This document shows positions 1 to 64,000 of a stretch of DNA of 64,000 nucleotides, one piece after another. The number at the start of each line of letters is the position of its first letter. Position 1 is the stretch's first letter. Source of the stretch: Desulfuromonas acetoxidans DSM 684 (lineage in GTDB: Bacteria; Desulfobacterota; Desulfuromonadia; Desulfuromonadales; Desulfuromonadaceae); NCBI RefSeq assembly GCF_000167355.1, contig NZ_AAEW02000006.1, positions 124,001 to 188,000 on the forward strand, given 5' to 3'. Both the position numbers and the translations under genes were made by a program. The notes under the pieces were generated by a model. That model saw only the letters and a list, made by a program, of their open reading frames with translations, was not told the DNA's origin and did no database searches.

Positions 1-741
1 GAGGGCTAAACGCTGCCACGACTCTTTGATCGGGTGGATTTCAGCGGTTTCTGCCTCACCGGGAAACTCATGCAGCCGCGAAAAGGCCAGTGCGGCCAAC
101 GACCATAAAATAACGGCTGCACCAAGCAAGATGGCGACAGAAGCCGCCGTCAACTCCTCTCCTCCGACAGCCACAAAGCCGCCTCCCAACACCAGAGTGA
201 CCAGACCGGCGCTGCTCGCCGACCAGCCATTGGTTTGGCCTCGTGCGCTTTTGGCAATGGTTTTTCCGGTGACATCTTTGGAAGCCACCGAGCAAAACCC
301 CCGCGCCAAGCTAAAAACAACCAGCAACAGCAGGATGCTCCATCCGGCCACCGCGCCCTGCCCCAGCCAAGCCACCAGAGCGACGCCTGTCATGGCAAGC
401 ACTTCCACCAGCTTTCCTACAACCCACACCCATTTACGGATGGTCAATCGACGCACATAACCGGCAATCACCACCTGGGGAATCAATGATCCCGACTCGC
501 GAATCGGCACCAGAAAACCCAACAGATACAACGGTGCATGGACCGTTTCCATCACCCACGGCAGGACAATCTTGGGATTGGACAAGGCATCGGCCAATTT
601 GGAAAAAAAACGGCTGACCAGCATAAGAACAAAATTATCTGCCACATAGCGGCGGGCATTTTCTGACAGCTCGGGACACTGCTGACTGGATGTCACAATG
701 AGACGACGATAGAGACGTTGTACCCATGAGAGTGTCGGCAT
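1..741 (-). CDS. MFS transporter, N-terminal part (cut by window edge)
   Basis: Read on the minus strand from ATG at 741, the frame stays open to base 1, giving 247 codons with no stop, so the C-terminal part lies outside the window. A GGGGAG Shine-Dalgarno sits 5 nt before the ATG. The protein begins with a soluble stretch of about 35 residues. It then has SRFFSKLADAL-PKIVLPW, which resembles the first helix region of bacterial major facilitator proteins, and hydrophobic segments near residues 57-80, 108-127, 132-150, 177-195 and 198-220. The substrate cannot be told. It is probably an inner-membrane secondary transporter. The strand matches the next operon, but a terminator (847-880) separates them. 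Confidence 0.7.
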   Translation of the reverse strand, partial: MPTLSWVQRLYRRLIVTSSQQCPELSENARRYVADNFVLMLVSRFFSKLADALSNPKIVLPWVMETVHAPLYLLGFLVPIRESGSLIPQVVIAGYVRRLTIRKWVWVVGKLVEVLAMTGVALVAWLGQGAVAGWSILLLLVVFSLARGFCSVASKDVTGKTIAKSARGQTNGWSASSAGLVTLVLGGGFVAVGGEELTAASVAILLGAAVILWSLAALAFSRLHEFPGEAETAEIHPIKESWQRLAL

Positions 742-846
742 ATGATCTCCCCATGATGAGAGCAATTTTTGACAAGAATTACTGGCATAAGGGTAGCAAA
801 CTGACACCCGGTTGGCCAGCACGCGGCCAGAAGATACATCGTTGAA

Positions 847-880
847 CAAAAAAAGCCGAACGGTCAAAGACAGTCCGGCT
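847..880 (-). terminator. Rho-independent terminator of the ECF operon
   Basis: An 8-bp stem (854-861 with 873-880, one G-U pair) is followed on the minus strand by a run of seven T. It lies 35 nt beyond the last gene of the ECF sigma operon. Confidence 0.8.
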
Positions 881-914
881 TTCAGGAGGTTACCCGTGGA
901 TAAATCGCGGATAA

Positions 915-1325
915 CTACATCTTTTCAGCATCTATCTGTTGGCTCAAATGCTCTTGCCAGCGTTCGCGAAACGGCTGAATAAAAGCATCGAACTCCTGTT
1001 GTTGCGCCGGGCTCAGGTCGGTCCGAATCTCCTCAACGGTCTGCCGTATCAAAACTTGAACTTCAGGGCGAATTTGACGGCGAAGCTGTGCCAGTTGTTG
1101 CTGGGTACTGTTGAGAATTTCCGTCACCTGCTGCTCCTGATCAGACGATAAGTCCAAACGCCCACTAAGTCGTTGTACGAGAAGTTGAGAGATGGCCGGT
1201 GCCCCTTGCTCTACCACAGTCGTCACCTTATGGCGCAGGAACAACCCTGTCCCACCGACACCGACACAGATCCCGGCCACAAAGACCACGACCATGACGA
1301 TCCACAATTTCCATCTTGTCATCAT
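915..1325 (-). CDS. Membrane-anchored periplasmic LTxxQ/Spy-like protein
   Basis: The protein has 136 residues. One N-terminal hydrophobic segment (about residues 7-30) is followed by an all-helical, Gln-rich periplasmic domain. LDLSSDQEQQVTEI (57-70) and LSPAQQQEFDAF (104-115) look like the LTxxQ repeats of Spy/CpxP and of CnrX-type periplasmic sensors. As last gene of an operon with an ECF sigma factor and a one-TM anti-sigma candidate, it is placed like CnrX, the periplasmic sensor of the cobalt/nickel CnrYXH system. Metal ligands are few (His32, His126, Met136), so nickel or cobalt sensing is not supported. It may instead be a chaperone-like stress sensor. The role is inferred. Confidence 0.6.
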   Translation of the reverse strand: MMTRWKLWIVMVVVFVAGICVGVGGTGLFLRHKVTTVVEQGAPAISQLLVQRLSGRLDLSSDQEQQVTEILNSTQQQLAQLRRQIRPEVQVLIRQTVEEIRTDLSPAQQQEFDAFIQPFRERWQEHLSQQIDAEKM

Positions 1326-1345
1326 GACTCACACCCTTCCCACAG

Positions 1346-1696
1346 TTATAAAGTCAGCAACGCCAGCGTTTCAAACACCGGATCTTCGACAATCATGGCG
1401 AACATGTCGTAATCCATGCCGGCAGAGGAATAAAACGCCACAGCACCCACAACAACCGCACACAGTGTGCACACGGTCGCGAATCCCCACACCTGCTGCG
1501 GTGACACATCGAACAGGTTGCCGGCTCCGCTGAACAGAGCCGGCAGCGAAAAAGGTTCCGGCTTCTCTATCGTCTCTACGGCAATTTTTTTCATCACCTG
1601 CTGCTGCCAGCCGTCACCAGGATGAACCGGTGAATCGGACTGAAGGTAGGCACGCCGCAAACCGTCCTCAAGTTTTTCCAGATTTTTATCCGTCAT
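1346..1696 (-). CDS. One-TM anti-sigma factor candidate
   Basis: The start is ATG at 1696, preceded by GGAGGGAAGAA; an in-frame GTG at 1711 is less likely. The gene overlaps the end of the sigma factor gene by 11 nt, so translation is probably coupled. It encodes 116 residues: a cytoplasmic N-terminal part of about 70, one hydrophobic segment (about 72-95), and a short acidic outer tail. No HxxxCxxC zinc anti-sigma motif is present. Size, topology and position right after an ECF sigma gene resemble CnrY/RskA-like membrane anti-sigma factors, but I recognise no family by sequence. The function is inferred from context. Confidence 0.6.
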   Translation of the reverse strand: MTDKNLEKLEDGLRRAYLQSDSPVHPGDGWQQQVMKKIAVETIEKPEPFSLPALFSGAGNLFDVSPQQVWGFATVCTLCAVVVGAVAFYSSAGMDYDMFAMIVEDPVFETLALLTL

Positions 1697-2375
1697 TTCT
1701 TCCCTCCCCACGAACTAAAGGGGCCAGTTTCTGCCGCATTTTTTCTCTTGAACGATGAGTGCGCACCCGCACATTGATTGCACTCCAACCAAGAACTTTT
1801 GCAGCCTCCTTCACCGTCAGCCCCTCCAGATGAACCAGAGTCAAGGCAATCCGATCCTTTTCCGATAATTCGGCCAGAGCATACTTAAGTAATTCACGGG
1901 CTTCATCTCTGGCCTCACCACGGTTAAACTGTTCCGTGGCATGATGTGAAATCACCCCGTCGATCCAGTCCTGGTGGTCCGGTGTCAAAGAACTCAGCGG
2001 GACCTCTTTTGAACGATAATAGCGTCGCCAATAATCATAGCTGCGATGGACGGCAATCCCGGCCAACCATTTTTTAAACGGCATCTGGTCATTGTATTTG
2101 GCCAGCGAGCGAAATACTTCGATAAACACATCCTGAGCCGTCTCCTCCACCACGTCGTTGGGCAGAATCCCCGAGACAATTTTGAAGACATAGTTTTGAT
2201 AGCGGGTCATCAACGATTCAAACATGTCAGTCTGGCCATTAAGGACCTGACGGATAATCTGTCGATCATCCTCTTGTTCCCGACAGGCCTGTACACTGTT
2301 TGATTTCATGTTCATGTCCCTTGCAACCGGCGCTGATTCATACAACACAGCATCCATGGTGGTTGTCCGGCTCAA
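1686..2375 (-). CDS. ECF (RpoE-like) RNA polymerase sigma factor
   Basis: Up to 229 residues with sigma2 (DMFESLMTRYQNYVFKIV...EETAQDVFIEVFRSL, about 50-100) and sigma4 (AELSEKDRIALTLVHLEGLTVKEAAKVLGWS, about 165-200) regions typical of group 4 sigma factors; sigma3 is missing. The TTG at 2375 overlaps the stop of the upstream EF-hand gene (TTGA) and has GGAGGG five bases before it. Shorter starts inside the first 25 codons (ATG at 2357, or the MNMKSN ATGs) cannot be excluded. Both 5' and 3' overlaps show translational coupling with the EF-hand gene and the anti-sigma candidate. The target promoters are unknown, and self-regulation of the operon is likely for such modules. Confidence 0.92.
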   Translation of the reverse strand: MSRTTTMDAVLYESAPVARDMNMKSNSVQACREQEDDRQIIRQVLNGQTDMFESLMTRYQNYVFKIVSGILPNDVVEETAQDVFIEVFRSLAKYNDQMPFKKWLAGIAVHRSYDYWRRYYRSKEVPLSSLTPDHQDWIDGVISHHATEQFNRGEARDEARELLKYALAELSEKDRIALTLVHLEGLTVKEAAKVLGWSAINVRVRTHRSREKMRQKLAPLVRGEGRNDG

Positions 2376-2710
2376 CGAGCCCCTCCGGATTGACGCATCG
2401 CCCGGAAGCGCTGTTTTGCCGTCTCACGACTGGCGGCCATCTCTTCCAGTGACACCTGACTGTCGTTATTGGTATCAATCTCTTCAAAGCGCTTCTGCAT
2501 CACCGTATGCCATTCAGTTTCACTGATCAAGCCGTTACCGTCACTGTCTGCAGCGTTGTAGAGCATGTCCATGGGACGCTGCCTTGAAGAGAGCGCATGC
2601 GCCTTGGTGAACAGGATACACGACAGAAGTAGCGCTAGCAGAACAATCACCAGGTAACTGCGTTCGATAGGGCAAAAGCGCCGTAGCGTGTTAAGAGAAT
2701 CATTCATCAT
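2372..2710 (-). CDS. Periplasmic EF-hand calcium-binding protein
   Basis: The protein has 112 residues. An N-terminal signal or anchor (hydrophobic about 19-40, ending AHA) precedes two EF-hand loops: DSDGNGLISETE and DTNNDSQVSLEE. Each has Asp/Asn at positions 1, 3 and 5 and Glu at 12, so calcium binding is very likely. The start is ATG 2710, overlapping the upstream stop by one base (TGATG), with GGAGGG five bases before it. The gene sits directly upstream of, and overlaps, the ECF sigma gene. This suggests that the exported calcium protein belongs to the sigma factor's sensing pathway or regulon. That link is inferred. Confidence 0.85.
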   Translation of the reverse strand: MMNDSLNTLRRFCPIERSYLVIVLLALLLSCILFTKAHALSSRQRPMDMLYNAADSDGNGLISETEWHTVMQKRFEEIDTNNDSQVSLEEMAASRETAKQRFRAMRQSGGAR

Positions 2711-3189
2711 CAATTCCCTCCACCGCTGACTGTTTTTGTCCAGGTGTTGGTTTCAGGATCCCAGGACCCTTCAACGGTTTTCGTCGCACTGTTGCCCTCT
2801 GGGCCGGTAACGGTTTTCGAACGGCTGTAACCGCTGTCCGTCCGGGTCAGAGATTGTGAAGCTGTGGCACTTTGACCGTTGGCATTGGTCGCGGTTGTTT
2901 GCCGACTCCATGTGCCGCTGTCGGCATCCCATTGCCCTTGTGTTGATTTTGAGGTGCTGTACCCCTGCGGCCCCTGGCGCACAATATCCCGCTGATAGCC
3001 CTGATCGGTTCGATTCACGGTATTGGTACGTGTGGCCGAGTTGCCACTGGCACCACTACGAGTCACCTGACGTTGAAAAGCCGTCGCCTGATCGACCCAA
3101 CCAACCATCACCAGCAGTACAACGGCCAGCAGCCCCAAAGAAGCACGGCGGGAACCATCTCCGAATTGACCTTGTTGATAGCGTTGCAT
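2710..3189 (-). CDS. Exported Ser/Thr/Gly-rich repeat protein
   Basis: The protein has 159 residues. A positively charged N-terminus and hydrophobic segment (about 16-37, ending ATA) point to export. The rest is low in hydrophobics and contains two copies of a unit reading roughly GY-R-(5)-GP-G-S-(2)-K-(3)-GxWD-(4)-TW-(4)-T, near residues 63-95 and 120-155. Such units suggest a beta-rich repetitive surface or periplasmic protein. AGGAG lies 6 nt before the ATG. It is the first gene of the ECF operon, a position often held by a regulon effector. I do not recognise a named family. Confidence 0.75.
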   Translation of the reverse strand: MQRYQQGQFGDGSRRASLGLLAVVLLVMVGWVDQATAFQRQVTRSGASGNSATRTNTVNRTDQGYQRDIVRQGPQGYSTSKSTQGQWDADSGTWSRQTTATNANGQSATASQSLTRTDSGYSRSKTVTGPEGNSATKTVEGSWDPETNTWTKTVSGGGN

Positions 3190-3270
3190 AAGTCACTCCT
3201 GTCTGTTACATCCTTGTCCAGGAAAAAGCGTTCAAGGCACACCGTATGCCTCAAGCCCCGTCCCTATGTG

Positions 3271-3378
3271 TCATAGCTCAAGGTTCGCAGGGAGATCATC
3301 AGGAGTTACACAACGGATAAATTTTTTCTGGTGGGTACCAGCAAAGCCGGCAATCTTGATCTTTTTAGCGTTAGCCAT
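3271..3378 (-). CDS. Possible 35-residue leader protein
   Basis: A short frame on the minus strand encodes 35 residues starting MANAKKIKIAGFAGTH and ending DDLPANLEL. Its codons are those preferred in well-expressed genes (AAA, GGT, ACC, CGT, GAT), which is unusual for random sequence. It ends 81 nt before the ECF operon. There is no clear Shine-Dalgarno and I recognise no homolog, so it may be chance. Confidence 0.25.
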   Translation of the reverse strand: MANAKKIKIAGFAGTHQKKFIRCVTPDDLPANLEL

Positions 3379-3564
3379 AGCATTCTGTCTACTTTTGGCC
3401 TAAACTTTATTCTTTTGTGGTCCTCTGCCTGGAACTGATTGCTCCGACAAACACCATCTGTTCTCACAGTTGGTGCCCACATAACGCGGGCTGCCGCGGC
3501 GGAACGGGAGAGCATGGTGCGCGGCTAGGCTATTGCGCGCTATTCAATCTTAATGTCCTGAGGC
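3379..3564. other. Intergenic region before the ECF operon
   Basis: No convincing gene is seen here; the 69-codon frame on the minus strand at 3306-3515 looks random. The operon's promoter should lie between about 3200 and 3450. A GAACC element on the minus strand near 3284-3288 is a possible ECF -35 box, but its -10 partner is not clear. Confidence 0.4.
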
Positions 3565-4578
3565 TCAAGCAAGAACAACAGACAACGCTCCGACATCTAC
3601 ATCCGGCAAAGTGGCCACCTGGGCCAGCGCCTCACAAAACGCCTGATGATCAGGATGTTCCGACAGATGAACCGCCCGGCGTTGATATTCGGCCCGGCTC
3701 CAGGTACCCCAATTGATCAGAGGGCTGAAATAGCTGCGTGCACCGAATCGACGGGCCAAATGAACAAAATCGCTCATCTGGTGGTAATTGTTGAGTTGCA
3801 CGACGCAGCTCAGCAACAGGTCGATGGACAAGGACTGGATAAAGGCCAGATTCTCCAAGAGCAGATTGAAATCCCCGCCGCGGTTCTCAGCATAAACCGT
3901 CACATCAGCAGCATCGATGGAGATCTCGGCGGAGGTCAAATAGGAATGAAGGTGGGCCAGTTCAACCCAGCGTTGCGGCGTCCATAACAGGCCGTTGGAA
4001 TGGAGATGCAACCGCTGCAAACGGGGAAATGTCGTTGCACTGACCTGATTGAGAATCTGCCGGTAACCGGCGGCAGCAAACGGATCGCCGTGGCCACTCA
4101 GACGCAACTCCTCGACGTCCGGTGCCAGCTCGTCACCCACCAGCCGCACCAGACAATCAATCCTCGCCAGAGCCGAATCATCCAGAACAGGGGGCTGATG
4201 ACGACAACTGGGGCAGGTCAAATTGCAGCGCGGATCAAAACTCAGATTCAACGTGTTCGGACCATGTTTCAGGCAGGTATTTTTCTGACGAATGTCCTCC
4301 AGCAGGTGCGCATCATCACACTGATCAGCAACAGCCACGGGAGACGTGATCGCAGCGAGAAACGGACACCGTCGGGCGCTGCAGTTATGTAAGGTGCCAT
4401 TGATAACGGTTTTGCGTAATTCAACAGCCACGGCACCGTTCCACACCTGACGCCACGGGGTGGTCAGCAAATTACCAACAGGACGCCGTAACCAGGCCGG
4501 ACAGCAGACAAAGGCTGAGCCGTCATCGTGAATCTCCAGCCAGTCAAACGGCCGACTGCACACGTACGCAATCTTCAT
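3565..4578 (-). CDS. Radical SAM protein with N-terminal SPASM-like module
   Basis: The protein has 337 residues. The radical SAM cluster motif CNLTCPSC (C118, C122, C125) follows a strand-like NLSFDPR and defines the catalytic barrel (about 108-310). Ahead of it, residues 1-75 carry CSRPFDWLEIHDDG-(4)-CCPAW, then GNLLTT-W-WNG and C66/C71. This is the spacing of a SPASM auxiliary-cluster domain, which normally sits after the barrel, so the order is inverted here. The start overlaps the stop of the membrane gene upstream (ATGA). The substrate is unknown; SPASM enzymes usually act on peptides, but no precursor peptide gene is seen nearby. Confidence 0.85.
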   Translation of the reverse strand: MKIAYVCSRPFDWLEIHDDGSAFVCCPAWLRRPVGNLLTTPWRQVWNGAVAVELRKTVINGTLHNCSARRCPFLAAITSPVAVADQCDDAHLLEDIRQKNTCLKHGPNTLNLSFDPRCNLTCPSCRHQPPVLDDSALARIDCLVRLVGDELAPDVEELRLSGHGDPFAAAGYRQILNQVSATTFPRLQRLHLHSNGLLWTPQRWVELAHLHSYLTSAEISIDAADVTVYAENRGGDFNLLLENLAFIQSLSIDLLLSCVVQLNNYHQMSDFVHLARRFGARSYFSPLINWGTWSRAEYQRRAVHLSEHPDHQAFCEALAQVATLPDVDVGALSVVLA

Positions 4579-5270
4579 AAACGCCCGTGGGAGGAGTCCT
4601 CCACGCCATCATCCAACAGTTGCACGGCATAGTGCCGTCCATGGCGATCACAATATCCGCCCCCTTCTTGACGAAACAACTCCAGGTCCGGCGTGGTTTT
4701 CGTCCGCTCGCGACGTGCACTGATTTTGGCCATAATCGGAATCAACAGAGTTTCCAGAGCAGCAAGAATCGACAGAACGGCAATTAGCTTGAAGACCGCA
4801 TCGTCATCATAACCGGTGACAATCATGGTGGTAAACACCAGGGCATTGGCACTAATGGTCACAACGGTAGAGACACGCAACCACTGAAAATGGGGCTCCA
4901 ACCGCACCATTAACAGGGCCAGCGCATGAGCAAAGCCAATCGCCCACACCGTAAAGATGCCGACGCTACGCCAGTAGGTGTCGACATCAACATCTCCCCA
5001 GGCACCATAAATACCAAGAACGGCAGCGATCATAGCCAGGACAATCCCGCTGACAGCGGGCCAGCGCCTTTGCGTGGCAACCAGATAGGCACTGCAGCAC
5101 AACGAACAGATGCTGGCTCCGGCAATCACCGTGGTTGTCACCAGCACGCGAATTTCAAACGCGCCAAAGGACCCGCTGATCACGGTAATAATGGCAAACA
5201 GGGCACTGATCGCCAGAAACAGGCCGACAGAATAGAGGGAGATACGACGTAAACGGTCATTGTCCATCAT
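4575..5270 (-). CDS. Polytopic membrane protein of unknown function
   Basis: The protein has 231 residues (229 if the second ATG, at 5264, is used). About six or seven hydrophobic segments lie near residues 9-30, 38-62, 70-90, 103-123, 133-155 and 160-180. A soluble tail of about 50 residues follows, rich in charged and His residues (GGGYCDRHGRHYAV). I recognise no family. Its 3' end overlaps the radical SAM gene by four bases, so the two are co-translated and probably act together. The membrane part might anchor or export the radical SAM product, but this is a guess. Confidence 0.75.
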   Translation of the reverse strand: MMDNDRLRRISLYSVGLFLAISALFAIITVISGSFGAFEIRVLVTTTVIAGASICSLCCSAYLVATQRRWPAVSGIVLAMIAAVLGIYGAWGDVDVDTYWRSVGIFTVWAIGFAHALALLMVRLEPHFQWLRVSTVVTISANALVFTTMIVTGYDDDAVFKLIAVLSILAALETLLIPIMAKISARRERTKTTPDLELFRQEGGGYCDRHGRHYAVQLLDDGVEDSSHGRL

Positions 5271-5299
5271 GTTTTATATCGTCTCTTTCATCCGGTGTG

Positions 5300-6505
5300 T
5301 TACAGGTTCAGCTCAATGTCGTACACCGACGCCAGATAACGTAAATATCCGGCATCTTCGCACATGCTCTTGCCCGGTTCATCGGAGATTTTTGCCACCG
5401 GCTTGCCGTTAGCCGCCACCATTTTGATCACCATGTTCAGAGCCGGTTGACCGATATCGTTGGTCAGCATGGTACCAATCCCGAACGAGACCTGCACGCG
5501 GCCATTGAAATACTGGTAAATTTCCAGCATCCGTTCAAAGGTCAGGCTGTCACTAAACACCAGGGTCTTCGACAGCGGGTCGATCCCCATAGCCTGATAC
5601 ATGGCAATGGCTTTTTCACCCCATTCGATGGGTGGGCCACTGTCATGGCGCAGACCATCATACAATTTGCCAAAATAGGGATCGGAAAAATCGCGCATGA
5701 ACGCATCCATGTTGTAACAATCGGTCAGAGCAATGCCGAGACGCCCGCGGTATTCCCGCACCCAGCTTTCCAGCGCCGCCTTCTGGGCATCGGCCAAACG
5801 GGTCACAGCCTGCCAGGCCTGAAACCATTCGTGGGCCATGGTGCCGATCGGCATCAGGTTATAACGGCGCGCCAGATCCAGGTTACTGGTACCGGTAAAA
5901 TAGTCGGGTAATGCTTCATGCAGGCGGCAAACCACTTCCTCCTGCCAGGCGCGGCTGGCACGACGCCGGGTGCCGAAATCGGCAAAGTGAAATCCCGGCA
6001 TCGGTCCGGGTGCCTTGAGCTGGTCGATCTTCTCTTCGAGGCGCCGGCGGGCCACATCCAGATCAACGCCGCCGTAATGCGCCAGCGTATGCAGTTCACT
6101 GATAATTGCCAAGGTGCAAATCTCGAACAGGGTCACATGCAGCAGCGGGCCACGGAAACGGATATCCAACTGCCCCTCAACAACGGCCAGAGACACAAAG
6201 CGCATATCGAGATGGAAAATGCGCAGAAATTCGATGAAATCGTGGGTAAAAAAAGGGAATTGATCGAGATAATCCAGTTCCTCGTCAGTAAACTGAAGCG
6301 AACACACCTGTTGTAACTGCCACTGCACATCCTCGCGCAACGTGGTCAGATCAAAGCCGTGATCATTACGGCAGGCGAACTTCCACTCCACGGATACGGT
6401 GCGAAATTCCGGGGCATGAAAAAACGCCTGCAACATGCTTATTTTATACAGGTCGGTATCGAGAAGACTGTGAATCAGAGGCTGGTCAGTGATGCGTGGA
6501 CTCAT
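5300..6505 (-). CDS. pncB: Nicotinate phosphoribosyltransferase
   Basis: 401 residues, the usual PncB length. It opens with IHSLLDTDLYKISMLQAFF, carries FADFGTRRR for substrate binding, and has GLRHDSGPP (the conserved histidine that is phosphorylated in PncB), SDSLTF and FGIGTMLTNDIG for the phosphate site. It turns nicotinate, PRPP and ATP into nicotinate mononucleotide in the cytoplasm (Preiss-Handler salvage of NAD). It overlaps the nicotinamidase gene by four bases (ATGA), so nicotinamide to nicotinate to NaMN is encoded as one unit. Confidence 0.96.
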   Translation of the reverse strand: MSPRITDQPLIHSLLDTDLYKISMLQAFFHAPEFRTVSVEWKFACRNDHGFDLTTLREDVQWQLQQVCSLQFTDEELDYLDQFPFFTHDFIEFLRIFHLDMRFVSLAVVEGQLDIRFRGPLLHVTLFEICTLAIISELHTLAHYGGVDLDVARRRLEEKIDQLKAPGPMPGFHFADFGTRRRASRAWQEEVVCRLHEALPDYFTGTSNLDLARRYNLMPIGTMAHEWFQAWQAVTRLADAQKAALESWVREYRGRLGIALTDCYNMDAFMRDFSDPYFGKLYDGLRHDSGPPIEWGEKAIAMYQAMGIDPLSKTLVFSDSLTFERMLEIYQYFNGRVQVSFGIGTMLTNDIGQPALNMVIKMVAANGKPVAKISDEPGKSMCEDAGYLRYLASVYDIELNL

Positions 6506-7146
6506 GCCGCCTCCAGTTCACGGCTGGCGGCAATCAGCACGACTCCGGCCTGGCGCATCTCTTCCAACGCAGCGGCGGAACTCTCTTCAGCCACACCACG
6601 GCAGGCTGCCAGGTTGACCACCACAGTGAAGCCATTGCGTGCCAATTGCAGTGCTGTGGTTTTGACGCAGAAATCAGTTGCCAGACCGCCGACCACCACA
6701 CAGTGGATGCCGTGGTCACGCAGCCACTCAATGACTCCGGTGCTGGTCTGTTCGCTCAAGTCATGATAGCAGGCCCCGTAAGGATGCTTGACAGGGTCCA
6801 TCCCTTTCTCCACCACCAGATCATAATCCTGTTCCGCAGGCAGACCGGGGATCAACTGGTTACCCCGCGTACCAACCACACAATGGGCCGGCCATTTAAC
6901 ATCAAGATCAGGATAATCTACGCCAACGGGTTGAAGAATCTCTTGCGGTGTTGTCGCAATCCATGGGGCTTGGGCAGGATGACAGTCTTTACTGACCAGC
7001 CGCAGCCGGGCATAGCCGGCCTGGGCATTCAGCTCGTTAACAATGGCATCGCCGTCAGCAACGGGCAATTCATCGGGACACAGCGGCGTAAAGCCACATT
7101 GCGGATCGACATCGAAACTGGCGGTGTCTTGTGAATAAATCACCAT
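6502..7146 (-). CDS. pncA: Nicotinamidase, isochorismatase-like hydrolase
   Basis: 214 residues from ATG 7146 (AAGGA upstream); a TTG 33 nt earlier is unlikely. The catalytic triad of the family can be read as Asp in FDVDPQCGF, Lys in VEKGMDP and Cys in GLATDFCVKTTA. The metal site has KDCHP and WPAHC but lacks the usual histidine found a few residues after DWHP, and its Trp is Cys, so metal binding may differ from the E. coli enzyme. It hydrolyses nicotinamide to nicotinate. Direct overlap with pncB supports the role. Confidence 0.9.
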   Translation of the reverse strand: MVIYSQDTASFDVDPQCGFTPLCPDELPVADGDAIVNELNAQAGYARLRLVSKDCHPAQAPWIATTPQEILQPVGVDYPDLDVKWPAHCVVGTRGNQLIPGLPAEQDYDLVVEKGMDPVKHPYGACYHDLSEQTSTGVIEWLRDHGIHCVVVGGLATDFCVKTTALQLARNGFTVVVNLAACRGVAEESSAAALEEMRQAGVVLIAASRELEAA

Positions 7147-7233
7147 AAACGTGGTTCCTTTGAAGTGTGTTGTTCTCAACCATGTCGAATCCCAGAGTAG
7201 AAAATCAAATAATTATATGTGTCTGTCATACCA

Positions 7234-7267
7234 TAAAAAAAAGGCCGGGTTCAAAAAAACCCGGCCT
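7234..7267 (-). terminator. Terminator of pyc
   Basis: A perfect 10-bp stem (7242-7251 with 7258-7267) is followed on the minus strand by eight T. It lies 27 nt after the pyc stop and isolates pyc from pncA. Confidence 0.92.
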
Positions 7268-7293
7268 GAATCAGATCTGCATATGGAGTGAAA

Positions 7294-10200
7294 CTATTCG
7301 AGTACAACCAGCAGGTCGTCCTGCTGCACCTGATCGCCCTCTTTATAAAGCACCTCTTTGACTAAACCGTCAATCTTGGCCTTGATGTTAGTTTCCATCT
7401 TCATCGCTTCAGTGACGATCAGGGTGTCGCCCTCTTTCACTTCATCGCCAACGCCAACATTGAGCTTGAAAATTTTGCCCGGCATCGGGGCACCGACCTC
7501 ACGATCATTGCCTTTTTCCGCCTTGACGTGCTCGCTCTCGTCGGTCTCGGCAGACAGGTCTTTGACCTTGATCTGGCGCGGCTCACCGTTGAGTTCAAAG
7601 TAGATATTACGAGTACCGTCTTCATGCACTTTGCTAATGGCCGTCAGGGTGACAATCAGCGTTTTACCCGGTTGGATTTCGATGCTCACTTCATCACCAA
7701 CATCGAGACCGTAGAAGTACACCGGGGTCGGCAATACCGAGGTATCGCTGTAATCCTGGCGATGACGGTCAAACTCCTCGAACACACCGGGGTACAACAC
7801 AGCGGAAGACACATCGCGGTCGAGCACCGGATGACCGACCTTCTTCTCCAGTTCCTCTTTCTTGGCGGCAAAATCCACCGGCTCGAGGAACTCACCAGGA
7901 CGGTGGGTAAACGGCTGCTCGTCCTTGAGGATAATCTTCTGCAGCTCCTCAGGGAAACCGCCGTACGGCTGGCCGAGCATCCCTTTGAAGAAGTCGACCA
8001 CACCCTGCGGGAAGGTCAGCTCATGGCCGCGCTCCATAACATCCTGCGGTGTCAGATTATTCTGCACCATGAACATGGCCATGTCGCCAACGATCTTAGA
8101 GGACGGGGTTACTTTGACCAGGTCGCCGAACATATCGTTGACCTCACGGTACATGCGCTTACACTCTTCCCAGCGATGGCCGAGACCAAGGCCCTCAACC
8201 TGCGGCTTGTAGTTGGAATACTGACCACCGGGAATCTCGTGGTAGTACACCTGGGCGGTACTGGAACGCAACTCCGATTCAAACGGCTCGTAGTAGGTGC
8301 GTACTGTCTCCCAATAGTTGGCCAGAGTCTGCATGCCTTCGTTATCGACCGCCGGGTCCCAGATGGTGCCTTCGAGGGTCGACAGCAAACCGTTCATACT
8401 CGGCTGTGACGTCAACCCGGAGATGGAAGACAATGCCGTATCGACAATATCCACACCAGCTTGAGCCGCCTGCAACAACATGGTGCCGCCGTTACCGGAG
8501 GTGTCGTGGGTATGCAGATGCACCGGAATACCAATCTCGTTTTTCAACGCCTTGATCAGTTTCTCAGCAGCAAACGGCTTAAGCAGGCCGGCCATATCCT
8601 TGATACCAAGGATATGAGCGCCCATCTTCTCCAGCTCTTTGGCCATCTTAACGTAGTATTCGAGCGGATACTTGTCGCGCTTGGGATCGGTAATATCACC
8701 GGTGTAGCACATGGCGGCTTCACAGATGGCGTTGTTCTTCTGCACCGCCTCCATGGCAACACGCATCCCTTTGGTCCAGTTCAGCGAATCGAAAATACGG
8801 AACACATCAATACCGCCAGCAGCGGCTTTTTCAACAAAGTCTTCAACCACATTGTCGGGATAGTTCGTGTAACCCACCGCATTGGAGCCACGCAGCAACA
8901 TCTGAAACAACAGGTTGGGAATCTTGGTGCGCAGACGATCAAGACGCTCCCAGGGATCCTCGGTCAAAAAGCGCATCGACACGTCAAAGGTCGCTCCACC
9001 CCACATCTCCAAGGAGAACAGACCACCGGCCAGATGGCTGGTCGCCTCGGCAATTTTATCGATGTCATAGGTCCGCACGCGGGTCGCCAACAGCGACTGA
9101 TGGGCATCGCGCATGGTGGTGTCAGTCAGGAGCAGACGCTTCTCATTCAGCGCCCAATCCGCCAGACCTTGTGGCCCCTTGGCCATCAGGATGTCACGGG
9201 TGCCGCGCGGGCGAATCGCTTCCGGCTGAATGTGCGGCAGCTCCGCCTCATGCAGATCCCTGAAATGCAAACGCTTCTTGATATTGGGATAACCGTTCAC
9301 CGACACATGGCCGATATAATGAAGCAGCTTGTTAGCGCGGTCTTTTTTCTCCTGAATATCGAACAGTTCCGGATGGTTATCCAAGTAGGAGGTGTTGCAC
9401 TCCCCTTTGAGGAACGGCTCGTGGGTGACGACGTTCTCCAAAAAGCCGATATTGGTCTTCACACCACGCACGCGAAATTCCTGCAACGCACGGTTCATGG
9501 TGCGGCAGGCATCGACAAACGACAGTCCCCAGGTGGAGACCTTAACCAACAGCGAATCGTAATGCGGGGTGATGCGTGAGCCGGAGTAGCCGTTGGCCGC
9601 GTCAAGACGCACACCAAAACCAACGGCGGTACGATAAGCCTTGATGGTGCCAAAATCCGGCGCAAAGTTATTGGCCGGATCCTCGGTGGTGACACGGCAC
9701 TGAATAGCATAGCCGCGCAGCTCAATATCTTCCTGCTTTTCGACACCGATTTCAGGATCAGACAGTTTGTAGCCTTCAGCGACGCGAATTTGGGTCTGCA
9801 CCAGGTTGCGCATGGTTACCAACTCGGTGACGGTATGCTCAACCTGAATACGCGGGTTGGTTTCGATAAAGTAAAACTTGCCCTCGTTGTCCATGAGAAA
9901 CTCAACGGTTCCGGCATTGAGATAACCGACTTCGTTGGCAATCTTCATGGCATGGGAGCACACTTCTTCGCGTTTTTCCTGTGACAGAGAGGGGGATGGT
10001 GCCAGCTCAATCACCTTTTGGTGGCGACGTTGAATCGAGCAATCCCGCTCAAAATAATGAACGATGTTGCCGTGGCTATCGCCCATGATCTGCACTTCAA
10101 TGTGCTTGGGATTTTCAATAAATTTTTCGAGGAAAACGGTACCGTCACCAAAGGCTGCTTGTGCCTCTGAAGCCGCCGACTTCAGCCCTTCAAGCAGCTC

Positions 10201-10740
10201 ATCTTTGTTGCGTGCCACCCGCATGCCGCGCCCACCACCACCGGAAGCGGCCTTGACCATAATCGGATAACCGCACCCCTTGGCAAACAGCAGAGCTTCC
10301 TCTTCGGTTTTTACCGGATCTTCAGTGCCGGGCACCACCGGCACACCGGCTTCAAGGGCCACATGACGCGCAGCCACCTTGTTCCCAAGCCGACGTTGAA
10401 TCTCCGCCGTGGGACCGATAAAGGTAATACCGGCGCGCTCACACGCCTCGGCAAATTCAGGATTTTCGGACAAAAAGCCATAACCGGGGTGAATAGCATC
10501 GACCCCTTTCTGGCGCGCCAACTCGACAATTTCTTCAATGCCGAGATAAGCGTCAATCGGCCCTTTCCCTTTACCAATCTGATACGCTTCATCAGCTTTG
10601 TAGCGATGCAGCGACAGTTTGTCCTCTTCGGAATAGATGGCGACGGTGCTGATACCCAGCTCGGTACACGCGCGAAAAATCCGGATCGCAATCTCGCCGC
10701 GGTTGGCGGCCATAATTTTCTTGAACTGTTTTACTGCCAT
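7294..10740 (-). CDS. pyc: Pyruvate carboxylase
   Basis: 1148 residues from ATG 10740 (AGGAGGAGAGT upstream). Single-chain enzyme with four parts. Biotin carboxylase with ATP-grasp (about 1-450; GGGGRGMR, EVQIMGD, ETNPRIQVEHTVTE). Carboxyltransferase TIM barrel (about 530-800; DTTMRDAHQSLLATR, metal-binding HLHTHDTSGNG). A PYC/OADA conserved domain. A biotinyl domain with EAMKMET, where Lys1114 carries biotin. It makes oxaloacetate from pyruvate, bicarbonate and ATP, the anaplerotic and gluconeogenic entry used by acetate-growing Desulfuromonadia. Single-gene unit with its own terminator. The long plus-strand frames opposite it are shadows. Confidence 0.97.
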   Translation of the reverse strand: MAVKQFKKIMAANRGEIAIRIFRACTELGISTVAIYSEEDKLSLHRYKADEAYQIGKGKGPIDAYLGIEEIVELARQKGVDAIHPGYGFLSENPEFAEACERAGITFIGPTAEIQRRLGNKVAARHVALEAGVPVVPGTEDPVKTEEEALLFAKGCGYPIMVKAASGGGGRGMRVARNKDELLEGLKSAASEAQAAFGDGTVFLEKFIENPKHIEVQIMGDSHGNIVHYFERDCSIQRRHQKVIELAPSPSLSQEKREEVCSHAMKIANEVGYLNAGTVEFLMDNEGKFYFIETNPRIQVEHTVTELVTMRNLVQTQIRVAEGYKLSDPEIGVEKQEDIELRGYAIQCRVTTEDPANNFAPDFGTIKAYRTAVGFGVRLDAANGYSGSRITPHYDSLLVKVSTWGLSFVDACRTMNRALQEFRVRGVKTNIGFLENVVTHEPFLKGECNTSYLDNHPELFDIQEKKDRANKLLHYIGHVSVNGYPNIKKRLHFRDLHEAELPHIQPEAIRPRGTRDILMAKGPQGLADWALNEKRLLLTDTTMRDAHQSLLATRVRTYDIDKIAEATSHLAGGLFSLEMWGGATFDVSMRFLTEDPWERLDRLRTKIPNLLFQMLLRGSNAVGYTNYPDNVVEDFVEKAAAGGIDVFRIFDSLNWTKGMRVAMEAVQKNNAICEAAMCYTGDITDPKRDKYPLEYYVKMAKELEKMGAHILGIKDMAGLLKPFAAEKLIKALKNEIGIPVHLHTHDTSGNGGTMLLQAAQAGVDIVDTALSSISGLTSQPSMNGLLSTLEGTIWDPAVDNEGMQTLANYWETVRTYYEPFESELRSSTAQVYYHEIPGGQYSNYKPQVEGLGLGHRWEECKRMYREVNDMFGDLVKVTPSSKIVGDMAMFMVQNNLTPQDVMERGHELTFPQGVVDFFKGMLGQPYGGFPEELQKIILKDEQPFTHRPGEFLEPVDFAAKKEELEKKVGHPVLDRDVSSAVLYPGVFEEFDRHRQDYSDTSVLPTPVYFYGLDVGDEVSIEIQPGKTLIVTLTAISKVHEDGTRNIYFELNGEPRQIKVKDLSAETDESEHVKAEKGNDREVGAPMPGKIFKLNVGVGDEVKEGDTLIVTEAMKMETNIKAKIDGLVKEVLYKEGDQVQQDDLLVVLE

Positions 10741-11247
10741 ACTCTCCTCCTGATAGAATTCGGAGTTCCATCCCATTTTTATTCACGAAGAAAAATTCGT
10801 GATATTTTTTAGTCTTACTTAAAAAGTGCTGTTATTTCGAATACTTACAAGGTCCGATCAGCGCACATCTAAACAGAACCCCTGGTGTTTTGTCAAGGCA
10901 TAATATTGTTCTATTTTTAACACACATGGTGAAATGGTACCTGAAAACACCGAAGATACCAGATATCACAACAGTTATTCGAACCGAGCAAAAAATCATT
11001 TTTAGAAAAAATCAACGTTTGTCTGAAAACGTTTTTTTCTTCTGAGCAACCACAGTTTTTAAGTGTACTAAAGTTTGCCGATCATGCATCTGCCCACAAA
11101 AAACGTCGCACAAATAAACAACGACAGTGACTTGCCTGTTTTTTTCAAATCGTGGTATTCTGCCAGTCAAAAAAATGACGCTTCGTCATGAACCAACCGG
11201 AAACAAAGGGTGACCAAGCAGCATCGGACTGTTATGGTGGAGGAACT
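10741..11247. other. Divergent intergenic region pyc / sigma-54 regulator
   Basis: A non-coding, AT-rich stretch of 507 nt that must carry promoters for both divergent genes. Apart from a sigma-70-like promoter at 11132-11161 I see no strong repeat or folded RNA. Confidence 0.5.
11132..11161 (+). promoter_or_regulatory. Sigma-70-like promoter for the sigma-54 regulator
   Basis: TTGCCT (11132-11137) and TATTCT (11156-11161), 18 nt apart, lie about 85 nt before the start codon. The -10 is preceded by TGG. Confidence 0.4.
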
Positions 11248-12633
11248 ATGGATAAGAGATGTTCAATCCTGTTGATTGACGATGACGAACAAAGTTGTGC
11301 AACACTCGGCTTATTGCTGAAAAAATCCGGCTACTCCGTCGAAACCGCTCTTTCCGGAGAACAGGGGTTAGAGCTTCTGCCCAAAACTCCATTTGAAATT
11401 GTCATCACAGATCTGCGCCTGCCAGGCATGGATGGACTGGAAATTCTCAAACGGGTCAAGGAGCACAATGCCGAGATCAATGTCATCCTCGTCACGGGCA
11501 ACTCATCAGCTGAGTCGGCGGTCACAGCCATGAAATACGGTGCATTCGACTACATCACCAAGCCACTCAATTTCGATAAACTCAAAGTCATTCTCGACAA
11601 AGCTCAGGAAAAGCTGCAACTGGTCGCCGAGAACCGCTTTCTGCGTCAACAGTTGCGTGGCCGTTATACCTTTGACAACATCATTGGCACCAGCATGACC
11701 ATGCAGCAGGTTTTCTCGCGCATGCAGAAAGTGTTGCACACGGATTCCTCATTGCTGATTCTCGGGGAATCCGGGACCGGCAAGGAGCTGGTGGCCAAGG
11801 CGATCCACTTTAACGGGCCACGTAAAGATCAACCGTTTGTCCCCATCAACTGTGGTGCCATCCCCGCCGACCTGCTCGAAAGTGAACTGTTCGGCCATCT
11901 CCGTGGCTCTTTCACCGGTGCAATCGCCAACAAATGCGGTAAATTCGAGCAAGCCAATGGCGGCACTATTTTTCTTGATGAGATCGGCACCATGCCGGTT
12001 CACCTGCAGTTAAAGCTATTACGTGTTCTTCAGGAACAGGAAGTCCAACCGGTGGGCAGCAACCGTAACATCAAGCTGGACGTACGGGTGATCTCGGCAA
12101 CAAACGCGGACCTGGAACAGATGGTTCGTGACGGCCATTTCCGGGAAGATTTATTTTACCGACTCAATGTCATTCCCATTACACTGCCCCCCTTGCGCCA
12201 GCGCAGTGAGGATATTGCGTTACTGGTCCGTCACTTTCTGCAGAAAAGCTGCCGCTATATGAATCGGTCGTTGATGCCCATGGAAAGTGCGGCTCTTCAG
12301 GTTCTGGAAAACTACGACTGGCCGGGCAATGTCCGTGAGCTGGAGAATGTCATTGAACGCACTGTGGCTTTGAGCGATGGCCCGCAGATCACCTTGCAGG
12401 ACCTGCCCCCCCATATCACCGGCAAACATACGCCGACCATGTCCGAGCAGAACCTCTACACGCTACCGGCGGATGGCGTCGATATGCCGAAACAGATTCA
12501 GGAGATTGAACGACACTGGATCAGTCAGGCCTTAGAGATGAGTCAGGGCATCAAAGCGCGTGCAGCCGCCATGCTCGGCATCAACCGCACCACGCTGGTA
12601 GAGAAGATCAAACGACTCGGGCTGCCGCAATAA
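11248..12633 (+). CDS. Sigma-54-dependent response regulator (FleQ/FlrC-like end)
   Basis: 461 residues from ATG 11248 (GGAGG upstream); earlier in-frame starts lack a site. Receiver domain about 5-125 (IDDDE, phospho-Asp in ITDLRLPGMDG, KP loop). AAA+ domain about 145-385 with Walker A GESGTGKE and Walker B IFLDEIG. FIS-type HTH at the C-terminus reading NRTTLVEKIKRLGL. The sigma-54 contact loop reads GSFTGA rather than GAFTGA. The HTH resembles that of FleQ/FlrC-type regulators, but no flagellar gene is present. No histidine kinase lies next to it, so it is an orphan regulator. Confidence 0.92.
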   Translation: MDKRCSILLIDDDEQSCATLGLLLKKSGYSVETALSGEQGLELLPKTPFEIVITDLRLPGMDGLEILKRVKEHNAEINVILVTGNSSAESAVTAMKYGAFDYITKPLNFDKLKVILDKAQEKLQLVAENRFLRQQLRGRYTFDNIIGTSMTMQQVFSRMQKVLHTDSSLLILGESGTGKELVAKAIHFNGPRKDQPFVPINCGAIPADLLESELFGHLRGSFTGAIANKCGKFEQANGGTIFLDEIGTMPVHLQLKLLRVLQEQEVQPVGSNRNIKLDVRVISATNADLEQMVRDGHFREDLFYRLNVIPITLPPLRQRSEDIALLVRHFLQKSCRYMNRSLMPMESAALQVLENYDWPGNVRELENVIERTVALSDGPQITLQDLPPHITGKHTPTMSEQNLYTLPADGVDMPKQIQEIERHWISQALEMSQGIKARAAAMLGINRTTLVEKIKRLGLPQ

Positions 12634-12695
12634 ATACGACAGCCCGAAAGAGAAGTACCCCGCTGTTGAGCACAGCCCTTGACGGGATCAGCGAC

Positions 12696-13586
12696 TCAAC
12701 AATGTTCTTTAAGGTGATTGTAAAACGCTGTGGCCAGCGGACTGAGCTGACGGTTACGCCGCTGAACCAGGTAAAAGGAGCGTGGCATGCTGACGCCCTC
12801 AATCGGAACCGTCACCAGACTGCCCCGTTCGACATCTTCAGCCACCGACAACGATGACAGGATCGCTACGCCAATACGTGAGCGAACGCCCTGGCGCACC
12901 GCCTCATTGCTGCCCACCTCGGCAACAACCTGAAAATGAGGCACTTCAACGCCGGCTTTTTTCAGCCCTTGCGTCATCTCAATACGGGTGCCCGATCCGG
13001 GCTCACGGAGAATAAACGGCATCTCAAGCAATTCACCGGGATACACCGACGACTTTTTTGCCCAGGGATGATCAGGATAAACGGTCAGGACCAATTCATC
13101 GGAAAACATCTCTTCACACTCAACGCGCTGATCTTTCCACAAAGTACCGATCAATCCCAGTTCAAGCGTCCCCTTGAGAATATCTTCAACCACCGCCGTC
13201 GTGCCGGAGATCTTCAGCATCAGCTCGATACTGGAATACGATGATTTAAAGCTGTCAATCATCGTCGGCAGCAGATAGGCGCCGGGAATGGTACTGGCAC
13301 CAACAGCCAGTTTTCCGGACAGGTTGCCCTGAAACTGCTTGATCGCCTGATCCGCTTCATCTTTAAGCTGAATAATCCGACGGGCATATTGATAGAGAAT
13401 TTTTCCGGCATGGGTTGGCTGGGCACGACGTCCGAGGCGATCAATCAATTTCTCGTTGTAGTGCTCTTCCAACGTCCGGATATGCTCACTGACCGACGGC
13501 TGCGACAGCAGTGCCGCTTCGGCAGCCCGGGTAAAGCTTCCAAGATCAACAACTTTGCAAAAAACTTCGAGTCGGCGAATATCCAC
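12696..13586 (-). CDS. LysR-family transcriptional regulator
   Basis: The GTG at 13586 is preferred: AGGAG lies six bases before it but directly touches the ATG at 13592. 296 residues. N-terminal winged HTH (about 1-60; RAAEAALLSQPSVSEHIRTLEE) and a two-lobed effector domain (about 88-290; GASTIPGAYLLPTMIDSF, REPGSGTR) of the CysB-like kind that binds sulfate-like or small organic ligands. It resembles a LysR group found with selenium metabolism in Geobacter relatives, but no selenium gene is here. The next gene upstream on the same strand is the binding-protein gene, 265 nt away. Confidence 0.9.
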   Translation of the reverse strand: MDIRRLEVFCKVVDLGSFTRAAEAALLSQPSVSEHIRTLEEHYNEKLIDRLGRRAQPTHAGKILYQYARRIIQLKDEADQAIKQFQGNLSGKLAVGASTIPGAYLLPTMIDSFKSSYSSIELMLKISGTTAVVEDILKGTLELGLIGTLWKDQRVECEEMFSDELVLTVYPDHPWAKKSSVYPGELLEMPFILREPGSGTRIEMTQGLKKAGVEVPHFQVVAEVGSNEAVRQGVRSRIGVAILSSLSVAEDVERGSLVTVPIEGVSMPRSFYLVQRRNRQLSPLATAFYNHLKEHC

Positions 13587-13851
13587 ACGCATCTCCTGAC
13601 AGCAATGTTTTAATAGGAATTGCCGATATTATCAGAAGTGGCAAGGGGACGCAATCCTGGAAATCAAAGAACATTCATTCTTTTATTATTTATGAATAAA
13701 ATCGATATTAATCAGTTTTTCCCGATATCTAGCGTTTCGCCCCCGAAAAGAACCCTGGAGAATTCCCGTGAAAAAACAGGGCAAAAATGGATAGGTCACA
13801 TTAATAATGAAGAGCTTTTTGCCCACGCTATTCCCATGCAGCCGTTTTTGG

Positions 13852-14895
13852 TCAGGGCGTACCATCAAGAATATCACGTACCTTTTCGTCACTCAGAGTG
13901 AGGCCAAAAAACAATTGGTAGAAATGGCGTGTTGTTTCAACCATATCCAAGTGGACCGCCTGCGGGTAAAGGCTCTGAGCCAACCATTGCAGGCCGAGAA
14001 ATCGCATCATGGAGGGAGGCCGATCAAACCAGTTCAGTGGATGGTCGGGAATAATCAACACCTGATCACTCTGAATGGCTTGAACCTGTTGCCACGTTGG
14101 CATGTCAACAGCGTGCTCATAAAAATCTCGCTGCGCTGTAATAACCACCTCGGGGTTATACATCAGCACCTGTTCCTGGGTGATTTTGTCTCGACCACGT
14201 CGCTGTTTCAGGACGCCTTTATGGACATTGCAACCACCGGCGAGCCCAATCAACTCAGCATGAAAGGAGTACTCAGGTTCTGTCTCCAACCCGTCATTGC
14301 CCTGGGCATAATACACTCGACGTCGCTGGGATACCGGGATGGTCGCCACAGTCGTGGCGACCTGTTCCAGAACACAACGCCCATAGCGTGCCAGTTTAAG
14401 TCCACGCTGCGGCTCCCCCAACAAGTGGCCCAAAAATTCCAATGTGGCCGGATAGTCTTGAAGACGATCCATGGCGACAAAAACCACCGGAATGTGCCAT
14501 TGGTCGAGCTGACGCAACCAACGCTGAACGACCGGTGACCGACCATCTCCCCAGAAAATCACGACATCGGGATCAATGGCCAGCAAGGTCTCACGATTGA
14601 CGCCCTGACCACCGAGAAAACTGCCAATCACCGGGCGCTGTTTAAGCCGCGGATCAAGAATCTGCCAGTCCGTATCTGAAGGACGTGAGGTAAAGGCAGC
14701 CAGCTTCATCGGGGCAACCGCGTAGATCATCCAATTGACTGGGGCCACACAGCCGACCACGCGATCGATATGGTCGGGAACCGTGACGCTGCGCCCCGCC
14801 ATATCAACGACGTCACGCGCCGAAGCCGGCACAACCATCACCAGAACGATCAACAGGCCCAACAGCAACCGCGCTGGCACGACTAAAACACCCAC
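13852..14895 (-). CDS. BtuF/FhuD/MolA-like periplasmic binding protein
   Basis: 347 residues with a signal peptide (about 1-26, ending ASA). The domain begins VVDMAGRSVTVPDHIDRVV, the usual opening of class III binding proteins with a rigid helix (NRETLLAIDPDVVIFWGD; YNPEVVITAQRDFY). Such proteins deliver siderophores, haem, cobalamin or, in the MolA subgroup, molybdate/tungstate to an ABC importer. Its gene overlaps the TonB receptor gene by 13 nt, so the two form one transport unit. No permease or ATPase gene is in the window. The ligand is inferred only from neighbours, and a metal chelate is the alternative. Confidence 0.88.
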   Translation of the reverse strand: MGVLVVPARLLLGLLIVLVMVVPASARDVVDMAGRSVTVPDHIDRVVGCVAPVNWMIYAVAPMKLAAFTSRPSDTDWQILDPRLKQRPVIGSFLGGQGVNRETLLAIDPDVVIFWGDGRSPVVQRWLRQLDQWHIPVVFVAMDRLQDYPATLEFLGHLLGEPQRGLKLARYGRCVLEQVATTVATIPVSQRRRVYYAQGNDGLETEPEYSFHAELIGLAGGCNVHKGVLKQRRGRDKITQEQVLMYNPEVVITAQRDFYEHAVDMPTWQQVQAIQSDQVLIIPDHPLNWFDRPPSMMRFLGLQWLAQSLYPQAVHLDMVETTRHFYQLFFGLTLSDEKVRDILDGTP

Positions 14896-16748
14896 TTCAC
14901 CCCCAGGTAATAACCCCGCGGCGATAAAGTGAAATCATCGTGCTCTTCATCAAATAGATTATCAATCCCACCATACAAAGTCAGGCTTGCGGTCAGATCT
15001 TTTTCGACATGAAGATGGGTAAGCTGATACGCATCCTGTTCATTGCTCTCGCCATCTTCAGACGTCCCGAAATAGAGCCAGCGCACTTGAGTCATCACGC
15101 CCCAATAAGGGTCTAACCAGGCAAGCGTCACCCCGCTTTTCCAACGCGGCTCATCGGCAAGTTCGTCATGGGTCTGGCGGTCTTCGGTATCAACATAACT
15201 GAACTGTCCGGACAGTTGCACATCACCGGGCAATGCTACGGAGCTTTCAAACTCCACCCCTTCGGCGCGTACTTCATCGATATTGACCATGGTGAACGTT
15301 TTGTATTTACCACTTGCAGACTGCAACTGTGCGGCAATCAAATCATCCAGATCCGTGCGGAACACCACCAACTGGCTGCGGAAACGCCCCCAGTGGAAAC
15401 TGGTTCCGGCTTCATAACTCTGAGAGGTCTCTTCATCAAGATCTTCATTATTTTGATAGGTTTCAAAACCTTTTTTCAGGATAGAGGTCACATACAGTTC
15501 ATTGAGATTCGGTGCCCGAAATCCTTCACCATAACCGATCCACACCCGACCGTGATCATAATGCCAGGTCAGTGTCGCCCGTGGTGTCAGGTGACCACCA
15601 AAATCTTCGTGGTGGTCAAAGCGCACGCCAGCGACCAGGTTAAGCTGTTGCGTGATCCGCCAATCCGCCTGGGTAAACAAGGCACTGTTGAGCACCTTCT
15701 CTTCATTGTGATCCATGCCGCCGACTTTGAGACTGTCTTCGCGAACTTCCCCGCCACTGGTGAGAATAAACCGATTAGAAGTCGAGTAAGTCACCCGGCC
15801 CTCCCCCTGAATCAACCGCCGCCGTTCCTCACTTTTTGACGTAGGCGGATCAAAAGACGAGGTGGCTTTATATTGACTGGCGTAACCTCGCACCATGGCA
15901 GAGAGCGGCTCCCCCTGATTCAGGTGATATTCGGCAAATCCTCCCCAGCGGCGGTCATCGGCATCATAACGTCTATTGATATTCTGGTAATAACGACCGC
16001 CATCGCGTTCAAAATGGCCATATTCCCCACCGAACAACAACTGCTGCTTCGGGCCGATGTTTACGTTGGCACGTCCCAGCACGCTGTTCAATGAGGTTTC
16101 ATCGACATCGTCCGGCAACGCACTGTCACCATCCCAATCATCCTTAACACTGCGCGCCACGCCTAAATTGGCCTGGATGTTTTCGCTACCGCCACCGACA
16201 TAGATTTGACCAAGGTGTTCTGCGGAGGGACCGAAGCCACCACGCACATCGAGACCGGCTTCAGTCTGGGCTGTCGGCTGTCGGGTGATGATGTTGATCA
16301 CACCGCCAATGGCATCGCTGCCGTACAAAGCCGAGGCCGGACCACGTACCACTTCGATGCGTTCAACCATGGTCACCGGTAACTGTGCCACATCCATTTG
16401 CGCTTTAAAGCTTCCCGCCAAGCGGCGGCCATCAAGCATCACCAGGGTGTGATTTCGGCCAATGCCGCGGATGGAGGTGCCGACATTGCGCCCTTCCGCA
16501 GTTATCAGCATCACCCCGGTCGCGTACAACAGCGCTTCGGAGACGGTTTCCGCACCGGTTTCAACCAGTTGCTGTTGATCGAGCACTTCCACAGCCCCCG
16601 GCACCTGATCTACCGCTTTCTCCGCCAGCGTTGCGGTAACAACCAGTGGCCCCAGTTCGGTTGCAGAGCCCTGACCAACTGCTGACATCGGCCAGAACAT
16701 ACATCCAATAACACCAAGTACTTGTGTCCAGCGTTTCAATACATTCAT
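14883..16748 (-). CDS. TonB-dependent outer-membrane receptor
   Basis: 621 residues, the size of BtuB/CirA-type receptors. Signal peptide about 1-26. Plug domain about 35-155 (QVPGAVEVLDQQQL, GTSIRGIGRNHTLVMLDGRR, ERIEVVRGPASALYGSDAIGGVINIIT). A 22-strand-type barrel follows, ending GYYLGVKWVF with the terminal aromatic residue needed for outer-membrane assembly. TATLAEKAV near the mature N-terminus may be the TonB box. GGAG lies before the start. It overlaps the binding-protein gene and faces a regulator with a substrate-binding domain. The ligand is unknown; see the molybdate/tungstate hypothesis under findings. Confidence 0.93.
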   Translation of the reverse strand: MNVLKRWTQVLGVIGCMFWPMSAVGQGSATELGPLVVTATLAEKAVDQVPGAVEVLDQQQLVETGAETVSEALLYATGVMLITAEGRNVGTSIRGIGRNHTLVMLDGRRLAGSFKAQMDVAQLPVTMVERIEVVRGPASALYGSDAIGGVINIITRQPTAQTEAGLDVRGGFGPSAEHLGQIYVGGGSENIQANLGVARSVKDDWDGDSALPDDVDETSLNSVLGRANVNIGPKQQLLFGGEYGHFERDGGRYYQNINRRYDADDRRWGGFAEYHLNQGEPLSAMVRGYASQYKATSSFDPPTSKSEERRRLIQGEGRVTYSTSNRFILTSGGEVREDSLKVGGMDHNEEKVLNSALFTQADWRITQQLNLVAGVRFDHHEDFGGHLTPRATLTWHYDHGRVWIGYGEGFRAPNLNELYVTSILKKGFETYQNNEDLDEETSQSYEAGTSFHWGRFRSQLVVFRTDLDDLIAAQLQSASGKYKTFTMVNIDEVRAEGVEFESSVALPGDVQLSGQFSYVDTEDRQTHDELADEPRWKSGVTLAWLDPYWGVMTQVRWLYFGTSEDGESNEQDAYQLTHLHVEKDLTASLTLYGGIDNLFDEEHDDFTLSPRGYYLGVKWVF

Positions 16749-16911
16749 ACGAGCTACTCCTACTCCTCCATAACAATGGACAGCGCCAGCAAAGCAAACG
16801 ACACGATTCTGTCATCCACCCCAGCAGACGTGACCCAATTTGATGTGGTTCTATTCAGCCACTTTGGACAAATGCGATCTGAGACAACGTAGATAGTCGG
16901 ATAGTTACGGT

Positions 16912-16930
16912 CGAGGCTGCCATAGCCTCG
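16912..16930 (-). promoter_or_regulatory. Hairpin in the TonB receptor leader
   Basis: Seven-base arms CGAGGCT and AGCCTCG around a five-base loop, about 165 nt before the receptor gene. It could be part of a leader RNA. I do not find cobalamin-box or molybdenum-cofactor riboswitch signatures. Confidence 0.3.
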
Positions 16931-16970
16931 GCAGGGATACACAGGCACCATTGGCGAGAAAACCCAGTAC

Positions 16971-16988
16971 GTGACACGATCATGTCAC
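16971..16988. promoter_or_regulatory. 18-bp palindrome upstream of the TonB receptor
   Basis: GTGACA and TGTCAC arms around a GATC centre, eight matching pairs out of nine. On the minus strand it contains TGACATGAT, also present in the palindrome at 18219-18241 before the HTH/PBP regulator. It is a candidate binding site of that regulator. Confidence 0.45.
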
Positions 16989-17076
16989 CAAGCCAGCATG
17001 ATGTCAATACGATTTTTTCGTGCTCTTACCAAAGAGATCACAACAGCAGACAAGGAGAATCAATCAGCGCAAAGCA

Positions 17077-17115
17077 ATTCGGGGCTGTCCTCCCAGAAGA
17101 AGAACAGCCCCGAAT
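17077..17115 (-). terminator. Terminator of the HTH/PBP regulator gene
   Basis: A perfect 12-bp stem (17077-17088 with 17104-17115) 35 nt after the stop on the minus strand. The following bases are only modestly T-rich. Confidence 0.65.
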
Positions 17116-17149
17116 CATAAACAATCACAGCAGAGGGATGTGGGCATCG

Positions 17150-18214
17150 TCAATCATCACGTACCGGAGCAAGCTCACCGGTACGACGACTTTCATAGCC
17201 GGGCAGCTCCGAAAGAATTTTGCGGTATTGCGGTGAACGGATCACCTCAACCAGAGCCGTAATGCGTGGGTCAGACATGGCCGCGTCGAGAATACAGAAT
17301 TCATACGCTTCCTGGCGCACGGAAATAAAATCAAGATTCTGTTGGTCACACACCAGACGCAATGAGACACCCGCCTGAGCAAAACCGCTACGGATCGCCA
17401 GAGCAACGGCACTGTGGTCATTAACCGTATGGGTGGGAACAAAATTATTTTCGTGCAATTCATCGAGAACCTGCCGGGCACCCGAGCCCTCCTCACGGGC
17501 AATCCAGCGCATATCGGCTTTCAGGATCGCGCCAGCACCATTCTGCGCCAACCCCGGAGACAGAGCCAGGCCCTCTTCCCAATCGGCAATTCGCACCAGA
17601 TGAAAATCAGAGTGAAGGATTTGGGCGGCAGCCTGACGATTGCCCTGCTCCTCATCCGATTTACACAAATGAATACCGGCAACATGGATCAGGCCCTGTT
17701 CCAGTAACTCCAGAGCGGTACGACTGGAACGTTGCAACACCACCATACGGAACGGCGTCTGGCGGGCATACTCGGCGGCTAACAGACCCACCGCCGGATC
17801 ACAACAGGCAATCACCAGCGTCCTGACCGGTTCAGCAAACGGGTGATCGACGCATTTGCCGTCACGACACACACCATCATGAGGCACCATCCCCATCGGA
17901 CTGTGTTCGACAGGATACAACAGATGGCGCGACCCCACCATGGCGCGCCAGTAGCGCACCGGGTCCTGCGTGGGCGGCCAGGCCCATTGGGCGGTATCCT
18001 TACCGGCCAAGACGAAAAGATCTTCGACACGACAGTGAAAGGCTGAAGCCAATGCGAGAGCGGCAGCGGTGGAAGGGATCAGCCGCCCTGCTTCAATGGC
18101 ACTGATACCGGTTCGCGACAACCCAGCCCGATCGGCCAGATCCTGCTGCGACCATCCCAGGCCCTCCCGTTTTGCGCGAATGGTATTTTGAAGGACAAAG
18201 TTTTCTTTTGACAT
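17150..18214 (-). CDS. HTH regulator with PBP-like substrate-binding domain
   Basis: 354 residues. An XRE-type helix-turn-helix at about 8-65 (NTIRAKREGLGWSQQDLADRAG, GISAIEAGRLIPS). From about residue 100 a periplasmic-binding-protein-like domain (TLVIACCDPAVGLLAAEYAR, VAGIHLCKSDEEQG, WIAREEGSGARQVLDEL, GFAQAGVSLRLVC) of the kind seen in MoeA-like and molybdate/tungstate-responsive regulators. It lies between the TonB/binding-protein operon and modA-molbindin, so it probably senses the transported oxyanion and controls both sides. A 23-bp palindrome just before its own start codon suggests autoregulation. The ligand is inferred. Confidence 0.87.
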   Translation of the reverse strand: MSKENFVLQNTIRAKREGLGWSQQDLADRAGLSRTGISAIEAGRLIPSTAAALALASAFHCRVEDLFVLAGKDTAQWAWPPTQDPVRYWRAMVGSRHLLYPVEHSPMGMVPHDGVCRDGKCVDHPFAEPVRTLVIACCDPAVGLLAAEYARQTPFRMVVLQRSSRTALELLEQGLIHVAGIHLCKSDEEQGNRQAAAQILHSDFHLVRIADWEEGLALSPGLAQNGAGAILKADMRWIAREEGSGARQVLDELHENNFVPTHTVNDHSAVALAIRSGFAQAGVSLRLVCDQQNLDFISVRQEAYEFCILDAAMSDPRITALVEVIRSPQYRKILSELPGYESRRTGELAPVRDD

Positions 18215-18218
18215 ATTT

Positions 18219-18241
18219 ATATCACCATGACATGATTATAT
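18219..18241. promoter_or_regulatory. 23-bp palindrome between regulator and modA
   Basis: Symmetric about 18230: CATG-A-CATG core flanked by ATAT on the left and ATAT on the right (two mismatched positions per arm). It begins 5 nt before the regulator's start codon and lies 140 nt before modA. Position and symmetry fit an operator of the HTH/PBP regulator. Confidence 0.5.
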
Positions 18242-18298
18242 CTCACAGACGGAGGGCTCGTTCAAGAGTCTCCCATTCAAGGATCAGCCGATCCACGC

Positions 18299-18313
18299 TG
18301 GCTATATCAGCCA
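18299..18313. promoter_or_regulatory. Inverted repeat before modA
   Basis: TGGCT and AGCCA arms separated by ATATC, 68 nt before the modA start. It could be a second binding site or a small leader hairpin; it is too short to judge. Confidence 0.25.
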
Positions 18314-18380
18314 TGCCCATGAGTTAAGACAGACTCAACGATAGCATTCCCCTGTTTTTTTTAGAAAGGATAAAGTTGTC

Positions 18381-19118
18381 ATGCGAAGTTTCCTGATTGC
18401 CATTATTCTGTCTCTGGTGCTTTCCTCCACATCCATGGCTGGAACGATCAACATCTCGGTTGCCGCCAGCATGACGGATGCCGTCAAAGAGCTCATCACT
18501 TTGTTTCAACAACAACACCCCGAAACAACGGTGCTGCCAAACTTCGCTTCATCAGGGGCTCTGGCCAAGCAGATTGCCCAGGGTGCACCAGCGCAGCTTT
18601 ATATCTCCGCCAACCCCAAATGGATGACTTATCTGGTCGACAACGATCTGATCGATAAAGAACGTGTACACACCCTTGCCTACAACACGTTAGTCTTTAC
18701 AGGAAGGCCTGACGTCGCGTTGCAAGAGATGAATGACCTTCTGGCGTTGGAGACCCTGGCCATTGGCAGTCCGAAGAGTGTTCCAGCCGGTCAATATGCC
18801 GAGCAAGCTCTGCAAGCCGCGGGTCTCTATGAACAACTGCAAACGCGGCTGGTACTTGCCAAGGATGTTCGCCAGGCGTTGCTTTATGCAGACCGCGGGG
18901 AAGTTGACGGCGCGTTTGTCTATAAAACCGATGCCCTTCTGGCACAACATGCCAAGATACTTCTTGACGTTCCCCAACACCTTTATAATGAAGTCACCTA
19001 CCCGTTTGCTCTGACACACAGCGGTGAAAAAAGCGCCGAAGCCTACGCATTTGCAGCGTTTCTCTCAACTGAAAAAGCCTCCGACATTCTGGAACACTAC
19101 GGCTTTGTAATTCGTTGA
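18381..19118 (+). CDS. modA: Molybdate-binding periplasmic protein
   Basis: 245 residues with a signal peptide (about 1-20, ending SMA). The mature part starts TINISVAASMTDAVKELITLF and contains FASSGALAKQI, GAPAQLYISAN and DRGEVDGAFVYKTDA, all typical of ModA, which binds molybdate or tungstate through main-chain and Ser/Tyr contacts. ModA normally delivers to ModBC, but neither gene follows; only a molbindin-like gene does. The partner ABC genes must be elsewhere, or this ModA works with another importer. Confidence 0.93.
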   Translation: MRSFLIAIILSLVLSSTSMAGTINISVAASMTDAVKELITLFQQQHPETTVLPNFASSGALAKQIAQGAPAQLYISANPKWMTYLVDNDLIDKERVHTLAYNTLVFTGRPDVALQEMNDLLALETLAIGSPKSVPAGQYAEQALQAAGLYEQLQTRLVLAKDVRQALLYADRGEVDGAFVYKTDALLAQHAKILLDVPQHLYNEVTYPFALTHSGEKSAEAYAFAAFLSTEKASDILEHYGFVIR

Positions 19119-19230
19119 GCACCACCACTTGCATCCCCCAGAAAAGTGCTATACTACACATTGAGGTCGTTACAAAAGACTGAGCCAGTAACACATTGAG
19201 CTTTACCCCCCTCACGCGATGGAGAAGACC

Positions 19231-19443
19231 ATGAAACTGAGCGCACGCAACACCATGAAAGGCACGATCAAAGACATTATTCTCGGCCAAGTCAACGCGG
19301 AAGTGATTCTGGAACTGCCCGGCGGAGAGGTGATCACCTCAATTATTTCAAAAGATGCCGCCGAAGCTCTGGGTCTCACCAAAGGCAAAACAGCGTATGC
19401 CATCATTAAAGCGTCTGCCGTTGTTTTAGGCACAGACGATTAA
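19231..19443 (+). CDS. Molbindin (TOBE/Mop-domain protein)
   Basis: 70 residues from ATG 19231 (GGAG eight bases before). Single Mop domain: KLSARNTMKGTIKDIILGQVNAEVILEL, then GGEVITSIISKDAAEALGL and AYAIIKASAVVLG. This is the standard length of molbindins, cytoplasmic proteins that store or buffer molybdate or tungstate as hexamers. It lies 112 nt after modA and shares its terminator, so the pair may be one transcript. Confidence 0.92.
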   Translation: MKLSARNTMKGTIKDIILGQVNAEVILELPGGEVITSIISKDAAEALGLTKGKTAYAIIKASAVVLGTDD

Positions 19444-19460
19444 GACAAAGAATATAATTT

Positions 19461-19504
19461 AAACAACAAAAGGGGGGTGGCACGCCACTCCCCTTTTGTT
19501 GTTT
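19461..19504. terminator. Bidirectional terminator between molbindin gene and metF
   Basis: A long, nearly perfect stem (about 20 pairs, one G-U) with A-rich and T-rich flanks on either side; it can serve both convergent genes. Confidence 0.9.
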
Positions 19505-19523
19505 CAGTTGTCCTCTGCCAATA

Positions 19524-20393
19524 TCAGCGCAAGCCCAGTCGGGAAAAAATCTCACACGTCGCGGTGGCACTGTTCAATGTATAGAAGTGAATACCACTGA
19601 CCTGATGGGCAACCAGGTCTTTGACCTGTTCTATGGCCCAGTCGATACCGATTTGTTCAACATCTTCTTCACTGTCTGCTTCAGTGACCCGCCTGAGTAA
19701 AGGAGCCGGAAAACGTGCTCCGGCTGCCAGTTCGGCCATGCGCATCATCCCTTTGCGGGTACGTAACGGCATGATACCGGCAATAATTGGCACCTCAATT
19801 CCGGCCAGACAGCAGCGATCACAAAAATCGTAAAAATCACGATTATCAAAAAACAGTTGGGTGACAATGTAGTCGGCTCCGGCATCCACTTTTTGTTTAA
19901 GATAATCAATTTCCAGCAAACGGTTTGGCATTTCGGGATGTCCTTCCGGGAAACCGGCGACTCCGATACTGAAACCTGGAAAACGCTCACGGATGAATTT
20001 CACCAGATCAATAGCATGCGCAAAACCGTTAACGGGCGGGGTCCAATCCGGATCATCCAACGGCGGGTCGCCGCGCAAAGCCAATACATTTTCGATACCG
20101 TTTTGCTCATATTCAGCGAGAATCATCGCGACGTCATCACGCGTTGCAGCCACACATGTCTGGTGTGGCACCACGGTAACTCCCGTTTCGTTATGAATCC
20201 GTAACACGAGATCATGAGTTTGACTACGGGTGGACCCACCAGCTCCGTAGGTCACACTCACCGATGAAGGGGCCAATGGAGCTAACTCGGCAATATTGTC
20301 AAACAACCGTTCCCCACCAACAACTGTTTTTGGTGGGAAAAATTCGAAACTCAATGAGATTCGTCCCTGGTCGAGAATCTCTTTCATCAACAT
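19524..20393 (-). CDS. metF: 5,10-Methylenetetrahydrofolate reductase
   Basis: 289 residues. SLSFEFFPPKT (catalytic Glu), SVTYGAGGSTR, VLALRGDPP (FAD/folate-binding Asp) and DAGADYIVTQLFFD are the family's hallmark segments. TIM-barrel flavoenzyme that reduces methylene-THF to methyl-THF for methionine synthesis or acetyl-CoA pathway use. Start ATG 20393 or the ATG two codons later. It follows the PHP phosphatase gene by 15 nt on the same strand. Confidence 0.96.
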   Translation of the reverse strand: MLMKEILDQGRISLSFEFFPPKTVVGGERLFDNIAELAPLAPSSVSVTYGAGGSTRSQTHDLVLRIHNETGVTVVPHQTCVAATRDDVAMILAEYEQNGIENVLALRGDPPLDDPDWTPPVNGFAHAIDLVKFIRERFPGFSIGVAGFPEGHPEMPNRLLEIDYLKQKVDAGADYIVTQLFFDNRDFYDFCDRCCLAGIEVPIIAGIMPLRTRKGMMRMAELAAGARFPAPLLRRVTEADSEEDVEQIGIDWAIEQVKDLVAHQVSGIHFYTLNSATATCEIFSRLGLR

Positions 20394-20408
20394 ATCACAT
20401 CACATCCT

Positions 20409-21260
20409 TTACTGAGGTGCCGCCGGACAACGCCATTGGCAATGATAGCCGGCTTCCTGTAACAAGGCGATCACAGTCGCAAGGTGCGCTCCGACGGAAT
20501 CAACACCATGAGAATCATCTCCAGGGAGAAGATCGATCCCCAGTTGCAGCGCATGGTGCAACACCGGCACACTGACATAAGGCTCTTGAGCCCCTTTAAA
20601 CAAAGCCCGTGCATTGTAGTCAAGAATCAACCCTAATTCCGAAATCCGATGCAAGTTTCGTCGTATGCGTTGTTCAACAGCGGGGCACTGCAAACGGGTC
20701 GGATAATCGTGATCATGCAGGCGAATCAAGTCAAAATGGCCCACGACTTCGGGTTGCAGCTCGTTGATCATCGCCAACTGGGCATCGAAATAGGCACAAT
20801 ACAGCGGCTCATAGCCACCATGTTGATCAAACGCGTCCTGGTAATCCGCCAGACTGAAATCGAAACAACGACCATCGACATGGTGTACGGAACCAACCAG
20901 ATAATCGAGGCCAAACTCTGTTCTGAGTTGTTTGGCAAAATCGAGAGAGCCGGGATAATATTCCGTCTCCATACCGACAAACAATGTCAGACGATCACGA
21001 TACTCCTGCTGAAGTTGACGGGCGGTATCAACATAGCGGGAAAACTGATCCTGCAAATACCGAGCTGTCAAGCCAGCTTCACGTTCATCCGGATAAAGAA
21101 AGGCATCTTCGGTGGGAGGCATATGCTCGGTCAGCCCAACCCAGGAGAATCCCTGCCGCGCATACTCTTCAACCATCTCAGCCAGGGTATCTCGGGCATG
21201 CAGGCAGAATTGGCCACTGTGCCCACCATGAGCGGATACGAACCGGGGTTGTTGCTGTGA
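20409..21260 (-). CDS. PHP-domain phosphoesterase, HisK-type histidinol-phosphatase
   Basis: 283 residues from ATG 21260 (AGGAGGTG upstream). The metal ligands of the PHP fold are visible: SAHGGHSGQFCLHARDTLAEMVE, GLTEHMPP, GMETEYYPG, DYLVGSVHHVDG, VVGHFDLIRLHDHD and PGDDSHG. This pattern fits histidinol-phosphatase of the HisJ/HisK family (last phosphatase step of histidine synthesis). The first motif is AHGGHS rather than DxHxH. No other his gene is nearby, so a different phosphoester substrate is possible. Confidence 0.85.
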   Translation of the reverse strand, partial: SQQQPRFVSAHGGHSGQFCLHARDTLAEMVEEYARQGFSWVGLTEHMPPTEDAFLYPDEREAGLTARYLQDQFSRYVDTARQLQQEYRDRLTLFVGMETEYYPGSLDFAKQLRTEFGLDYLVGSVHHVDGRCFDFSLADYQDAFDQHGGYEPLYCAYFDAQLAMINELQPEVVGHFDLIRLHDHDYPTRLQCPAVEQRIRRNLHRISELGLILDYNARALFKGAQEPYVSVPVLHHALQLGIDLLPGDDSHGVDSVGAHLATVIALLQEAGYHCQWRCPAAPQ

Positions 21261-21386
21261 CATCGCTTTCACCTCCTGTTCCGATGTTAAACGTCCAGAC
21301 AAGACACTTTACAAGGATACCTAGCTCAAGGTATATCAGATTCACAGATGTCAACAACACCCCTGCCTTCGTTCACAGGAGTCCTG

Positions 21387-21770
21387 ATGAAAAAGATTAT
21401 CGCCACCGAAGCGGCCCCGGCAGCCATCGGCCCTTATTCGCAAGCCGTCCAGATCGACCATATGACTTATTTTTCCGGCCAGATCCCTTTGGATCCACAC
21501 TCGGGCGAATTGATCACTGAGTCCATTCACGCGGAAACCGAGCAGGTGATGAAAAACATGCAGGCCGCATTAGCCGGAGCAGACCTGGAGTTCCGTCATG
21601 TGGTTAAAACCACCATTTATCTGACGGATATGTCTGACTTCGCTGTGGTCAACGATATTTACGGCCGTTTTTTCCCGGAAAAACCTCCGGCACGGGCCTG
21701 TGTGGCGGTTGCAGCCCTTCCCAAAGGATGCCACATTGAGATCGAATGGATCGCCAGCAGCCAGGCTTAA
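21387..21770 (+). CDS. ridA: RidA (YjgF/YER057c) reactive imine deaminase
   Basis: 127 residues from ATG 21387 (AGGAG upstream). IGPYSQAV, YFSGQIPLDPHSGEL, VVKTTIYLTDMSDFAVVNDIY, PARACVAVAALPKGCHIEIEWIA. The arginine and the C-terminal glutamate that hold the substrate carboxylate are present. It removes the 2-aminoacrylate and other enamines released by PLP enzymes. Monocistronic, with a possible terminator directly after it. Confidence 0.95.
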   Translation: MKKIIATEAAPAAIGPYSQAVQIDHMTYFSGQIPLDPHSGELITESIHAETEQVMKNMQAALAGADLEFRHVVKTTIYLTDMSDFAVVNDIYGRFFPEKPPARACVAVAALPKGCHIEIEWIASSQA

Positions 21771-21781
21771 TCCTGCGGCAA

Positions 21782-21806
21782 AGCCAGGTTACTCCGCCTG
21801 GTTTTT
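21782..21806 (+). terminator. Probable terminator of ridA
   Basis: A seven-pair stem (21782-21788 with 21797-21803, one G-U) followed by T-run; it overlaps the 3' end of the convergent gene. Confidence 0.5.
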
Positions 21807-22952
21807 GCGGATGTAATACTCGAGGCCGGACTTTTTTATGGTCTTTCCGGCTAATTCCGCCTCGGCATAATCATCAAACTGACCGACAATCACCTCGTAA
21901 CGCCGGTGCTCAGCGCTACCGCGTGTCTGCAAATAGCTTTTCATACCCAGCTTAAGCAGACGCGCCACCCTTTGGTCTGCGTAGTCGTGATTGCGAAACA
22001 CGCCACTGAGCAGCACATAGCGTTTGGGTTGTTGTTGGTCCTGGGTGGCATGGCGGTCCATCTGGGCACGCCGTTGCGACTTTTGCTTTTCAGCGTTTTT
22101 TTGCCACCCATCGCCATTAAACGGTGCAATGCGCTGAACGATGTGGTAGCCGTCACTAGACTCCAGCAAAATCGCCGGTGAATAACAGGGGCGGCCGGCC
22201 AGTTCCCGGGAAAAATTTTCCGGCATACTGGTCAGAGAAATTCCACCGACATAACCACCGGACTGGGCTTCGCTGCCCGTTGAAAACTCTCGCGCCAGCT
22301 CTTCGAATAATTCACCATCCTCCAAGCGCTGCATCACTTGACGCGCCTGGGTCAATGTTGGCAGCGTAATGCGCCGCAAATGATAAATATGCGGTTCACA
22401 ATGCCACGGTTTTTCCGGCAATACCCAGCCGAGATCCGTCAATTTGCGCTCAAGATCAAATCCCGGCAAACCGAGTTTTTCGGCAATCACCAGCGCCATA
22501 CTCGAAAGGTTATACTCCCCCAGGCGGAACAACACTTCGCCAAGATAATAATACCCATAGGAAAAACCGGGATTGAGTTCAAGCACGCGGGTGAATTCCT
22601 GGTGTGCCAAAGGTAAGCGTCCGGCTGCCAGATAGAAAACCCCCATCTCCATGTGGAGAAAATCCTCCTCTGGAGCTTTGTCGATCGCCAGTTGCAACTC
22701 TTCAATAGCTTGGTCGACAAAGCCCAAATCATAGAGAACCTGGGACAGATTACGGTGAATATTCGGATCATCGGAACCGGATTCCAAAGCCAGGCGGTAA
22801 GAGCGCACCGCCCAGAAGGGGTGACCGGCCTCAAGGTGGCGCTCAGCCAGTTGGCGATGAACATCACTGACCCGAATCGGTTCCTCGGCAAACGCCGACG
22901 TCAGGCAGGTTAAAACAAAACAGCAACAGAGGCACTGTTTGAATAAATTCAC
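21789..22952 (-). CDS. Exported TPR / parvulin-like / SPOR protein
   Basis: 387 residues. Signal peptide about 1-22. TPR repeats about 30-165 (AERHLEAGHPFWAVRSYRLAL; AIEELQLAIDKAPE; LAHQEFTRVLELNPGFSYGYYYLGEVLF). A parvulin-type segment about 190-275 (RRITLPTLTQARQVMQRLEDGELFEELAREFSTG..GGYVGG, DGYHIVQRI). A C-terminal SPOR domain about 310-380 (YVLLSGVFRNHDYADQRVARL, YEVIVGQFDDYAEAE) that would bind denuded peptidoglycan. The combination suggests an envelope protein near the division site. Four-base overlap with the glycosylase gene upstream. Confidence 0.85.
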   Translation of the reverse strand: MNLFKQCLCCCFVLTCLTSAFAEEPIRVSDVHRQLAERHLEAGHPFWAVRSYRLALESGSDDPNIHRNLSQVLYDLGFVDQAIEELQLAIDKAPEEDFLHMEMGVFYLAAGRLPLAHQEFTRVLELNPGFSYGYYYLGEVLFRLGEYNLSSMALVIAEKLGLPGFDLERKLTDLGWVLPEKPWHCEPHIYHLRRITLPTLTQARQVMQRLEDGELFEELAREFSTGSEAQSGGYVGGISLTSMPENFSRELAGRPCYSPAILLESSDGYHIVQRIAPFNGDGWQKNAEKQKSQRRAQMDRHATQDQQQPKRYVLLSGVFRNHDYADQRVARLLKLGMKSYLQTRGSAEHRRYEVIVGQFDDYAEAELAGKTIKKSGLEYYIRKNQAE

Positions 22953-23680
22953 GGGGAATCCTCCTGTGCCAGGCGTGACATCACGGCCTTCATATCTTCC
23001 CAGACATCCCGCTTGCCTGCGGGATTGCGCAGCAGATAGGCCGGATGGTAGGTCGGCATCAACGCAATGCCCTGATACGCGGCCCAGTTGCCGCGCAACC
23101 GACTGATCGGCGTCTGTTGTTGAAGCAGGGTCTGGGCGGCAAATTTACCTAAGGCAACAATGACCCGCGGTTTCAGGCTGGCCAGCTGTTGTTTGAGAAA
23201 CGGCTCACACGCAGCAATTTCATCCGGTTGCGGATTGCGATTTTGCGGTGGACGGCATTTTACCACATTGCAGATATAGACCTGTTCGCGGTCAAGCCCC
23301 ATGGCAAACAGGATGCGTTCGAGCAGTCGCCCCGCCTCACCGACAAACGGCACGCCCTGCTCATCCTCGTCACGTCCCGGCCCCTCACCGACAAACACCA
23401 GTTCGGCATGGGGGTTGCCACTGCCAAAGACAATCGACTTGCGGCCCTGTGCCAGGCCGCAGCGCTGACAGTCACCCAACTCCTGGCGAATCTCTTCCAA
23501 CGAGGGCGGGCGGCAATCACATCGGCCCGTCTGGCATTGCGGTTGTTCATGGCACAACGGCAACACATCACCATGGTCTTCCAGATACAATTCGTTAACG
23601 CCAAGACTGTGCAGTTCCGTCAACACAGCCCGTGTCTGGCTCAACATCTCATGCATGGTTTGCTCGAAGCTCTGTGGCAT
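22949..23680 (-). CDS. Family 4 iron-sulfur uracil-DNA glycosylase
   Basis: 243 residues. [30 protein letters not shown] (motif A), [14 protein letters not shown] and HPAYLLR (motif B) define the type 4 family, with four cysteines arranged to hold a 4Fe-4S cluster. It excises uracil from DNA. An extra N-terminal region of about 60 residues with its own Cys-rich patch ([14 protein letters not shown]) is unusual; N-terminal extensions occur in proteins related to phage DNA polymerase tails. Confidence 0.92.
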
Positions 23681-23762
23681 ACAGCTTTACATCCTTTAAC
23701 GGTGGCATTACTCTTAACCTATGAGGACTTCTCGTTACGTACCCATTCCCGGAGGGGCGACC

Positions 23763-24677
23763 ATGACTGCGTTCCTCACCATCACCACCGGTCTTTTCAT
23801 CCTTTTGCTGCCCGATAGTGCCTGGGCATGGGGCTTTGGTGTTCATCTGCAGCTGGGCAACCGTCTGCTGGAGAACCTGTCGCTGCTGTCGCCAGCACTG
23901 CAACACCTGCTAACCTACTATTCAGCGGACTTTCTTTACGGCAGTATCAGCGCCGATATCACCCTGGGGAAAAAATACACTCACTACCTCAAGCACTGCC
24001 ACAGTTGGAACATGGGCTTCAAGGTTCTCGACGCTGCCGAAAATGATGCCCAGCGGGCTTGTGCCTACGGCTACCTTGCGCATCTGGCCGCCGATACGGT
24101 TGCCCATTCCTATATGGTGCCGTTCAAGATGATTCGCAGTTACAATACGGTGCTGCTCAATCACGCTTATTGGGAGCTGCGATTTGAATCGCAGATCCCC
24201 GCCCAAATCTGGCAGGAAGCACGCCTTCTCGCCTGGCTCGATTTCAAACAACACGACCAACTGTTACGCCGGGTTCTGGTGAATACGTTGTTTTCGTTCG
24301 GCACCAACAAGCGGTTGTTCAACTCCATGCTACTCATCAGTCGCATTCAGCGCTGGCAAAAATTGTTGCAAACCGTTGATCGACACTCCAGCTGGGTCGT
24401 CGGTGAAGAGGAACGCAAGGAATATCTGGAGCTGGCCTTTCAAGCTGTTGTCAGTATCCTCAGCGACGAAGACAGTCCCTATCTGCAGGCCGACCCTACC
24501 GGTGAGCGCGCCATCAACAGTGCCAAGCAGATTCGCACCAACCTCAATGCTCTGTGGCTTGACGGTAAACTGCCCCGTTCGCACAGTGATCAGCTAATCC
24601 AGGAGCTCAAGCTGGAATTCTGCCAGGCGATCACCGATCCCAAACGCCTGCTCAAGCTGCTGGCGAATCAAACCTGA
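23763..24677 (+). CDS. Exported zinc-dependent phospholipase C-like protein
   Basis: 304 residues from ATG 23763 (GGAGG upstream). The signal peptide ends AWA, so the mature chain would start at the Trp of WGFGVHLQLG. Zinc phospholipases C use the amino group and carbonyl of Trp1 as a zinc ligand, together with His/Asp residues such as those in SADITLGKKYTHYLKHCHSW and AYLAHLAADTVAHSYMV. Helical throughout. Whether it cleaves phospholipids is unknown. Convergent with coaBC, the 3' ends overlapping by 10 bp. Confidence 0.85.
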   Translation: MTAFLTITTGLFILLLPDSAWAWGFGVHLQLGNRLLENLSLLSPALQHLLTYYSADFLYGSISADITLGKKYTHYLKHCHSWNMGFKVLDAAENDAQRACAYGYLAHLAADTVAHSYMVPFKMIRSYNTVLLNHAYWELRFESQIPAQIWQEARLLAWLDFKQHDQLLRRVLVNTLFSFGTNKRLFNSMLLISRIQRWQKLLQTVDRHSSWVVGEEERKEYLELAFQAVVSILSDEDSPYLQADPTGERAINSAKQIRTNLNALWLDGKLPRSHSDQLIQELKLEFCQAITDPKRLLKLLANQT

Positions 24678-25885
24678 TCGGTCTTAGCCTCTCTTTGTTT
24701 GAGCAGTTCAACCACCCGGTCGAGCAACTGGTGGGCCACTTCATCCTTGCTCAACTGCGGCAGCGCCTCAACGTGACCATCGGCATGCAACAGTTTAACA
24801 ATATTGGTATCCACATCAAATCCGGCTCCCGCTTGCGTCACGTCGTTGGCAACAATCAGATCGAGGTTCTTACGTTTCAATTTGTCGGCAGCATGCTTGA
24901 GAAGATCCTGGGTCTCTGCAGCAAACCCCACCAGGACCCGTCCCTCTTTACCGGCCCCAACCTCGGCAAGGATATCGGGATTTTTTTCCAGCACCAGGGT
25001 CATATCTTCGTCAGACTTTTTGAGTTTCTGCGTTGACAGACTGGCAGGTCGGTAATCAGCAACGGCCGCTGACTTGACCACGGCAGTGGCCTTCGGCAAT
25101 GCGTCAAGCACGGTTTTGCGCATCTGTTCAGCACTGACCACCGGAATCAGGGTCACGCCTTGCGGCGGCGTCAAAAAAGTCGGACCACTGACCAGCACCA
25201 CGTCGGCACCACGCATCCGCGCCGCCCGCGCAATGGCATAGCCCATTTTCCCCGACGAATAGTTGCTCAGATAACGCACCGGATCAAGCTCTTCGCGGGT
25301 CGGTCCGGCGGTGACCAGCAGGTGTTGCCCGGCGAGATCCTGAGGCGCCAGAACCGCCTGGGCGGCGGAAAAGATCGCTTCGGGTTCTGGGAGCTTGCCC
25401 TGCCCTTCATACCCACAGGCCAACGCTCCGACGGCAGGATTGATAAAATGATAACCCAGCTCACGCAGACAGGCCTCATTGCGCTGATAGATGGGATTTT
25501 CATACATATGGACATTCATGGCTGGAGCAAACAACACCGGTGCGCGCGTGGCCATCAACGCGGTGGTTAACAGATCATCGGCAATGCCGGCAGCCACCTT
25601 GCCGATCACATTGGCAGTGGCTGGAGCCACCAGGAACAGATCAGCCCGGTCCGCCAGCGAGATATGACCGATCTCTTTTTCTTGATAAAGGTTGAAAAGT
25701 TCTGTATGAACAGGATTTCCCGACAACGTCTGAAATGTCAGGGGGGTAACAAATTCCTGAGCACTGCGCGTCATGATCACCGAAACATCGGCTCCGGCTT
25801 TAACCAACAGACGCAACAACTCAACGGCCTTATACACGGCAATGCCACCACAGACTCCTAAAACCACTTTTTTGTTTTTAAACAT
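24668..25885 (-). CDS. coaBC: Bifunctional CoaB/CoaC (pantothenoylcysteine synthetase/decarboxylase)
   Basis: 405 residues. N-terminal FMN decarboxylase (about 1-180: [17 protein letters not shown], catalytic His in [41 protein letters not shown]). C-terminal CTP-dependent ligase (about 185-395: [59 protein letters not shown]). It makes 4'-phosphopantetheine from phosphopantothenate and cysteine for coenzyme A. Confidence 0.96.
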   Translation of the reverse strand: [405 protein letters not shown]

Positions 25886-25972
25886 GGCGTCCCCGGCACG
25901 CGCAAACGCACCAGCTCCTTCTACAGAATAAAGTCTTGTGCAAAAAGGCTCACGGAGCCCATGGATGGGCGG

Positions 25973-26602
25973 TCAATAGTCGCCGTTAAGAAACGGATTG
26001 ACGGTCTTTTCACGACCAATGGTGGATTCGGGGCCATGACCGGGATGCACGACAGTGGCATCGGGCAGTACCATCAATTGCGAGCGGATGTGGCTGAGCA
26101 GTTGATTCATATCACCACCGGGCAGATCCGTACGCCCAATGGAGCTGGCGAACAGGGTATCGCCGGAGAACAGATGCCCTTCACCATAAAGGCAGATTCC
26201 ACCGGGAGAGTGGCCCGGGGTGTGGATCACTTCAAAACTCAAATCACCCACTTCAACCAGGTCACCGTTTTCCAGAAAACGCTTCGGATCCGGCGACTGC
26301 ACTGCAGGCAGACCGTAGCCTTCAGCCTGTTTGGCGGCAACTTTGAGCAACGGCAGATCATCACGATGCATGCACAGTTCCACGCCTGTCACCGCCAGAA
26401 TTTGATGGTTGGCACCAACATGATCAAAATGGCCATGGGTATTCACCACCATCTTGACTTTCAGGCCCAGTTTATCAATCACCTCGAGAATACGATCCCC
26501 TTCATCACCGGGATCGATCACCAGAGCCTGTTTCGTGCGTGGACACGCCACCAGATAACAATTGACCTGCAGTGGCCCAACGGCCAGAGTTTCGACGAGC
26601 AT
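25973..26602 (-). CDS. Metallo-beta-lactamase-fold hydrolase (glyoxalase II-like)
   Basis: 209 residues from ATG 26602, which lies 4 nt after the upstream stop. THGHFDHVGA (HxHxDH), HTPGHSPGG, FSGDTLFASSIGRTD and HPGHGPESTIGREK give the complete two-metal site. It most resembles YcbL/GloB-type thioester hydrolases (short glyoxalase II or a related persulfide or thioester enzyme); the substrate is not certain. Last gene of the chain starting at 30554. Confidence 0.9.
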   Translation of the reverse strand: MLVETLAVGPLQVNCYLVACPRTKQALVIDPGDEGDRILEVIDKLGLKVKMVVNTHGHFDHVGANHQILAVTGVELCMHRDDLPLLKVAAKQAEGYGLPAVQSPDPKRFLENGDLVEVGDLSFEVIHTPGHSPGGICLYGEGHLFSGDTLFASSIGRTDLPGGDMNQLLSHIRSQLMVLPDATVVHPGHGPESTIGREKTVNPFLNGDY

Positions 26603-26606
26603 AAAA

Positions 26607-27752
26607 CTATTCCTCTCTGGATCCAAACAGATCCATATTCAATCCGCCCAGTTGCTCTCCCAAGCTGGCACTGAGCGTTTTTTCTTCACGCCGCTTACGT
26701 GGTGCGTTTTTCTCCGTGGCAATAGGCTTCGTCACCGGTGGTGCAGCAACCGGTGCAGGTACGTCGACTTCATCGCCACACAACGCTTGTTCAGCAACGG
26801 GTAGCTTCTCCCCTTTAAAGAAATAGCGATCGTATAAACGGTGATAACCTGTCCAGCGACTGTCGTTATGAGCTTCCTTGTCGATATGTGCCTGAACACC
26901 ATTGATCTTTGAATCCATATCGTCAACGAAATTCAGGATCACGGCTTCGAGTGTTTTCGGCCGCTTGGGTGAACCATAATCGTACTGCCCATGATGAGAC
27001 AACAGCAGATGTTTCAGCAGGGTCGCCTTTATACGTGGAAACGCGCCTAGAGTGCGAATCCTCTCTTCGACCATTTCTACGCCAATGACAATATGACCGA
27101 GCAGCTTTCCTTCATCACTGTAATCGAAACTGCGGTCAAAAAGCAATTCCGCGACTTTGCCGACATCGTGCAACAAGGCGCCGCTGATCAGTAGATCGCG
27201 ATCAACACTCGGATAGCGTCGGCACACATCATCGGCCAGATGGGCCACGGCCAATGAATGTTCGAGCAGTCCGCCAAGATAGACATGATGCATGGCTTTA
27301 GCGGCCGGGGCCTTCTGGTATTGGGCGACAAACGCGGCATCGTTAAAAAATGACTCCATGAGCCCACGGTAGTCAACATCCGTCATCGAAGCGATCAGCG
27401 CGCGGACCTGAGCCATCATAGTGGCCGGATCATGATTGGAAACAGGGAGGAAATCTCCTAGGGAAATTTCGGATTCGTCAACCCGTACCAGATCCTGAAT
27501 CACCAACTGCATTTTACCCATATAGACACTGGCTTTGGCACGCACCCGGATAAAATCGTCCTTGTTGAACAGACGGGAGAAATGATCTACCTGATCCCAG
27601 ATCCGGCCTTCCACTTCACCGCTGCGATCCATCAGTTTCAGGGTCATGTACGGTTTGCCGTTTTTGGCCATGGCCATAATTTTATCCCGCACCAAAAACG
27701 GGCTGTCAATTTGGTCGCGTTCTTTGAGATCCGCGATAAAAACTTTACTCAA
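26607..27752 (-). CDS. OB-fold / HD-domain 3'-5' exonuclease, YhaM-like
   Basis: The best start is TTG 27752: AGGAG is 9 nt ahead and the codon overlaps the upstream stop region. 381 residues. N-terminal OB fold (DSPFLVRDKIMAMAKNGKPYMTLKLMDRSGEVEGRIWD), then HD hydrolase (about 145-310: HHVYLGGLLEHSLAVAHLA, GALLHDVGKV, LLSHHGQYDYGSPKRPKTLEA). A Pro/Ala/Lys-rich tail of about 55 residues follows. YhaM-type enzymes degrade RNA or DNA from the 3' end with metal help. Translation is tied to the FAD enzyme upstream. Confidence 0.9.
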   Translation of the reverse strand: MSKVFIADLKERDQIDSPFLVRDKIMAMAKNGKPYMTLKLMDRSGEVEGRIWDQVDHFSRLFNKDDFIRVRAKASVYMGKMQLVIQDLVRVDESEISLGDFLPVSNHDPATMMAQVRALIASMTDVDYRGLMESFFNDAAFVAQYQKAPAAKAMHHVYLGGLLEHSLAVAHLADDVCRRYPSVDRDLLISGALLHDVGKVAELLFDRSFDYSDEGKLLGHIVIGVEMVEERIRTLGAFPRIKATLLKHLLLSHHGQYDYGSPKRPKTLEAVILNFVDDMDSKINGVQAHIDKEAHNDSRWTGYHRLYDRYFFKGEKLPVAEQALCGDEVDVPAPVAAPPVTKPIATEKNAPRKRREEKTLSASLGEQLGGLNMDLFGSREE

Positions 27753-29361
27753 AACAAGTGTCTCCTGTTGATGAATGATCGTCACAATGATGGATCGCCA
27801 GTGCCTGCTGGATGCCGTCCAACGCTGCACTCATAATCCCACCCGCATAACCGGCGCCTTCACCACACGGATACAATCCGGCCCAAGTGGCTGACTGACC
27901 ATCCTGGCGGCGTACAATCCGCACCGGTGCTGAGGTTCGGGTTTCAATACCGACCAGAGTCGCTTCTGACGTGATGAAACCACGCATTTTTCGATTAAAA
28001 TGGGGCAAAGCCCGCTGTAAACCTTGGCTGACAAAATCGGGTAATGTCTGTTCCAGGGGTGCGTCAACCACACCGGGACGACAACTGGAAACCACGGAAC
28101 CACCCTTTTGACCAAGAAAGTTCAGCAGATTCTGTGCTGGAGCACGATAGTCGCGGCCAGCCAATTCAAAAGCACGCCGCTCCCAGTGTTGCTGAAACCG
28201 CACTCCAGCCAGCGGTGAGTCATCGGCAAAATCCTCCCGGCGCACGGAAACAACCAGAGCACTGTTGGACAACGTTCCAGCACGGCGATAATGGCTCATG
28301 CCGTTGACAACTACGCTGTCCGGCTCACTGGAGCTCTGCACCACCTCCCCGCCGGGGCACATACAAAAGGAATAGACCCCGCGTCCGGTCTCCCGGTCAT
28401 TGTAAGTCAATGCATAATCGGCTGTCGGCAAGTTGCGATGACGCTCAATGCCATACTGAATCCGATTGATCAGAGTAGCCGGATGTTCAACGCGCACGCC
28501 AACTGCAAACGGTTTTGGTTCCATGGCCACACCGCGGCGCTCAAGCCAGGCATAGGTATCACGAGCACTGTGGCCTACTGCCAGCACCACAGCATCACAC
28601 GGAAGCTCCTCCTGGTGGTTGAAGATCACCCCCTGAACATGCTGCGCAGTTCCAAGCAGATCGGTGACACAGCACGTGTAGCGCAGTTCAACACCAAGCC
28701 GCTCAAGTTCTTTGCGAAAATTAAGCAACACGCAGCGTAAACGGTCGGTACCGACATGAGGTTTGGCCTCGCTGAGAATCTGCTCAGGCGCGCCAAACGT
28801 CACCAGAGTCTCAAGGATTGTCCGGGTCAGCGGATGCTTCAGACGTGTCGTTAGTTTGCCGTCAGAAAACGTTCCAGCGCCACCCTCACCAAATTGCACA
28901 TTGCTGTGCGGGTTCAGCGGGCCCCCTGCCCAGAAATTCTCGACATCGGCAACCCGTTGCTCAACCGGACGCCCCCGCTCCACCAGACACACCTGATGAC
29001 CACAACGGGCCAGAGTCAGGGCAGCGAACAGACCGGCCGGCCCCATACCGACGACAACAACCTTTTTGGCTCTCGCGGTTGGCGTGAACACATCAATCGT
29101 TGCTGTAGGTTCAACCTCCACGAGACGCTTGTTGAGTTGACCATGCGTGATTTCAAGTGCCGCGTCAACGGTGAATTGCACGGTATAAACCCGCAAGATA
29201 CGCCCCTTACGGCGCGCATCAATGCCTCGGCGAACGATGTGCCACTGACAAATCTGAGTTCTCTTTATACCCAGAGTTTCAGCAACTCGAGCGCCCAGCC
29301 CATTTTCCTCCTCCTCCAGCGATAAGGTGACCTCCCGCAGCTGATAACAGACCGTCGCCAT
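27745..29361 (-). CDS. NAD(P)/FAD-dependent oxidoreductase (COG2509 type)
   Basis: 538 residues. N-terminal domain (about 1-85) of the kind that precedes the flavin fold in this family. Rossmann motif VVVVGMGPAGLFAALTLARCG (about 97-117), GGAGTFSDGKLTTR, DAVVLAVGHSARDTYAWL, and a C-terminal YPCGEGAGYAGGIMSAALDGIQ FAD segment. Members are widespread in anaerobes and the substrate is not known. The ATG overlaps the stop of the kinase gene (TGATG), and its stop overlaps the start of the nuclease gene. Confidence 0.9.
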   Translation of the reverse strand: MATVCYQLREVTLSLEEEENGLGARVAETLGIKRTQICQWHIVRRGIDARRKGRILRVYTVQFTVDAALEITHGQLNKRLVEVEPTATIDVFTPTARAKKVVVVGMGPAGLFAALTLARCGHQVCLVERGRPVEQRVADVENFWAGGPLNPHSNVQFGEGGAGTFSDGKLTTRLKHPLTRTILETLVTFGAPEQILSEAKPHVGTDRLRCVLLNFRKELERLGVELRYTCCVTDLLGTAQHVQGVIFNHQEELPCDAVVLAVGHSARDTYAWLERRGVAMEPKPFAVGVRVEHPATLINRIQYGIERHRNLPTADYALTYNDRETGRGVYSFCMCPGGEVVQSSSEPDSVVVNGMSHYRRAGTLSNSALVVSVRREDFADDSPLAGVRFQQHWERRAFELAGRDYRAPAQNLLNFLGQKGGSVVSSCRPGVVDAPLEQTLPDFVSQGLQRALPHFNRKMRGFITSEATLVGIETRTSAPVRIVRRQDGQSATWAGLYPCGEGAGYAGGIMSAALDGIQQALAIHHCDDHSSTGDTCFE

Positions 29362-30554
29362 CAGCCAGCCGCCTTTTCAGTGATATCACTATTGTGAACA
29401 GGAAATTCCAGATAAAAAGAGGTGCCCTTGCCCAGGATGCTGCTGACACGAATGCTGCCATGATAATTTTTGACAATGCGCAGCACCACAGAGAGGCCAA
29501 ATCCGGTTCCCTTGCTCTTGGTGGTAAAAAAGGGATCAAACACTTTTGACAGGTTTTCCTGGGCGATACCACTGCCGTTATCGCTAACCTCAACATAGAT
29601 CCTGTCACCCTGCTGCTCCATCTCAACACTAAGTAAACCGCCATCAGCCATGGCCTGCAAAGCATTGACAAACAGATTGGTGAAGATCTGGACAAATTCG
29701 TCCTGATCCCCGACCAGTTTCGGCACTTGTTGCAAGTAAAGATCAAGGTCAACACCCTGCTGGCTGAACTGAGGGCGAAACAGGTCAGCCACATCGTGGA
29801 TCACCTCGTCAAGTGAGACCGGTTGCGTATCCACTTTATGCTGTTTCGAGGCCGCCAGTAACTTAAGCAAAATGGCATCAATCCGGTCAATCTCCTTGAG
29901 GATCTTCTCCGGGTATTCGGCCAACTCATCACCAGGATCAATACCGGTTGCCAAAAGCTGTGCAAACAGACCGATGGAATTAAGGGGATTACGGATTTCG
30001 TGCGCCATCCCTGCGGACAGATGGCCAACGGTTGCCAGTTTCTCGGCCTGAACAATTTCGTTGTGCGCCTGCTCCAGTTCACGGGTTTTTTCGGCAACCC
30101 GCATCTCCAACTCGCGGTTCCAGGCCTGAATCTCCTGCTGCAGTTGCGCGCGTTCCTGTTCCAGACTGCGATTGATCAGCTCTATGCGCCGGAATTTGAG
30201 GACTGAATCAATGCGGTCAAGCAGATCGTGATTGTTGAACGGCTTAAGAACATAGTCGGAAGCTCCGGCTTTCATTACTTCAACGGCAACGGTTTCACTG
30301 CCTTTGCCGGTAAACATGATGACATAAACATCGGGGTAGTCCTGGCGAATCTGCTTGAGAACGCTCATACCGTCCATCACCGGCATCATATAGTCCAACA
30401 GCACCAGAGAAGGCGGCTGTTCAGCAATCAGGCGCAACCCCTCCATACCGGATGCCGCCGTTCGCACCTCATAACCGCGACTGCTCAGAATCATGCGACA
30501 GAGATCGAGAATCGCTTTTTCATCATCAATGACTAGAATATGTTCCGTCGTCAT
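29361..30554 (-). CDS. Receiver-first hybrid: response receiver fused to histidine kinase
   Basis: 397 residues. Receiver domain about 5-120 (VIDDE, phospho-Asp in VLLDYMMPVMDG, KPF). A coiled coil about 130-175 (LEQERAQLQQEIQAWNRELEMRVAEKTRELEQAHNEIV). HisKA with GHLSAGMAHEIRNPLNSIGLF, and HATPase (VNALQAMADGG, SDNGSGI, TGFGLSVVLRIV). There is no membrane segment, so it is a cytoplasmic kinase probably controlled by phosphorylation of its own receiver. First gene of a four-gene overlapping chain. Confidence 0.93.
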   Translation of the reverse strand: MTTEHILVIDDEKAILDLCRMILSSRGYEVRTAASGMEGLRLIAEQPPSLVLLDYMMPVMDGMSVLKQIRQDYPDVYVIMFTGKGSETVAVEVMKAGASDYVLKPFNNHDLLDRIDSVLKFRRIELINRSLEQERAQLQQEIQAWNRELEMRVAEKTRELEQAHNEIVQAEKLATVGHLSAGMAHEIRNPLNSIGLFAQLLATGIDPGDELAEYPEKILKEIDRIDAILLKLLAASKQHKVDTQPVSLDEVIHDVADLFRPQFSQQGVDLDLYLQQVPKLVGDQDEFVQIFTNLFVNALQAMADGGLLSVEMEQQGDRIYVEVSDNGSGIAQENLSKVFDPFFTTKSKGTGFGLSVVLRIVKNYHGSIRVSSILGKGTSFYLEFPVHNSDITEKAAG

Positions 30555-30664
30555 ACCTTACCGTTCCATCCAGAATGTGCCCTGCGAATTGAGGACAGCT
30601 AAGCTGCGCAGAGCATACCCTGACTGCCACGCCATTGACAAGCCTGCAACAGGGTTTTTCAAAC

Positions 30665-30696
30665 GACAAAAGGCGACTTTACCGTCGCCTTTTGTC
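30665..30696 (-). terminator. Terminator after the UspA gene
   Basis: A perfect 13-bp stem (30665-30677 with 30684-30696) whose ends are A/T-rich, 26 nt after the uspA-like gene. Confidence 0.85.
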
Positions 30697-30721
30697 AAAT
30701 CTCTTCTCCATAACTGGTGTG

Positions 30722-31165
30722 TTAACGATTACTTACCGTCATCACCGGGATTGGTGACTTGCGCACAACCTTTTCAGCTGTGCTGCCGAACAGCATATGA
30801 TCAAGACCTGAACGCCCCTGAGTTCCCAGAATGATCAAATCGGCGTTCAGATCTTCAGCCTGGGCGATAATCTCGGTATAAGCCACACCTGGAACAACAC
30901 GGGTCTCATAAGTATCCGCATCGGTCATATGCTCACGGCAAAACTCATCCATCATCCGATTCGCCCCATCTTCAATCTCTTTTTCGAGAACATCAAATGA
31001 GATATGCGGCACGTAGAAACCACGCAGATCCACCGGCTCACAAATGACATGCACCAGAACCAGCTTGGAACCAACCGCGCGACTGATTGACTGGGCATAC
31101 TCGAACGCTTCGCTGGAGCAATCGGAAAAATCCGTTGCAAAGACAATGGTTTTCAGTTCTTTCAT
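30722..31165 (-). CDS. Universal stress protein (UspA family)
   Basis: 147 residues from ATG 31165 (GGAGGGAGGGGATC upstream). TIVFATDFSDCSSEAFEYA at the start, VHVIC, and the nucleotide-binding end GTQGRSGLDHMLFGSTAEKVVRKSPIPVMTV (G-2x-G-9x-G-S/T pattern), so it is of the ATP-binding type. It follows the single-domain receiver by 19 nt. Confidence 0.95.
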   Translation of the reverse strand: MKELKTIVFATDFSDCSSEAFEYAQSISRAVGSKLVLVHVICEPVDLRGFYVPHISFDVLEKEIEDGANRMMDEFCREHMTDADTYETRVVPGVAYTEIIAQAEDLNADLIILGTQGRSGLDHMLFGSTAEKVVRKSPIPVMTVSNR

Positions 31166-31184
31166 GATCCCCTCCCTCCTGCAG

Positions 31185-31598
31185 TCAGGATAACTGCAAC
31201 GCATGTGTTATCGACAGTTTTTCCAGTACCAGTTTCAACTCGTTGAAACGAACCGGCTTGTGGACAAAATCACACGCGCCGAGATTTACCGCTTCAAGAT
31301 AGGTTTCCACTTCGCCATGCGCCGTCACCATGACAACGCGGGTTTCCGGATAGTGCTCGTGAATTTCGTTAAGCAGGGACAACCCATCCATATCCGGCAT
31401 ACGAATATCACTCAAAACAATATTGACCGGATGATGTTCGAGATAGTCGAGCGCTTCATGTCCACCGGAAACACAGGTGGCATCATAGCCTGCCTGCGTC
31501 AACAGCTTGCCAAGACAAACGCGGCTGTTTTCTTCATCATCCACCACAAGAATTTTATATTTTGCAAATCCCACTTGTGACTCTCCTTCATCTTTCAC
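31185..31598 (-). CDS. Single-domain response regulator
   Basis: 137 residues from ATG 31598. An in-frame GTG at 31574 has a better site (AGGAG, 8 nt) and would give 129 residues starting near GFAKYKILVVDDEE. CheY-like: ILVVDDEE, phospho-Asp in IVLSDIRMPDMDG, VTAHGE, HKPV. There is no output domain. Operon with the UspA gene; its partner kinase is not evident, though the cytoplasmic receiver-kinase is the next gene downstream after the terminator. Confidence 0.92.
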   Translation of the reverse strand: MKDEGESQVGFAKYKILVVDDEENSRVCLGKLLTQAGYDATCVSGGHEALDYLEHHPVNIVLSDIRMPDMDGLSLLNEIHEHYPETRVVMVTAHGEVETYLEAVNLGACDFVHKPVRFNELKLVLEKLSITHALQLS

Positions 31599-31910
31599 CT
31601 AAGAAAAGGTTAGCATGGAGAACCTTGCTGTCAAGCTGAAGACGGTCCGATTTATTCCTGTTGTTACAGTAAGTTACCTTTTAGAAACAGACAATTTTTG
31701 CCACTGGGAAAAACAGAGGGTTTTAACAAATACAAGCTCTGGGAAACTCATGAGGAATTATCACATAACGTTAATCGATACCAGGGTCCAAATAGGTTGG
31801 AACCTTTACACAAAATAACGGGTTATCGGGATAAAACCCGGGAATTTTGATCTAGGTTTGGGGCGTCATAGGCGAGCGGAAACATGCAGCAAGGTATTTG
31901 AGGGGCGAGA
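31599..31910. other. Intergenic region
   Basis: No gene is seen in these 312 nt. They hold the terminator of the PNP operon at 31819-31840 and must hold the promoter of the receiver/UspA pair on the minus strand. Confidence 0.5.
31819..31840 (-). terminator. Probable terminator of the PNP gene
   Basis: Six-pair stem CGGGTT/AACCCG (31819-31824, 31835-31840), followed on the minus strand by TTATTTTG, 71 nt after the stop. Confidence 0.45.
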
Positions 31911-32735
31911 CTAGTGGGCAGCGGTCCAGTACGACAACAATTGGTCTAGCAATAAAGAGGAATGAGCCTGAGCATCCTGTCCGCACTGCAGCACTTCCTG
32001 GTGCTGGAGGGGGTCAGTACTGAGCCCTGCCGCAGGATTGGTGACCAGCGAGAGCCCCACCACCTCAAGACCGAGATAACGAGCCATGATCGCTTCGGGC
32101 ACCATGGACATAGATACCACGTCGGCACCCAACCGTTCCAAGGCACGGATTTCAGCCGGGGTTTCATAACTGGGGCCGACAACCGCGGCGAGCACTCCCC
32201 GATGCAGCGCGATCCCCTGCTGGTCGGCCCAAATTTTCAAATCCGGATAAAAATCGGTGCAATAGAGATTGCACAGATCAATAAATGGACTGGGCGAGAG
32301 ACCTCGTAACGGGTTATCACCCTGGAAATTGAGATGATCTTTAATAATAACAAAACTACCAGCCATCAATTCCGGAGCAATACCGCCAACGGCATTGGTT
32401 AAAACCAGACGTTGGGTCCCCATGGCATGGGCCAACTGCGCCGTTTGCGAAACCTGAGCTGCCGTAAGCCCCTGATAAAGATGAAACCGGCCCTGAAACA
32501 CCAGCAGGCGACACTCACCCCAGGTAGCAACATGCAGCTTACCGGCATGACCGGGCACGTTGGCAATAGAATTCTCCTGAGTTCGAAAAACCTCTGAATA
32601 GTCCAGAGAGCATTCAATCACCAGGTTTTCAGCCCAACTACTCCAGCCTGAACCGAGAATAATCGCCGTCTCACAGGGAGCGACCCCGGCCAGGCGCGGA
32701 TGCCATGCGGCGGGTTTTGCCGACGGTCCAACCAT
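31911..32735 (-). CDS. Purine-nucleoside phosphorylase (trimeric type)
   Basis: 274 residues. ILGSGWSSW (phosphate loop), GHAGKLHVA, FQGRFHLYQGL, LTNAVGGI, VVGPSYETPAEIRAL, GADVVSMSMVPEAIMARYLGLEVVGLSLVTN (purine-binding Asn). It splits inosine or guanosine with phosphate into base and ribose 1-phosphate. It overlaps the TPR lipoprotein gene by one base and lies near the MTA phosphorylase and PfkB kinase genes, so this is a purine salvage cluster. Confidence 0.93.
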   Translation of the reverse strand: MVGPSAKPAAWHPRLAGVAPCETAIILGSGWSSWAENLVIECSLDYSEVFRTQENSIANVPGHAGKLHVATWGECRLLVFQGRFHLYQGLTAAQVSQTAQLAHAMGTQRLVLTNAVGGIAPELMAGSFVIIKDHLNFQGDNPLRGLSPSPFIDLCNLYCTDFYPDLKIWADQQGIALHRGVLAAVVGPSYETPAEIRALERLGADVVSMSMVPEAIMARYLGLEVVGLSLVTNPAAGLSTDPLQHQEVLQCGQDAQAHSSLLLDQLLSYWTAAH

Positions 32736-33490
32736 CAGGACGGATCCTGTAACAGCTTCAGATATTCACGCGCTTTGTCACCGCGTTCAGTGCCGTCTTC
32801 ACGGTTGGCCACCTCACGGAATTGTTCAGCAGCCGCCTCATTATCCTCCAGGTAGAGATAACACTCACCGAGCATCAGACGCGCTGCAGAGAACTCCGGG
32901 GCCAACTTCAAGACTTTTTTCAACTGCGTGCGGGCCAAGTCATATTTCGCCATCCGCATATAGGTCTGGGCCTGCAACGCCATGATGCCGGTACTGCCTG
33001 GCGCGCTTTCAAGGGCTTCGTTAAACGCCAGAATCGCTTTGATATAATTGCCGCCACGTTGATAGGCCAAGCCTAGGCCTGTCAGAGAGCGCACCCGGAA
33101 GGGGAACAGCAGGTTGTCCGACACCTTGCGAAACAGGTGGGCGGCATCATCCCAACGCTGCATATCCAGGTACAGGGCGGCCAGGTTATTCTCAACATTG
33201 GGGTTATCGGGATCCAACAAAAGAGATTCTTTGAAATGTTGTTCCGACAGCTCGTAGGCGCGTTTACCATAATACGCTTCTGCCAAGTTAGCCTGAATAG
33301 CGGCATCATCCGGTGCCAGTTTTTCTGCCGTCAGCAATTCGTTCAGGGCTTTGCTGTATTCTTTCCTCGCCAGATAGGATTGCCCCATCTTGTGGTGAGC
33401 ACGCACTTCATCTTTCGGTTTTGTCGTCGGGCCACAACCGCCGACAACAAGGGCAACCATCAGCACACTCCAGACAATCAGACGCATCAT
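32735..33490 (-). CDS. TPR lipoprotein, PilF/PilW-like
   Basis: 251 residues. Lipobox VVGGC with the lipidated Cys at position 19. About six TPR units follow (SYLARKEYSKALNELLTAEKLAPDD; LSEQHFKESLLLDPDNPN; YIKAILAFNEALESAPGS; LARTQLKKVLKLAPEF). It is similar to the outer-membrane pilotins PilF/PilW of type IV pili, but no pilus gene is nearby and TPR lipoproteins serve many envelope complexes. One-base overlap with the PNP gene. Confidence 0.85.
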   Translation of the reverse strand: MMRLIVWSVLMVALVVGGCGPTTKPKDEVRAHHKMGQSYLARKEYSKALNELLTAEKLAPDDAAIQANLAEAYYGKRAYELSEQHFKESLLLDPDNPNVENNLAALYLDMQRWDDAAHLFRKVSDNLLFPFRVRSLTGLGLAYQRGGNYIKAILAFNEALESAPGSTGIMALQAQTYMRMAKYDLARTQLKKVLKLAPEFSAARLMLGECYLYLEDNEAAAEQFREVANREDGTERGDKAREYLKLLQDPS

Positions 33491-33637
33491 TAAGACTCCC
33501 GTTCTGGTAGGTCACTATACAAATTTTTCTTGACACAAGAGTAACCCATATCACATGAGAATAAGCCACCCTTATGAAGAAACCAACCACGGTCACAACC
33601 CATGCCACCATTGAGTGACATATTCTGTTGTACCGGG

Positions 33638-34552
33638 TTATTCATCAATTCCGGAAAAACGGGTCAACAACTGGAATTTACGGTAACGGTCCTCAATCTC
33701 CGCATATTCCAAACTCTTCATCCGTTCCAGACTGAACATCTCAACATTGAACGATGCCATAACACTACCGAAAATGATTGCCTGACGCATGGCGGCATCA
33801 GACATATCCTGCACGCCTGCCAGATAGCCCATAAAACCACCGGCAAAAGTATCACCGGCTCCGGTGGGATCAAAAACATTCTCCAGAGGATACGCCGGAG
33901 CCGAGAACACGCCATGCTCGGTAAACATCAGGGCACCATACTCGCCCCGTTTTACCACCAGAGTTTTCGGTCCCATGTCCAGAACCTTCTGTGCTGCTTT
34001 CACCACATTGGCCTCAGCGGCCAGTTGGCGTACTTCACCTTCGTTGATCAGCAGCACATCAACATATTTGAGAGTATTTATCAGGGCATCACGCTTGCCC
34101 TCAATCCAGAAGTTCATGGTGTCACAGGCCACCAGTTTAGGCCGCACCACCTGCTTGAGAACATCCAGTTGCAGCTCGGGATCAATGTTGGCGAGAAAAA
34201 CGTAATCCGCATCAAGATAAGCTTCCGGCAACTGCGGGCTGAAACTGGCAAACACATTGAGCTGGGTATCAAGGGTGGTAGCTTCATTGAGGTCATAACC
34301 GTAGCTGCCGGCCCAGCGGAAAGTTTTTCCTGGTGCCGTGGTCAGTCCGGTCAGGTCAATATTTCGCGAACGCAGGAAATCAACATGTTCGGAAGGAAAA
34401 TCCTCACCAACCACAGCCACCAGATTCACATCGGTAAAAAAACTCGCCGACGTCGAAAAATAGGTGCCCGAGCCGCCCAAAACATCATCCGCTTTACCAA
34501 ACGGGGTCTCAACACTGTCAAAGGCAACGGACCCAACGACCAGAATACTCAT
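33638..34552 (-). CDS. PfkB-family sugar/nucleoside kinase
   Basis: 304 residues. VVGSVAFDSVETPFG at the start, GGSGTYFSTSASFF (substrate side), LVVKRGEYGALMF, and the PfkB signature DPTGAGDTFAGGFMGYL with catalytic Asp. It overlaps the MTA phosphorylase gene by four bases (ATGA). That pairing, found in many bacteria, suggests a nucleoside or sugar from MTA or purine breakdown as substrate (adenosine, or a ribose derivative), but the sequence does not decide it. Confidence 0.9.
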   Translation of the reverse strand: MSILVVGSVAFDSVETPFGKADDVLGGSGTYFSTSASFFTDVNLVAVVGEDFPSEHVDFLRSRNIDLTGLTTAPGKTFRWAGSYGYDLNEATTLDTQLNVFASFSPQLPEAYLDADYVFLANIDPELQLDVLKQVVRPKLVACDTMNFWIEGKRDALINTLKYVDVLLINEGEVRQLAAEANVVKAAQKVLDMGPKTLVVKRGEYGALMFTEHGVFSAPAYPLENVFDPTGAGDTFAGGFMGYLAGVQDMSDAAMRQAIIFGSVMASFNVEMFSLERMKSLEYAEIEDRYRKFQLLTRFSGIDE

Positions 34553-35421
34553 GACTTTTCCTCCAGATAATGCCCGAGCAACAGATCAAGACGTTGACGG
34601 GTTGCCGCCGGAATTTGACCGGGATCGGTCATCACCGCATATTTCAGTGCCTCGCCACAACCGCAGGCTTTTTTCTCTCCAATCAACGTGGCCGCTTCCG
34701 CAACAATTTTTTTTGCCATGGCCACATTTTGATGGATCACTTCGATAACAGCCTCAACAGACACGTCGTCGTGATCCTGATGCCAGCAATCATAATCGGT
34801 GGCCAGCGCCACCGTGGCATAGCAGATTTCCGCTTCGCGGGCCAACCGTGCTTCGGGAAGGTTGGTCATACCGATAACGTCAACACCCCAACTGCGAAAT
34901 ACCAGCGATTCGGCGCGGGTCGAAAAGTTCGGCCCTTCGATACAGATGTAGGTTCCCCCGTTATGCACAGTCGCTCCGGCCTTGTGCGCAGCATCGTGAA
35001 TAATCTCGGACAACGACGGACACACCGGGTCAGCAAACTGAATATGACCGACAACGCCGTCACCAAAAAAGGTCGATGCCCGTTTGGTGGTACGATCGAA
35101 AAACTGGTCGGGGATAACAATATGACCGGGAACAATCTCTTCTTTCATACTGCCAACCGCAGACACCGAGATAATCTGTTCCACCCCGAGCATCTTCATC
35201 CCATAAATATTAGCCCGATACGGCACTTCCGAGGGCAACAGGCGATGGCCACGCCCATGGCGCGGTAAAAACACCAACTTTACATCACCGAGCATACCGG
35301 TAATATAGGCATCCGAAGGTTCTCCAAAAGGGGTCTGCAGGCGAACTTCCTCCACCTGTTGCAGGTTTTCCATTTCATACAGGCCGCTGCCGCCGATCAC
35401 TCCTATCACCGCTTGCGCCAT
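34549..35421 (-). CDS. mtnP: S-methyl-5'-thioadenosine phosphorylase
   Basis: 290 residues from ATG 35421 (AAGGAG upstream); the frame is open much farther 5' only by overlap with rlmN. GVIGGSGLYEMENL, LPRHGRGHRLLPSEVPYRANIYGM, VSAVGSMKEEIVPGHIVIPDQFFDRT, IEGPNFSTRAES, VIGMTNLPEARLAREAEICYATVALATDYDCWH are hallmarks of MTAP. It splits MTA (from polyamine synthesis and SAM side reactions) into adenine and methylthioribose 1-phosphate. A related archaeal-type activity on other nucleosides is possible. Confidence 0.94.
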   Translation of the reverse strand: MAQAVIGVIGGSGLYEMENLQQVEEVRLQTPFGEPSDAYITGMLGDVKLVFLPRHGRGHRLLPSEVPYRANIYGMKMLGVEQIISVSAVGSMKEEIVPGHIVIPDQFFDRTTKRASTFFGDGVVGHIQFADPVCPSLSEIIHDAAHKAGATVHNGGTYICIEGPNFSTRAESLVFRSWGVDVIGMTNLPEARLAREAEICYATVALATDYDCWHQDHDDVSVEAVIEVIHQNVAMAKKIVAEAATLIGEKKACGCGEALKYAVMTDPGQIPAATRQRLDLLLGHYLEEKS

Positions 35422-35455
35422 GTCATTCTCCTTGGTTGGTCGCATATTATTTTTG

Positions 35456-36484
35456 TTATGACTGTTTTTCCAATTTCCCTTTGAGCTGTCCACACGCCGC
35501 CGAAATATCCTGCCCTTTACTGGCTCGCCGGATTGCCACGATATCCCGGTTGAGCAGGTAGGTCTGAAACGCCTCAATGGTTGCTTGGTCCGGGCAACGG
35601 TAAGGGCTACCCTCATGCTCGTTAAACGGAATCAGATTAATCTTGCCACGAATGCCGTGCATCAATTTGACCAGCCGTTTAGCATCGGCCAATGAATCAT
35701 TGAGATCCCGGATAAGGATATATTCGAAGGTGATCCGCCGATGAGACGCCATGGGAAAGCGGCGGCAGGCATCCATCAACTCTTCGAGAGGATAACGGCG
35801 ATTAATCGGCATCAGCTTGTCACGTACCTCATTGGTGGTTGCATTGAGTGATACCGCCAGGTTGACGACAATCCGTTCGCCCAATTCCTTCATCTGCGGC
35901 ACCAGACCACAGGTGGATAACGTCACTTTGCGCGAGCTGTAATCAAACCCGGCTGCCGCGTAAAAGATCTTCAGAGCCCGCACCACATTGTCAAGGTTAT
36001 GCAGCGGTTCCCCCATACCCATCAGAACGATATTATTGATCGAGCCCTCTTTGGCCACAGCACACACCTGATTGACAATCTCAGCAGCGGTGAGGTTGCG
36101 GATGAAACCAAAAGAACCGGTCACGCAAAAATCGCAATCCATGGCGCAACCAACCTGGGAGGAAATGCACAGGGTCGATCGGTCATTGTCCATGGGGATG
36201 CGCACCGTCTCGATACTTTGACCGTCGTCAAGACGAAACAGATATTTACGCGTGCCGTCGGCGCTGGTTTCCACCACTTCAGGTTGCCAATCGGAGATGT
36301 ATGATTTTTCTTTAAGCTCCGCGCGCAGCGTTTTGGACAGATCGGTCATTTCGTCGAGATCTGTGACGCCACGCTTATAAATCCAGCGCAGCAACTGCTC
36401 ACAGCGAAAACGCTCTTTGCCCATACCGGATAAAAACTCAAGAAGTTCGTCAGGGCTGAAATTTTTCAGATCAAGCTTTTCCAC
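35456..36484 (-). CDS. rlmN: Dual-specificity 23S rRNA/tRNA adenine C2 methyltransferase
   Basis: 342 residues. N-terminal [21 protein letters not shown], radical SAM motif CAMDCDFC (residues about 112-119), [39 protein letters not shown], and the C-terminal reactive cysteine in SAACGQL. It methylates A2503 of 23S rRNA and A37 of some tRNAs. It leads the salvage genes that follow, 34 nt ahead of mtnP. Confidence 0.96.
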
Positions 36485-36552
36485 ATTACCACTTTCAAAA
36501 ACAGTCCGTTATCCATCATATGACAGGTTCACCGACGAATCCCATCAGAATT

Positions 36553-36585
36553 AAAAAAGCCCTCCGGATTGTATCCGAAGGGCTT
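36553..36585 (-). terminator. Terminator of ndk
   Basis: Stem of 12 pairs with one mismatch around a short loop, ending on the minus strand in six T, 30 nt after the ndk stop. Confidence 0.9.
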
Positions 36586-36615
36586 CGATTACTCAAGGCT
36601 TACCGGGAGCTCTTC

Positions 36616-37029
36616 TTACAGCAGCTCCAAGCCGTTGAAGAAGTAAGACAGCTCAAAAGCAGCTGTTTCCGGAGCATCGGAACCGTGGGTAGCATTCTCG
36701 CCAATGCTGCTACCGAATTCGCGGCGCAGCGTACCTTCAGCAGCTTCGGCCGGATTGGTGGCACCCATAAGATCACGCCATTTGGCAATGGCATTGTCCG
36801 CTTCAAGAGCCATAACAACGCAGGGACCACTGCTCATAAAATCAGTCAACTCGCCAAAGAAGGGGCGCTCTTTATGCACATAGTAGAAACCTTCAGCTTC
36901 AACTTTGCTCATATAGAGTTTTTTCAGACCAACAATCTTAAAACCTTCTTCGTAAATGCGGGCAATGATTTTACCGGCAGATCCAGCGGCGAATGCATCA
37001 GGCTTGATGATAGCAAAAGTTCTTTCCAT
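36616..37029 (-). CDS. ndk: Nucleoside diphosphate kinase
   Basis: 137 residues. [11 protein letters not shown] at the start, and the active-site segment [16 protein letters not shown], whose His is phosphorylated. Standard bacterial length. It balances nucleoside triphosphate pools. Single-gene unit with GGAGGAT upstream and a terminator after. Confidence 0.97.
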
Positions 37030-37122
37030 GGTGGGCGATCCTCCAAATCATGAACGTTATCGTTAAATATCCAATCAGAAAGCAGGCTTTTAGCATCACC
37101 GCTGCTAAAAGTCAAGCCCGGA

Positions 37123-38022
37123 TCAACCCCAGAAGGTCACTTGATTGCGCCCCATCTCCTTGGAACGTTCCAGCGCTTTTTCCACTCGGTCCATCAATTG
37201 ATCCATGGTCTCATTTTCTTCAATCGTTACAGCACCGATGCTGACCGTCATGGCAATAGGCAGATCAAGACACGGCTCACGACGAATAATATCCAGCACC
37301 ATGTTGGCGACTTTCATCGTCGACTTGCGATTCGAGTAGGACAACAGAATCATGAACTTGTCCCCTTCGATCCGCCCCAGAATATCCGCACGACGCAATG
37401 AGGACCGCAACCGCTTCACCAACCACTGCAACACTTTGTCACCGGTTGAACGGCCATAGGCATCATTGAATTGCTTGAAATAGTCGACATCAAGAGCCAG
37501 AACAGAGAACGGTGTCTTGTAGCGCTTGAACCGGAACCATTCACGATCCATGGCGTCCATAAACGCCTGACGGTTGGGAATGCCTGTCAAGGCATCCAGG
37601 TGGGTCTGACGCCGCAACTCGCTGTTGAGTTCGCGCATCTCAAGCATTTCCGTAGCATCGGAAAAAGTCTCAACTGCGCCAACCACTTTACCATTAGCGT
37701 CAAACACGGCACTGGTTTTAACAAAGATCGGCAAGCGACGCCCATCCTTGTGTGCGACAAATACCAGTTTTTCCTGAGGCAGACCGGTATCAATGCAGGT
37801 CTTCAGCGGACAATAGTTTTCACACAAGGGCACATTCTTGACATCCACATGATGCAAGGGACCATCCTTGCACAGAGAGCCAATCACTTCTTCCGCCGCA
37901 TATCCGGTCAGCTGTTCCGCTGCGTTATTCCAATATAAAATCCGTCTGTCCGTATCGGCAAAATAAACCGGCTCAGACAGGTTATCCAAAATCTGCTTAT
38001 AGCTGGACGAATCAATAGTCAT
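37123..38022 (-). CDS. PAS-GGDEF protein with degenerate active site
   Basis: 299 residues from ATG 38022 (GAGGGA six bases ahead). PAS domain about 10-125 (LDNLSEPVYFADTDRRILYWNNAAEQLTG), with a Cys-containing insert CENYCPLKTC typical of PAS domains in anaerobic sensors. GGDEF-fold domain about 145-295 (RRQTHLDALTGIPNRQAF, LALDVDYFKQFND). The signature loop reads EGDKF instead of GGDEF, so diguanylate cyclase activity is doubtful and it may be a c-di-GMP or GTP receptor. No EAL domain. Confidence 0.9.
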   Translation of the reverse strand: MTIDSSSYKQILDNLSEPVYFADTDRRILYWNNAAEQLTGYAAEEVIGSLCKDGPLHHVDVKNVPLCENYCPLKTCIDTGLPQEKLVFVAHKDGRRLPIFVKTSAVFDANGKVVGAVETFSDATEMLEMRELNSELRRQTHLDALTGIPNRQAFMDAMDREWFRFKRYKTPFSVLALDVDYFKQFNDAYGRSTGDKVLQWLVKRLRSSLRRADILGRIEGDKFMILLSYSNRKSTMKVANMVLDIIRREPCLDLPIAMTVSIGAVTIEENETMDQLMDRVEKALERSKEMGRNQVTFWG

Positions 38023-38136
38023 TGGCATTCCCTCTGTCAGACACGCTTTCACATGAAATTCTATCGTTAATTAAGACTGTCAATTCATTGACAAATTTTC
38101 TTATACCACACCTGGAGGCCGGGCACCAGTACGATA

Positions 38137-38724
38137 TTACAGTGATTTCAGTGCGGCAACAACTTTTTGCAACGCCTGTCCACGGTGACTGATCCGATTC
38201 TTCTCATCCAGCGGCAACTCTGCCATGGTACAACCGTGGGATTCGACAAAGAACAACGGGTCATAGCCAAACCCGCCCTGGCCTTGAGCCTGGTCAAGAA
38301 TCCGGCCTTCAATACGCCCCTCAAACAACTGACAGTCGTCATCAGGGGTACACAGAGCCATCACGCACCAAAACGCCGCCTGTCGTCGCGGTTCAGGCAC
38401 ACCAGCCAATTCCTCGATTAACAACGCATTATTCTGGGCATCCGTGGAACCCTCGCCGGCATAACGGGCTGAATAAACCCCAGGGCGACCATCCAGAGCA
38501 GCAACCGTCAGTCCGGAATCATCGGCCAAACACAGCATGCCGGTCTGCCGGGCAATGGCAAGGGCTTTCTTGTGGGCGTTATCAGCAAAGGTCTCGCCAT
38601 CCTCCTGCGCTGGGACCAAGTCGGCAAAGGAGTCCATGCCGACCACCTCAATGCCACAATCCGCCAGAACACGGCGGATCTCTTTCAACTTCCCCTGATT
38701 CTGTGTCGCCACAACCAACTGCAT
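38137..38724 (-). CDS. rdgB: XTP/dITP pyrophosphatase
   Basis: 195 residues. [80 protein letters not shown]. House-cleaning enzyme that removes deaminated purine nucleotides. It starts 2 nt after rph on the same strand, a common pairing. Confidence 0.97.
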
Positions 38725-38726
38725 GG

Positions 38727-39449
38727 TTACCCCTCCAGAGCTGCCCGCTGCATTCCGGCCAATTCAGCACACCCCTTCATGGCCAGTGCACGCATGGCAT
38801 CAAGCTGCTGGGCAGTAAAGGGTTCGGCTTCCGCTGTCCCCTGAACTTCAACAAAGGCACCGGAACCGGTCATGACGATATTCATATCAACATCGGCCTT
38901 GGAGTCTTCGCCATAATTCAGATCGAGCAACGGCTGGCCATCGACAATACCGACACTGATGGCGGCCAACGAATCTTTAAGCGGAGAAACCGTCAACACA
39001 CCGTCGCGCAGCAGACCATTCACGGCCTCAGCCAACGCCACATAAGCTCCGGTAATGGAAGCGGTACGCGTACCGCCATCGGCCTGAAGCACATCACAAT
39101 CCAGCCGGATGGTCCGTTCGCCAAGAGCATCAAAATCGATCACGGCGCGTAACGCACGACCGATAAGCCGTTGAATTTCATGGGTGCGCCCCCCGACTTT
39201 GCCACGCGCAGCTTCTCGAGAATTACGGCTGTGGGTTGCTCTGGGCAGCATGGCATATTCCGCCGTGACCCAGCCGCGCCCTTCACCACGCATAAATGGA
39301 GGCACACTCTCCTCAACCGTGGCATTACACAACACAACAGTATCGCCAAAGGAGACCAACACAGAGCCTTCTGCATAGCGGGTATAACCACGTTGAAAAG
39401 TTACCGGACGTAATTGATCGGGTTGACGTTGATCGGCACGTATCATCAT
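38727..39449 (-). CDS. rph: Ribonuclease PH
   Basis: 240 residues from ATG 39449 (GGGAG seven bases ahead). [106 protein letters not shown]. Phosphorolytic trimming of tRNA 3' ends. Coupled to rdgB. Confidence 0.97.
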
Positions 39450-39563
39450 TATCGAACTCCCGGCGTCCTGCGACGCCATGATTTATTTAGGATTAAGGTT
39501 GTTTCTTTTTGTGAACACGCTCTTGAAAAAGCACGACTTTAAATAGTGATCCCAACCAAGGGT

Positions 39564-40628
39564 TCAAGGCTGAGAAGCAAATTTCTGCAAACCGGCAAAC
39601 AATGCGGCGGCAAGTCGGGCCTGACCATCTTCACGGGTTAACAGATCGTAATCTCCCTGATGGGACAGATAACCCAATTCGATCAAAACCGTCGGCAGGT
39701 CACCAGGCACCAGAGGCAACAACGGCGCCTGCGTCACTTCCTGCACCTGAAATCCAGCGTCGCGCAACGCCTCGCTCAAACGCAGCGCCAGCATCATGCT
39801 GCTCGGTTTGTCTTGAGCCGATGGCATTGACGCACTGAAACTGTCCTCACCGGGACGCACATAGAGGTGAATGCCATGCGGCTGCGGACTTAACGAGGCC
39901 TGGGCATGCAACAACAAAAAGGCATCGACGTTATCGTGGCGCGCGCTCTGTAAATGCTGATCAAAACTGAGAGAATAATCGTCGTTGCGGCTGAGATAAA
40001 CCGGAATGCCCAGCTTCATTTTCACCTGTTTTTCCAGATGTTGGGCAACATCGAGAACAATATTTTTCTCTTTGACACCGTTGAGGCCGATGGCACCGGT
40101 TTCTTCGCCACCATGTCCGGGATCAATGGCCACAGCACGCAGAGCCGGTTCGGTGCTCGCTTTCTTCTTCTGCAGCAAAAAAGCAAATAATTTATCCAGG
40201 GCACCTTCAGATGATTCCGGAACCGCGAGTTCAGGATCCAGATTGCGATAATAAAGGGCATAGGGCAAAAGAGTGCCCAGCTGTTCAAGGACAAAATTTT
40301 CACTGACCCGTAAACGGCCGTCAATAAAACGTGCCGGGTGGGTGATCGGCAAAAAGCGTTCTCCCAATTTCAGATACTGTCCACCGGGGAAAAAAGTGGC
40401 TTTACCGGACGGTGTCGAAATCACATACTGATGCGCCACGGAATTCCAATACCCACGCAAACCCAAGGCCGGAAGCACATCGTCAATGGCCAGATACGGC
40501 ATCCCCTGATGATGATAAACTTCGGATAATAGTTGCGGGGGCTTGCCTTCACGGGACAGCTCAACCGCGGCAAAACACGCCTGGGATGTCCACAGCAGTA
40601 CAATCAGCACCAGTAAAAAACGACGCAT
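39564..40628 (-). CDS. N-acetylmuramoyl-L-alanine amidase with copper-amine-oxidase-like N-domain
   Basis: 354 residues. Signal peptide about 1-20. An N-terminal domain (about 25-115) of the copper-amine-oxidase-N type (LLSEVYHHQGMPYLAIDDVLPALGLRGYWN). Amidase_3 catalytic domain about 163-350 with zinc ligands in AIDPGHGGEETGA, LLHAQA and catalytic Glu in VLIELGYLSHQGD. It cuts the stem peptide from peptidoglycan in the periplasm during cell separation or turnover. The usual SxHxN is LLHAQA here. Confidence 0.92.
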   Translation of the reverse strand: MRRFLLVLIVLLWTSQACFAAVELSREGKPPQLLSEVYHHQGMPYLAIDDVLPALGLRGYWNSVAHQYVISTPSGKATFFPGGQYLKLGERFLPITHPARFIDGRLRVSENFVLEQLGTLLPYALYYRNLDPELAVPESSEGALDKLFAFLLQKKKASTEPALRAVAIDPGHGGEETGAIGLNGVKEKNIVLDVAQHLEKQVKMKLGIPVYLSRNDDYSLSFDQHLQSARHDNVDAFLLLHAQASLSPQPHGIHLYVRPGEDSFSASMPSAQDKPSSMMLALRLSEALRDAGFQVQEVTQAPLLPLVPGDLPTVLIELGYLSHQGDYDLLTREDGQARLAAALFAGLQKFASQP

Positions 40629-40753
40629 GGTTCAACCATCAACGAAATAGTTTGATTCATGAAACCAGGAGTGGAAACCAAGAGGAAAGAACAACACTGT
40701 TATCCGGGTCCTGATTGCGAAAGAGGTCATCTTATACACCGCTCTACGCGCTG

Positions 40754-41797
40754 TCAATTGTTGCAGTCACCAGCCAGCAGGCGTCGCCCTTTGACCGGTT
40801 CATAGTCCAACTCTTTGAGCAGGCGCTTGATCAAGGTGTTCTCAAGTTCTTTCTGAACAGCACGATTCCCCGTCATCGGCCGAATTTGTCCACCGGCAAT
40901 CATGCCGTGACCGCCCGCAGAACCAAGCCCCTCAACAACGGTGCGGATAATTTTCCCGGCAAACAGCTCTTCGCGATCCAGACGGAGCGACAACACCTCC
41001 TCCTGATCACAGCAGCCCATGCCGAGCACAACGCCAACCCCCTCCATGCGCAACAAAAAGTCGGCCATCTCGGCTACCATATCGGGATGATCCACCTCGA
41101 ACAGATTAAACACCAACACATCATGGAAAATGCGTGCCGATTCCAGTGCTCGGTTAAAATTGAGAAAATAGTTACGTGGCACTTTGGCATGAGCGATATC
41201 GAAGAGAATACGGTTATTACTCAGGCTGAGCAGCTCCTGATAGGCTTTACGATCCGGGGGAAACCATTCACGTCCCAGGTCTTGTGTTTCGGAACGGATG
41301 GCGTAAAACATGGCCGTGGCCAAGCGGGTTCCCAGGTAAACATCGTGGGCAAGAAGGTATTCGTAAAGAATCGTGGCGCAAGCACCGTAATCGTTACGGA
41401 TATCAACAAGCATATTGTCCGCCACCTCGACCCGTTGCGGATGGTGATCGACAATAATATCAACCCGGCAATCATCCGGCAGTGTACTGTTACCGGTTCC
41501 CGGCTGACTGTCCACCATGCACACCACATCATACTGACACCGGTCAATTTTGTTCATCGGTACCACATTGATTTCAAGCTTTTCAACCATGGTACGATTT
41601 TCCCGCCGACCAACAATTCCGCCACTGGCAATCACCGCATTTTGCCCGGCTTTCACCAGAAACAGGTGACTCAAAGCATAGGCGGCGGCCAACGCATCCG
41701 GGTCCGGATTGTCGTGGGCAACAATCAAGACATTGCGCTTACCACGAACCTTTTCGATCATCCGTTCACTGATTTCCAGTGAGCGCTGCAAATCCAT
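40754..41797 (-). CDS. DHH/DHHA1 phosphoesterase (NrnA-like)
   Basis: 347 residues from ATG 41797, one base after the upstream stop, with GAGGGG seven bases ahead. IVAHDNPDPDALAAAYAL, CMVDSQPGTGN, IIVDHHP (DHH motif) and a C-terminal DHHA1 domain with GSAGGHGMIAGGQI. Related to NrnA nanoRNases/pAp phosphatases. It probably finishes degradation of 2-5-nt RNAs or cyclic dinucleotide products. Last gene of the queH operon. Confidence 0.9.
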   Translation of the reverse strand: MDLQRSLEISERMIEKVRGKRNVLIVAHDNPDPDALAAAYALSHLFLVKAGQNAVIASGGIVGRRENRTMVEKLEINVVPMNKIDRCQYDVVCMVDSQPGTGNSTLPDDCRVDIIVDHHPQRVEVADNMLVDIRNDYGACATILYEYLLAHDVYLGTRLATAMFYAIRSETQDLGREWFPPDRKAYQELLSLSNNRILFDIAHAKVPRNYFLNFNRALESARIFHDVLVFNLFEVDHPDMVAEMADFLLRMEGVGVVLGMGCCDQEEVLSLRLDREELFAGKIIRTVVEGLGSAGGHGMIAGGQIRPMTGNRAVQKELENTLIKRLLKELDYEPVKGRRLLAGDCNN

Positions 41798-41798
41798 T

Positions 41799-42326
41799 TC
41801 AGTTCCCCTCATCTCCCGCCGATCCACTGGCGGATTGAAGATATCCTTGTGCAATGAGCGTCTCCAGAGCCAGCGCAGCAGCCTGATCGGCATCATGCGC
41901 ACAACATACTCCGGGAATATCCTGCCATCCTTCCAACGTCACCACCACCCGTCCGGTTTTAAGAGCAATGGCCAATTCGGACAACGTACCATACTCACCG
42001 GCAATGGCAATAACAACCGGTGCCGACTGCGCCACCAGCATGTTGCGGGCATGGCCGAGTCCGGTCGGCAATGGATAACTCACCCACGGATTTGCGTCAT
42101 CGGCATCATTACCCGGCAATAACCCAATGACGTGACCACCGCCCTCGCGACACCCGCGAGAGACCGCCTCCATCACCCCGCCAAGACCGCCACACACCAC
42201 ATCCACCCCAGCCTGGGCCAATGTGTAACCAACCTGACGTGCCAGTTGGTACTGTTCCGCCGTGACTGTGCCACCACCAATAACAGCGACCAGCGGGGAT
42301 GTTGTCTGCTGTGGCGAAAAGGTCAT
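41799..42326 (-). CDS. TIGR00725-type LOG-like protein
   Basis: 175 residues. VAVIGGGTVTAEQYQLA, VVCGGLGGVMEAVSRGCREGGGHVIGLLPG (the GG-GVMEA and P-GG-T-like region), VIAIAGEYGTLSELAIALKTGR. Rossmann-like family related to LOG cytokinin phosphoribohydrolases and MoCo carrier proteins; it may bind a nucleotide. It overlaps the CLC gene by four bases. Confidence 0.88.
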   Translation of the reverse strand: MTFSPQQTTSPLVAVIGGGTVTAEQYQLARQVGYTLAQAGVDVVCGGLGGVMEAVSRGCREGGGHVIGLLPGNDADDANPWVSYPLPTGLGHARNMLVAQSAPVVIAIAGEYGTLSELAIALKTGRVVVTLEGWQDIPGVCCAHDADQAAALALETLIAQGYLQSASGSAGDEGN

Positions 42327-44086
42327 GACTCCACTCCGATCTTGAGAATATTCTGATTGTAGGCATGAATTAGGGTGGTTTTCTTGAGCACGCCCACCAC
42401 ATGTTGCCCATCACGCGTGCTCACCACCGGCAACGTTGAAATCGGTTTTTTCTCGAACAGTTCAAAAGCCGCTTCAAGATTCTGCTGCGCCGTGATGGTG
42501 ATCACCTTATGCGTCATGATCTCGGACGCCACCACCAGTTCGCACAACTCACCCATTTCGCTCAGACAGGCTTTCAAGTCGCGCATGGACACCATACCGA
42601 CCATACGGCCCTCATCATTCACCACAACAAAATGGGGATAACTGCTCTCCTGAGCCAGTGCCACCAGTTGTCCCAGCGGCATCCGCTCATCAATCTGCTC
42701 AAAGTCCTGCTCCATGTAATCCGCCACCAGCAAAGAACGCAGCAGGTTGATGTCACGACCACGGACGATTTTAACCCCACGCCGCACCAGACGTGTTTCA
42801 TAGATCGACAAGCCGTAAAACGACTGGACAATCACCAGACTGGCAATGCAACTGGTCATCAGCGGCAGGATAATTTCAAAATTATAGGTCAGTTCGAAAA
42901 TGGTAAAAATCGCCGTAATCGGCGCCAGAGTCGTGCCACTGACCATGGCGGCCATCCCCACCAGAGCGTAAACCGGAAATTCGGCGACCAGATGGGGCGC
43001 AAACGCCTGCGCCAGACAGCCGAACAGACCACCGAGCAGACCGCCCAACACCAGCGACGGCGCAAAAATGCCCCCGGAAAAACCGACCCCAACTGAAATC
43101 GCCGTGGCCGCCAGCTTGGCAAGCAGTATCGCCACCATCACTGCCGGCACCAGATCGGCGGTTAACACCTCATTGATCGCCTGATAACCAACACCCAGCA
43201 CATAGGGAGACAGCAAGGCCAGACCACCGACCAAAACGCCTCCCAGCGCCGGACGAGACCACAGCGGCAGCTTCATCAGATTGCAGCTATCCTCAACCCG
43301 ATTGATCAGCTGAATAAACACAATCGCCAGAAACCCGGCCAGAACACCGAGGATAAGATAGAGGGGGATCTCCCAATAACTGAGCAGTTGGAAAGCAGGA
43401 ACATCAAAGGTGGGAAACGAACCGAGGAAGCGGTGGGAAACCACTGTCGCCGTAACCGCGGAGACAGCGATCTGACTCAAATAGTTGATCTGAAAATCAA
43501 CCAGGATAATCTCTGCGGCAAACAGCATCCCGGCCATGGGTGCATTAAAGGTTGCGGCAATACCGGCAGCCGCCCCACACGCCAAAAACACCCGTTTCCA
43601 CTCCGGAGACAACTTCATCAGCTGAGCCAGTGAAGAACCGACCGATGAGCCGATATGCACCACCGGTCCTTCACGTCCGACCGAAGCACCGCAGCCCAGC
43701 GACAAGGTGGTACAGAACATTTTAAACAGGGTGGTACGATGGCGGATATTGCCCTCACGTGTCACCACGGATTCGATCACTTCCGGCACTCCGGCTCCAC
43801 GCGCCTCCGGTGCAAAACGTTCCAGAATCGGGCCGAGGATCAATCCCCCGGCCACCGGAATCGCCACCACCAGATACCAGGGCATGGCGGCGGTCGCCGC
43901 GACCAGATCGTAGGATTCCCCCCAGAAGAGCGCCGTCGTTTCCAGCAATAGATAGCGAAACGCCACAGCCAGGGTACCGGTGACCACGCCAATGGTCGCG
44001 GCAATCAGCAGTAAAAACACAATCCGCCAGCCATGACCGCGCATCCGTTCACGGGGAGAAAACACACGACTGCGGGTAGTCACCAT
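42323..44086 (-). CDS. CLC-family chloride channel/transporter with CBS pair
   Basis: 587 residues. About ten to twelve membrane helices (25-430) with the family motifs GAGVPE, GREGPVVHIG (gating Glu) and GFSGGIFAPSL, then two CBS domains (about 455-575) facing the cytoplasm. In the segment PMAGMLFAAEII the second Glu of the E. coli LFIIEE (the internal proton Glu) is Ile, so strict Cl-/H+ exchange is in doubt. The start overlaps the queH stop by one base (TGATG). Confidence 0.93.
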   Translation of the reverse strand: MVTTRSRVFSPRERMRGHGWRIVFLLLIAATIGVVTGTLAVAFRYLLLETTALFWGESYDLVAATAAMPWYLVVAIPVAGGLILGPILERFAPEARGAGVPEVIESVVTREGNIRHRTTLFKMFCTTLSLGCGASVGREGPVVHIGSSVGSSLAQLMKLSPEWKRVFLACGAAAGIAATFNAPMAGMLFAAEIILVDFQINYLSQIAVSAVTATVVSHRFLGSFPTFDVPAFQLLSYWEIPLYLILGVLAGFLAIVFIQLINRVEDSCNLMKLPLWSRPALGGVLVGGLALLSPYVLGVGYQAINEVLTADLVPAVMVAILLAKLAATAISVGVGFSGGIFAPSLVLGGLLGGLFGCLAQAFAPHLVAEFPVYALVGMAAMVSGTTLAPITAIFTIFELTYNFEIILPLMTSCIASLVIVQSFYGLSIYETRLVRRGVKIVRGRDINLLRSLLVADYMEQDFEQIDERMPLGQLVALAQESSYPHFVVVNDEGRMVGMVSMRDLKACLSEMGELCELVVASEIMTHKVITITAQQNLEAAFELFEKKPISTLPVVSTRDGQHVVGVLKKTTLIHAYNQNILKIGVES

Positions 44087-44721
44087 CAGTTACGCTCTCC
44101 ACGTTTGTTCTGGCGCTGCGCTCGGCGCTGTTCACTTTCGGCCAGAGAGTAACAACAACCACAGTAATTCTGTCGGTAAAACCCCCACTCGCGAGACAAC
44201 TCCAGACTGCGCTGAAAGCCCCCCTTTTTCTTAAAATCGGCCTGATAAAATACCGAGCCGAACCGCTGTGCCACATCACACCCGAGACGATTGATACGCG
44301 GAGCATCTTTATGCGGCGAGATGGACAACACCGTACAGAACAGATCAAAGCCTCCAGCCACCGCTTGCTCAGCGGTGCGTTCGAGACGCATCTGATAGCA
44401 CAGAGTACAGCGCTCGCCACGCTCCGGTTCCTGTTCATAGCCGGCAATACGCTCATGCCACTGTTGCGGCTCGTAGGCACTGACAATCAGCGGCAAGTTC
44501 AAATTGTCACACCAGCGCACCAGTTCGTCGCGACGAATACAATATTCTTTTTCGGGATGAATATTGGGGTTGTAGTAAAAGATCGTCAGGTCGTAATCAT
44601 CCTGCAGACGTTCCACCACCGAACTACTGCACGGCGCACAGCAGGCGTGCAGCAACATCTTCGGCTTCAACGTGACCACCGAAGAGCTCAGTGTCGCTTG
44701 ACTGGGGCAGGTCTGGGTCAT
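44086..44721 (-). CDS. queH: Epoxyqueuosine reductase QueH
   Basis: 211 residues. LLHACCAPCSSSVVERL, IFYYNPNIHPEKEY, YEQEPERGERCTLCYQMRLERTAE, LSISPHKDAPRINRLG, FKKKGGFQRSLELSREWGFYRQNYCGCCYSLAE: the DUF208 family with the cysteines for the iron-sulfur cluster and second metal. It performs the last step of queuosine synthesis in tRNA. First gene of an operon with clc, LOG and DHH genes. Confidence 0.95.
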   Translation of the reverse strand: MTQTCPSQATLSSSVVTLKPKMLLHACCAPCSSSVVERLQDDYDLTIFYYNPNIHPEKEYCIRRDELVRWCDNLNLPLIVSAYEPQQWHERIAGYEQEPERGERCTLCYQMRLERTAEQAVAGGFDLFCTVLSISPHKDAPRINRLGCDVAQRFGSVFYQADFKKKGGFQRSLELSREWGFYRQNYCGCCYSLAESEQRRAQRQNKRGERN

Positions 44722-44776
44722 AAAGGTTCTCTCAATTCAGTTGCCGCCCCTGCGGGCGACTGCTATAGTACGCGCC

Positions 44777-45514
44777 ATGAAAGATCTGTTTATCGCCGAT
44801 GCCCATCTGATCCGGCCCGACGACGCGGCATACCGCCACCTGCTCAGCTTTCTTCAGCAACAGCGGGGACAGGTGCGCACGCTGATTCTGCTCGGCGACA
44901 TTTTCGAATTCTGGGTGGGCTACCGCCACTGCGTGTTCAGCGCCTACTTGCCCCTGCTCCACGAATTACAGCAACTCCAGGCCAGCGGTACACGCATTGT
45001 CATGGTCGAAGGCAACCACGATTTCCATGTCGGTCCATTTTTTACCGAAACTCTGCAAGCGACGGTATTTACCGATGACGGCACCGTGCAGCTCGATGAC
45101 ACCACCATCGCACTAAGCCATGGCGACACCTTGGCACCGACCCGTAGTTACCTGTGGTTGCGCGGTTTCTTCCGTAGCGCTGCAGCCCGTTTCCTCATCC
45201 GCATCTTTCCCGGTGATCTCACTTGGAAAATCGGCGATATTCTCGGCGTGCTCAGTAAGAAAAAAAGCCGTCGCCAGCCACGAACCCAATATGTCCTCCC
45301 GGAACAGGCGATCCGTCATCAGGCTCAACAACGCCTAGACGCGGGTGCCGACCTGTTTGTCTGCGGCCATTTCCATCAGGCCCACCTGTGGCAACAAGAT
45401 AAAAAAAGCATGGCCATTGTCGGCAACTGGGGCGACACCTGCCATTACGGCCAGTTCGAAAACGGCCGTTTCACTCTGGAAGAGTACCACCCCGCTGCCA
45501 ACCCTGCGACCTGA
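44777..45514 (+). CDS. LpxH-like UDP-2,3-diacylglucosamine diphosphatase
   Basis: 245 residues from ATG 44777. Calcineurin-type metal site: FIADAHL, LLGDIFEFWVG, VEGNHDFHVG, LSHGDTL, CGHFHQAHL. Length and GDIFEFW/HGDTL fit LpxH, which makes lipid X for lipid A on the inner membrane's cytoplasmic face. It has GNHDF rather than GNRDF of E. coli LpxH, so a related phosphoesterase is possible. No clear Shine-Dalgarno. Divergent from queH. Confidence 0.82.
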   Translation: MKDLFIADAHLIRPDDAAYRHLLSFLQQQRGQVRTLILLGDIFEFWVGYRHCVFSAYLPLLHELQQLQASGTRIVMVEGNHDFHVGPFFTETLQATVFTDDGTVQLDDTTIALSHGDTLAPTRSYLWLRGFFRSAAARFLIRIFPGDLTWKIGDILGVLSKKKSRRQPRTQYVLPEQAIRHQAQQRLDAGADLFVCGHFHQAHLWQQDKKSMAIVGNWGDTCHYGQFENGRFTLEEYHPAANPAT

Positions 45515-45529
45515 TTCCCGATCAGATCA

Positions 45530-46951
45530 TTATAACAAATCTTCGACGCGCCGTTCCGTGACCGGCACATTCCAGCTTTTCACCGTGTCGCGCAACACCT
45601 CAATATCGCCGATCAGCACCGTCACCTGTTGTTCAGGATGCAGATAGCGCCGGGCAACGCGCTGAACATCGTCAATGGTCACCGCAGCAATCCGCTGGCG
45701 GTAACGGTCCAGATAATCTTCCGGATAGCCAAATAATTCCTGATCGAGAATACGCGTGGCCAGAGCATGACGGTTGTCAAAGGCGAACACAAAGGAGTTG
45801 ATCAGACTCTGCTTGGCCTGCTCCAGTTCCGCGACACTGATCGCCTCTCGCCCGATCCGTTCCATCTCCTTGTGCATCAGACCAACCACTTCGCCCACCG
45901 AGGCGTTCTTGGTTTCCGCCGCACTGATAAAGACGCCGGGAAGCCGCCGTCCCACGGAAAAATAAGAATACACCGAATAGGCCAGTCCTCGATTAGAGCG
46001 GATCTCCCGCATCAGCCGCGAACTGAATCCGCCGCCGCCGAGGATATAATTCATCACCTGAACGGCATAGAGGTCGGGGTTGTTTTTCTCAATCGCCAGC
46101 TCACCAAGCAGTATCGTGGTCTGTGGCACCGGACGATCCACCAGCACCACACCGGCTTGCACCTGTGGTTGCAACGGCGGCACATCAGGCGTCACACTGT
46201 CATGGTGCCAATCACCAAAGGCCTCCTCCAGCAAGGCCTTGGCCGTATCCTTGCCCACATCGCCGGTAAAAACAATGCGCGTATTGGACGGCCCAAAATA
46301 ACGCTGATGGTTGGCCTGTAAATCCTCGCGGCTGATCGCAGCGACGCTGTGTAAGGTTGGCGACTCCGCCAATGGATGACCGGCATAGAGGCGCGACATC
46401 AGAATCTGCCGGGCCAGAGCCGCACCATGGTCCGCCTTGCGGCGAATGCCTTCAAGCATCTGATTGCGGCTGATCTCAAAGCGCTCGGCATCAAAGTGCG
46501 GCTGGCGCAGCATGGCGGCCAGCAACGCCAACCCCGGTCGTACATCTTCTTTGAGCAACGACAGCGAGCTGCGCGTGGTGTAGGTTCCGGCAGTCACTTT
46601 AAGTGAGGCCGCCAACGCGTCCAGTGCCGTATCAAAGGCGGCGGCATCCCACGTGCCGGCTCCACCTTTTTTCAGATTATCCGCTACCAACTCGGCCAGC
46701 CCGGCCTTTTGCGGCGGTGCGGTAATTTTACCCGATTCCACCACCATAGTCACATCCACCAAGGGCAACTCCGCGTCCTGACGATAATAGACCTGAATGC
46801 CGTTGGAAAGCTGAAACGTTTCGGGATACTCGATGGCAAATTTCAACTCTGGAAGTTCCAGATCATCAGGGCGGCCAGCTGCGCCTAAGGCCGCGAGTGG
46901 CCAGGCCGTCACCAGCAAAAGAATCCAAATCAAAAATCTACAGTGCTTCAT
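45530..46951 (-). CDS. M16 family protease, non-catalytic partner
   Basis: 473 residues with a signal peptide (about 1-24). M16 fold, but the place of the zinc motif HxxEH reads AGLAELVADN, so it cannot bind zinc. It keeps the arginine/tyrosine substrate-binding feature (SRLMREIRSNRGLAYSVYSYFS). Its gene overlaps that of the active subunit by 14 nt, so the two probably form a heterodimer in the periplasm, as in other bacterial M16 pairs. Confidence 0.9.
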   Translation of the reverse strand: MKHCRFLIWILLLVTAWPLAALGAAGRPDDLELPELKFAIEYPETFQLSNGIQVYYRQDAELPLVDVTMVVESGKITAPPQKAGLAELVADNLKKGGAGTWDAAAFDTALDALAASLKVTAGTYTTRSSLSLLKEDVRPGLALLAAMLRQPHFDAERFEISRNQMLEGIRRKADHGAALARQILMSRLYAGHPLAESPTLHSVAAISREDLQANHQRYFGPSNTRIVFTGDVGKDTAKALLEEAFGDWHHDSVTPDVPPLQPQVQAGVVLVDRPVPQTTILLGELAIEKNNPDLYAVQVMNYILGGGGFSSRLMREIRSNRGLAYSVYSYFSVGRRLPGVFISAAETKNASVGEVVGLMHKEMERIGREAISVAELEQAKQSLINSFVFAFDNRHALATRILDQELFGYPEDYLDRYRQRIAAVTIDDVQRVARRYLHPEQQVTVLIGDIEVLRDTVKSWNVPVTERRVEDLL

Positions 46952-48458
46952 CGTCAGCCTCCTGCACCAGGGTGATCACACTGCGATTCTCTTTCGTCAG
47001 CCAACGTTGGGCCACCTGCTGCAAATCGTCACCGTGAATGCGGGCAATGTTTTCATCGTAATCAACCAGGTAACGCCAATCACCGGCAACCACCTGAAAA
47101 CGGGTCAGCATATTGGCCAGCCCATTGTTGCTCTTCAGGTAACGCAGGCGATCGGCACGCAACTGTTTGCGAATCGGCGTCAACTCCTGTTCGCTAACCG
47201 GCTGTTGTTTCAACAGCTCAAGTTCGCGGTAGAGGGCCTGTTCCAGCTCCGCCGTGGTATGGGGAGAGCGCGGCGTCAGACTGACAACAAACAGATTGTT
47301 ATAACGCGCTCCCGGAGCCGAATAACTGGTGACTTTGGTCGCCAGTTGCTGCTCCAGCACCAGCGAACGGTACAGACGTGACCGCGGTCCTTCAGTCAGT
47401 AGATGGCTGAGCAGATCAAAGGTATAGTCGTCACGTGACGGCAGTGTCGGCTTGTGAAACGCCACCAGCAATTGGGGTTCGGCATCAAAACGCACTTCGG
47501 TGCGTCGCTCCCCCTGCTGTGGCGGCTCAACTGCAGTCACCGGTGGGATTTTCTCACCCGGCGACATCCCCCCGAAGTAACGCTCCACCAACTGATGAGT
47601 TTGTTCGGCATTAACATCGCCGACAATGGCAATCACCGCGTTCACCGGTGCGTAGTAACGGTGCAGAAAGTCGGAGGTCTCGGCCAGGGTCAGATTTTCA
47701 ATATCAGACGTCCAACCGATCACCGGATGGCGATAGGGATGCACTCGAAACGCCGTCGCCAGAAGGGCCTCATACATCATACCGCCAGGGCGACTCTCAT
47801 AAGAGCGGCGCCGCTCTTCGAGCACAACCTCGCGCTCAGTATAGAACTCACGCAACACCGCATTCTGCATACGATCTGCCTCAAGAGACATCCACAGCTC
47901 CAGCTTGTTGGTCGGCAATGAGATCAGGTAGCTGGTCAAATCCTTGCCGGTAAAGGCGTTAAACCCCACCCCGCCATGACGGGAATAGATCTGTGAAAAT
48001 TCGTCTTTGACCACTAAACTGCGATGCTGCTGCTGCAAGGCGTGCAGTTGATCAACCATAACCTGTTTGCGGGAAGCATCGGCGTGCGGCTGCTGTTCAA
48101 GACGCTCCAAAGCCACTGCGGTCTGCTCGATTTTATCCAGCAACGGTTTCTCAGCGGCAAAATCGCGGGTACCGATCTGCCGAGTGCCTTTGAAACGCAT
48201 ATGCTCAAGCAGATGGGCAACACCGCGATTGTCCCCAACCTCGTTCACCGAGCCGACACCAATGGTCATATACGCTGTAAAGGTGGGCGAATCGTGGCGT
48301 TCGGCCACAAGCAGGGTCAGACCGTTTTCAAGGGTAAACTGCTGCACCTTGTCGCCAAGAGAATCGTCTGCCCACAGCGAAGACGTAACCAGGCAGCACA
48401 ACAGCACGATAAAAACAGTTCGGACGGAAAAACAACTTAGTGAACGCGGCCTTCTCAT
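46938..48458 (-). CDS. M16 family zinc protease, catalytic subunit
   Basis: 506 residues with a signal peptide (about 1-30, ending LWA). Zinc motif HLLEH in GVAHLLEHMRFKGT, with the third ligand in FYTEREVVLEERRRS. Pitrilysin/MPP-like clam-shell protease for small peptides in the periplasm. Upstream partner of the non-catalytic subunit. The start has no strong Shine-Dalgarno. Confidence 0.92.
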   Translation of the reverse strand: MRRPRSLSCFSVRTVFIVLLCCLVTSSLWADDSLGDKVQQFTLENGLTLLVAERHDSPTFTAYMTIGVGSVNEVGDNRGVAHLLEHMRFKGTRQIGTRDFAAEKPLLDKIEQTAVALERLEQQPHADASRKQVMVDQLHALQQQHRSLVVKDEFSQIYSRHGGVGFNAFTGKDLTSYLISLPTNKLELWMSLEADRMQNAVLREFYTEREVVLEERRRSYESRPGGMMYEALLATAFRVHPYRHPVIGWTSDIENLTLAETSDFLHRYYAPVNAVIAIVGDVNAEQTHQLVERYFGGMSPGEKIPPVTAVEPPQQGERRTEVRFDAEPQLLVAFHKPTLPSRDDYTFDLLSHLLTEGPRSRLYRSLVLEQQLATKVTSYSAPGARYNNLFVVSLTPRSPHTTAELEQALYRELELLKQQPVSEQELTPIRKQLRADRLRYLKSNNGLANMLTRFQVVAGDWRYLVDYDENIARIHGDDLQQVAQRWLTKENRSVITLVQEADDEAL

Positions 48459-48603
48459 AGGTAAGACAACTCCATGAAGGGTTCATTATCATTGGGTGTG
48501 TCGGGCAGTCTACCACAGCAAAGATAAGCATGAGAACCGTGATAAACACAGTTATGAAAGGGGGCTGGATTCAGAAAAAAGGCAGTACCGGAAGGCAAGC
48601 AGA

Positions 48604-48749
48604 CAAAAAAATGCCCTGTTCCGGAGGAGGGATGGAACAGGGCGGTGACCCCAAGGGGAAGGGGTCGGCTTGTTGCTGACAGTTTCCTGTCATGGCTTAG
48701 CAACACTGAAAGCGCCTCTCCTTACCGTCATCACGGCTACTGGAAAGAC
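48604..48749 (-). ncRNA. Candidate small RNA, about 145 nt
   Basis: The minus strand has a full transcription unit without an ORF. A sigma-70 promoter (48756-48784), a structured body, and a strong terminator: a perfect 10-bp stem (48613-48622 with 48634-48643) followed by seven T. The body holds a hairpin GTTGCT-(7)-GACAG-GAAA-CTGTC-AGCAAC (about 48668-48698) and a GACCCC/GGGGTC hairpin (48647-48666). Several GGA triplets lie in loops or single strands. I cannot match it to 6S, SRP, tmRNA or a known riboswitch class. It lies between the M16 genes and the sigma-54 regulator and may be a trans-acting RNA. Confidence 0.5.
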
Positions 48750-48755
48750 GACGTT

Positions 48756-48784
48756 ACTATAGCCATAAACAAAAAATTCAGCAA
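48756..48784 (-). promoter_or_regulatory. Promoter of the candidate small RNA
   Basis: On the minus strand TTGCTG (48779-48784) and TATAGT (48756-48761) are 17 nt apart, with an A/T-rich UP-like stretch upstream. Start of transcription expected near 48749. Confidence 0.55.
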
Positions 48785-48897
48785 GCCTAAATTTTTTTAT
48801 TTTCACTTAATAGCTGGAATCTCAGATAAAAAACTTGTGCGCTCTGTTCAGAGCCCAAAAAAATCACCTGCGACCCCAGCAGCAGAGAGATTTTTTA

Positions 48898-50286
48898 TCA
48901 GGAGGACTCATCAAGCAGATGATACTTTTCCAGCTTGTAACGTAACGTTCCGCGCGCAAGATTCAGTAACCGGGCGGTCTTAGCCACATTGCCCGCTGTC
49001 ATATCCAGTGCCTGACGAATCAACTTAGTCTCCAGCTCCTCAACCATCGACTCAAGACACATGCCCTGCGGAGGCAACACCCAATCCAGCGTAACATTCT
49101 GCTGCGGAGCCGGACCGCGCACTTCAACCGGCAGCATGTCCGGAGTAATCACCTCATTACGGTGCATGATGCAGATCCGTTCGACCATATTGCGCAACTC
49201 ACGCACATTGCCAGGCCAGTGGTAACGACTTAACAACCCGAGAGCCTCGGCAGAGATTTCGCGCACCGGCCGATTGAACTCGCGGCTGTAGCGTTTGAGA
49301 AAATGGTCGAGCAACAACGGAATATCATCACGTCGTTCACGCAGCGGCGGCATGGTAATCGGGAAGACATTGAGCCGGTAGAACAGATCTTCACGAAACG
49401 TTTTTTCCTGAATTGCCTCACTGAGATCGCAATTGGTGGCGGCGATCACCCGTACGTCGATATCGATATTGCGGTTTCCGCCCAGGCGACGAATCTTGCG
49501 GTCTTCGAGCACCCGCAACAATTTAACCTGCAACGCCATATCCATCTCGCCGATTTCGTCGAGAAACAGGGTGCCGCCGTTGGCCTCTTCAAACAGGCCG
49601 ATTTTACGGGCATGGGCGTCAGTAAACGCCCCTTTTTCGTGACCAAAAAGTTCTGTCTCCAGCAAGTTAAATGGCAACGAACCACAATTGACTTCGATAA
49701 ACGGTTGGCGCTGGCGCGATGACAGATTGTGAATTGCCCGCGCAACCAACTCCTTCCCGGTACCGCTTTCGCCACAGATCAACACAGTTGCCGTGTCGTG
49801 CTGTGCCACATCCTCGACCTGATGCACCACTTCCAGCAACTGTGGGCTGGAACCAACCATGTTGGCCTGCTCCAGAAGATCGGCTTCTGAGCGGCGACGT
49901 AAGCGGCGAATCTCGCGCTGCAGGCTGCGTTTTTCCAGAGCCAATTTGACAATGAGGCGGATGGCATCAGACTTAAACGGCTTTTTGATGTAATCATAGG
50001 CCCCCATTTTCAGAGCCTGAACCGCACTTTCCACTGTGCCGTAGCCGGTGATGATAATCACCAGAATATCCGGATCCACGGCCTGCAACTGCTGCAAAAC
50101 ATCCAATCCGCTCGCCGCACCAAGGTTGAGATCCAACAGCACCAGATCGATCTCCTCCTGCTCAGCGATCTGCAATGCCGATTTCGGCCCGTCGCAGCCA
50201 AACAGCTGGTAACCGTCTTCACCGAGAATCCGCTCAAGGTTCTCGCGAATAAACGCCTCGTCATCGACAATAAGAATTTTATCCAT
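48898..50286 (-). CDS. Sigma-54-dependent response regulator
   Basis: 462 residues. Receiver about 3-120 (ILIVDDE, phospho-Asp in [12 protein letters not shown]). AAA+ about 145-385 ([28 protein letters not shown]). FIS-type HTH at the end ([24 protein letters not shown]). The loop touching sigma-54 reads GAFTDA in place of GAFTGA. The gene starts 3 nt after the stop of the sensor kinase, its evident partner. Confidence 0.94.
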
Positions 50287-50289
50287 ACC

Positions 50290-52773
50290 TTATTCGTCCT
50301 TCGCTGCATCAAAATGCGGCGGCAAATGGGGAAAGCACAGCTCAAAGCAACTGCCCTGCCCTGGCGCACTGGTCACTTCAATACGGCCATCGTGCTCAGC
50401 AACAATATTGTGGACAATGGCCAGGCCCAGGCCGTTACCCTCTTTTTTGCAGGTATAAAACGGTTCAAAAATCAACCGCCGCTGTTCGTCGTCCATCCCG
50501 ACGCCGGTATCACAGACGCGCACACATACCTGTTCGGGATTCGCAAGCAACGACACTGTCAGGGTCCCGCCCTCAGCCATGGCTTCCTGCGCGTTGCGCA
50601 ACAGGTTAAGCAGAGCTTGCTGCATCCGTTGTTCATCAAGGGCAATTTGCGGCAGGGTTTCGGCATAATCACGCACCAGAGAGATCCCGCTACGCTCACA
50701 ACTCTGTTCAAACAATCCCAGCGTACGTTCAACCACAGCACGCACATCACCGGGATGGCATTCACTGGCGGACACCCGGGAAAACTTGAGCAGGTCGCCC
50801 ACCAACCCCTCAAGCCGTTCCATCTCTTCCAGCGCCCGCCGAATCAGTTCTTGATCCTTCGGGGTATGTAACAAACGATCATGCAGATCGTCCAGTAATA
50901 AACTGATCCCGGTCAGCGGATTGCGGATTTCGTGGGCCAGACCGGCAGCCAGTCTTCCCAGAGAGGCAAGACGATCCATGCGTGCCAAGCGGGTGCGCAT
51001 CTGGGCACGTTCGGTCAAATCTTCAACCGTGAGGATCAGCCCGTTATCCGCCGATGGTGCCAGTGGAAACAGGGCCAGTCGAAACGTCAGGGTGCGCCCC
51101 TGACGCTGACATTCATAATAGCGGCTCCAACCCTGTTGGGCATCAGCGGCCAAAACACTCGGACATAACGTCTCTGCAATTTCCGGATAGCCATCAAACA
51201 CCTGGGCCAGAGAACGATTCAAAGTGCGACCCTCCAGGCCAAGAACCTTCTGTACCGCCTGATTCATGGAGGTCACCCGCCCCAGATCATCAACGGTCAT
51301 GATGCCGGTATCGATATTTTCCATCACCGTGTGAGTAAAATTACGTTCCAGACGAATTTCACTGCGCGATCGCCGCAGGGCCTGCAGACTGCGCGCCAAA
51401 CGCTCACGACGCATATGCAGTTCTTCGACCATCTGATTAAACGCTTCGGTCAAGGTGGCGACCTCATCGCTGCCATGCACTTCAAGCGGCGCGGCAAAAC
51501 GCCCTTGAGCCACGCCGCGGGCACTGAAAATCAGCCGGTTCAACGGCCCGGAGATTCCCCGGGAAAGCAGATGGGCGGCAACAAACAACACCAGCACGGT
51601 TGCGGCAATCAGGGCCCAACCCTGCCGCCAGAATCGGTTAAAACGGATACGAATATCCGCCGAGGTGGCCAAAGCGGCACGATGGAAGTTAGCCACCTCA
51701 GCGCCAATGGTCACCCCACCCCACACCGGCTGTCCGGTTTCGCCACGCGGTTGATAGAAAATCGGCGCAAACGCCATCATCTTTTCGGCACCGCCGACAT
51801 TAGTGACATCGGCAATCCCGGATTGACCGGACAGCACCTGTTGCGCGACCAGCGGATAGTTTGGATGTATCGCACCGGCCTCAAACAGGTTGTACGCCCG
51901 TCGGCCATTATCCTTGTGCACCGCTTCCCCCTGAAACGCCTCAACCCACTGGCCGGATGCATTCAGGCCCCGGATATCCCACAATTTGGGATGGGCAATC
52001 ATCCAGCCCTGCCGGTCAAACATGAACGCGTAATTTCCTTCGTCATAACGAGCATCAAAAACAAACGGTTGCGGGCCAGAACTGATATGGCGGGTAAACT
52101 CCATCAAATGACGATGATCCAGGGCGAGCATCACCACCCCGAGCAAATCCCCCTGAAGAGAATAGACCTTACGGTAAAAACGGATCAGCCCCTGATACGT
52201 GTGCCCGGCCAACTGTTGTTCACGAGTCACATGGCGACCAATTAACGGAGAAACATACACCGCATCACCCTGCAACTGCCGGGCACGACGATAAAAAGCA
52301 TGCAGAGACTCCCCGCTACCATCTTGCAGACGGTGATCACGTAAGGGCGCAGGTTGCCCCTGTAACACATGCAAACGTTCCCCCCCATCCACGCCGATAA
52401 AGACCAGTTCACGATAAAGCGGAACGGGTGTATAAATGCGCTGCCCATCGGCAGTAACCTCTTGCCACAAACGACGTTGATGGTGGCGATAAAACGCCTG
52501 ATAAGACTTGTCATCAACCGGCAGCAGGGCCAGAGTATCGACATCCGCTTCCACCCGGCTTAAAAAATCGGCAACCTGCAGAGCTACATGTTGTGCCCGC
52601 AGCGACAACGCCTGCGCCGCCTGATGGTCCAGAGCCTGGGTTGCCTCTTCTCGAACAAGCGTTTCAACACTGTCGAGACTGCGTGACGCACTGATAATCA
52701 GCAAAACCAGCGGCACCAAGGCCAGTACCAGGAAAGCCAACAGAATTTTACGATGGAGGGTAAGCGTTATCAT
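50290..52773 (-). CDS. Membrane sensor histidine kinase
   Basis: 827 residues from ATG 52773, the first Met before the hydrophobic anchor ITLTLHRKILLAFLVLALVPLVLL. TM1 about 8-30; large periplasmic double-Cache-like domain to about 400; TM2 about 415-435; HAMP (GISGPLNRLIFSARGVAQGRF); PAS (VMENIDTGIMTVDDLGRVTSMN); HisKA (GRLAAGLAHEIRNPLTGISLL); HATPase (LLRNAQEAMAEGG, NGLGLAIVHNIV). It probably senses a small molecule in the periplasm and phosphorylates the sigma-54 regulator encoded next. Ligand unknown. Confidence 0.93.
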   Translation of the reverse strand: MITLTLHRKILLAFLVLALVPLVLLIISASRSLDSVETLVREEATQALDHQAAQALSLRAQHVALQVADFLSRVEADVDTLALLPVDDKSYQAFYRHHQRRLWQEVTADGQRIYTPVPLYRELVFIGVDGGERLHVLQGQPAPLRDHRLQDGSGESLHAFYRRARQLQGDAVYVSPLIGRHVTREQQLAGHTYQGLIRFYRKVYSLQGDLLGVVMLALDHRHLMEFTRHISSGPQPFVFDARYDEGNYAFMFDRQGWMIAHPKLWDIRGLNASGQWVEAFQGEAVHKDNGRRAYNLFEAGAIHPNYPLVAQQVLSGQSGIADVTNVGGAEKMMAFAPIFYQPRGETGQPVWGGVTIGAEVANFHRAALATSADIRIRFNRFWRQGWALIAATVLVLFVAAHLLSRGISGPLNRLIFSARGVAQGRFAAPLEVHGSDEVATLTEAFNQMVEELHMRRERLARSLQALRRSRSEIRLERNFTHTVMENIDTGIMTVDDLGRVTSMNQAVQKVLGLEGRTLNRSLAQVFDGYPEIAETLCPSVLAADAQQGWSRYYECQRQGRTLTFRLALFPLAPSADNGLILTVEDLTERAQMRTRLARMDRLASLGRLAAGLAHEIRNPLTGISLLLDDLHDRLLHTPKDQELIRRALEEMERLEGLVGDLLKFSRVSASECHPGDVRAVVERTLGLFEQSCERSGISLVRDYAETLPQIALDEQRMQQALLNLLRNAQEAMAEGGTLTVSLLANPEQVCVRVCDTGVGMDDEQRRLIFEPFYTCKKEGNGLGLAIVHNIVAEHDGRIEVTSAPGQGSCFELCFPHLPPHFDAAKDE

Positions 52774-53113
52774 GGCGCCAGTATAACAGTCCGGCACCGC
52801 GAACACCATATTGACTCGCCGGTGACAGTTGGTACCACAAGGTGTCTCATCTTCGACCACTTCATGCTAAAATGAAACAGTTGCAAAATACCCCCTGATC
52901 GCCGCAACAACGCACAACACCCTGAAAGTCCTTTAGACACATCAGCGCACAAACCATAACCCACTGATTTCATAGAATAATAAAAACAACTCAACGACTC
53001 GGCAAAGATTGGCAGCTCCCTTGCAATCCTCTCCGACAGGCTGTTGAAAAGTCCTATCCAGGGACCTTTCAAAAAAAACCTGCGAGAGACATCAACAGGG
53101 GGACCCTCCATCT
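52774..53113. other. Divergent intergenic region with a hairpin
   Basis: No gene seen. It holds the promoters of the kinase and the ATPase gene, and at 53044-53072 an imperfect hairpin (TTGAAA-GTCC with GGAC-TTTCAA) beginning in GGCTGTTGAAAA, a phrase common at ends of some insertion sequences and small repeats. Confidence 0.4.
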
Positions 53114-54244
53114 ATGTGCAAAAAGATTTTCATTGCCGCGACCGGTCAGCACTGCGGAAAAACAACCATCAGTCTGTCATTGATGCATCTAGCGCGCAAA
53201 CAGTACCGCCGGGTCGGGTTTATCAAGCCTTTGGGGCCCAAACCGATCATGTATCAGGGCCGCATGATGGATAAAGACGCAGCACTGACAGCGGAAATCT
53301 ATGATCTGCACGACGATCTTGATTGCATGTCACCGGTGGTGGTGCAACAAGGGACAACCAAGCAGGTGCTGCAGGGTAAACTGTGCGCCGAAGCCATGCG
53401 CGACCAGATTCTTCAGGCGGCGCAGACGTTGGAAGAACGTTGCGATTTTGTCATTATCGAAGGAGCGGGACACGGTGGCGTCGGTTCGGTTGTCGGCCTG
53501 AACAATGCTCAGGTGGCACGCATGCTCGATGCACCGGTGGTGATGGTTTCCGGAGGGGGCATTGGCAACGTCATTGACCATGTCACCCTGAACCTGGCCC
53601 TGTTCGAACGGGAAGGTGCCGATGTCCGTCTGCTGTTAGCCAACAAGCTGATCACAGAAAAGCGGGAGGAGAACCTTGCGTACCTGCGCAACGCCTTTGC
53701 TGATCAGCCTTTGCATGTTGCCGGCGGCTTTAATTATTCACCAATCCTGGCCAACCCGACACTCGGCCGGATTTCGCAACTATTGAAAACACCGCTGCAC
53801 GGAGATCAGGAGCAATACAACCGCATCATTAACACGGTTCAGCTTGGCGCCGCCTCATCACAAAGGGTCGCCGACCTGCTTGAGGAATCAACACTGTTGA
53901 TTGTTACCAGCAGTCGCGATGAACTTCTGGTCATGCTGTCGTCGCTTTATCATCTGCCGGAATACCGAAAGAAACTGGCCGGACTGGTGATCCCCGGCAG
54001 CACGGAGATGTCCCGAATCACCAAACAGATCCTTGACGACAGTGGCATCCCCTATGTCCGCATCCCCGGAACCACGGCGGAAACCTTTGCCACCGTCAAA
54101 GACGATGTCTCAAAAATCACCGCGCAGGACGACGAGAAAATCCGTCTGATCCGCACTCTGTCGGAAACAGAGTTGGACTTTGCCACCATCGACCGCTGCC
54201 TGCACCCGGCTAAAGGTCGTCGCAAAGCCGTCGCCCTGGCGTAA
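53114..54244 (+). CDS. Pta-N/DRTGG-type ATPase (BioD-like)
   Basis: 376 residues. P-loop ATGQHCGKTTISLSLMHLA (residues about 9-27) of the dethiobiotin-synthetase fold, IIEGAGHGGVGSVV, and a C-terminal DRTGG-like domain from about 220 (GDQEQYNRIINTVQLGAAS). This is the N-terminal layout of long phosphotransacetylases, but the catalytic Pta domain is absent, so it is a stand-alone regulatory or sensory ATPase. A role in acetyl-CoA/acetate metabolism is only suggested by the family. Confidence 0.85.
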   Translation: MCKKIFIAATGQHCGKTTISLSLMHLARKQYRRVGFIKPLGPKPIMYQGRMMDKDAALTAEIYDLHDDLDCMSPVVVQQGTTKQVLQGKLCAEAMRDQILQAAQTLEERCDFVIIEGAGHGGVGSVVGLNNAQVARMLDAPVVMVSGGGIGNVIDHVTLNLALFEREGADVRLLLANKLITEKREENLAYLRNAFADQPLHVAGGFNYSPILANPTLGRISQLLKTPLHGDQEQYNRIINTVQLGAASSQRVADLLEESTLLIVTSSRDELLVMLSSLYHLPEYRKKLAGLVIPGSTEMSRITKQILDDSGIPYVRIPGTTAETFATVKDDVSKITAQDDEKIRLIRTLSETELDFATIDRCLHPAKGRRKAVALA

Positions 54245-54271
54245 CCGAACAACCATCTCATGTTGTCCTTG

Positions 54272-54309
54272 GCCCCCGACTCGGCTCCTCCGGTCGGGGG
54301 CATTTTTTA
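54272..54309 (+). terminator. Terminator of the Pta-N-like gene
   Basis: A 9-bp G/C stem (54272-54280 with 54293-54301) followed by ATTTTTTAT, 28 nt after the stop. Confidence 0.93.
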
Positions 54310-54350
54310 TCTAAAATCTCACATTTCCCGAACACATTCCGTTTATTACG

Positions 54351-54378
54351 GTGACAAACATCACCGATCTGGTATAGT
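54351..54378 (+). promoter_or_regulatory. Promoter of the RNase E/G gene
   Basis: GTGACA (54351-54356) and TATAGT (54373-54378) separated by 16 nt, with TGG before the -10. It is the last good promoter before the gene and implies a leader of about 460 nt. Confidence 0.55.
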
Positions 54379-54384
54379 ACTGCA

Positions 54385-54843
54385 CCAAGTAGAGCAATGG
54401 ACAGTGGTTTCACGGAGACGCCCTCTGGGCCGTGCCACAATGCTCCAAGACGTTTACCCCGGTTCTTTACGCCACACAACTGGACGATCAGTTGGCGAGG
54501 ACCATGCACTGCGTTATATATCCGACCACAATGCGGTTGAGATCCCTGTAGCCTTCACGTTGGACAGTGACAGTTCATGGCGCCTGAAACGCACGACGAT
54601 CCCCACGGTGTAACGCCGGAAAAAGTGTAACGCGTTCCTTAATTGGGAACGCCTGCCGTACCAACACGGCTATCGTATTCCACACCGACAAGACACGCTG
54701 CGGCCCAATGGGCGCACATACGTGCAGAGCCGGTAGGTTTTCCGTGATTTTCCGGAAAACCGCTATCAGTTAATGCGGGACGACTCCAGCCAATGACGTC
54801 CCCCACATTGTTCGCCACGAACAATGCATTTAAAAGGTCATGC
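54385..54843 (+). promoter_or_regulatory. Structured 5' leader of the RNase E/G gene
   Basis: About 460 nt without a credible ORF. Clear hairpins: 54392-54445 (a composite stem, GTGG-CACGG paired with CCGTG-CCAC), 54632-54652 (GCGTTCC/GGAACGC), 54736-54761 (GGTTTTCC/GGAAAACC) and 54777-54802 (GGGACG/CGTCCC). In E. coli the rne leader is long and folded and is cut by RNase E for feedback control; the same logic is likely here. Confidence 0.5.
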
Positions 54844-57651
54844 ATGAGTAAAAAAATGTTGATCAACGCAACCCTTCCTGAAGAGGATCGGGTCGCGATT
54901 GTTGAAGACGGTATCCTCACCGAACTGGATATCGAAAGCGCTGGTCACCAGCAAACCAAAGGGAACATCTACAAAGGGGAAGTGATCCGAGTCGAACAAG
55001 GTCTGCAGGCCGCGTTTATCGATTACGGCGCACAACGCCCCGGCTTTCTGCAAATCGGCGAAATCCACCCCTCTCTTTACCCCAAACGCGATGACGAAGG
55101 TCAAAGCAACCGTCGACCGCCCATTACCGAAATCCTCAAACGCGGCCAGCAGATTCTGGTTCAAGTTGTTAAGGAAGAGCGAGGAACCAAGGGCGCAGCT
55201 CTGACCACGGAAGTCTCCCTGCCCGGACGTTACATGGTCCTGATTCCGCAAAGCTCATCGCGGGGGATTTCGCGCAAGATCGACAACGATCATGTGCGTA
55301 AAGAGATCAAGAACACGTTGTCAAGCCTCGAACTGCCCGACAACATGGGGTACATCATCCGCACCGCCGCCATTGACCAACCTCCTGAAGAACTCAAACG
55401 CGATTTCGATTATCTGCTCAATACCTACAACAGTATTGTCAGTCACAGTGAAAAAGCCAAAGCTCCGGCGTTGATCTATCAGGAGTCCAACCTGGTCCTG
55501 CGATCGATTCGCGATTATTTCTCGCCTGAAATCGACGAAGTACTTATTGATGACCGTGAGGTGTTCCAAGAGGCTCGCGATTTTTTCAAGGCGGTGATGC
55601 CCGAATACATGCCGTTAGTCAAACTGCACCAGGAGCGGCGACCAATTTTTGCCCGTTATCAGATCGAGGAACAGATCTCCCATCTGTCGAGCAATACGGT
55701 GAACCTGCCCTCCGGCGGCTCCATTGTCCTCGACCAGACCGAAGCTCTGGTTGCCATTGATGTCAACTCCGGAAAAATGGGCGGCGAACAGGATGTTGAA
55801 GCCACAGCTCATCGCGTTAACCTTGAGGCCGCTATTGAAGTTGCCCGTCAACTGCGCCTGCGCGACATGGGCGGCCTGATTGTCATTGACTTTATCGACA
55901 TGCGCCAGCGTCGCAATGCCCGCGAAGTGGAAAAAGCCCTGAAAAACGCGCTAAAAATTGACAAAGCCCGCGTCACCGTTGGCCGCATCAGTCACCAGTT
56001 TGGCCTGTTGGAAATGAGCCGTCAGCGGATCAAAGCCAACCTTGGAGAGGGCAGCTACAATATGTGCCCCCACTGTCAGGGCAGTGGCCGCATCCGCAGC
56101 GATGAAAGCCGCTCCATCGCCCTGCTTCGCCGCATCCAGGCCGGTACAGCCAAAGGCCATATCGAAGCGGTTGTGTGCACGGCGGCTCTGGACACAGCCA
56201 ACTATCTGCTTAACAACAAGCGCCGCGAGCTATACGACCTCGAACAACGCTACAAATTGATCATCGAAATCAAGGGCGATCCGGGGTATCTTCCGGAGCA
56301 GGTTGACATCGAATTCGTTAAGCAATCACGCGAACAACGCCAGGAAAATCGTAACGATCAGGGACCGCTGGTTGACACGGACCTGTCAGAACGTGCCAAC
56401 ATCGAAGTTGTGCTGCCCGACGCATCCAGCGCCGAGCAGGGAGATCAGGAAAACGCTCAGAAGGAAGAAAAAGACGAAGAGGCACCGCGCAAGTCGTCAC
56501 GCCGTCGTCGCCGTTCCAACCGCCGTCGCAACGACCGCAACAGACGAAGCGAAGAAACCAACGACGAAACTGCGGCAGACGTATCCCAATCAGATGCGGA
56601 CCAGGATCAGGATAAAGCGGCACAAACGCAAGCTCCCCAACAGTCCGAGGCACCCTCTCAACCTGAGCAGCCGCCTATTGCCGAAAAATCTTCTGAGCCT
56701 GAACCGCAAGAAAACACACCCAAAAGTGGCGAAAATTCAGAGGAGACGGACAAGGCCAAGGCACCACGTAAGCCTGCGCGCAGGCGGCCTGCCCGTAAAA
56801 AAGCTCCGGCCAAACAAGACGAGCAAACAGAACAACCCTCATCTGAGGAGAATGCGGCTGCCGGGAGTTCTCAACCCACGGTATCAACGGCCAGTGAACC
56901 TGCAGAGTCAGACGCGAAAGACGAGGAAAAACCAAAACGCAGGGCTCCCCGTCGCAAACCAGCAGCAACAAGCGCCGCCACTGAAGCGAAGACGGAAAAC
57001 GCCACGACTGAAGTGACTGAAGAGACAAAGCCAGCGCCTCGACGCCGTCGGGCCACCCGCAAAACAACCACGGCAGACACCACAACAACGGCTGAAGCAG
57101 CGACGGAGACGGACAAGAAAAGTACGGAAGCCAGTGAAAAGAAGGCTGCTCCAGCGAAGCGAACCACCCGGCGCAAAACCACGACAAAGGCAGCGCCCTC
57201 CTCGCAAACCACAGAGCCCGAATCAACACAGACGGATGACACTGCTGACAAGCCGGAGAAGAAACCTGTTCGCCGTCGCCGGACCACAGCAAAAAAAGCC
57301 ACGGAAAAAGCTGCAGAGACAACAACCGAGCAACCGGCTGAAACCACTGCTGAAGGCGCAGAGGAAACTCCAAAGAAAAAAACAACGCGCCGTCGTACAA
57401 CAACGACTAAAAAAGCTGTGAACGACACAGAAAAAACCGCTGAGACGGGCGAGACGGCGGAGAAAAAGCCAACACGACGCCGTACGACAAGAAAAACCAC
57501 CACAGAAAAAGCGGCAGAGGAAGAAACACCTAAGAAAACGGCTCGGAGCAAAAAGAGCACGGAAAAAGCTGCGGAAGAGGGTGAAGAGAAACCCAAACGC
57601 CGCGCTCCGCGCAAAAAAAAGGTCGAACCGGCACCTGAAACCGACGTCTGA
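54844..57651 (+). CDS. rng: Ribonuclease E/G with long low-complexity tail
   Basis: 935 residues from ATG 54844. S1 domain about 38-125 (GNIYKGEVIRVEQGLQAAFIDYG). The catalytic part holds Asp306 (VAIDVNSG) and Asp349 (IVIDFIDMRQRRN), the metal pair of RNase E. The zinc link is CPHCQGSG (C408, C411), almost exactly where E. coli RNase E has it. From about 510 to the end the chain is disordered: acidic Glu/Gln blocks alternate with Arg/Lys/Thr blocks such as TTRRRTTTTKK repeated many times. The tail could scaffold RNA or a degradosome. Bases there are skewed to A and C. Confidence 0.95.
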   Translation: MSKKMLINATLPEEDRVAIVEDGILTELDIESAGHQQTKGNIYKGEVIRVEQGLQAAFIDYGAQRPGFLQIGEIHPSLYPKRDDEGQSNRRPPITEILKRGQQILVQVVKEERGTKGAALTTEVSLPGRYMVLIPQSSSRGISRKIDNDHVRKEIKNTLSSLELPDNMGYIIRTAAIDQPPEELKRDFDYLLNTYNSIVSHSEKAKAPALIYQESNLVLRSIRDYFSPEIDEVLIDDREVFQEARDFFKAVMPEYMPLVKLHQERRPIFARYQIEEQISHLSSNTVNLPSGGSIVLDQTEALVAIDVNSGKMGGEQDVEATAHRVNLEAAIEVARQLRLRDMGGLIVIDFIDMRQRRNAREVEKALKNALKIDKARVTVGRISHQFGLLEMSRQRIKANLGEGSYNMCPHCQGSGRIRSDESRSIALLRRIQAGTAKGHIEAVVCTAALDTANYLLNNKRRELYDLEQRYKLIIEIKGDPGYLPEQVDIEFVKQSREQRQENRNDQGPLVDTDLSERANIEVVLPDASSAEQGDQENAQKEEKDEEAPRKSSRRRRRSNRRRNDRNRRSEETNDETAADVSQSDADQDQDKAAQTQAPQQSEAPSQPEQPPIAEKSSEPEPQENTPKSGENSEETDKAKAPRKPARRRPARKKAPAKQDEQTEQPSSEENAAAGSSQPTVSTASEPAESDAKDEEKPKRRAPRRKPAATSAATEAKTENATTEVTEETKPAPRRRRATRKTTTADTTTTAEAATETDKKSTEASEKKAAPAKRTTRRKTTTKAAPSSQTTEPESTQTDDTADKPEKKPVRRRRTTAKKATEKAAETTTEQPAETTAEGAEETPKKKTTRRRTTTTKKAVNDTEKTAETGETAEKKPTRRRTTRKTTTEKAAEEETPKKTARSKKSTEKAAEEGEEKPKRRAPRKKKVEPAPETDV

Positions 57652-57675
57652 CCATTTTTAAGAGGTCGTGAACAT

Positions 57676-57718
57676 AAAAAAACACCGTGGCAGGAGAACC
57701 TGCCACGGTGTTTTTTTT
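57676..57718. terminator. Bidirectional terminator after the RNase E/G gene
   Basis: A perfect stem of about 18 pairs including flanking A and T runs around AGAA; it works for the RNase gene and, on the other strand, for the small gene at 57748. Confidence 0.95.
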
Positions 57719-57747
57719 CATTGTGAATGGCCGTCCGACAATCGTTA

Positions 57748-57975
57748 TTATTTGTCTTTCTCAGGCCTCATCTGCCGGGAAATAATCGCCAACGGCAACA
57801 GACGACGATGTTTCTCCAACAAAGACTGAATATCTCCACCATCATTGATGATCATATCTTCCGGACTGAACTCAGTCATGGCGGTAAAACCATCCGCTCG
57901 CCGGTAAATACAAATGGTATAGCTGCGATCTGAAAAATCGAAAGAGCTTTTATGAACAAGTTCTTCAACAGGCAT
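57748..57975 (-). CDS. Small protein of unknown function (75 residues)
   Basis: Start taken at ATG 57975; a TTG at 58038 would lengthen it by 21 residues. It begins MPVEELVHKSSFDFSDRSY and has alternating strands and charged turns, ending in a basic tail. No signal peptide, no motif I recognise. Between two terminators, so it is its own transcription unit. Coding is supported by length, strand context and codon use only. Confidence 0.55.
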   Translation of the reverse strand: MPVEELVHKSSFDFSDRSYTICIYRRADGFTAMTEFSPEDMIINDGGDIQSLLEKHRRLLPLAIISRQMRPEKDK

Positions 57976-58061
57976 AGACTGAATACTCTCCGCTGAAAGG
58001 TGACAAGTATAATCTTGTCTATGCAGATAGCATTCCAACTCTGAGACCGGCCAAAAACAGC

Positions 58062-58097
58062 AATGCCTCTGTTAGTGAAAACAAAAACAGAGGCATT
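58062..58097 (-). terminator. Terminator-like hairpin after ispB
   Basis: A perfect 12-bp stem (58062-58073 with 58086-58097), 35 nt after the ispB stop; the T-run follows only after four other bases. Confidence 0.65.
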
Positions 58098-58131
58098 TAA
58101 CGATTAAAAAACAGCGATTTTACGGAAATTT

Positions 58132-59100
58132 TTATTTGCTGCGGCTGACCACATAATCGGCAAGAATTTCGAGGGCCTGTTTCGCTTCACCGTCCTCAAA
58201 AGCCGCTAATCGTTGTTTCGCGGATTCAACTAATTGTTTTGCGCGTTTACGCGTATAATCGATCCCATCATATTGGTGGATCAACGCGATGACTTTTTCA
58301 AGATCTTCATCACTGAGCTGATCTTTCTCCACGATCTGCTCAACCCGGTCGCGCTCATCCCGACTGCAATGGCGCAGAGTCTCGATCAGCGGCAAAGTCA
58401 TTTTCCCCTCTTCAAGGTCATGACCACAGGCTTTGCCAAACTCGGCCTGATCCGCAACATAATCAAGGGCGTCATCCATAAACTGGAAGGCAATGCCCAG
58501 TTCCATTCCGAACTCCTGCAGCGCCTGCTCCTGCTCAGCGGAAACCCCGCCGAGGATTCCACCACACCGGCACGCCGCAGCTATCAGTACGGCGGTCTTA
58601 TCACGCACCACCTGCATATAACGTTCTTCACTCAAGTCAAGATCGCAGGTACTGATCAGTTGCAGCACCTCGCCTTCGGCCATATTGGTCGTCGCATCGG
58701 ATAATGCTTGAAGAATCGGCAGGCTTCCGGTACGCACCATAATGGAGAAGGATTTTGAAAAGAGAAAATCACCGACAAGAACAGATGCCTCATTGCCCCA
58801 GACATTGTTGGCGGAGGCTGCGCCTCGACGCAAATCGGCACTGTCGACCACATCATCATGCAGCAATGTTGCGGTATGGATAAATTCGACAACGCTGGCA
58901 ACGCCAATATGGGACTCACCCTGATAGGCGGCAAGCCGGGCGCAGAGAAGCACCAGCATAGGGCGCATCCGTTTACCACCACTGGCCAGAACATATTCCC
59001 CGACCTTGCGAATCAGGGTAACTTCAGAGTCGAGGTCCTGCCTGAACTGCTGTTCAACCAGTGCCATCTCCTCCTCGAGCATTTGCAGCACACGTTCCAT
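58132..59100 (-). CDS. ispB: Long-chain polyprenyl diphosphate synthase
   Basis: 322 residues. GGKRMRPMLVLLCARL, first aspartate-rich motif in LLHDDVVDSADLRRG, second in FQFMDDALDYVAD, GKMTLPLIETL. All-helical prenyl transferase that makes the side chain of quinones (probably menaquinone in an anaerobe). The residues before the first DDxxD (FIHTATLLHDD) are small, as in synthases of long products. Confidence 0.95.
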   Translation of the reverse strand: MERVLQMLEEEMALVEQQFRQDLDSEVTLIRKVGEYVLASGGKRMRPMLVLLCARLAAYQGESHIGVASVVEFIHTATLLHDDVVDSADLRRGAASANNVWGNEASVLVGDFLFSKSFSIMVRTGSLPILQALSDATTNMAEGEVLQLISTCDLDLSEERYMQVVRDKTAVLIAAACRCGGILGGVSAEQEQALQEFGMELGIAFQFMDDALDYVADQAEFGKACGHDLEEGKMTLPLIETLRHCSRDERDRVEQIVEKDQLSDEDLEKVIALIHQYDGIDYTRKRAKQLVESAKQRLAAFEDGEAKQALEILADYVVSRSK

Positions 59101-59248
59101 GAATAACTACCTACTTACTTGATGGGACCGCTGGCTCTCTTCCTTCCCCTGTTGGAAACACCTTGCGGTTTCATAACCATTTCAACGTCCGGCAGTATAA
59201 ACAATCTGACAGGATTGGCATCTATAAAACAGCTCTGCCTTTGGGATA

Positions 59249-60172
59249 TCAGGGGGCTGATGTTTTCTGAGCCGGCAAAACCGCTTGAGAGCCGGGCTGA
59301 AAGCGCTGCATCTGCGTATCCCAATAGTAGTGATCTTCAATCCACATCGCTTCAACAGCATCAAGATCGAGAGCCATCCCCGGCATATTTTCGCTGAGAT
59401 AGGAGGCATCAAGCATCTCATCATCGTCGATCATCAGATCCGCATTAAGGTCTGCCCAATGGATATGCTGAATCACAAGTTGATCGGCTCCAATCAACTC
59501 AAACCGGCTGCGCTGGCTTGCGGTGTGCGCCACAAGTTCACCGTTAAAACGCATCATGGTTGTTAACTTAGCCTGCGGATCGACCTGTACCAGATAATAG
59601 ATGGTCAGTGGCTGATCCTCCAATTGCACGATCCAACGGACCAACCCCGTTTCCTCATCTACGCTGTCCGGTAACGGCACCGAGGAGACAAACCGCCAAC
59701 CTTGCGGCAATTGTTCACGCACCACGCCACGAATCGTTCCACTGCTAAAACGCAGTTGCACAGGGAAAACCGCACCGGGTGCGGCATAACTGGGTAAAAC
59801 CCGTTCGGCGACAATCGGTGGTTGCGGCCACAGCCACACAGTCAGCCCGACGACCAGCAGACACAGAGACAAAACCACGATGAGCCAACGACGAGATAGG
59901 CCCCAGGAACGTGTTTGCGGCTGAGGCACCTCTTCTTCCTGCCACAGAATCTGATCCAGAGGCACTTCCAAGGCCTCCGCCAGCTTCTCAGCATTGGGAC
60001 GCTTGATGGTCGGATAGCGATTATTCTCCCACCGGGAGATGGTATCCGTAGTCACGCCAACCATCTTTGCCACATAAAGCTGCGTCAGAGACTGGTCTTC
60101 ACGTGCTTGACGGATTGCCGCACCATCAATCTGAATCATGCCATCGTTTTTCTGATTTTTTTCTGCCATCAT
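59249..60172 (-). CDS. Membrane-anchored XRE regulator with dockerin-like calcium motif
   Basis: 307 residues from ATG 60172 (weak Shine-Dalgarno; later starts possible). XRE helix-turn-helix about 14-75 (AAIRQAREDQSLTQLYVAKMVGVTTDTISRWE), a single TM about 93-115, then an outer domain of beta strands (FPVQLRFSSG, WIVQLEDQPLTIYYLVQVD). Near the end comes HWADLNADLMIDDDEMLDASYL, the pattern of a dockerin or EF-hand-like calcium loop. Thus DNA-binding and calcium or ligand sensing are joined across the membrane in one chain, as in RodZ- or CadC-like proteins. Divergent from a cytochrome gene across a palindrome. Confidence 0.85.
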   Translation of the reverse strand: MMAEKNQKNDGMIQIDGAAIRQAREDQSLTQLYVAKMVGVTTDTISRWENNRYPTIKRPNAEKLAEALEVPLDQILWQEEEVPQPQTRSWGLSRRWLIVVLSLCLLVVGLTVWLWPQPPIVAERVLPSYAAPGAVFPVQLRFSSGTIRGVVREQLPQGWRFVSSVPLPDSVDEETGLVRWIVQLEDQPLTIYYLVQVDPQAKLTTMMRFNGELVAHTASQRSRFELIGADQLVIQHIHWADLNADLMIDDDEMLDASYLSENMPGMALDLDAVEAMWIEDHYYWDTQMQRFQPGSQAVLPAQKTSAP

Positions 60173-60279
60173 AGTGCTGTGAGGGTAGCAGATAGCAAAA
60201 AAAAGGGCAACGAAACAACACCAGACCACCTGAAAGCAATCGCCATAACCTACCGAAATCAGGACAATCCATATCGACA

Positions 60280-60299
60280 TCGTACGGTATACCGATCGA
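60280..60299. promoter_or_regulatory. 20-bp palindrome between regulator and cytochrome genes
   Basis: Perfect CGGTATACCG core (60285-60294) with outer TCG and CGA at equal distance. It lies about 110 nt before the XRE gene and 85 nt before the cytochrome gene, so it is a good candidate for the regulator's operator. Confidence 0.5.
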
Positions 60300-60383
60300 C
60301 ATCTAATGCACTTCGCGCAAAAGGTCGCTAAAACGGTAGTCACAGTTTCACACCACATTCCCATTTGACAAGGAGGTACCACA

Positions 60384-60671
60384 ATGAAAACGAAACTGCT
60401 GTTGTCCGTTCTGTTCATGGCCCTGCTCGCAACATCCGCCCTGGCCGCAGACACCTACGAGTACACGGGGAAAGGAACCGTCACCTTTAACCATAAGATG
60501 CATGGTGAAAAGATGGAGTGCAGTTCCTGCCATACCACTCAGCCACCGCAGAAGATTGCCATCACCGGCAAAAAAGAGGGGCACGCCCTATGTCTGGACT
60601 GTCACAAAAAAGAGCAGAAAAAAGGCAATAAGGCCGCGCCGAAATCCTGCAGTCAGTGTCATAAAAAATAA
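60384..60671 (+). CDS. Triheme cytochrome c7, PpcA-like
   Basis: 95 residues with a signal peptide (about 1-21, ending ALA). Three CxxCH haem sites: CSSCH, CLDCH, CSQCH. Further histidines in TFNHKMHG and EGHALC give the six ligands needed for three bis-His haems. Size and spacing match PpcA-type periplasmic cytochromes that shuttle electrons from the inner membrane to outer-membrane conduits in Fe(III)/S(0) respiration. AAGGAGG upstream. Confidence 0.95.
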   Translation: MKTKLLLSVLFMALLATSALAADTYEYTGKGTVTFNHKMHGEKMECSSCHTTQPPQKIAITGKKEGHALCLDCHKKEQKKGNKAAPKSCSQCHKK

Positions 60672-60709
60672 TCCAGCCTTTCTTTAAATGCCCGACAAAG
60701 GAGATGATC

Positions 60710-60946
60710 ATGAAAAAAACTCTGTATCTTGTTCTTGCGTTAAGCCTTGTTGCCGCCCTGGCCACCACAGCCCTGGCCCAACAGATTACCGGAACCGTCA
60801 CCAAAGTTCGTGGCGACAAAATCACCATCGAAGTCAGCCGTTCGGAAGCGAAAAAGGTATCCGCCGGTGACAGTGCCACCTTGGAGATCACCAAAAAAGC
60901 CGTTGAGGCTCCAGCAGCCGGCAACGATATGCTCACCGGCTGTTAA
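60710..60946 (+). CDS. Small exported protein after the cytochrome
   Basis: 78 residues from ATG 60710 (AGGAG six bases ahead). Signal peptide about 1-21 (ending ALA), then a compact beta domain (QITGTVTKVRGDKITIEVSRSEAKKVSAGDSATLEI), which looks like an OB- or SH3-like barrel, and a short Ala-rich end. Follows the cytochrome gene by 38 nt on the same strand; likely co-transcribed. Function unknown. Confidence 0.75.
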   Translation: MKKTLYLVLALSLVAALATTALAQQITGTVTKVRGDKITIEVSRSEAKKVSAGDSATLEITKKAVEAPAAGNDMLTGC

Positions 60947-60953
60947 ATCATCA

Positions 60954-60986
60954 AATCGCCGGGCACTTTTGCGCTGCCCGGCGATT
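60954..60986 (+). terminator. Hairpin after the cytochrome operon
   Basis: A perfect 12-bp stem (60954-60965 with 60975-60986) 8 nt after the stop. No T-run follows, so termination may be Rho-aided. Confidence 0.6.
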
Positions 60987-61075
60987 CCCATCCCATTTGA
61001 ACCGTGTGTAAATAGCTCGTATATCACAACCATTTTTTGATTTACCCCGGCACCAAATTACGCTACCAGTAAAGA

Positions 61076-61684
61076 ATGGAGATTTGGTTGGAACACCTGT
61101 TAACCAGTGTGACAGCAACCCCCTGGTATTATCTGCTGATCACCGTGATTGCAACGGCTGAAGGGATCGCCCTGGTTGGGTTGGCCGTGCCCGGCAGCGT
61201 GCTGTGTGTCTCCATCGGTGCGATTGCCGCAGCCGGTCACGCGAATTTCATGGCGAGTTGCCTCTGCGCGGCGGCAGGCGCTTTTGTCGGTGATCTGATC
61301 AGTTATCTGCTCGGCGGCCGACTCGGCCCGCGCCTGGTCCACTCCTTTTTTCCACAACGCAGCAGGCCGCTGCTGAAGCGGGCACAGATTTTTTTCGCAG
61401 CCCATGGTGGCAAGAGTCTGTTTCTGGCCCGTTTTTTCGGCCCTCTGCGCGGGCTGGTCCCCTTTGTCGCCGGTTCTGTCCGGTTTCCGATCCGCAATCT
61501 TATCGGTTACAGCGTTGTTGCAGCACTGCTGTGGGGTCTCAGTTATCCGGGGCTCGGCTATCTGGGGATAAAATCCTGGCAACAACTTCCAGAACGGCTC
61601 TCTGTTGAGGTCTTACTCTGCCTCGGGGCCGTGGTTGTCGTTGCCCTTCTGGTATGGCGCCATCAGCGCAATAAAAACCGCTGA
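61076..61684 (+). CDS. DedA-family membrane protein
   Basis: 202 residues. Hydrophobic almost throughout, with the family's GDLISYLLGGRLG and FLARFFGPLRGLVPFVAG segments holding the conserved acidic and arginine residues. DedA proteins are linked to undecaprenyl phosphate or phospholipid flipping and membrane potential. Weak Shine-Dalgarno. Confidence 0.9.
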   Translation: MEIWLEHLLTSVTATPWYYLLITVIATAEGIALVGLAVPGSVLCVSIGAIAAAGHANFMASCLCAAAGAFVGDLISYLLGGRLGPRLVHSFFPQRSRPLLKRAQIFFAAHGGKSLFLARFFGPLRGLVPFVAGSVRFPIRNLIGYSVVAALLWGLSYPGLGYLGIKSWQQLPERLSVEVLLCLGAVVVVALLVWRHQRNKNR

Positions 61685-61769
61685 CAAAGCATCGCCAAAC
61701 ACCCTATCGCGCTTTTTTTCACCATAAAATCATGGCATAATTTCCCCCATCACAAAGGGAGAAATCGCC

Positions 61770-62801
61770 ATGAGCACAACTGCACCCCGCCTGCCGGCGG
61801 AATGGGAAGCACAGGACGGTGTCTTGCTGTCCTGGCCGACACCACACAGCGACTGGGCGGACCATTTGGAACAGATCGTTCCGGTCTTCATTGAACTGGT
61901 TCGACACATCAGCCGTTTTGAACAGGTCATTATCGTCACACCGCAGCCATCGGAAACCATTACCACGTTGCAGCAGGCCGACATCGCCCTGCAGCGCGTC
62001 CAGTGTTATGCCGTTGCAACCAATGATACCTGGAGTCGGGACTTTGGACCCATCACCGTTTTCAAACAGCAACAGCCGTGGCTTTACGATTTTGGTTTTA
62101 ACGGCTGGGGTCTGAAATTCCCGGCGGATCACGACAATCAGATCACCCGGAAGCTCGTGGAGCTGGCTGCATTCACCGCGCCAACCCACCTCCAGCCATT
62201 GATTCTTGAGGGGGGCAGTATCGAATCTGACGGCAACGGCGTTCTGCTGACCACCAGCACCTGTCTGCTCAGTGCTAACCGCAACCCCCATCTGAAAAAA
62301 CACGACATCGAACAGTTTTTTCATCAGCAGTTCGGCATCCAAAAAACCTTGTGGCTCGATCATGGTTATCTGGCCGGGGATGATACCGATTCCCACATCG
62401 ATACATTGGCCCGTTTGTGTCCGGAACACACCATCGTTTACGTTCAGTGTGATGACCCGGACGATGAACATTACCCGGCATTGAAAAAAATGGAGCAGCA
62501 GTTGCAGTCCTTTACCACGCTGGACGGAGCTCCATTTCGCTTGCTGCCACTGCCGTGGCCCCAAGCGGTTTACGATGCCTCGGGAGAACGACTGCCGGCA
62601 ACCTATGCCAACTTTCTGGTGATCAACAAAGCGCTACTGGTCCCGGTTTACAACGATCCGGCTGACCAAAAAGCACTTGAAGTGCTGAGGCTGGCGTTTC
62701 CGGGCCATGAACTGATCGCCATCGATTGCTCGGCCGTGATCCTGCAGCACGGCTCACTGCACTGTTTGACCATGCAACTGCCGAAAGGAACCTTGTCATG
62801 A
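61770..62801 (+). CDS. aguA: Agmatine deiminase
   Basis: 343 residues. LPAEWEAQDGVLLSWPTPHSDW, NDTWSRDFGP, GFNGWG, LEGGSIESDGNGVLLTT, GDDTDSHIDTLARL and the catalytic Cys in HGSLHCLTMQ. It converts agmatine to N-carbamoylputrescine and ammonia. Stop overlaps the aguB start (ATGA). GGGAG upstream. Confidence 0.96.
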   Translation: MSTTAPRLPAEWEAQDGVLLSWPTPHSDWADHLEQIVPVFIELVRHISRFEQVIIVTPQPSETITTLQQADIALQRVQCYAVATNDTWSRDFGPITVFKQQQPWLYDFGFNGWGLKFPADHDNQITRKLVELAAFTAPTHLQPLILEGGSIESDGNGVLLTTSTCLLSANRNPHLKKHDIEQFFHQQFGIQKTLWLDHGYLAGDDTDSHIDTLARLCPEHTIVYVQCDDPDDEHYPALKKMEQQLQSFTTLDGAPFRLLPLPWPQAVYDASGERLPATYANFLVINKALLVPVYNDPADQKALEVLRLAFPGHELIAIDCSAVILQHGSLHCLTMQLPKGTLS

Positions 62802-63682
62802 GTACCCGTCGCATCGCCCTGATTCAGCAAGCCTGCCAACCGAGCGCCGAACAAACCCGCGACCACCTCACCACGGCCATCCGCCAGGCAGCCAGTCAGG
62901 GCGCGGAATTGATCGTTCTGCAGGAACTTCACAACGGACCGTACTTTTGCCAGCATCAGACTTGTGATTACTTTGAACTGGCCGAGCCGATTCCCGGCCC
63001 CGGCAGTGACTATTTCAAAGAACTGGCCAAAGAGCTGGAAGTCGTCTTGGTGTGCAGCTTATTTGAACGGCGCGCTGCCGGCCTCTATCACAACACGGCG
63101 GTAGTTTTTGAAAGCAACGGACAACTTGCCGGAATCTATCGAAAAATGCATATCCCTGATGATCCCGGCTACAATGAGAAATTTTATTTCACTCCAGGAG
63201 ATCTGGGGTTCACACCGATTCCCACCAGTGTCGGAACTTTGGGAGTGCTGGTGTGTTGGGACCAGTGGTATCCGGAAGCAGCCCGTCTGATGGCTCTTGC
63301 CGGCTGTGACATGCTGATCTATCCGACGGCAATCGGTTGGGATCCACAGGATACGCCAGAGGAGCAGCAGCGGCAACGCGAGGCCTGGTTGACAGTGCAA
63401 CGAGGGCACGCCGTGGCCAATGGTCTGCCGGTTATCAGTGTCAACCGAGTTGGTTTTGAAGCCGACCCGACAGGGAACAGCGCCGGAGCACAGTTCTGGG
63501 GGAGCAGTTTTATTGCCGGCCCCCAGGGAGAAATTCTTGTTCAGGCGCACAGTGACCGGGAAGCCGTGCTGATTCACGACCTGGATCTGCAACGCAGCGA
63601 GCAGGTCCGGCGCATCTGGCCGTTTTTACGGGATCGCCGTATCGATGCTTACGGTGACCTGACCAAACGGTTTCGCGATTAA
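62798..63682 (+). CDS. aguB: N-carbamoylputrescine amidase
   Basis: 294 residues from ATG 62798. Nitrilase fold with catalytic Glu in LQELHNGPYFCQ, Lys in YRKMHIPDDPGYNEKFYF and Cys in LVCWDQWYPEAARLMAL. Long DPGYNEKFYF is typical of AguB. It yields putrescine, CO2 and ammonia, so with AguA it completes arginine-derived polyamine synthesis from agmatine. Confidence 0.96.
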   Translation: MSTRRIALIQQACQPSAEQTRDHLTTAIRQAASQGAELIVLQELHNGPYFCQHQTCDYFELAEPIPGPGSDYFKELAKELEVVLVCSLFERRAAGLYHNTAVVFESNGQLAGIYRKMHIPDDPGYNEKFYFTPGDLGFTPIPTSVGTLGVLVCWDQWYPEAARLMALAGCDMLIYPTAIGWDPQDTPEEQQRQREAWLTVQRGHAVANGLPVISVNRVGFEADPTGNSAGAQFWGSSFIAGPQGEILVQAHSDREAVLIHDLDLQRSEQVRRIWPFLRDRRIDAYGDLTKRFRD

Positions 63683-63803
63683 TCCTCGCCTCTAAAAACC
63701 AATGAAGGAATTCTTTTTTCTATTGATCTCAGTAGATTGCGAAAGGGGACTTTGTCGGCTACGCTGTTAGAAAGGTTAATCCAGCTCCAGCAACGAGGTC
63801 ACT

Positions 63804-64000
63804 ATGAGCCGCCCCCCTACCCTTGGCGAACCCTACGCGATCAAAGGACGATGGATCCCCTATGCCTTTGCCGTGGTGTTGTGTCTGGCGGTCTTTTCCT
63901 TATGGCAGGCGTTGGAAAAGCGGGAAGCCCGGGCACGACAACAGGCCATTGCCGCTGAAGCGGAAACGGTTCTGAACCTGATTGATGTCGACCTGAACAA
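63804..64000 (+). CDS. Start of a membrane sensor (CHASE-like), cut by window edge
   Basis: 65 codons from ATG 63804 (GAGGT upstream), open to the end. A short cytoplasmic start, a TM segment (about 17-34, WIPYAFAVVLCLAVFSLW), then ALEKREARARQQAIAAEAETVLNLI, which resembles the entry to a CHASE sensory domain. Output domain lies outside the window. Confidence 0.6.
   Translation, partial: MSRPPTLGEPYAIKGRWIPYAFAVVLCLAVFSLWQALEKREARARQQAIAAEAETVLNLIDVDLN

Follow-up and report, generated by a model that had tools for sequence, protein, structure and literature searches.

The window that we have analysed is a stretch of 64,000 nucleotides (64 kb) from Desulfuromonas acetoxidans DSM 684. Within it lies an island of five genes, which we assigned using curated families (Table 1). 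A TonB-dependent outer-membrane receptor overlaps a class III periplasmic binding protein (SBP), whose gene begins with GTG and has its first 13 nt in common with the 3' end of the receptor gene. These genes share their orientation with a helix-turn-helix regulator carrying a periplasmic-binding-protein-like (PBP-like) domain, and modA and a molbindin gene lie on the other strand. All five genes, and the receptor-SBP overlap, are located where the initial annotation had placed them. It had also found the island to be without a permease or ATPase gene, and in the surrounding genes that we examined there is likewise neither a FecCD permease nor an ABC ATPase.

The receptor operon is served by a promoter of its own and has a leader of 327 nt (both within 16749-17076), which, along with a terminator-like inverted repeat 3' of the regulator gene, separates it from the regulator. 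The receptor and regulator are therefore probably separate transcripts, although they have the same orientation. We find the order LysR-SBP-TonB-regulator<>modA-molbindin unchanged in four other genomes of the genus, of which one is matched by a Desulfuromonas MAG, and the arrangement is therefore not due to chance. The LysR gene (12696-13592, minus strand) passes the selenium metabolism-associated family NF040786 (290 bits, cut-off 250), and adjoins the island in 5/5 genomes of the genus.

Table 1. Features of the island, with positions in the window except where another locus is named.
Feature	Position	Strand	Remarks
SBP (class III periplasmic binding protein)	13852..14895	-	347 aa; Peripla_BP_2; GTG start
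TonB-dependent outer-membrane receptor	14883..16748	-	621 aa; plug and barrel domains
Operator between leader and receptor start	16799..16814		18.5 bits, second-best in the window
Conserved leader element, model R2	16912..16970	-	about 60 nt; predicted 5' end of the receptor mRNA
Operator TGACACGATCATGTCA over receptor -10	16972..16987		21.5 bits, best in the window
Predicted receptor promoter	16979..17007	-	TTGACA-17-CATGAT; read from sequence
Weaker second palindrome over receptor -35	16991..17006		19 bp from the site at 16972
Terminator-like inverted repeat	17077..17115	-	3' of the regulator gene
Regulator	17150..18214	-	Cro/C1-type HTH_3; PBP_like (PF12727) sensor domain
Tandem weaker operators, regulator/modA gap	18209-18224 and 18228-18243		19 bp apart; over the predicted modA promoter
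modA, molybdate-binding protein	18381..19118	+	TIGR01256, 208 bits (cut-off 62.5)
Molbindin (Mop, single TOBE domain)	19231..19443	+	TIGR00638, 77 bits (cut-off 55)
Moco-II RNAs in related operons	L035 6514-6557 and 9231-9276; L038 9194-9313		

The receptor matches PF07715 (91 bits) and PF00593 (156 bits), and on inspection of the translation there is a TonB-box-like sequence PLVVTA (PLVVTAT) just past the predicted signal peptide, near the mature N-terminus. Its best sequence match in the PDB, and thus the nearest solved receptor, is the catecholate siderophore and colicin I receptor CirA (1e-42). The fold is like that of the TonB-dependent catecholate receptors of the CirA/FepA type, but the window receptor differs from these in lacking a Fur box and in sharing its operator with a molybdenum-type regulator. 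The best upstream match to the delta-proteobacterial Fur consensus (PMC545781) comprises 11/18 positions, the same as in random bins. The receptor scores 197 bits with the TonB-B12 family TIGR01779, far under the curated cut-off of 600, and no cobalamin riboswitch was found in the receptor leader or elsewhere in the window. Control by iron or B12, which the initial annotation had named as the result that would tell against its reading, thus finds no signature at the sequence level.

Searching the PDB with a profile of the SBP gave the closest matches to 4pag from Sulfurospirillum (1e-116) and 4ovk (6e-42), followed by MolA (2e-35), the nearest identifiable solved relative with a known ligand. 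YiuA (4e-23 to 2e-22), BtuF (about 1e-17) and haem-binding proteins (7e-13) rank lower. The order in a fold search with an AlphaFold model of the SBP (pLDDT 93) is much the same, MolA (Foldseek E = 1.5e-20) again ranking behind 4pag and 4ovk and ahead of BtuF and the haem proteins. The fold is about as near to YiuA, the ferric-catecholate binding protein of Yersinia, as to MolA; YiuA is of the same length class and about 20% identical. The BtuF family NF002894 gives 55 bits, far under its curated cut-off of 234. The protein does not therefore cluster firmly with cobalamin or haem proteins, the other result that would have weighed against the original reading. Taken together, the sequence and modeled fold would permit either an oxyanion or a catechol-type complex as ligand, and disfavour a corrin or haem.

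MolA had been put forward as a precedent for molybdate or tungstate (Mo/W) binding, but as a premise this is weak. In Haemophilus influenzae MolA belongs to MolBC-A (HI1472, HI1470/71); it too is a class III SBP, and MolBC-A has a FecCD-type permease and an ATPase, as do the cassettes related to the window SBP. The relationship is evident in both sequence and fold, but the identity is just 21-23%, and where the window clade has the conserved motif WFDRPPS (W-F/M-DRPPS) MolA has WGYPMPE. We have therefore rejected any reading of substrate specificity from MolA. The 2014 paper on MolBC-A does not mention TonB (PMC4031551).

The sensor domain of the regulator (PF12727 PBP_like, 131 bits) resembles in its fold the proteins that bind phosphite, sulfite, molybdate and tungstate, including the Geobacter tungstate-binding protein 3lr1. 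The predicted fold is in line with an oxyanion ligand, short of proof. Orthologs with 62-99% identity are present in 14/147 relatives. The DNA-binding domain is HTH_3, with no match to HTH_17 even at E ≤ 1, and the protein does not have the ModE architecture of a LysR-type HTH with TOBE domains. TaoR itself has an excisionase-type HTH. That HTH regulators with PBP domains serve Mo/W genes, as the initial annotation stated, is borne out by the TaoR family as cited in PMC11980592, which resembles the window regulator in combining an HTH with a PBP-like sensor and in having Mo/W transport targets. The same text assigns HTH-17 to TaoR-like proteins, unlike the Cro/C1-type HTH_3 found here.

The regulator orthologs have in their own promoters a 16-bp palindrome with the consensus TGRCANRATNNTGYCA. 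A symmetric profile was trained on nine regulator promoters from genera other than that of the window and run over the whole 64 kb, with the result that the two best sites both lie upstream of the receptor gene. Their scores exceed the top score in 30 simulated windows, which was 17.6. The third-best site (48677-48692, 16.4 bits), about 220 nt 5' of two M16 peptidase genes, is probably due to chance. Operators often occur in pairs 19 bp apart, spanning the -35 and -10 elements of TTGACA-17-CATGAT promoters. The predicted modA promoter is also of this form, and lies under the tandem operators of the regulator/modA gap, which are weak in this genus (13.2 and 10.4 bits). This coverage of -35 and -10 by paired sites suggests that the regulator represses both the receptor operon and modA.

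We have scored target promoters in other genomes, taking these as the promoters of the first genes of TonB, MTase-TonB, SBP or modABC operons. Where the regulator is present most have a site of at least 13 bits within 350 nt, although four modABC promoters are not independent, having their gap in common with a training site. In the three targets that fall below 13 bits within this distance (the MTase operons of G086 and G074, and the SBP of G016) sites are found further upstream. By contrast, 0/9 target promoters reach 13 bits in genomes that lack an ortholog. A survey for co-occurrence of TonB-SBP pairs with the regulator had been suggested from the window alone; once performed, it places sites 5' of TonB, SBP and modA genes in the genomes with the regulator. 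Rodionov (2004) noted that the mod operons of Desulfuromonas lack ModE sites of the E. coli type and may obey a different, unidentified signal (PMC545781), for which the operator and regulator of the island are a direct candidate.

The predicted receptor mRNA begins with a second conserved element, which we modeled as R2. It is common to the receptor or SBP leaders of G086 and G016 and to the modA leaders of G053, G038 and G034. A search of 277 genomes of the class with the model built from ten training sequences gave five clear new matches (33-55 bits) and one at the edge of the noise (24 bits). All six lie directly 5' of modA, modABC or a TonB-SBP-FecCD-ATPase operon, and in other genera R2 is found only before modA(BC), this SBP or such an operon. 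Three of the genomes with these matches (G032, G056 and G011) lack the regulator, and the element is therefore independent of it. The Rfam search with the receptor leader matched no family. In an alignment of 16 sequences the covariation analysis found only an invariant 4-bp hairpin, with no compensatory change, and for this reason we do not call R2 a riboswitch. The modA leader of the window holds just a remnant of the hairpin, below threshold, and was not accepted as a copy. In other genera it is single or tandem Moco-II RNAs that head related MTase-TonB-SBP-FecCD-ATPase operons. Moco-II is also found at other places in the class, 5' of molybdopterin-binding-domain genes among others. The window and its genus differ in having a different leader element in place of Moco-II (RF01713), which was not found in the window at the gathering score, nor in the receptor leader at E ≤ 10.

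Transport across the inner membrane would require a permease encoded elsewhere. There are three full FecCD permeases in the genome, on contigs C3, C8 and C19. In a tree of 103 permeases that on C3 falls into a clade with 71/71 SBP-linked permeases (support 0.97), and those on C8 and C19 group with the controls. The C3 permease (C3:153295) is accompanied in its cassette by a regulator paralog, two SBP paralogs, an ATPase, one SAM methyltransferase and a radical SAM protein. In G038 the receptor, SBP, FecCD permease and ATPase form a single operon, with the same R2 leader. From this operon and the placement of the C3 permease, it is probable that the C3 cassette supplies in trans the components absent from the island. 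The profile does not support a window operator at the C3 cassette, and we have therefore rejected its control by the same operator; its paralogous regulator probably reads another site. The cassette may serve a different ligand, since it has its own SBPs and lacks the operator. The radical SAM protein (L041 8422-10242, minus strand) is nearest to the AmmeMemoRadiSam type, and its C-terminal part resembles the class III SBP of the island; it has relatives in 19/79 of the SBP-clade loci described below.

An alignment search found 79 loci of the SBP clade, in Desulfuromonas, Geobacter, Desulfobulbus, Sulfurospirillum, Sulfuricurvum, Azomonas, Azoarcus, Rhodocyclus, Spirochaetes and others. We compared these (mean length of locus 17 kb) with 38 FecCD loci as controls. 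A gene for ModA, ModB, MOP, ModE, MoeA or a PBP-domain regulator lies nearby in 24/79 compared with 0/38 controls (p = 4e-5). In this comparison the cases span phyla while the controls were drawn from relatives of the window genome, case loci supplied some of the seeds, and the loci are related rather than independent. The remaining 55/79 have no Mod, MoeA or regulator gene in the fetched flank. TonB receptors are near 63/79 SBP-clade loci and 10/38 controls, FmdE near 33/79 and 0/38, and two families of SAM methyltransferase near 41/79 and 35/79, with none in the controls. In G143 the genes MTase-TonB-SBP-FecCD-ATPase-MOP-MOP-modABC follow in a row on one strand. In several phyla, and under different regulators, related cassettes adjoin modABC, molbindin, ModE, MoeA and FmdE. 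DUF364 is a frequent partner across the 79 loci (L168-L246), as are FmdE and the two SAM methyltransferase families.

The operator, the leader element and the neighborhood tests thus tie the receptor-SBP pair to molybdenum genes, and they support the initial annotation in its inference that Mo/W, or a chelate of these metals, crosses the outer membrane by this route. At the level of genomic evidence a TonB uptake system belonging to a Mo/W regulon is well supported. It is likely that the receptor and SBP take Mo or W across the outer membrane and through the periplasm as part of a high-affinity uptake, under an HTH-PBP repressor and with the C3 permease acting in trans. The genes, their synteny, the co-occurrence of operators with regulator, the leader element, the neighborhood enrichment and the clade of the C3 permease are sequence observations, and from them we infer the ligand of the regulator, the direction of regulation, the substrate, the C3 partnership and the transport as follows. 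The regulator would sense the intracellular oxyanion through its PBP domain, and when metal is plentiful would bind the tandem palindromes over -35 and -10 and block the receptor and modA promoters. On scarcity of metal the receptor operon and modA would both be expressed. The receptor would then import a metal complex using TonB energy, the SBP would pick this up, and the FecCD-ATPase pair of the C3 cassette would carry it across the inner membrane. Free molybdate would be handled by ModA with modBC on contig C14, where there is a modB ortholog, and Mop would buffer molybdate.

It counts against this reading that free molybdate crosses porins, since a TonB route would require a larger or very scarce form of Mo/W. 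On our reading the metal most likely enters as a complex, whether its ligand is of the catechol type, thio- or another, and not as the free oxyanion. TonB-dependent uptake of metals is of a known kind; what would be new in the island, if our reading is right, is the substrate and its control. In a 2018 survey of molybdenum use the prokaryotic Mo/W uptake systems are ModABC, WtpABC and TupABC, with no term for TonB, the outer membrane or MolA (PMC6147048). These take up the same elements, and the island too contains modA, but they are inner-membrane systems, unlike the proposed TonB route. Among the papers available to our literature search there was no TonB-dependent Mo/W uptake system, although the TaoR literature may already list some such transporters. 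The island is probably a way of bringing Mo/W through the outer membrane that has not yet been described. Where these metals are scarce or bound, as in sulfidic sediment, it would provide a gathering step at the outer membrane that ModABC, WtpABC and TupABC do not cover.

A narrower form of this explanation is that the pair is specific for tungsten, destined for tungstoenzymes, with modA serving for molybdenum. The FmdE neighbors, the formate dehydrogenase-like genes present in two loci and the match of the sensor fold to 3lr1 would all fit, but the Moco-II RNA, ModE, molbindin and modABC neighbors are of molybdenum type, and Mo and W are not separable by sequence; we regard it as rather doubtful. 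We think it unlikely that a molybdenum-responsive regulator controls the uptake of some other substrate, such as chelated iron or some other cofactor required while the molybdenum enzymes are off. It is true that the case for Mo/W uptake is built on regulation and neighborhood, that a receptor nearest to CirA and an SBP close to YiuA would suit a ferric catecholate, and that the SAM methyltransferases, radical SAM protein and DUF364 of related cassettes are unexplained. Yet modABC, molbindin, ModE, MoeA and FmdE would not be expected to be kept as neighbors across several phyla, under different regulators, if the substrate were unconnected with Mo/W. Lastly, the receptor and SBP might be of an ordinary kind, for a siderophore, haem or cobalamin, and lie beside modA by chance. 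This could appeal to the subthreshold TIGR01779 and NF002894 scores, but is very improbable given the operators in common with the molybdenum regulator, the ranking of BtuF and haem proteins behind MolA, and the Fur and riboswitch searches.

Returning to Mo/W uptake, we suggest tentatively that the island represents a widespread, undescribed TonB-coupled class comprising the receptor, an SBP of the WFDRPPS type, FecCD-ATPase, two SAM methyltransferases, FmdE and a radical SAM protein. Bacteria that reduce sulfur and metals, and genera known for nitrogen fixation, would use it to import a Mo/W complex. Its control in Desulfuromonadia would lie with a new HTH-PBP repressor, and with a new leader RNA sensing Mo or its cofactor. 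Through its operator, leader and SBP motif the system can be searched for and tested.

Two further observations concern individual loci. One SBP (G086:C33:24948-25955; L038 6888-7856), from a MAG, lies beside a TonB receptor and itself carries one in-frame stop, either a sequencing error or the mark of a pseudogene. Relatives of the SBP are also found in Azomonas, Azonexus, Azoarcus and Rhodocyclus (L204, L238, L206, L225, L230 and L245), genera known for nitrogen fixation.
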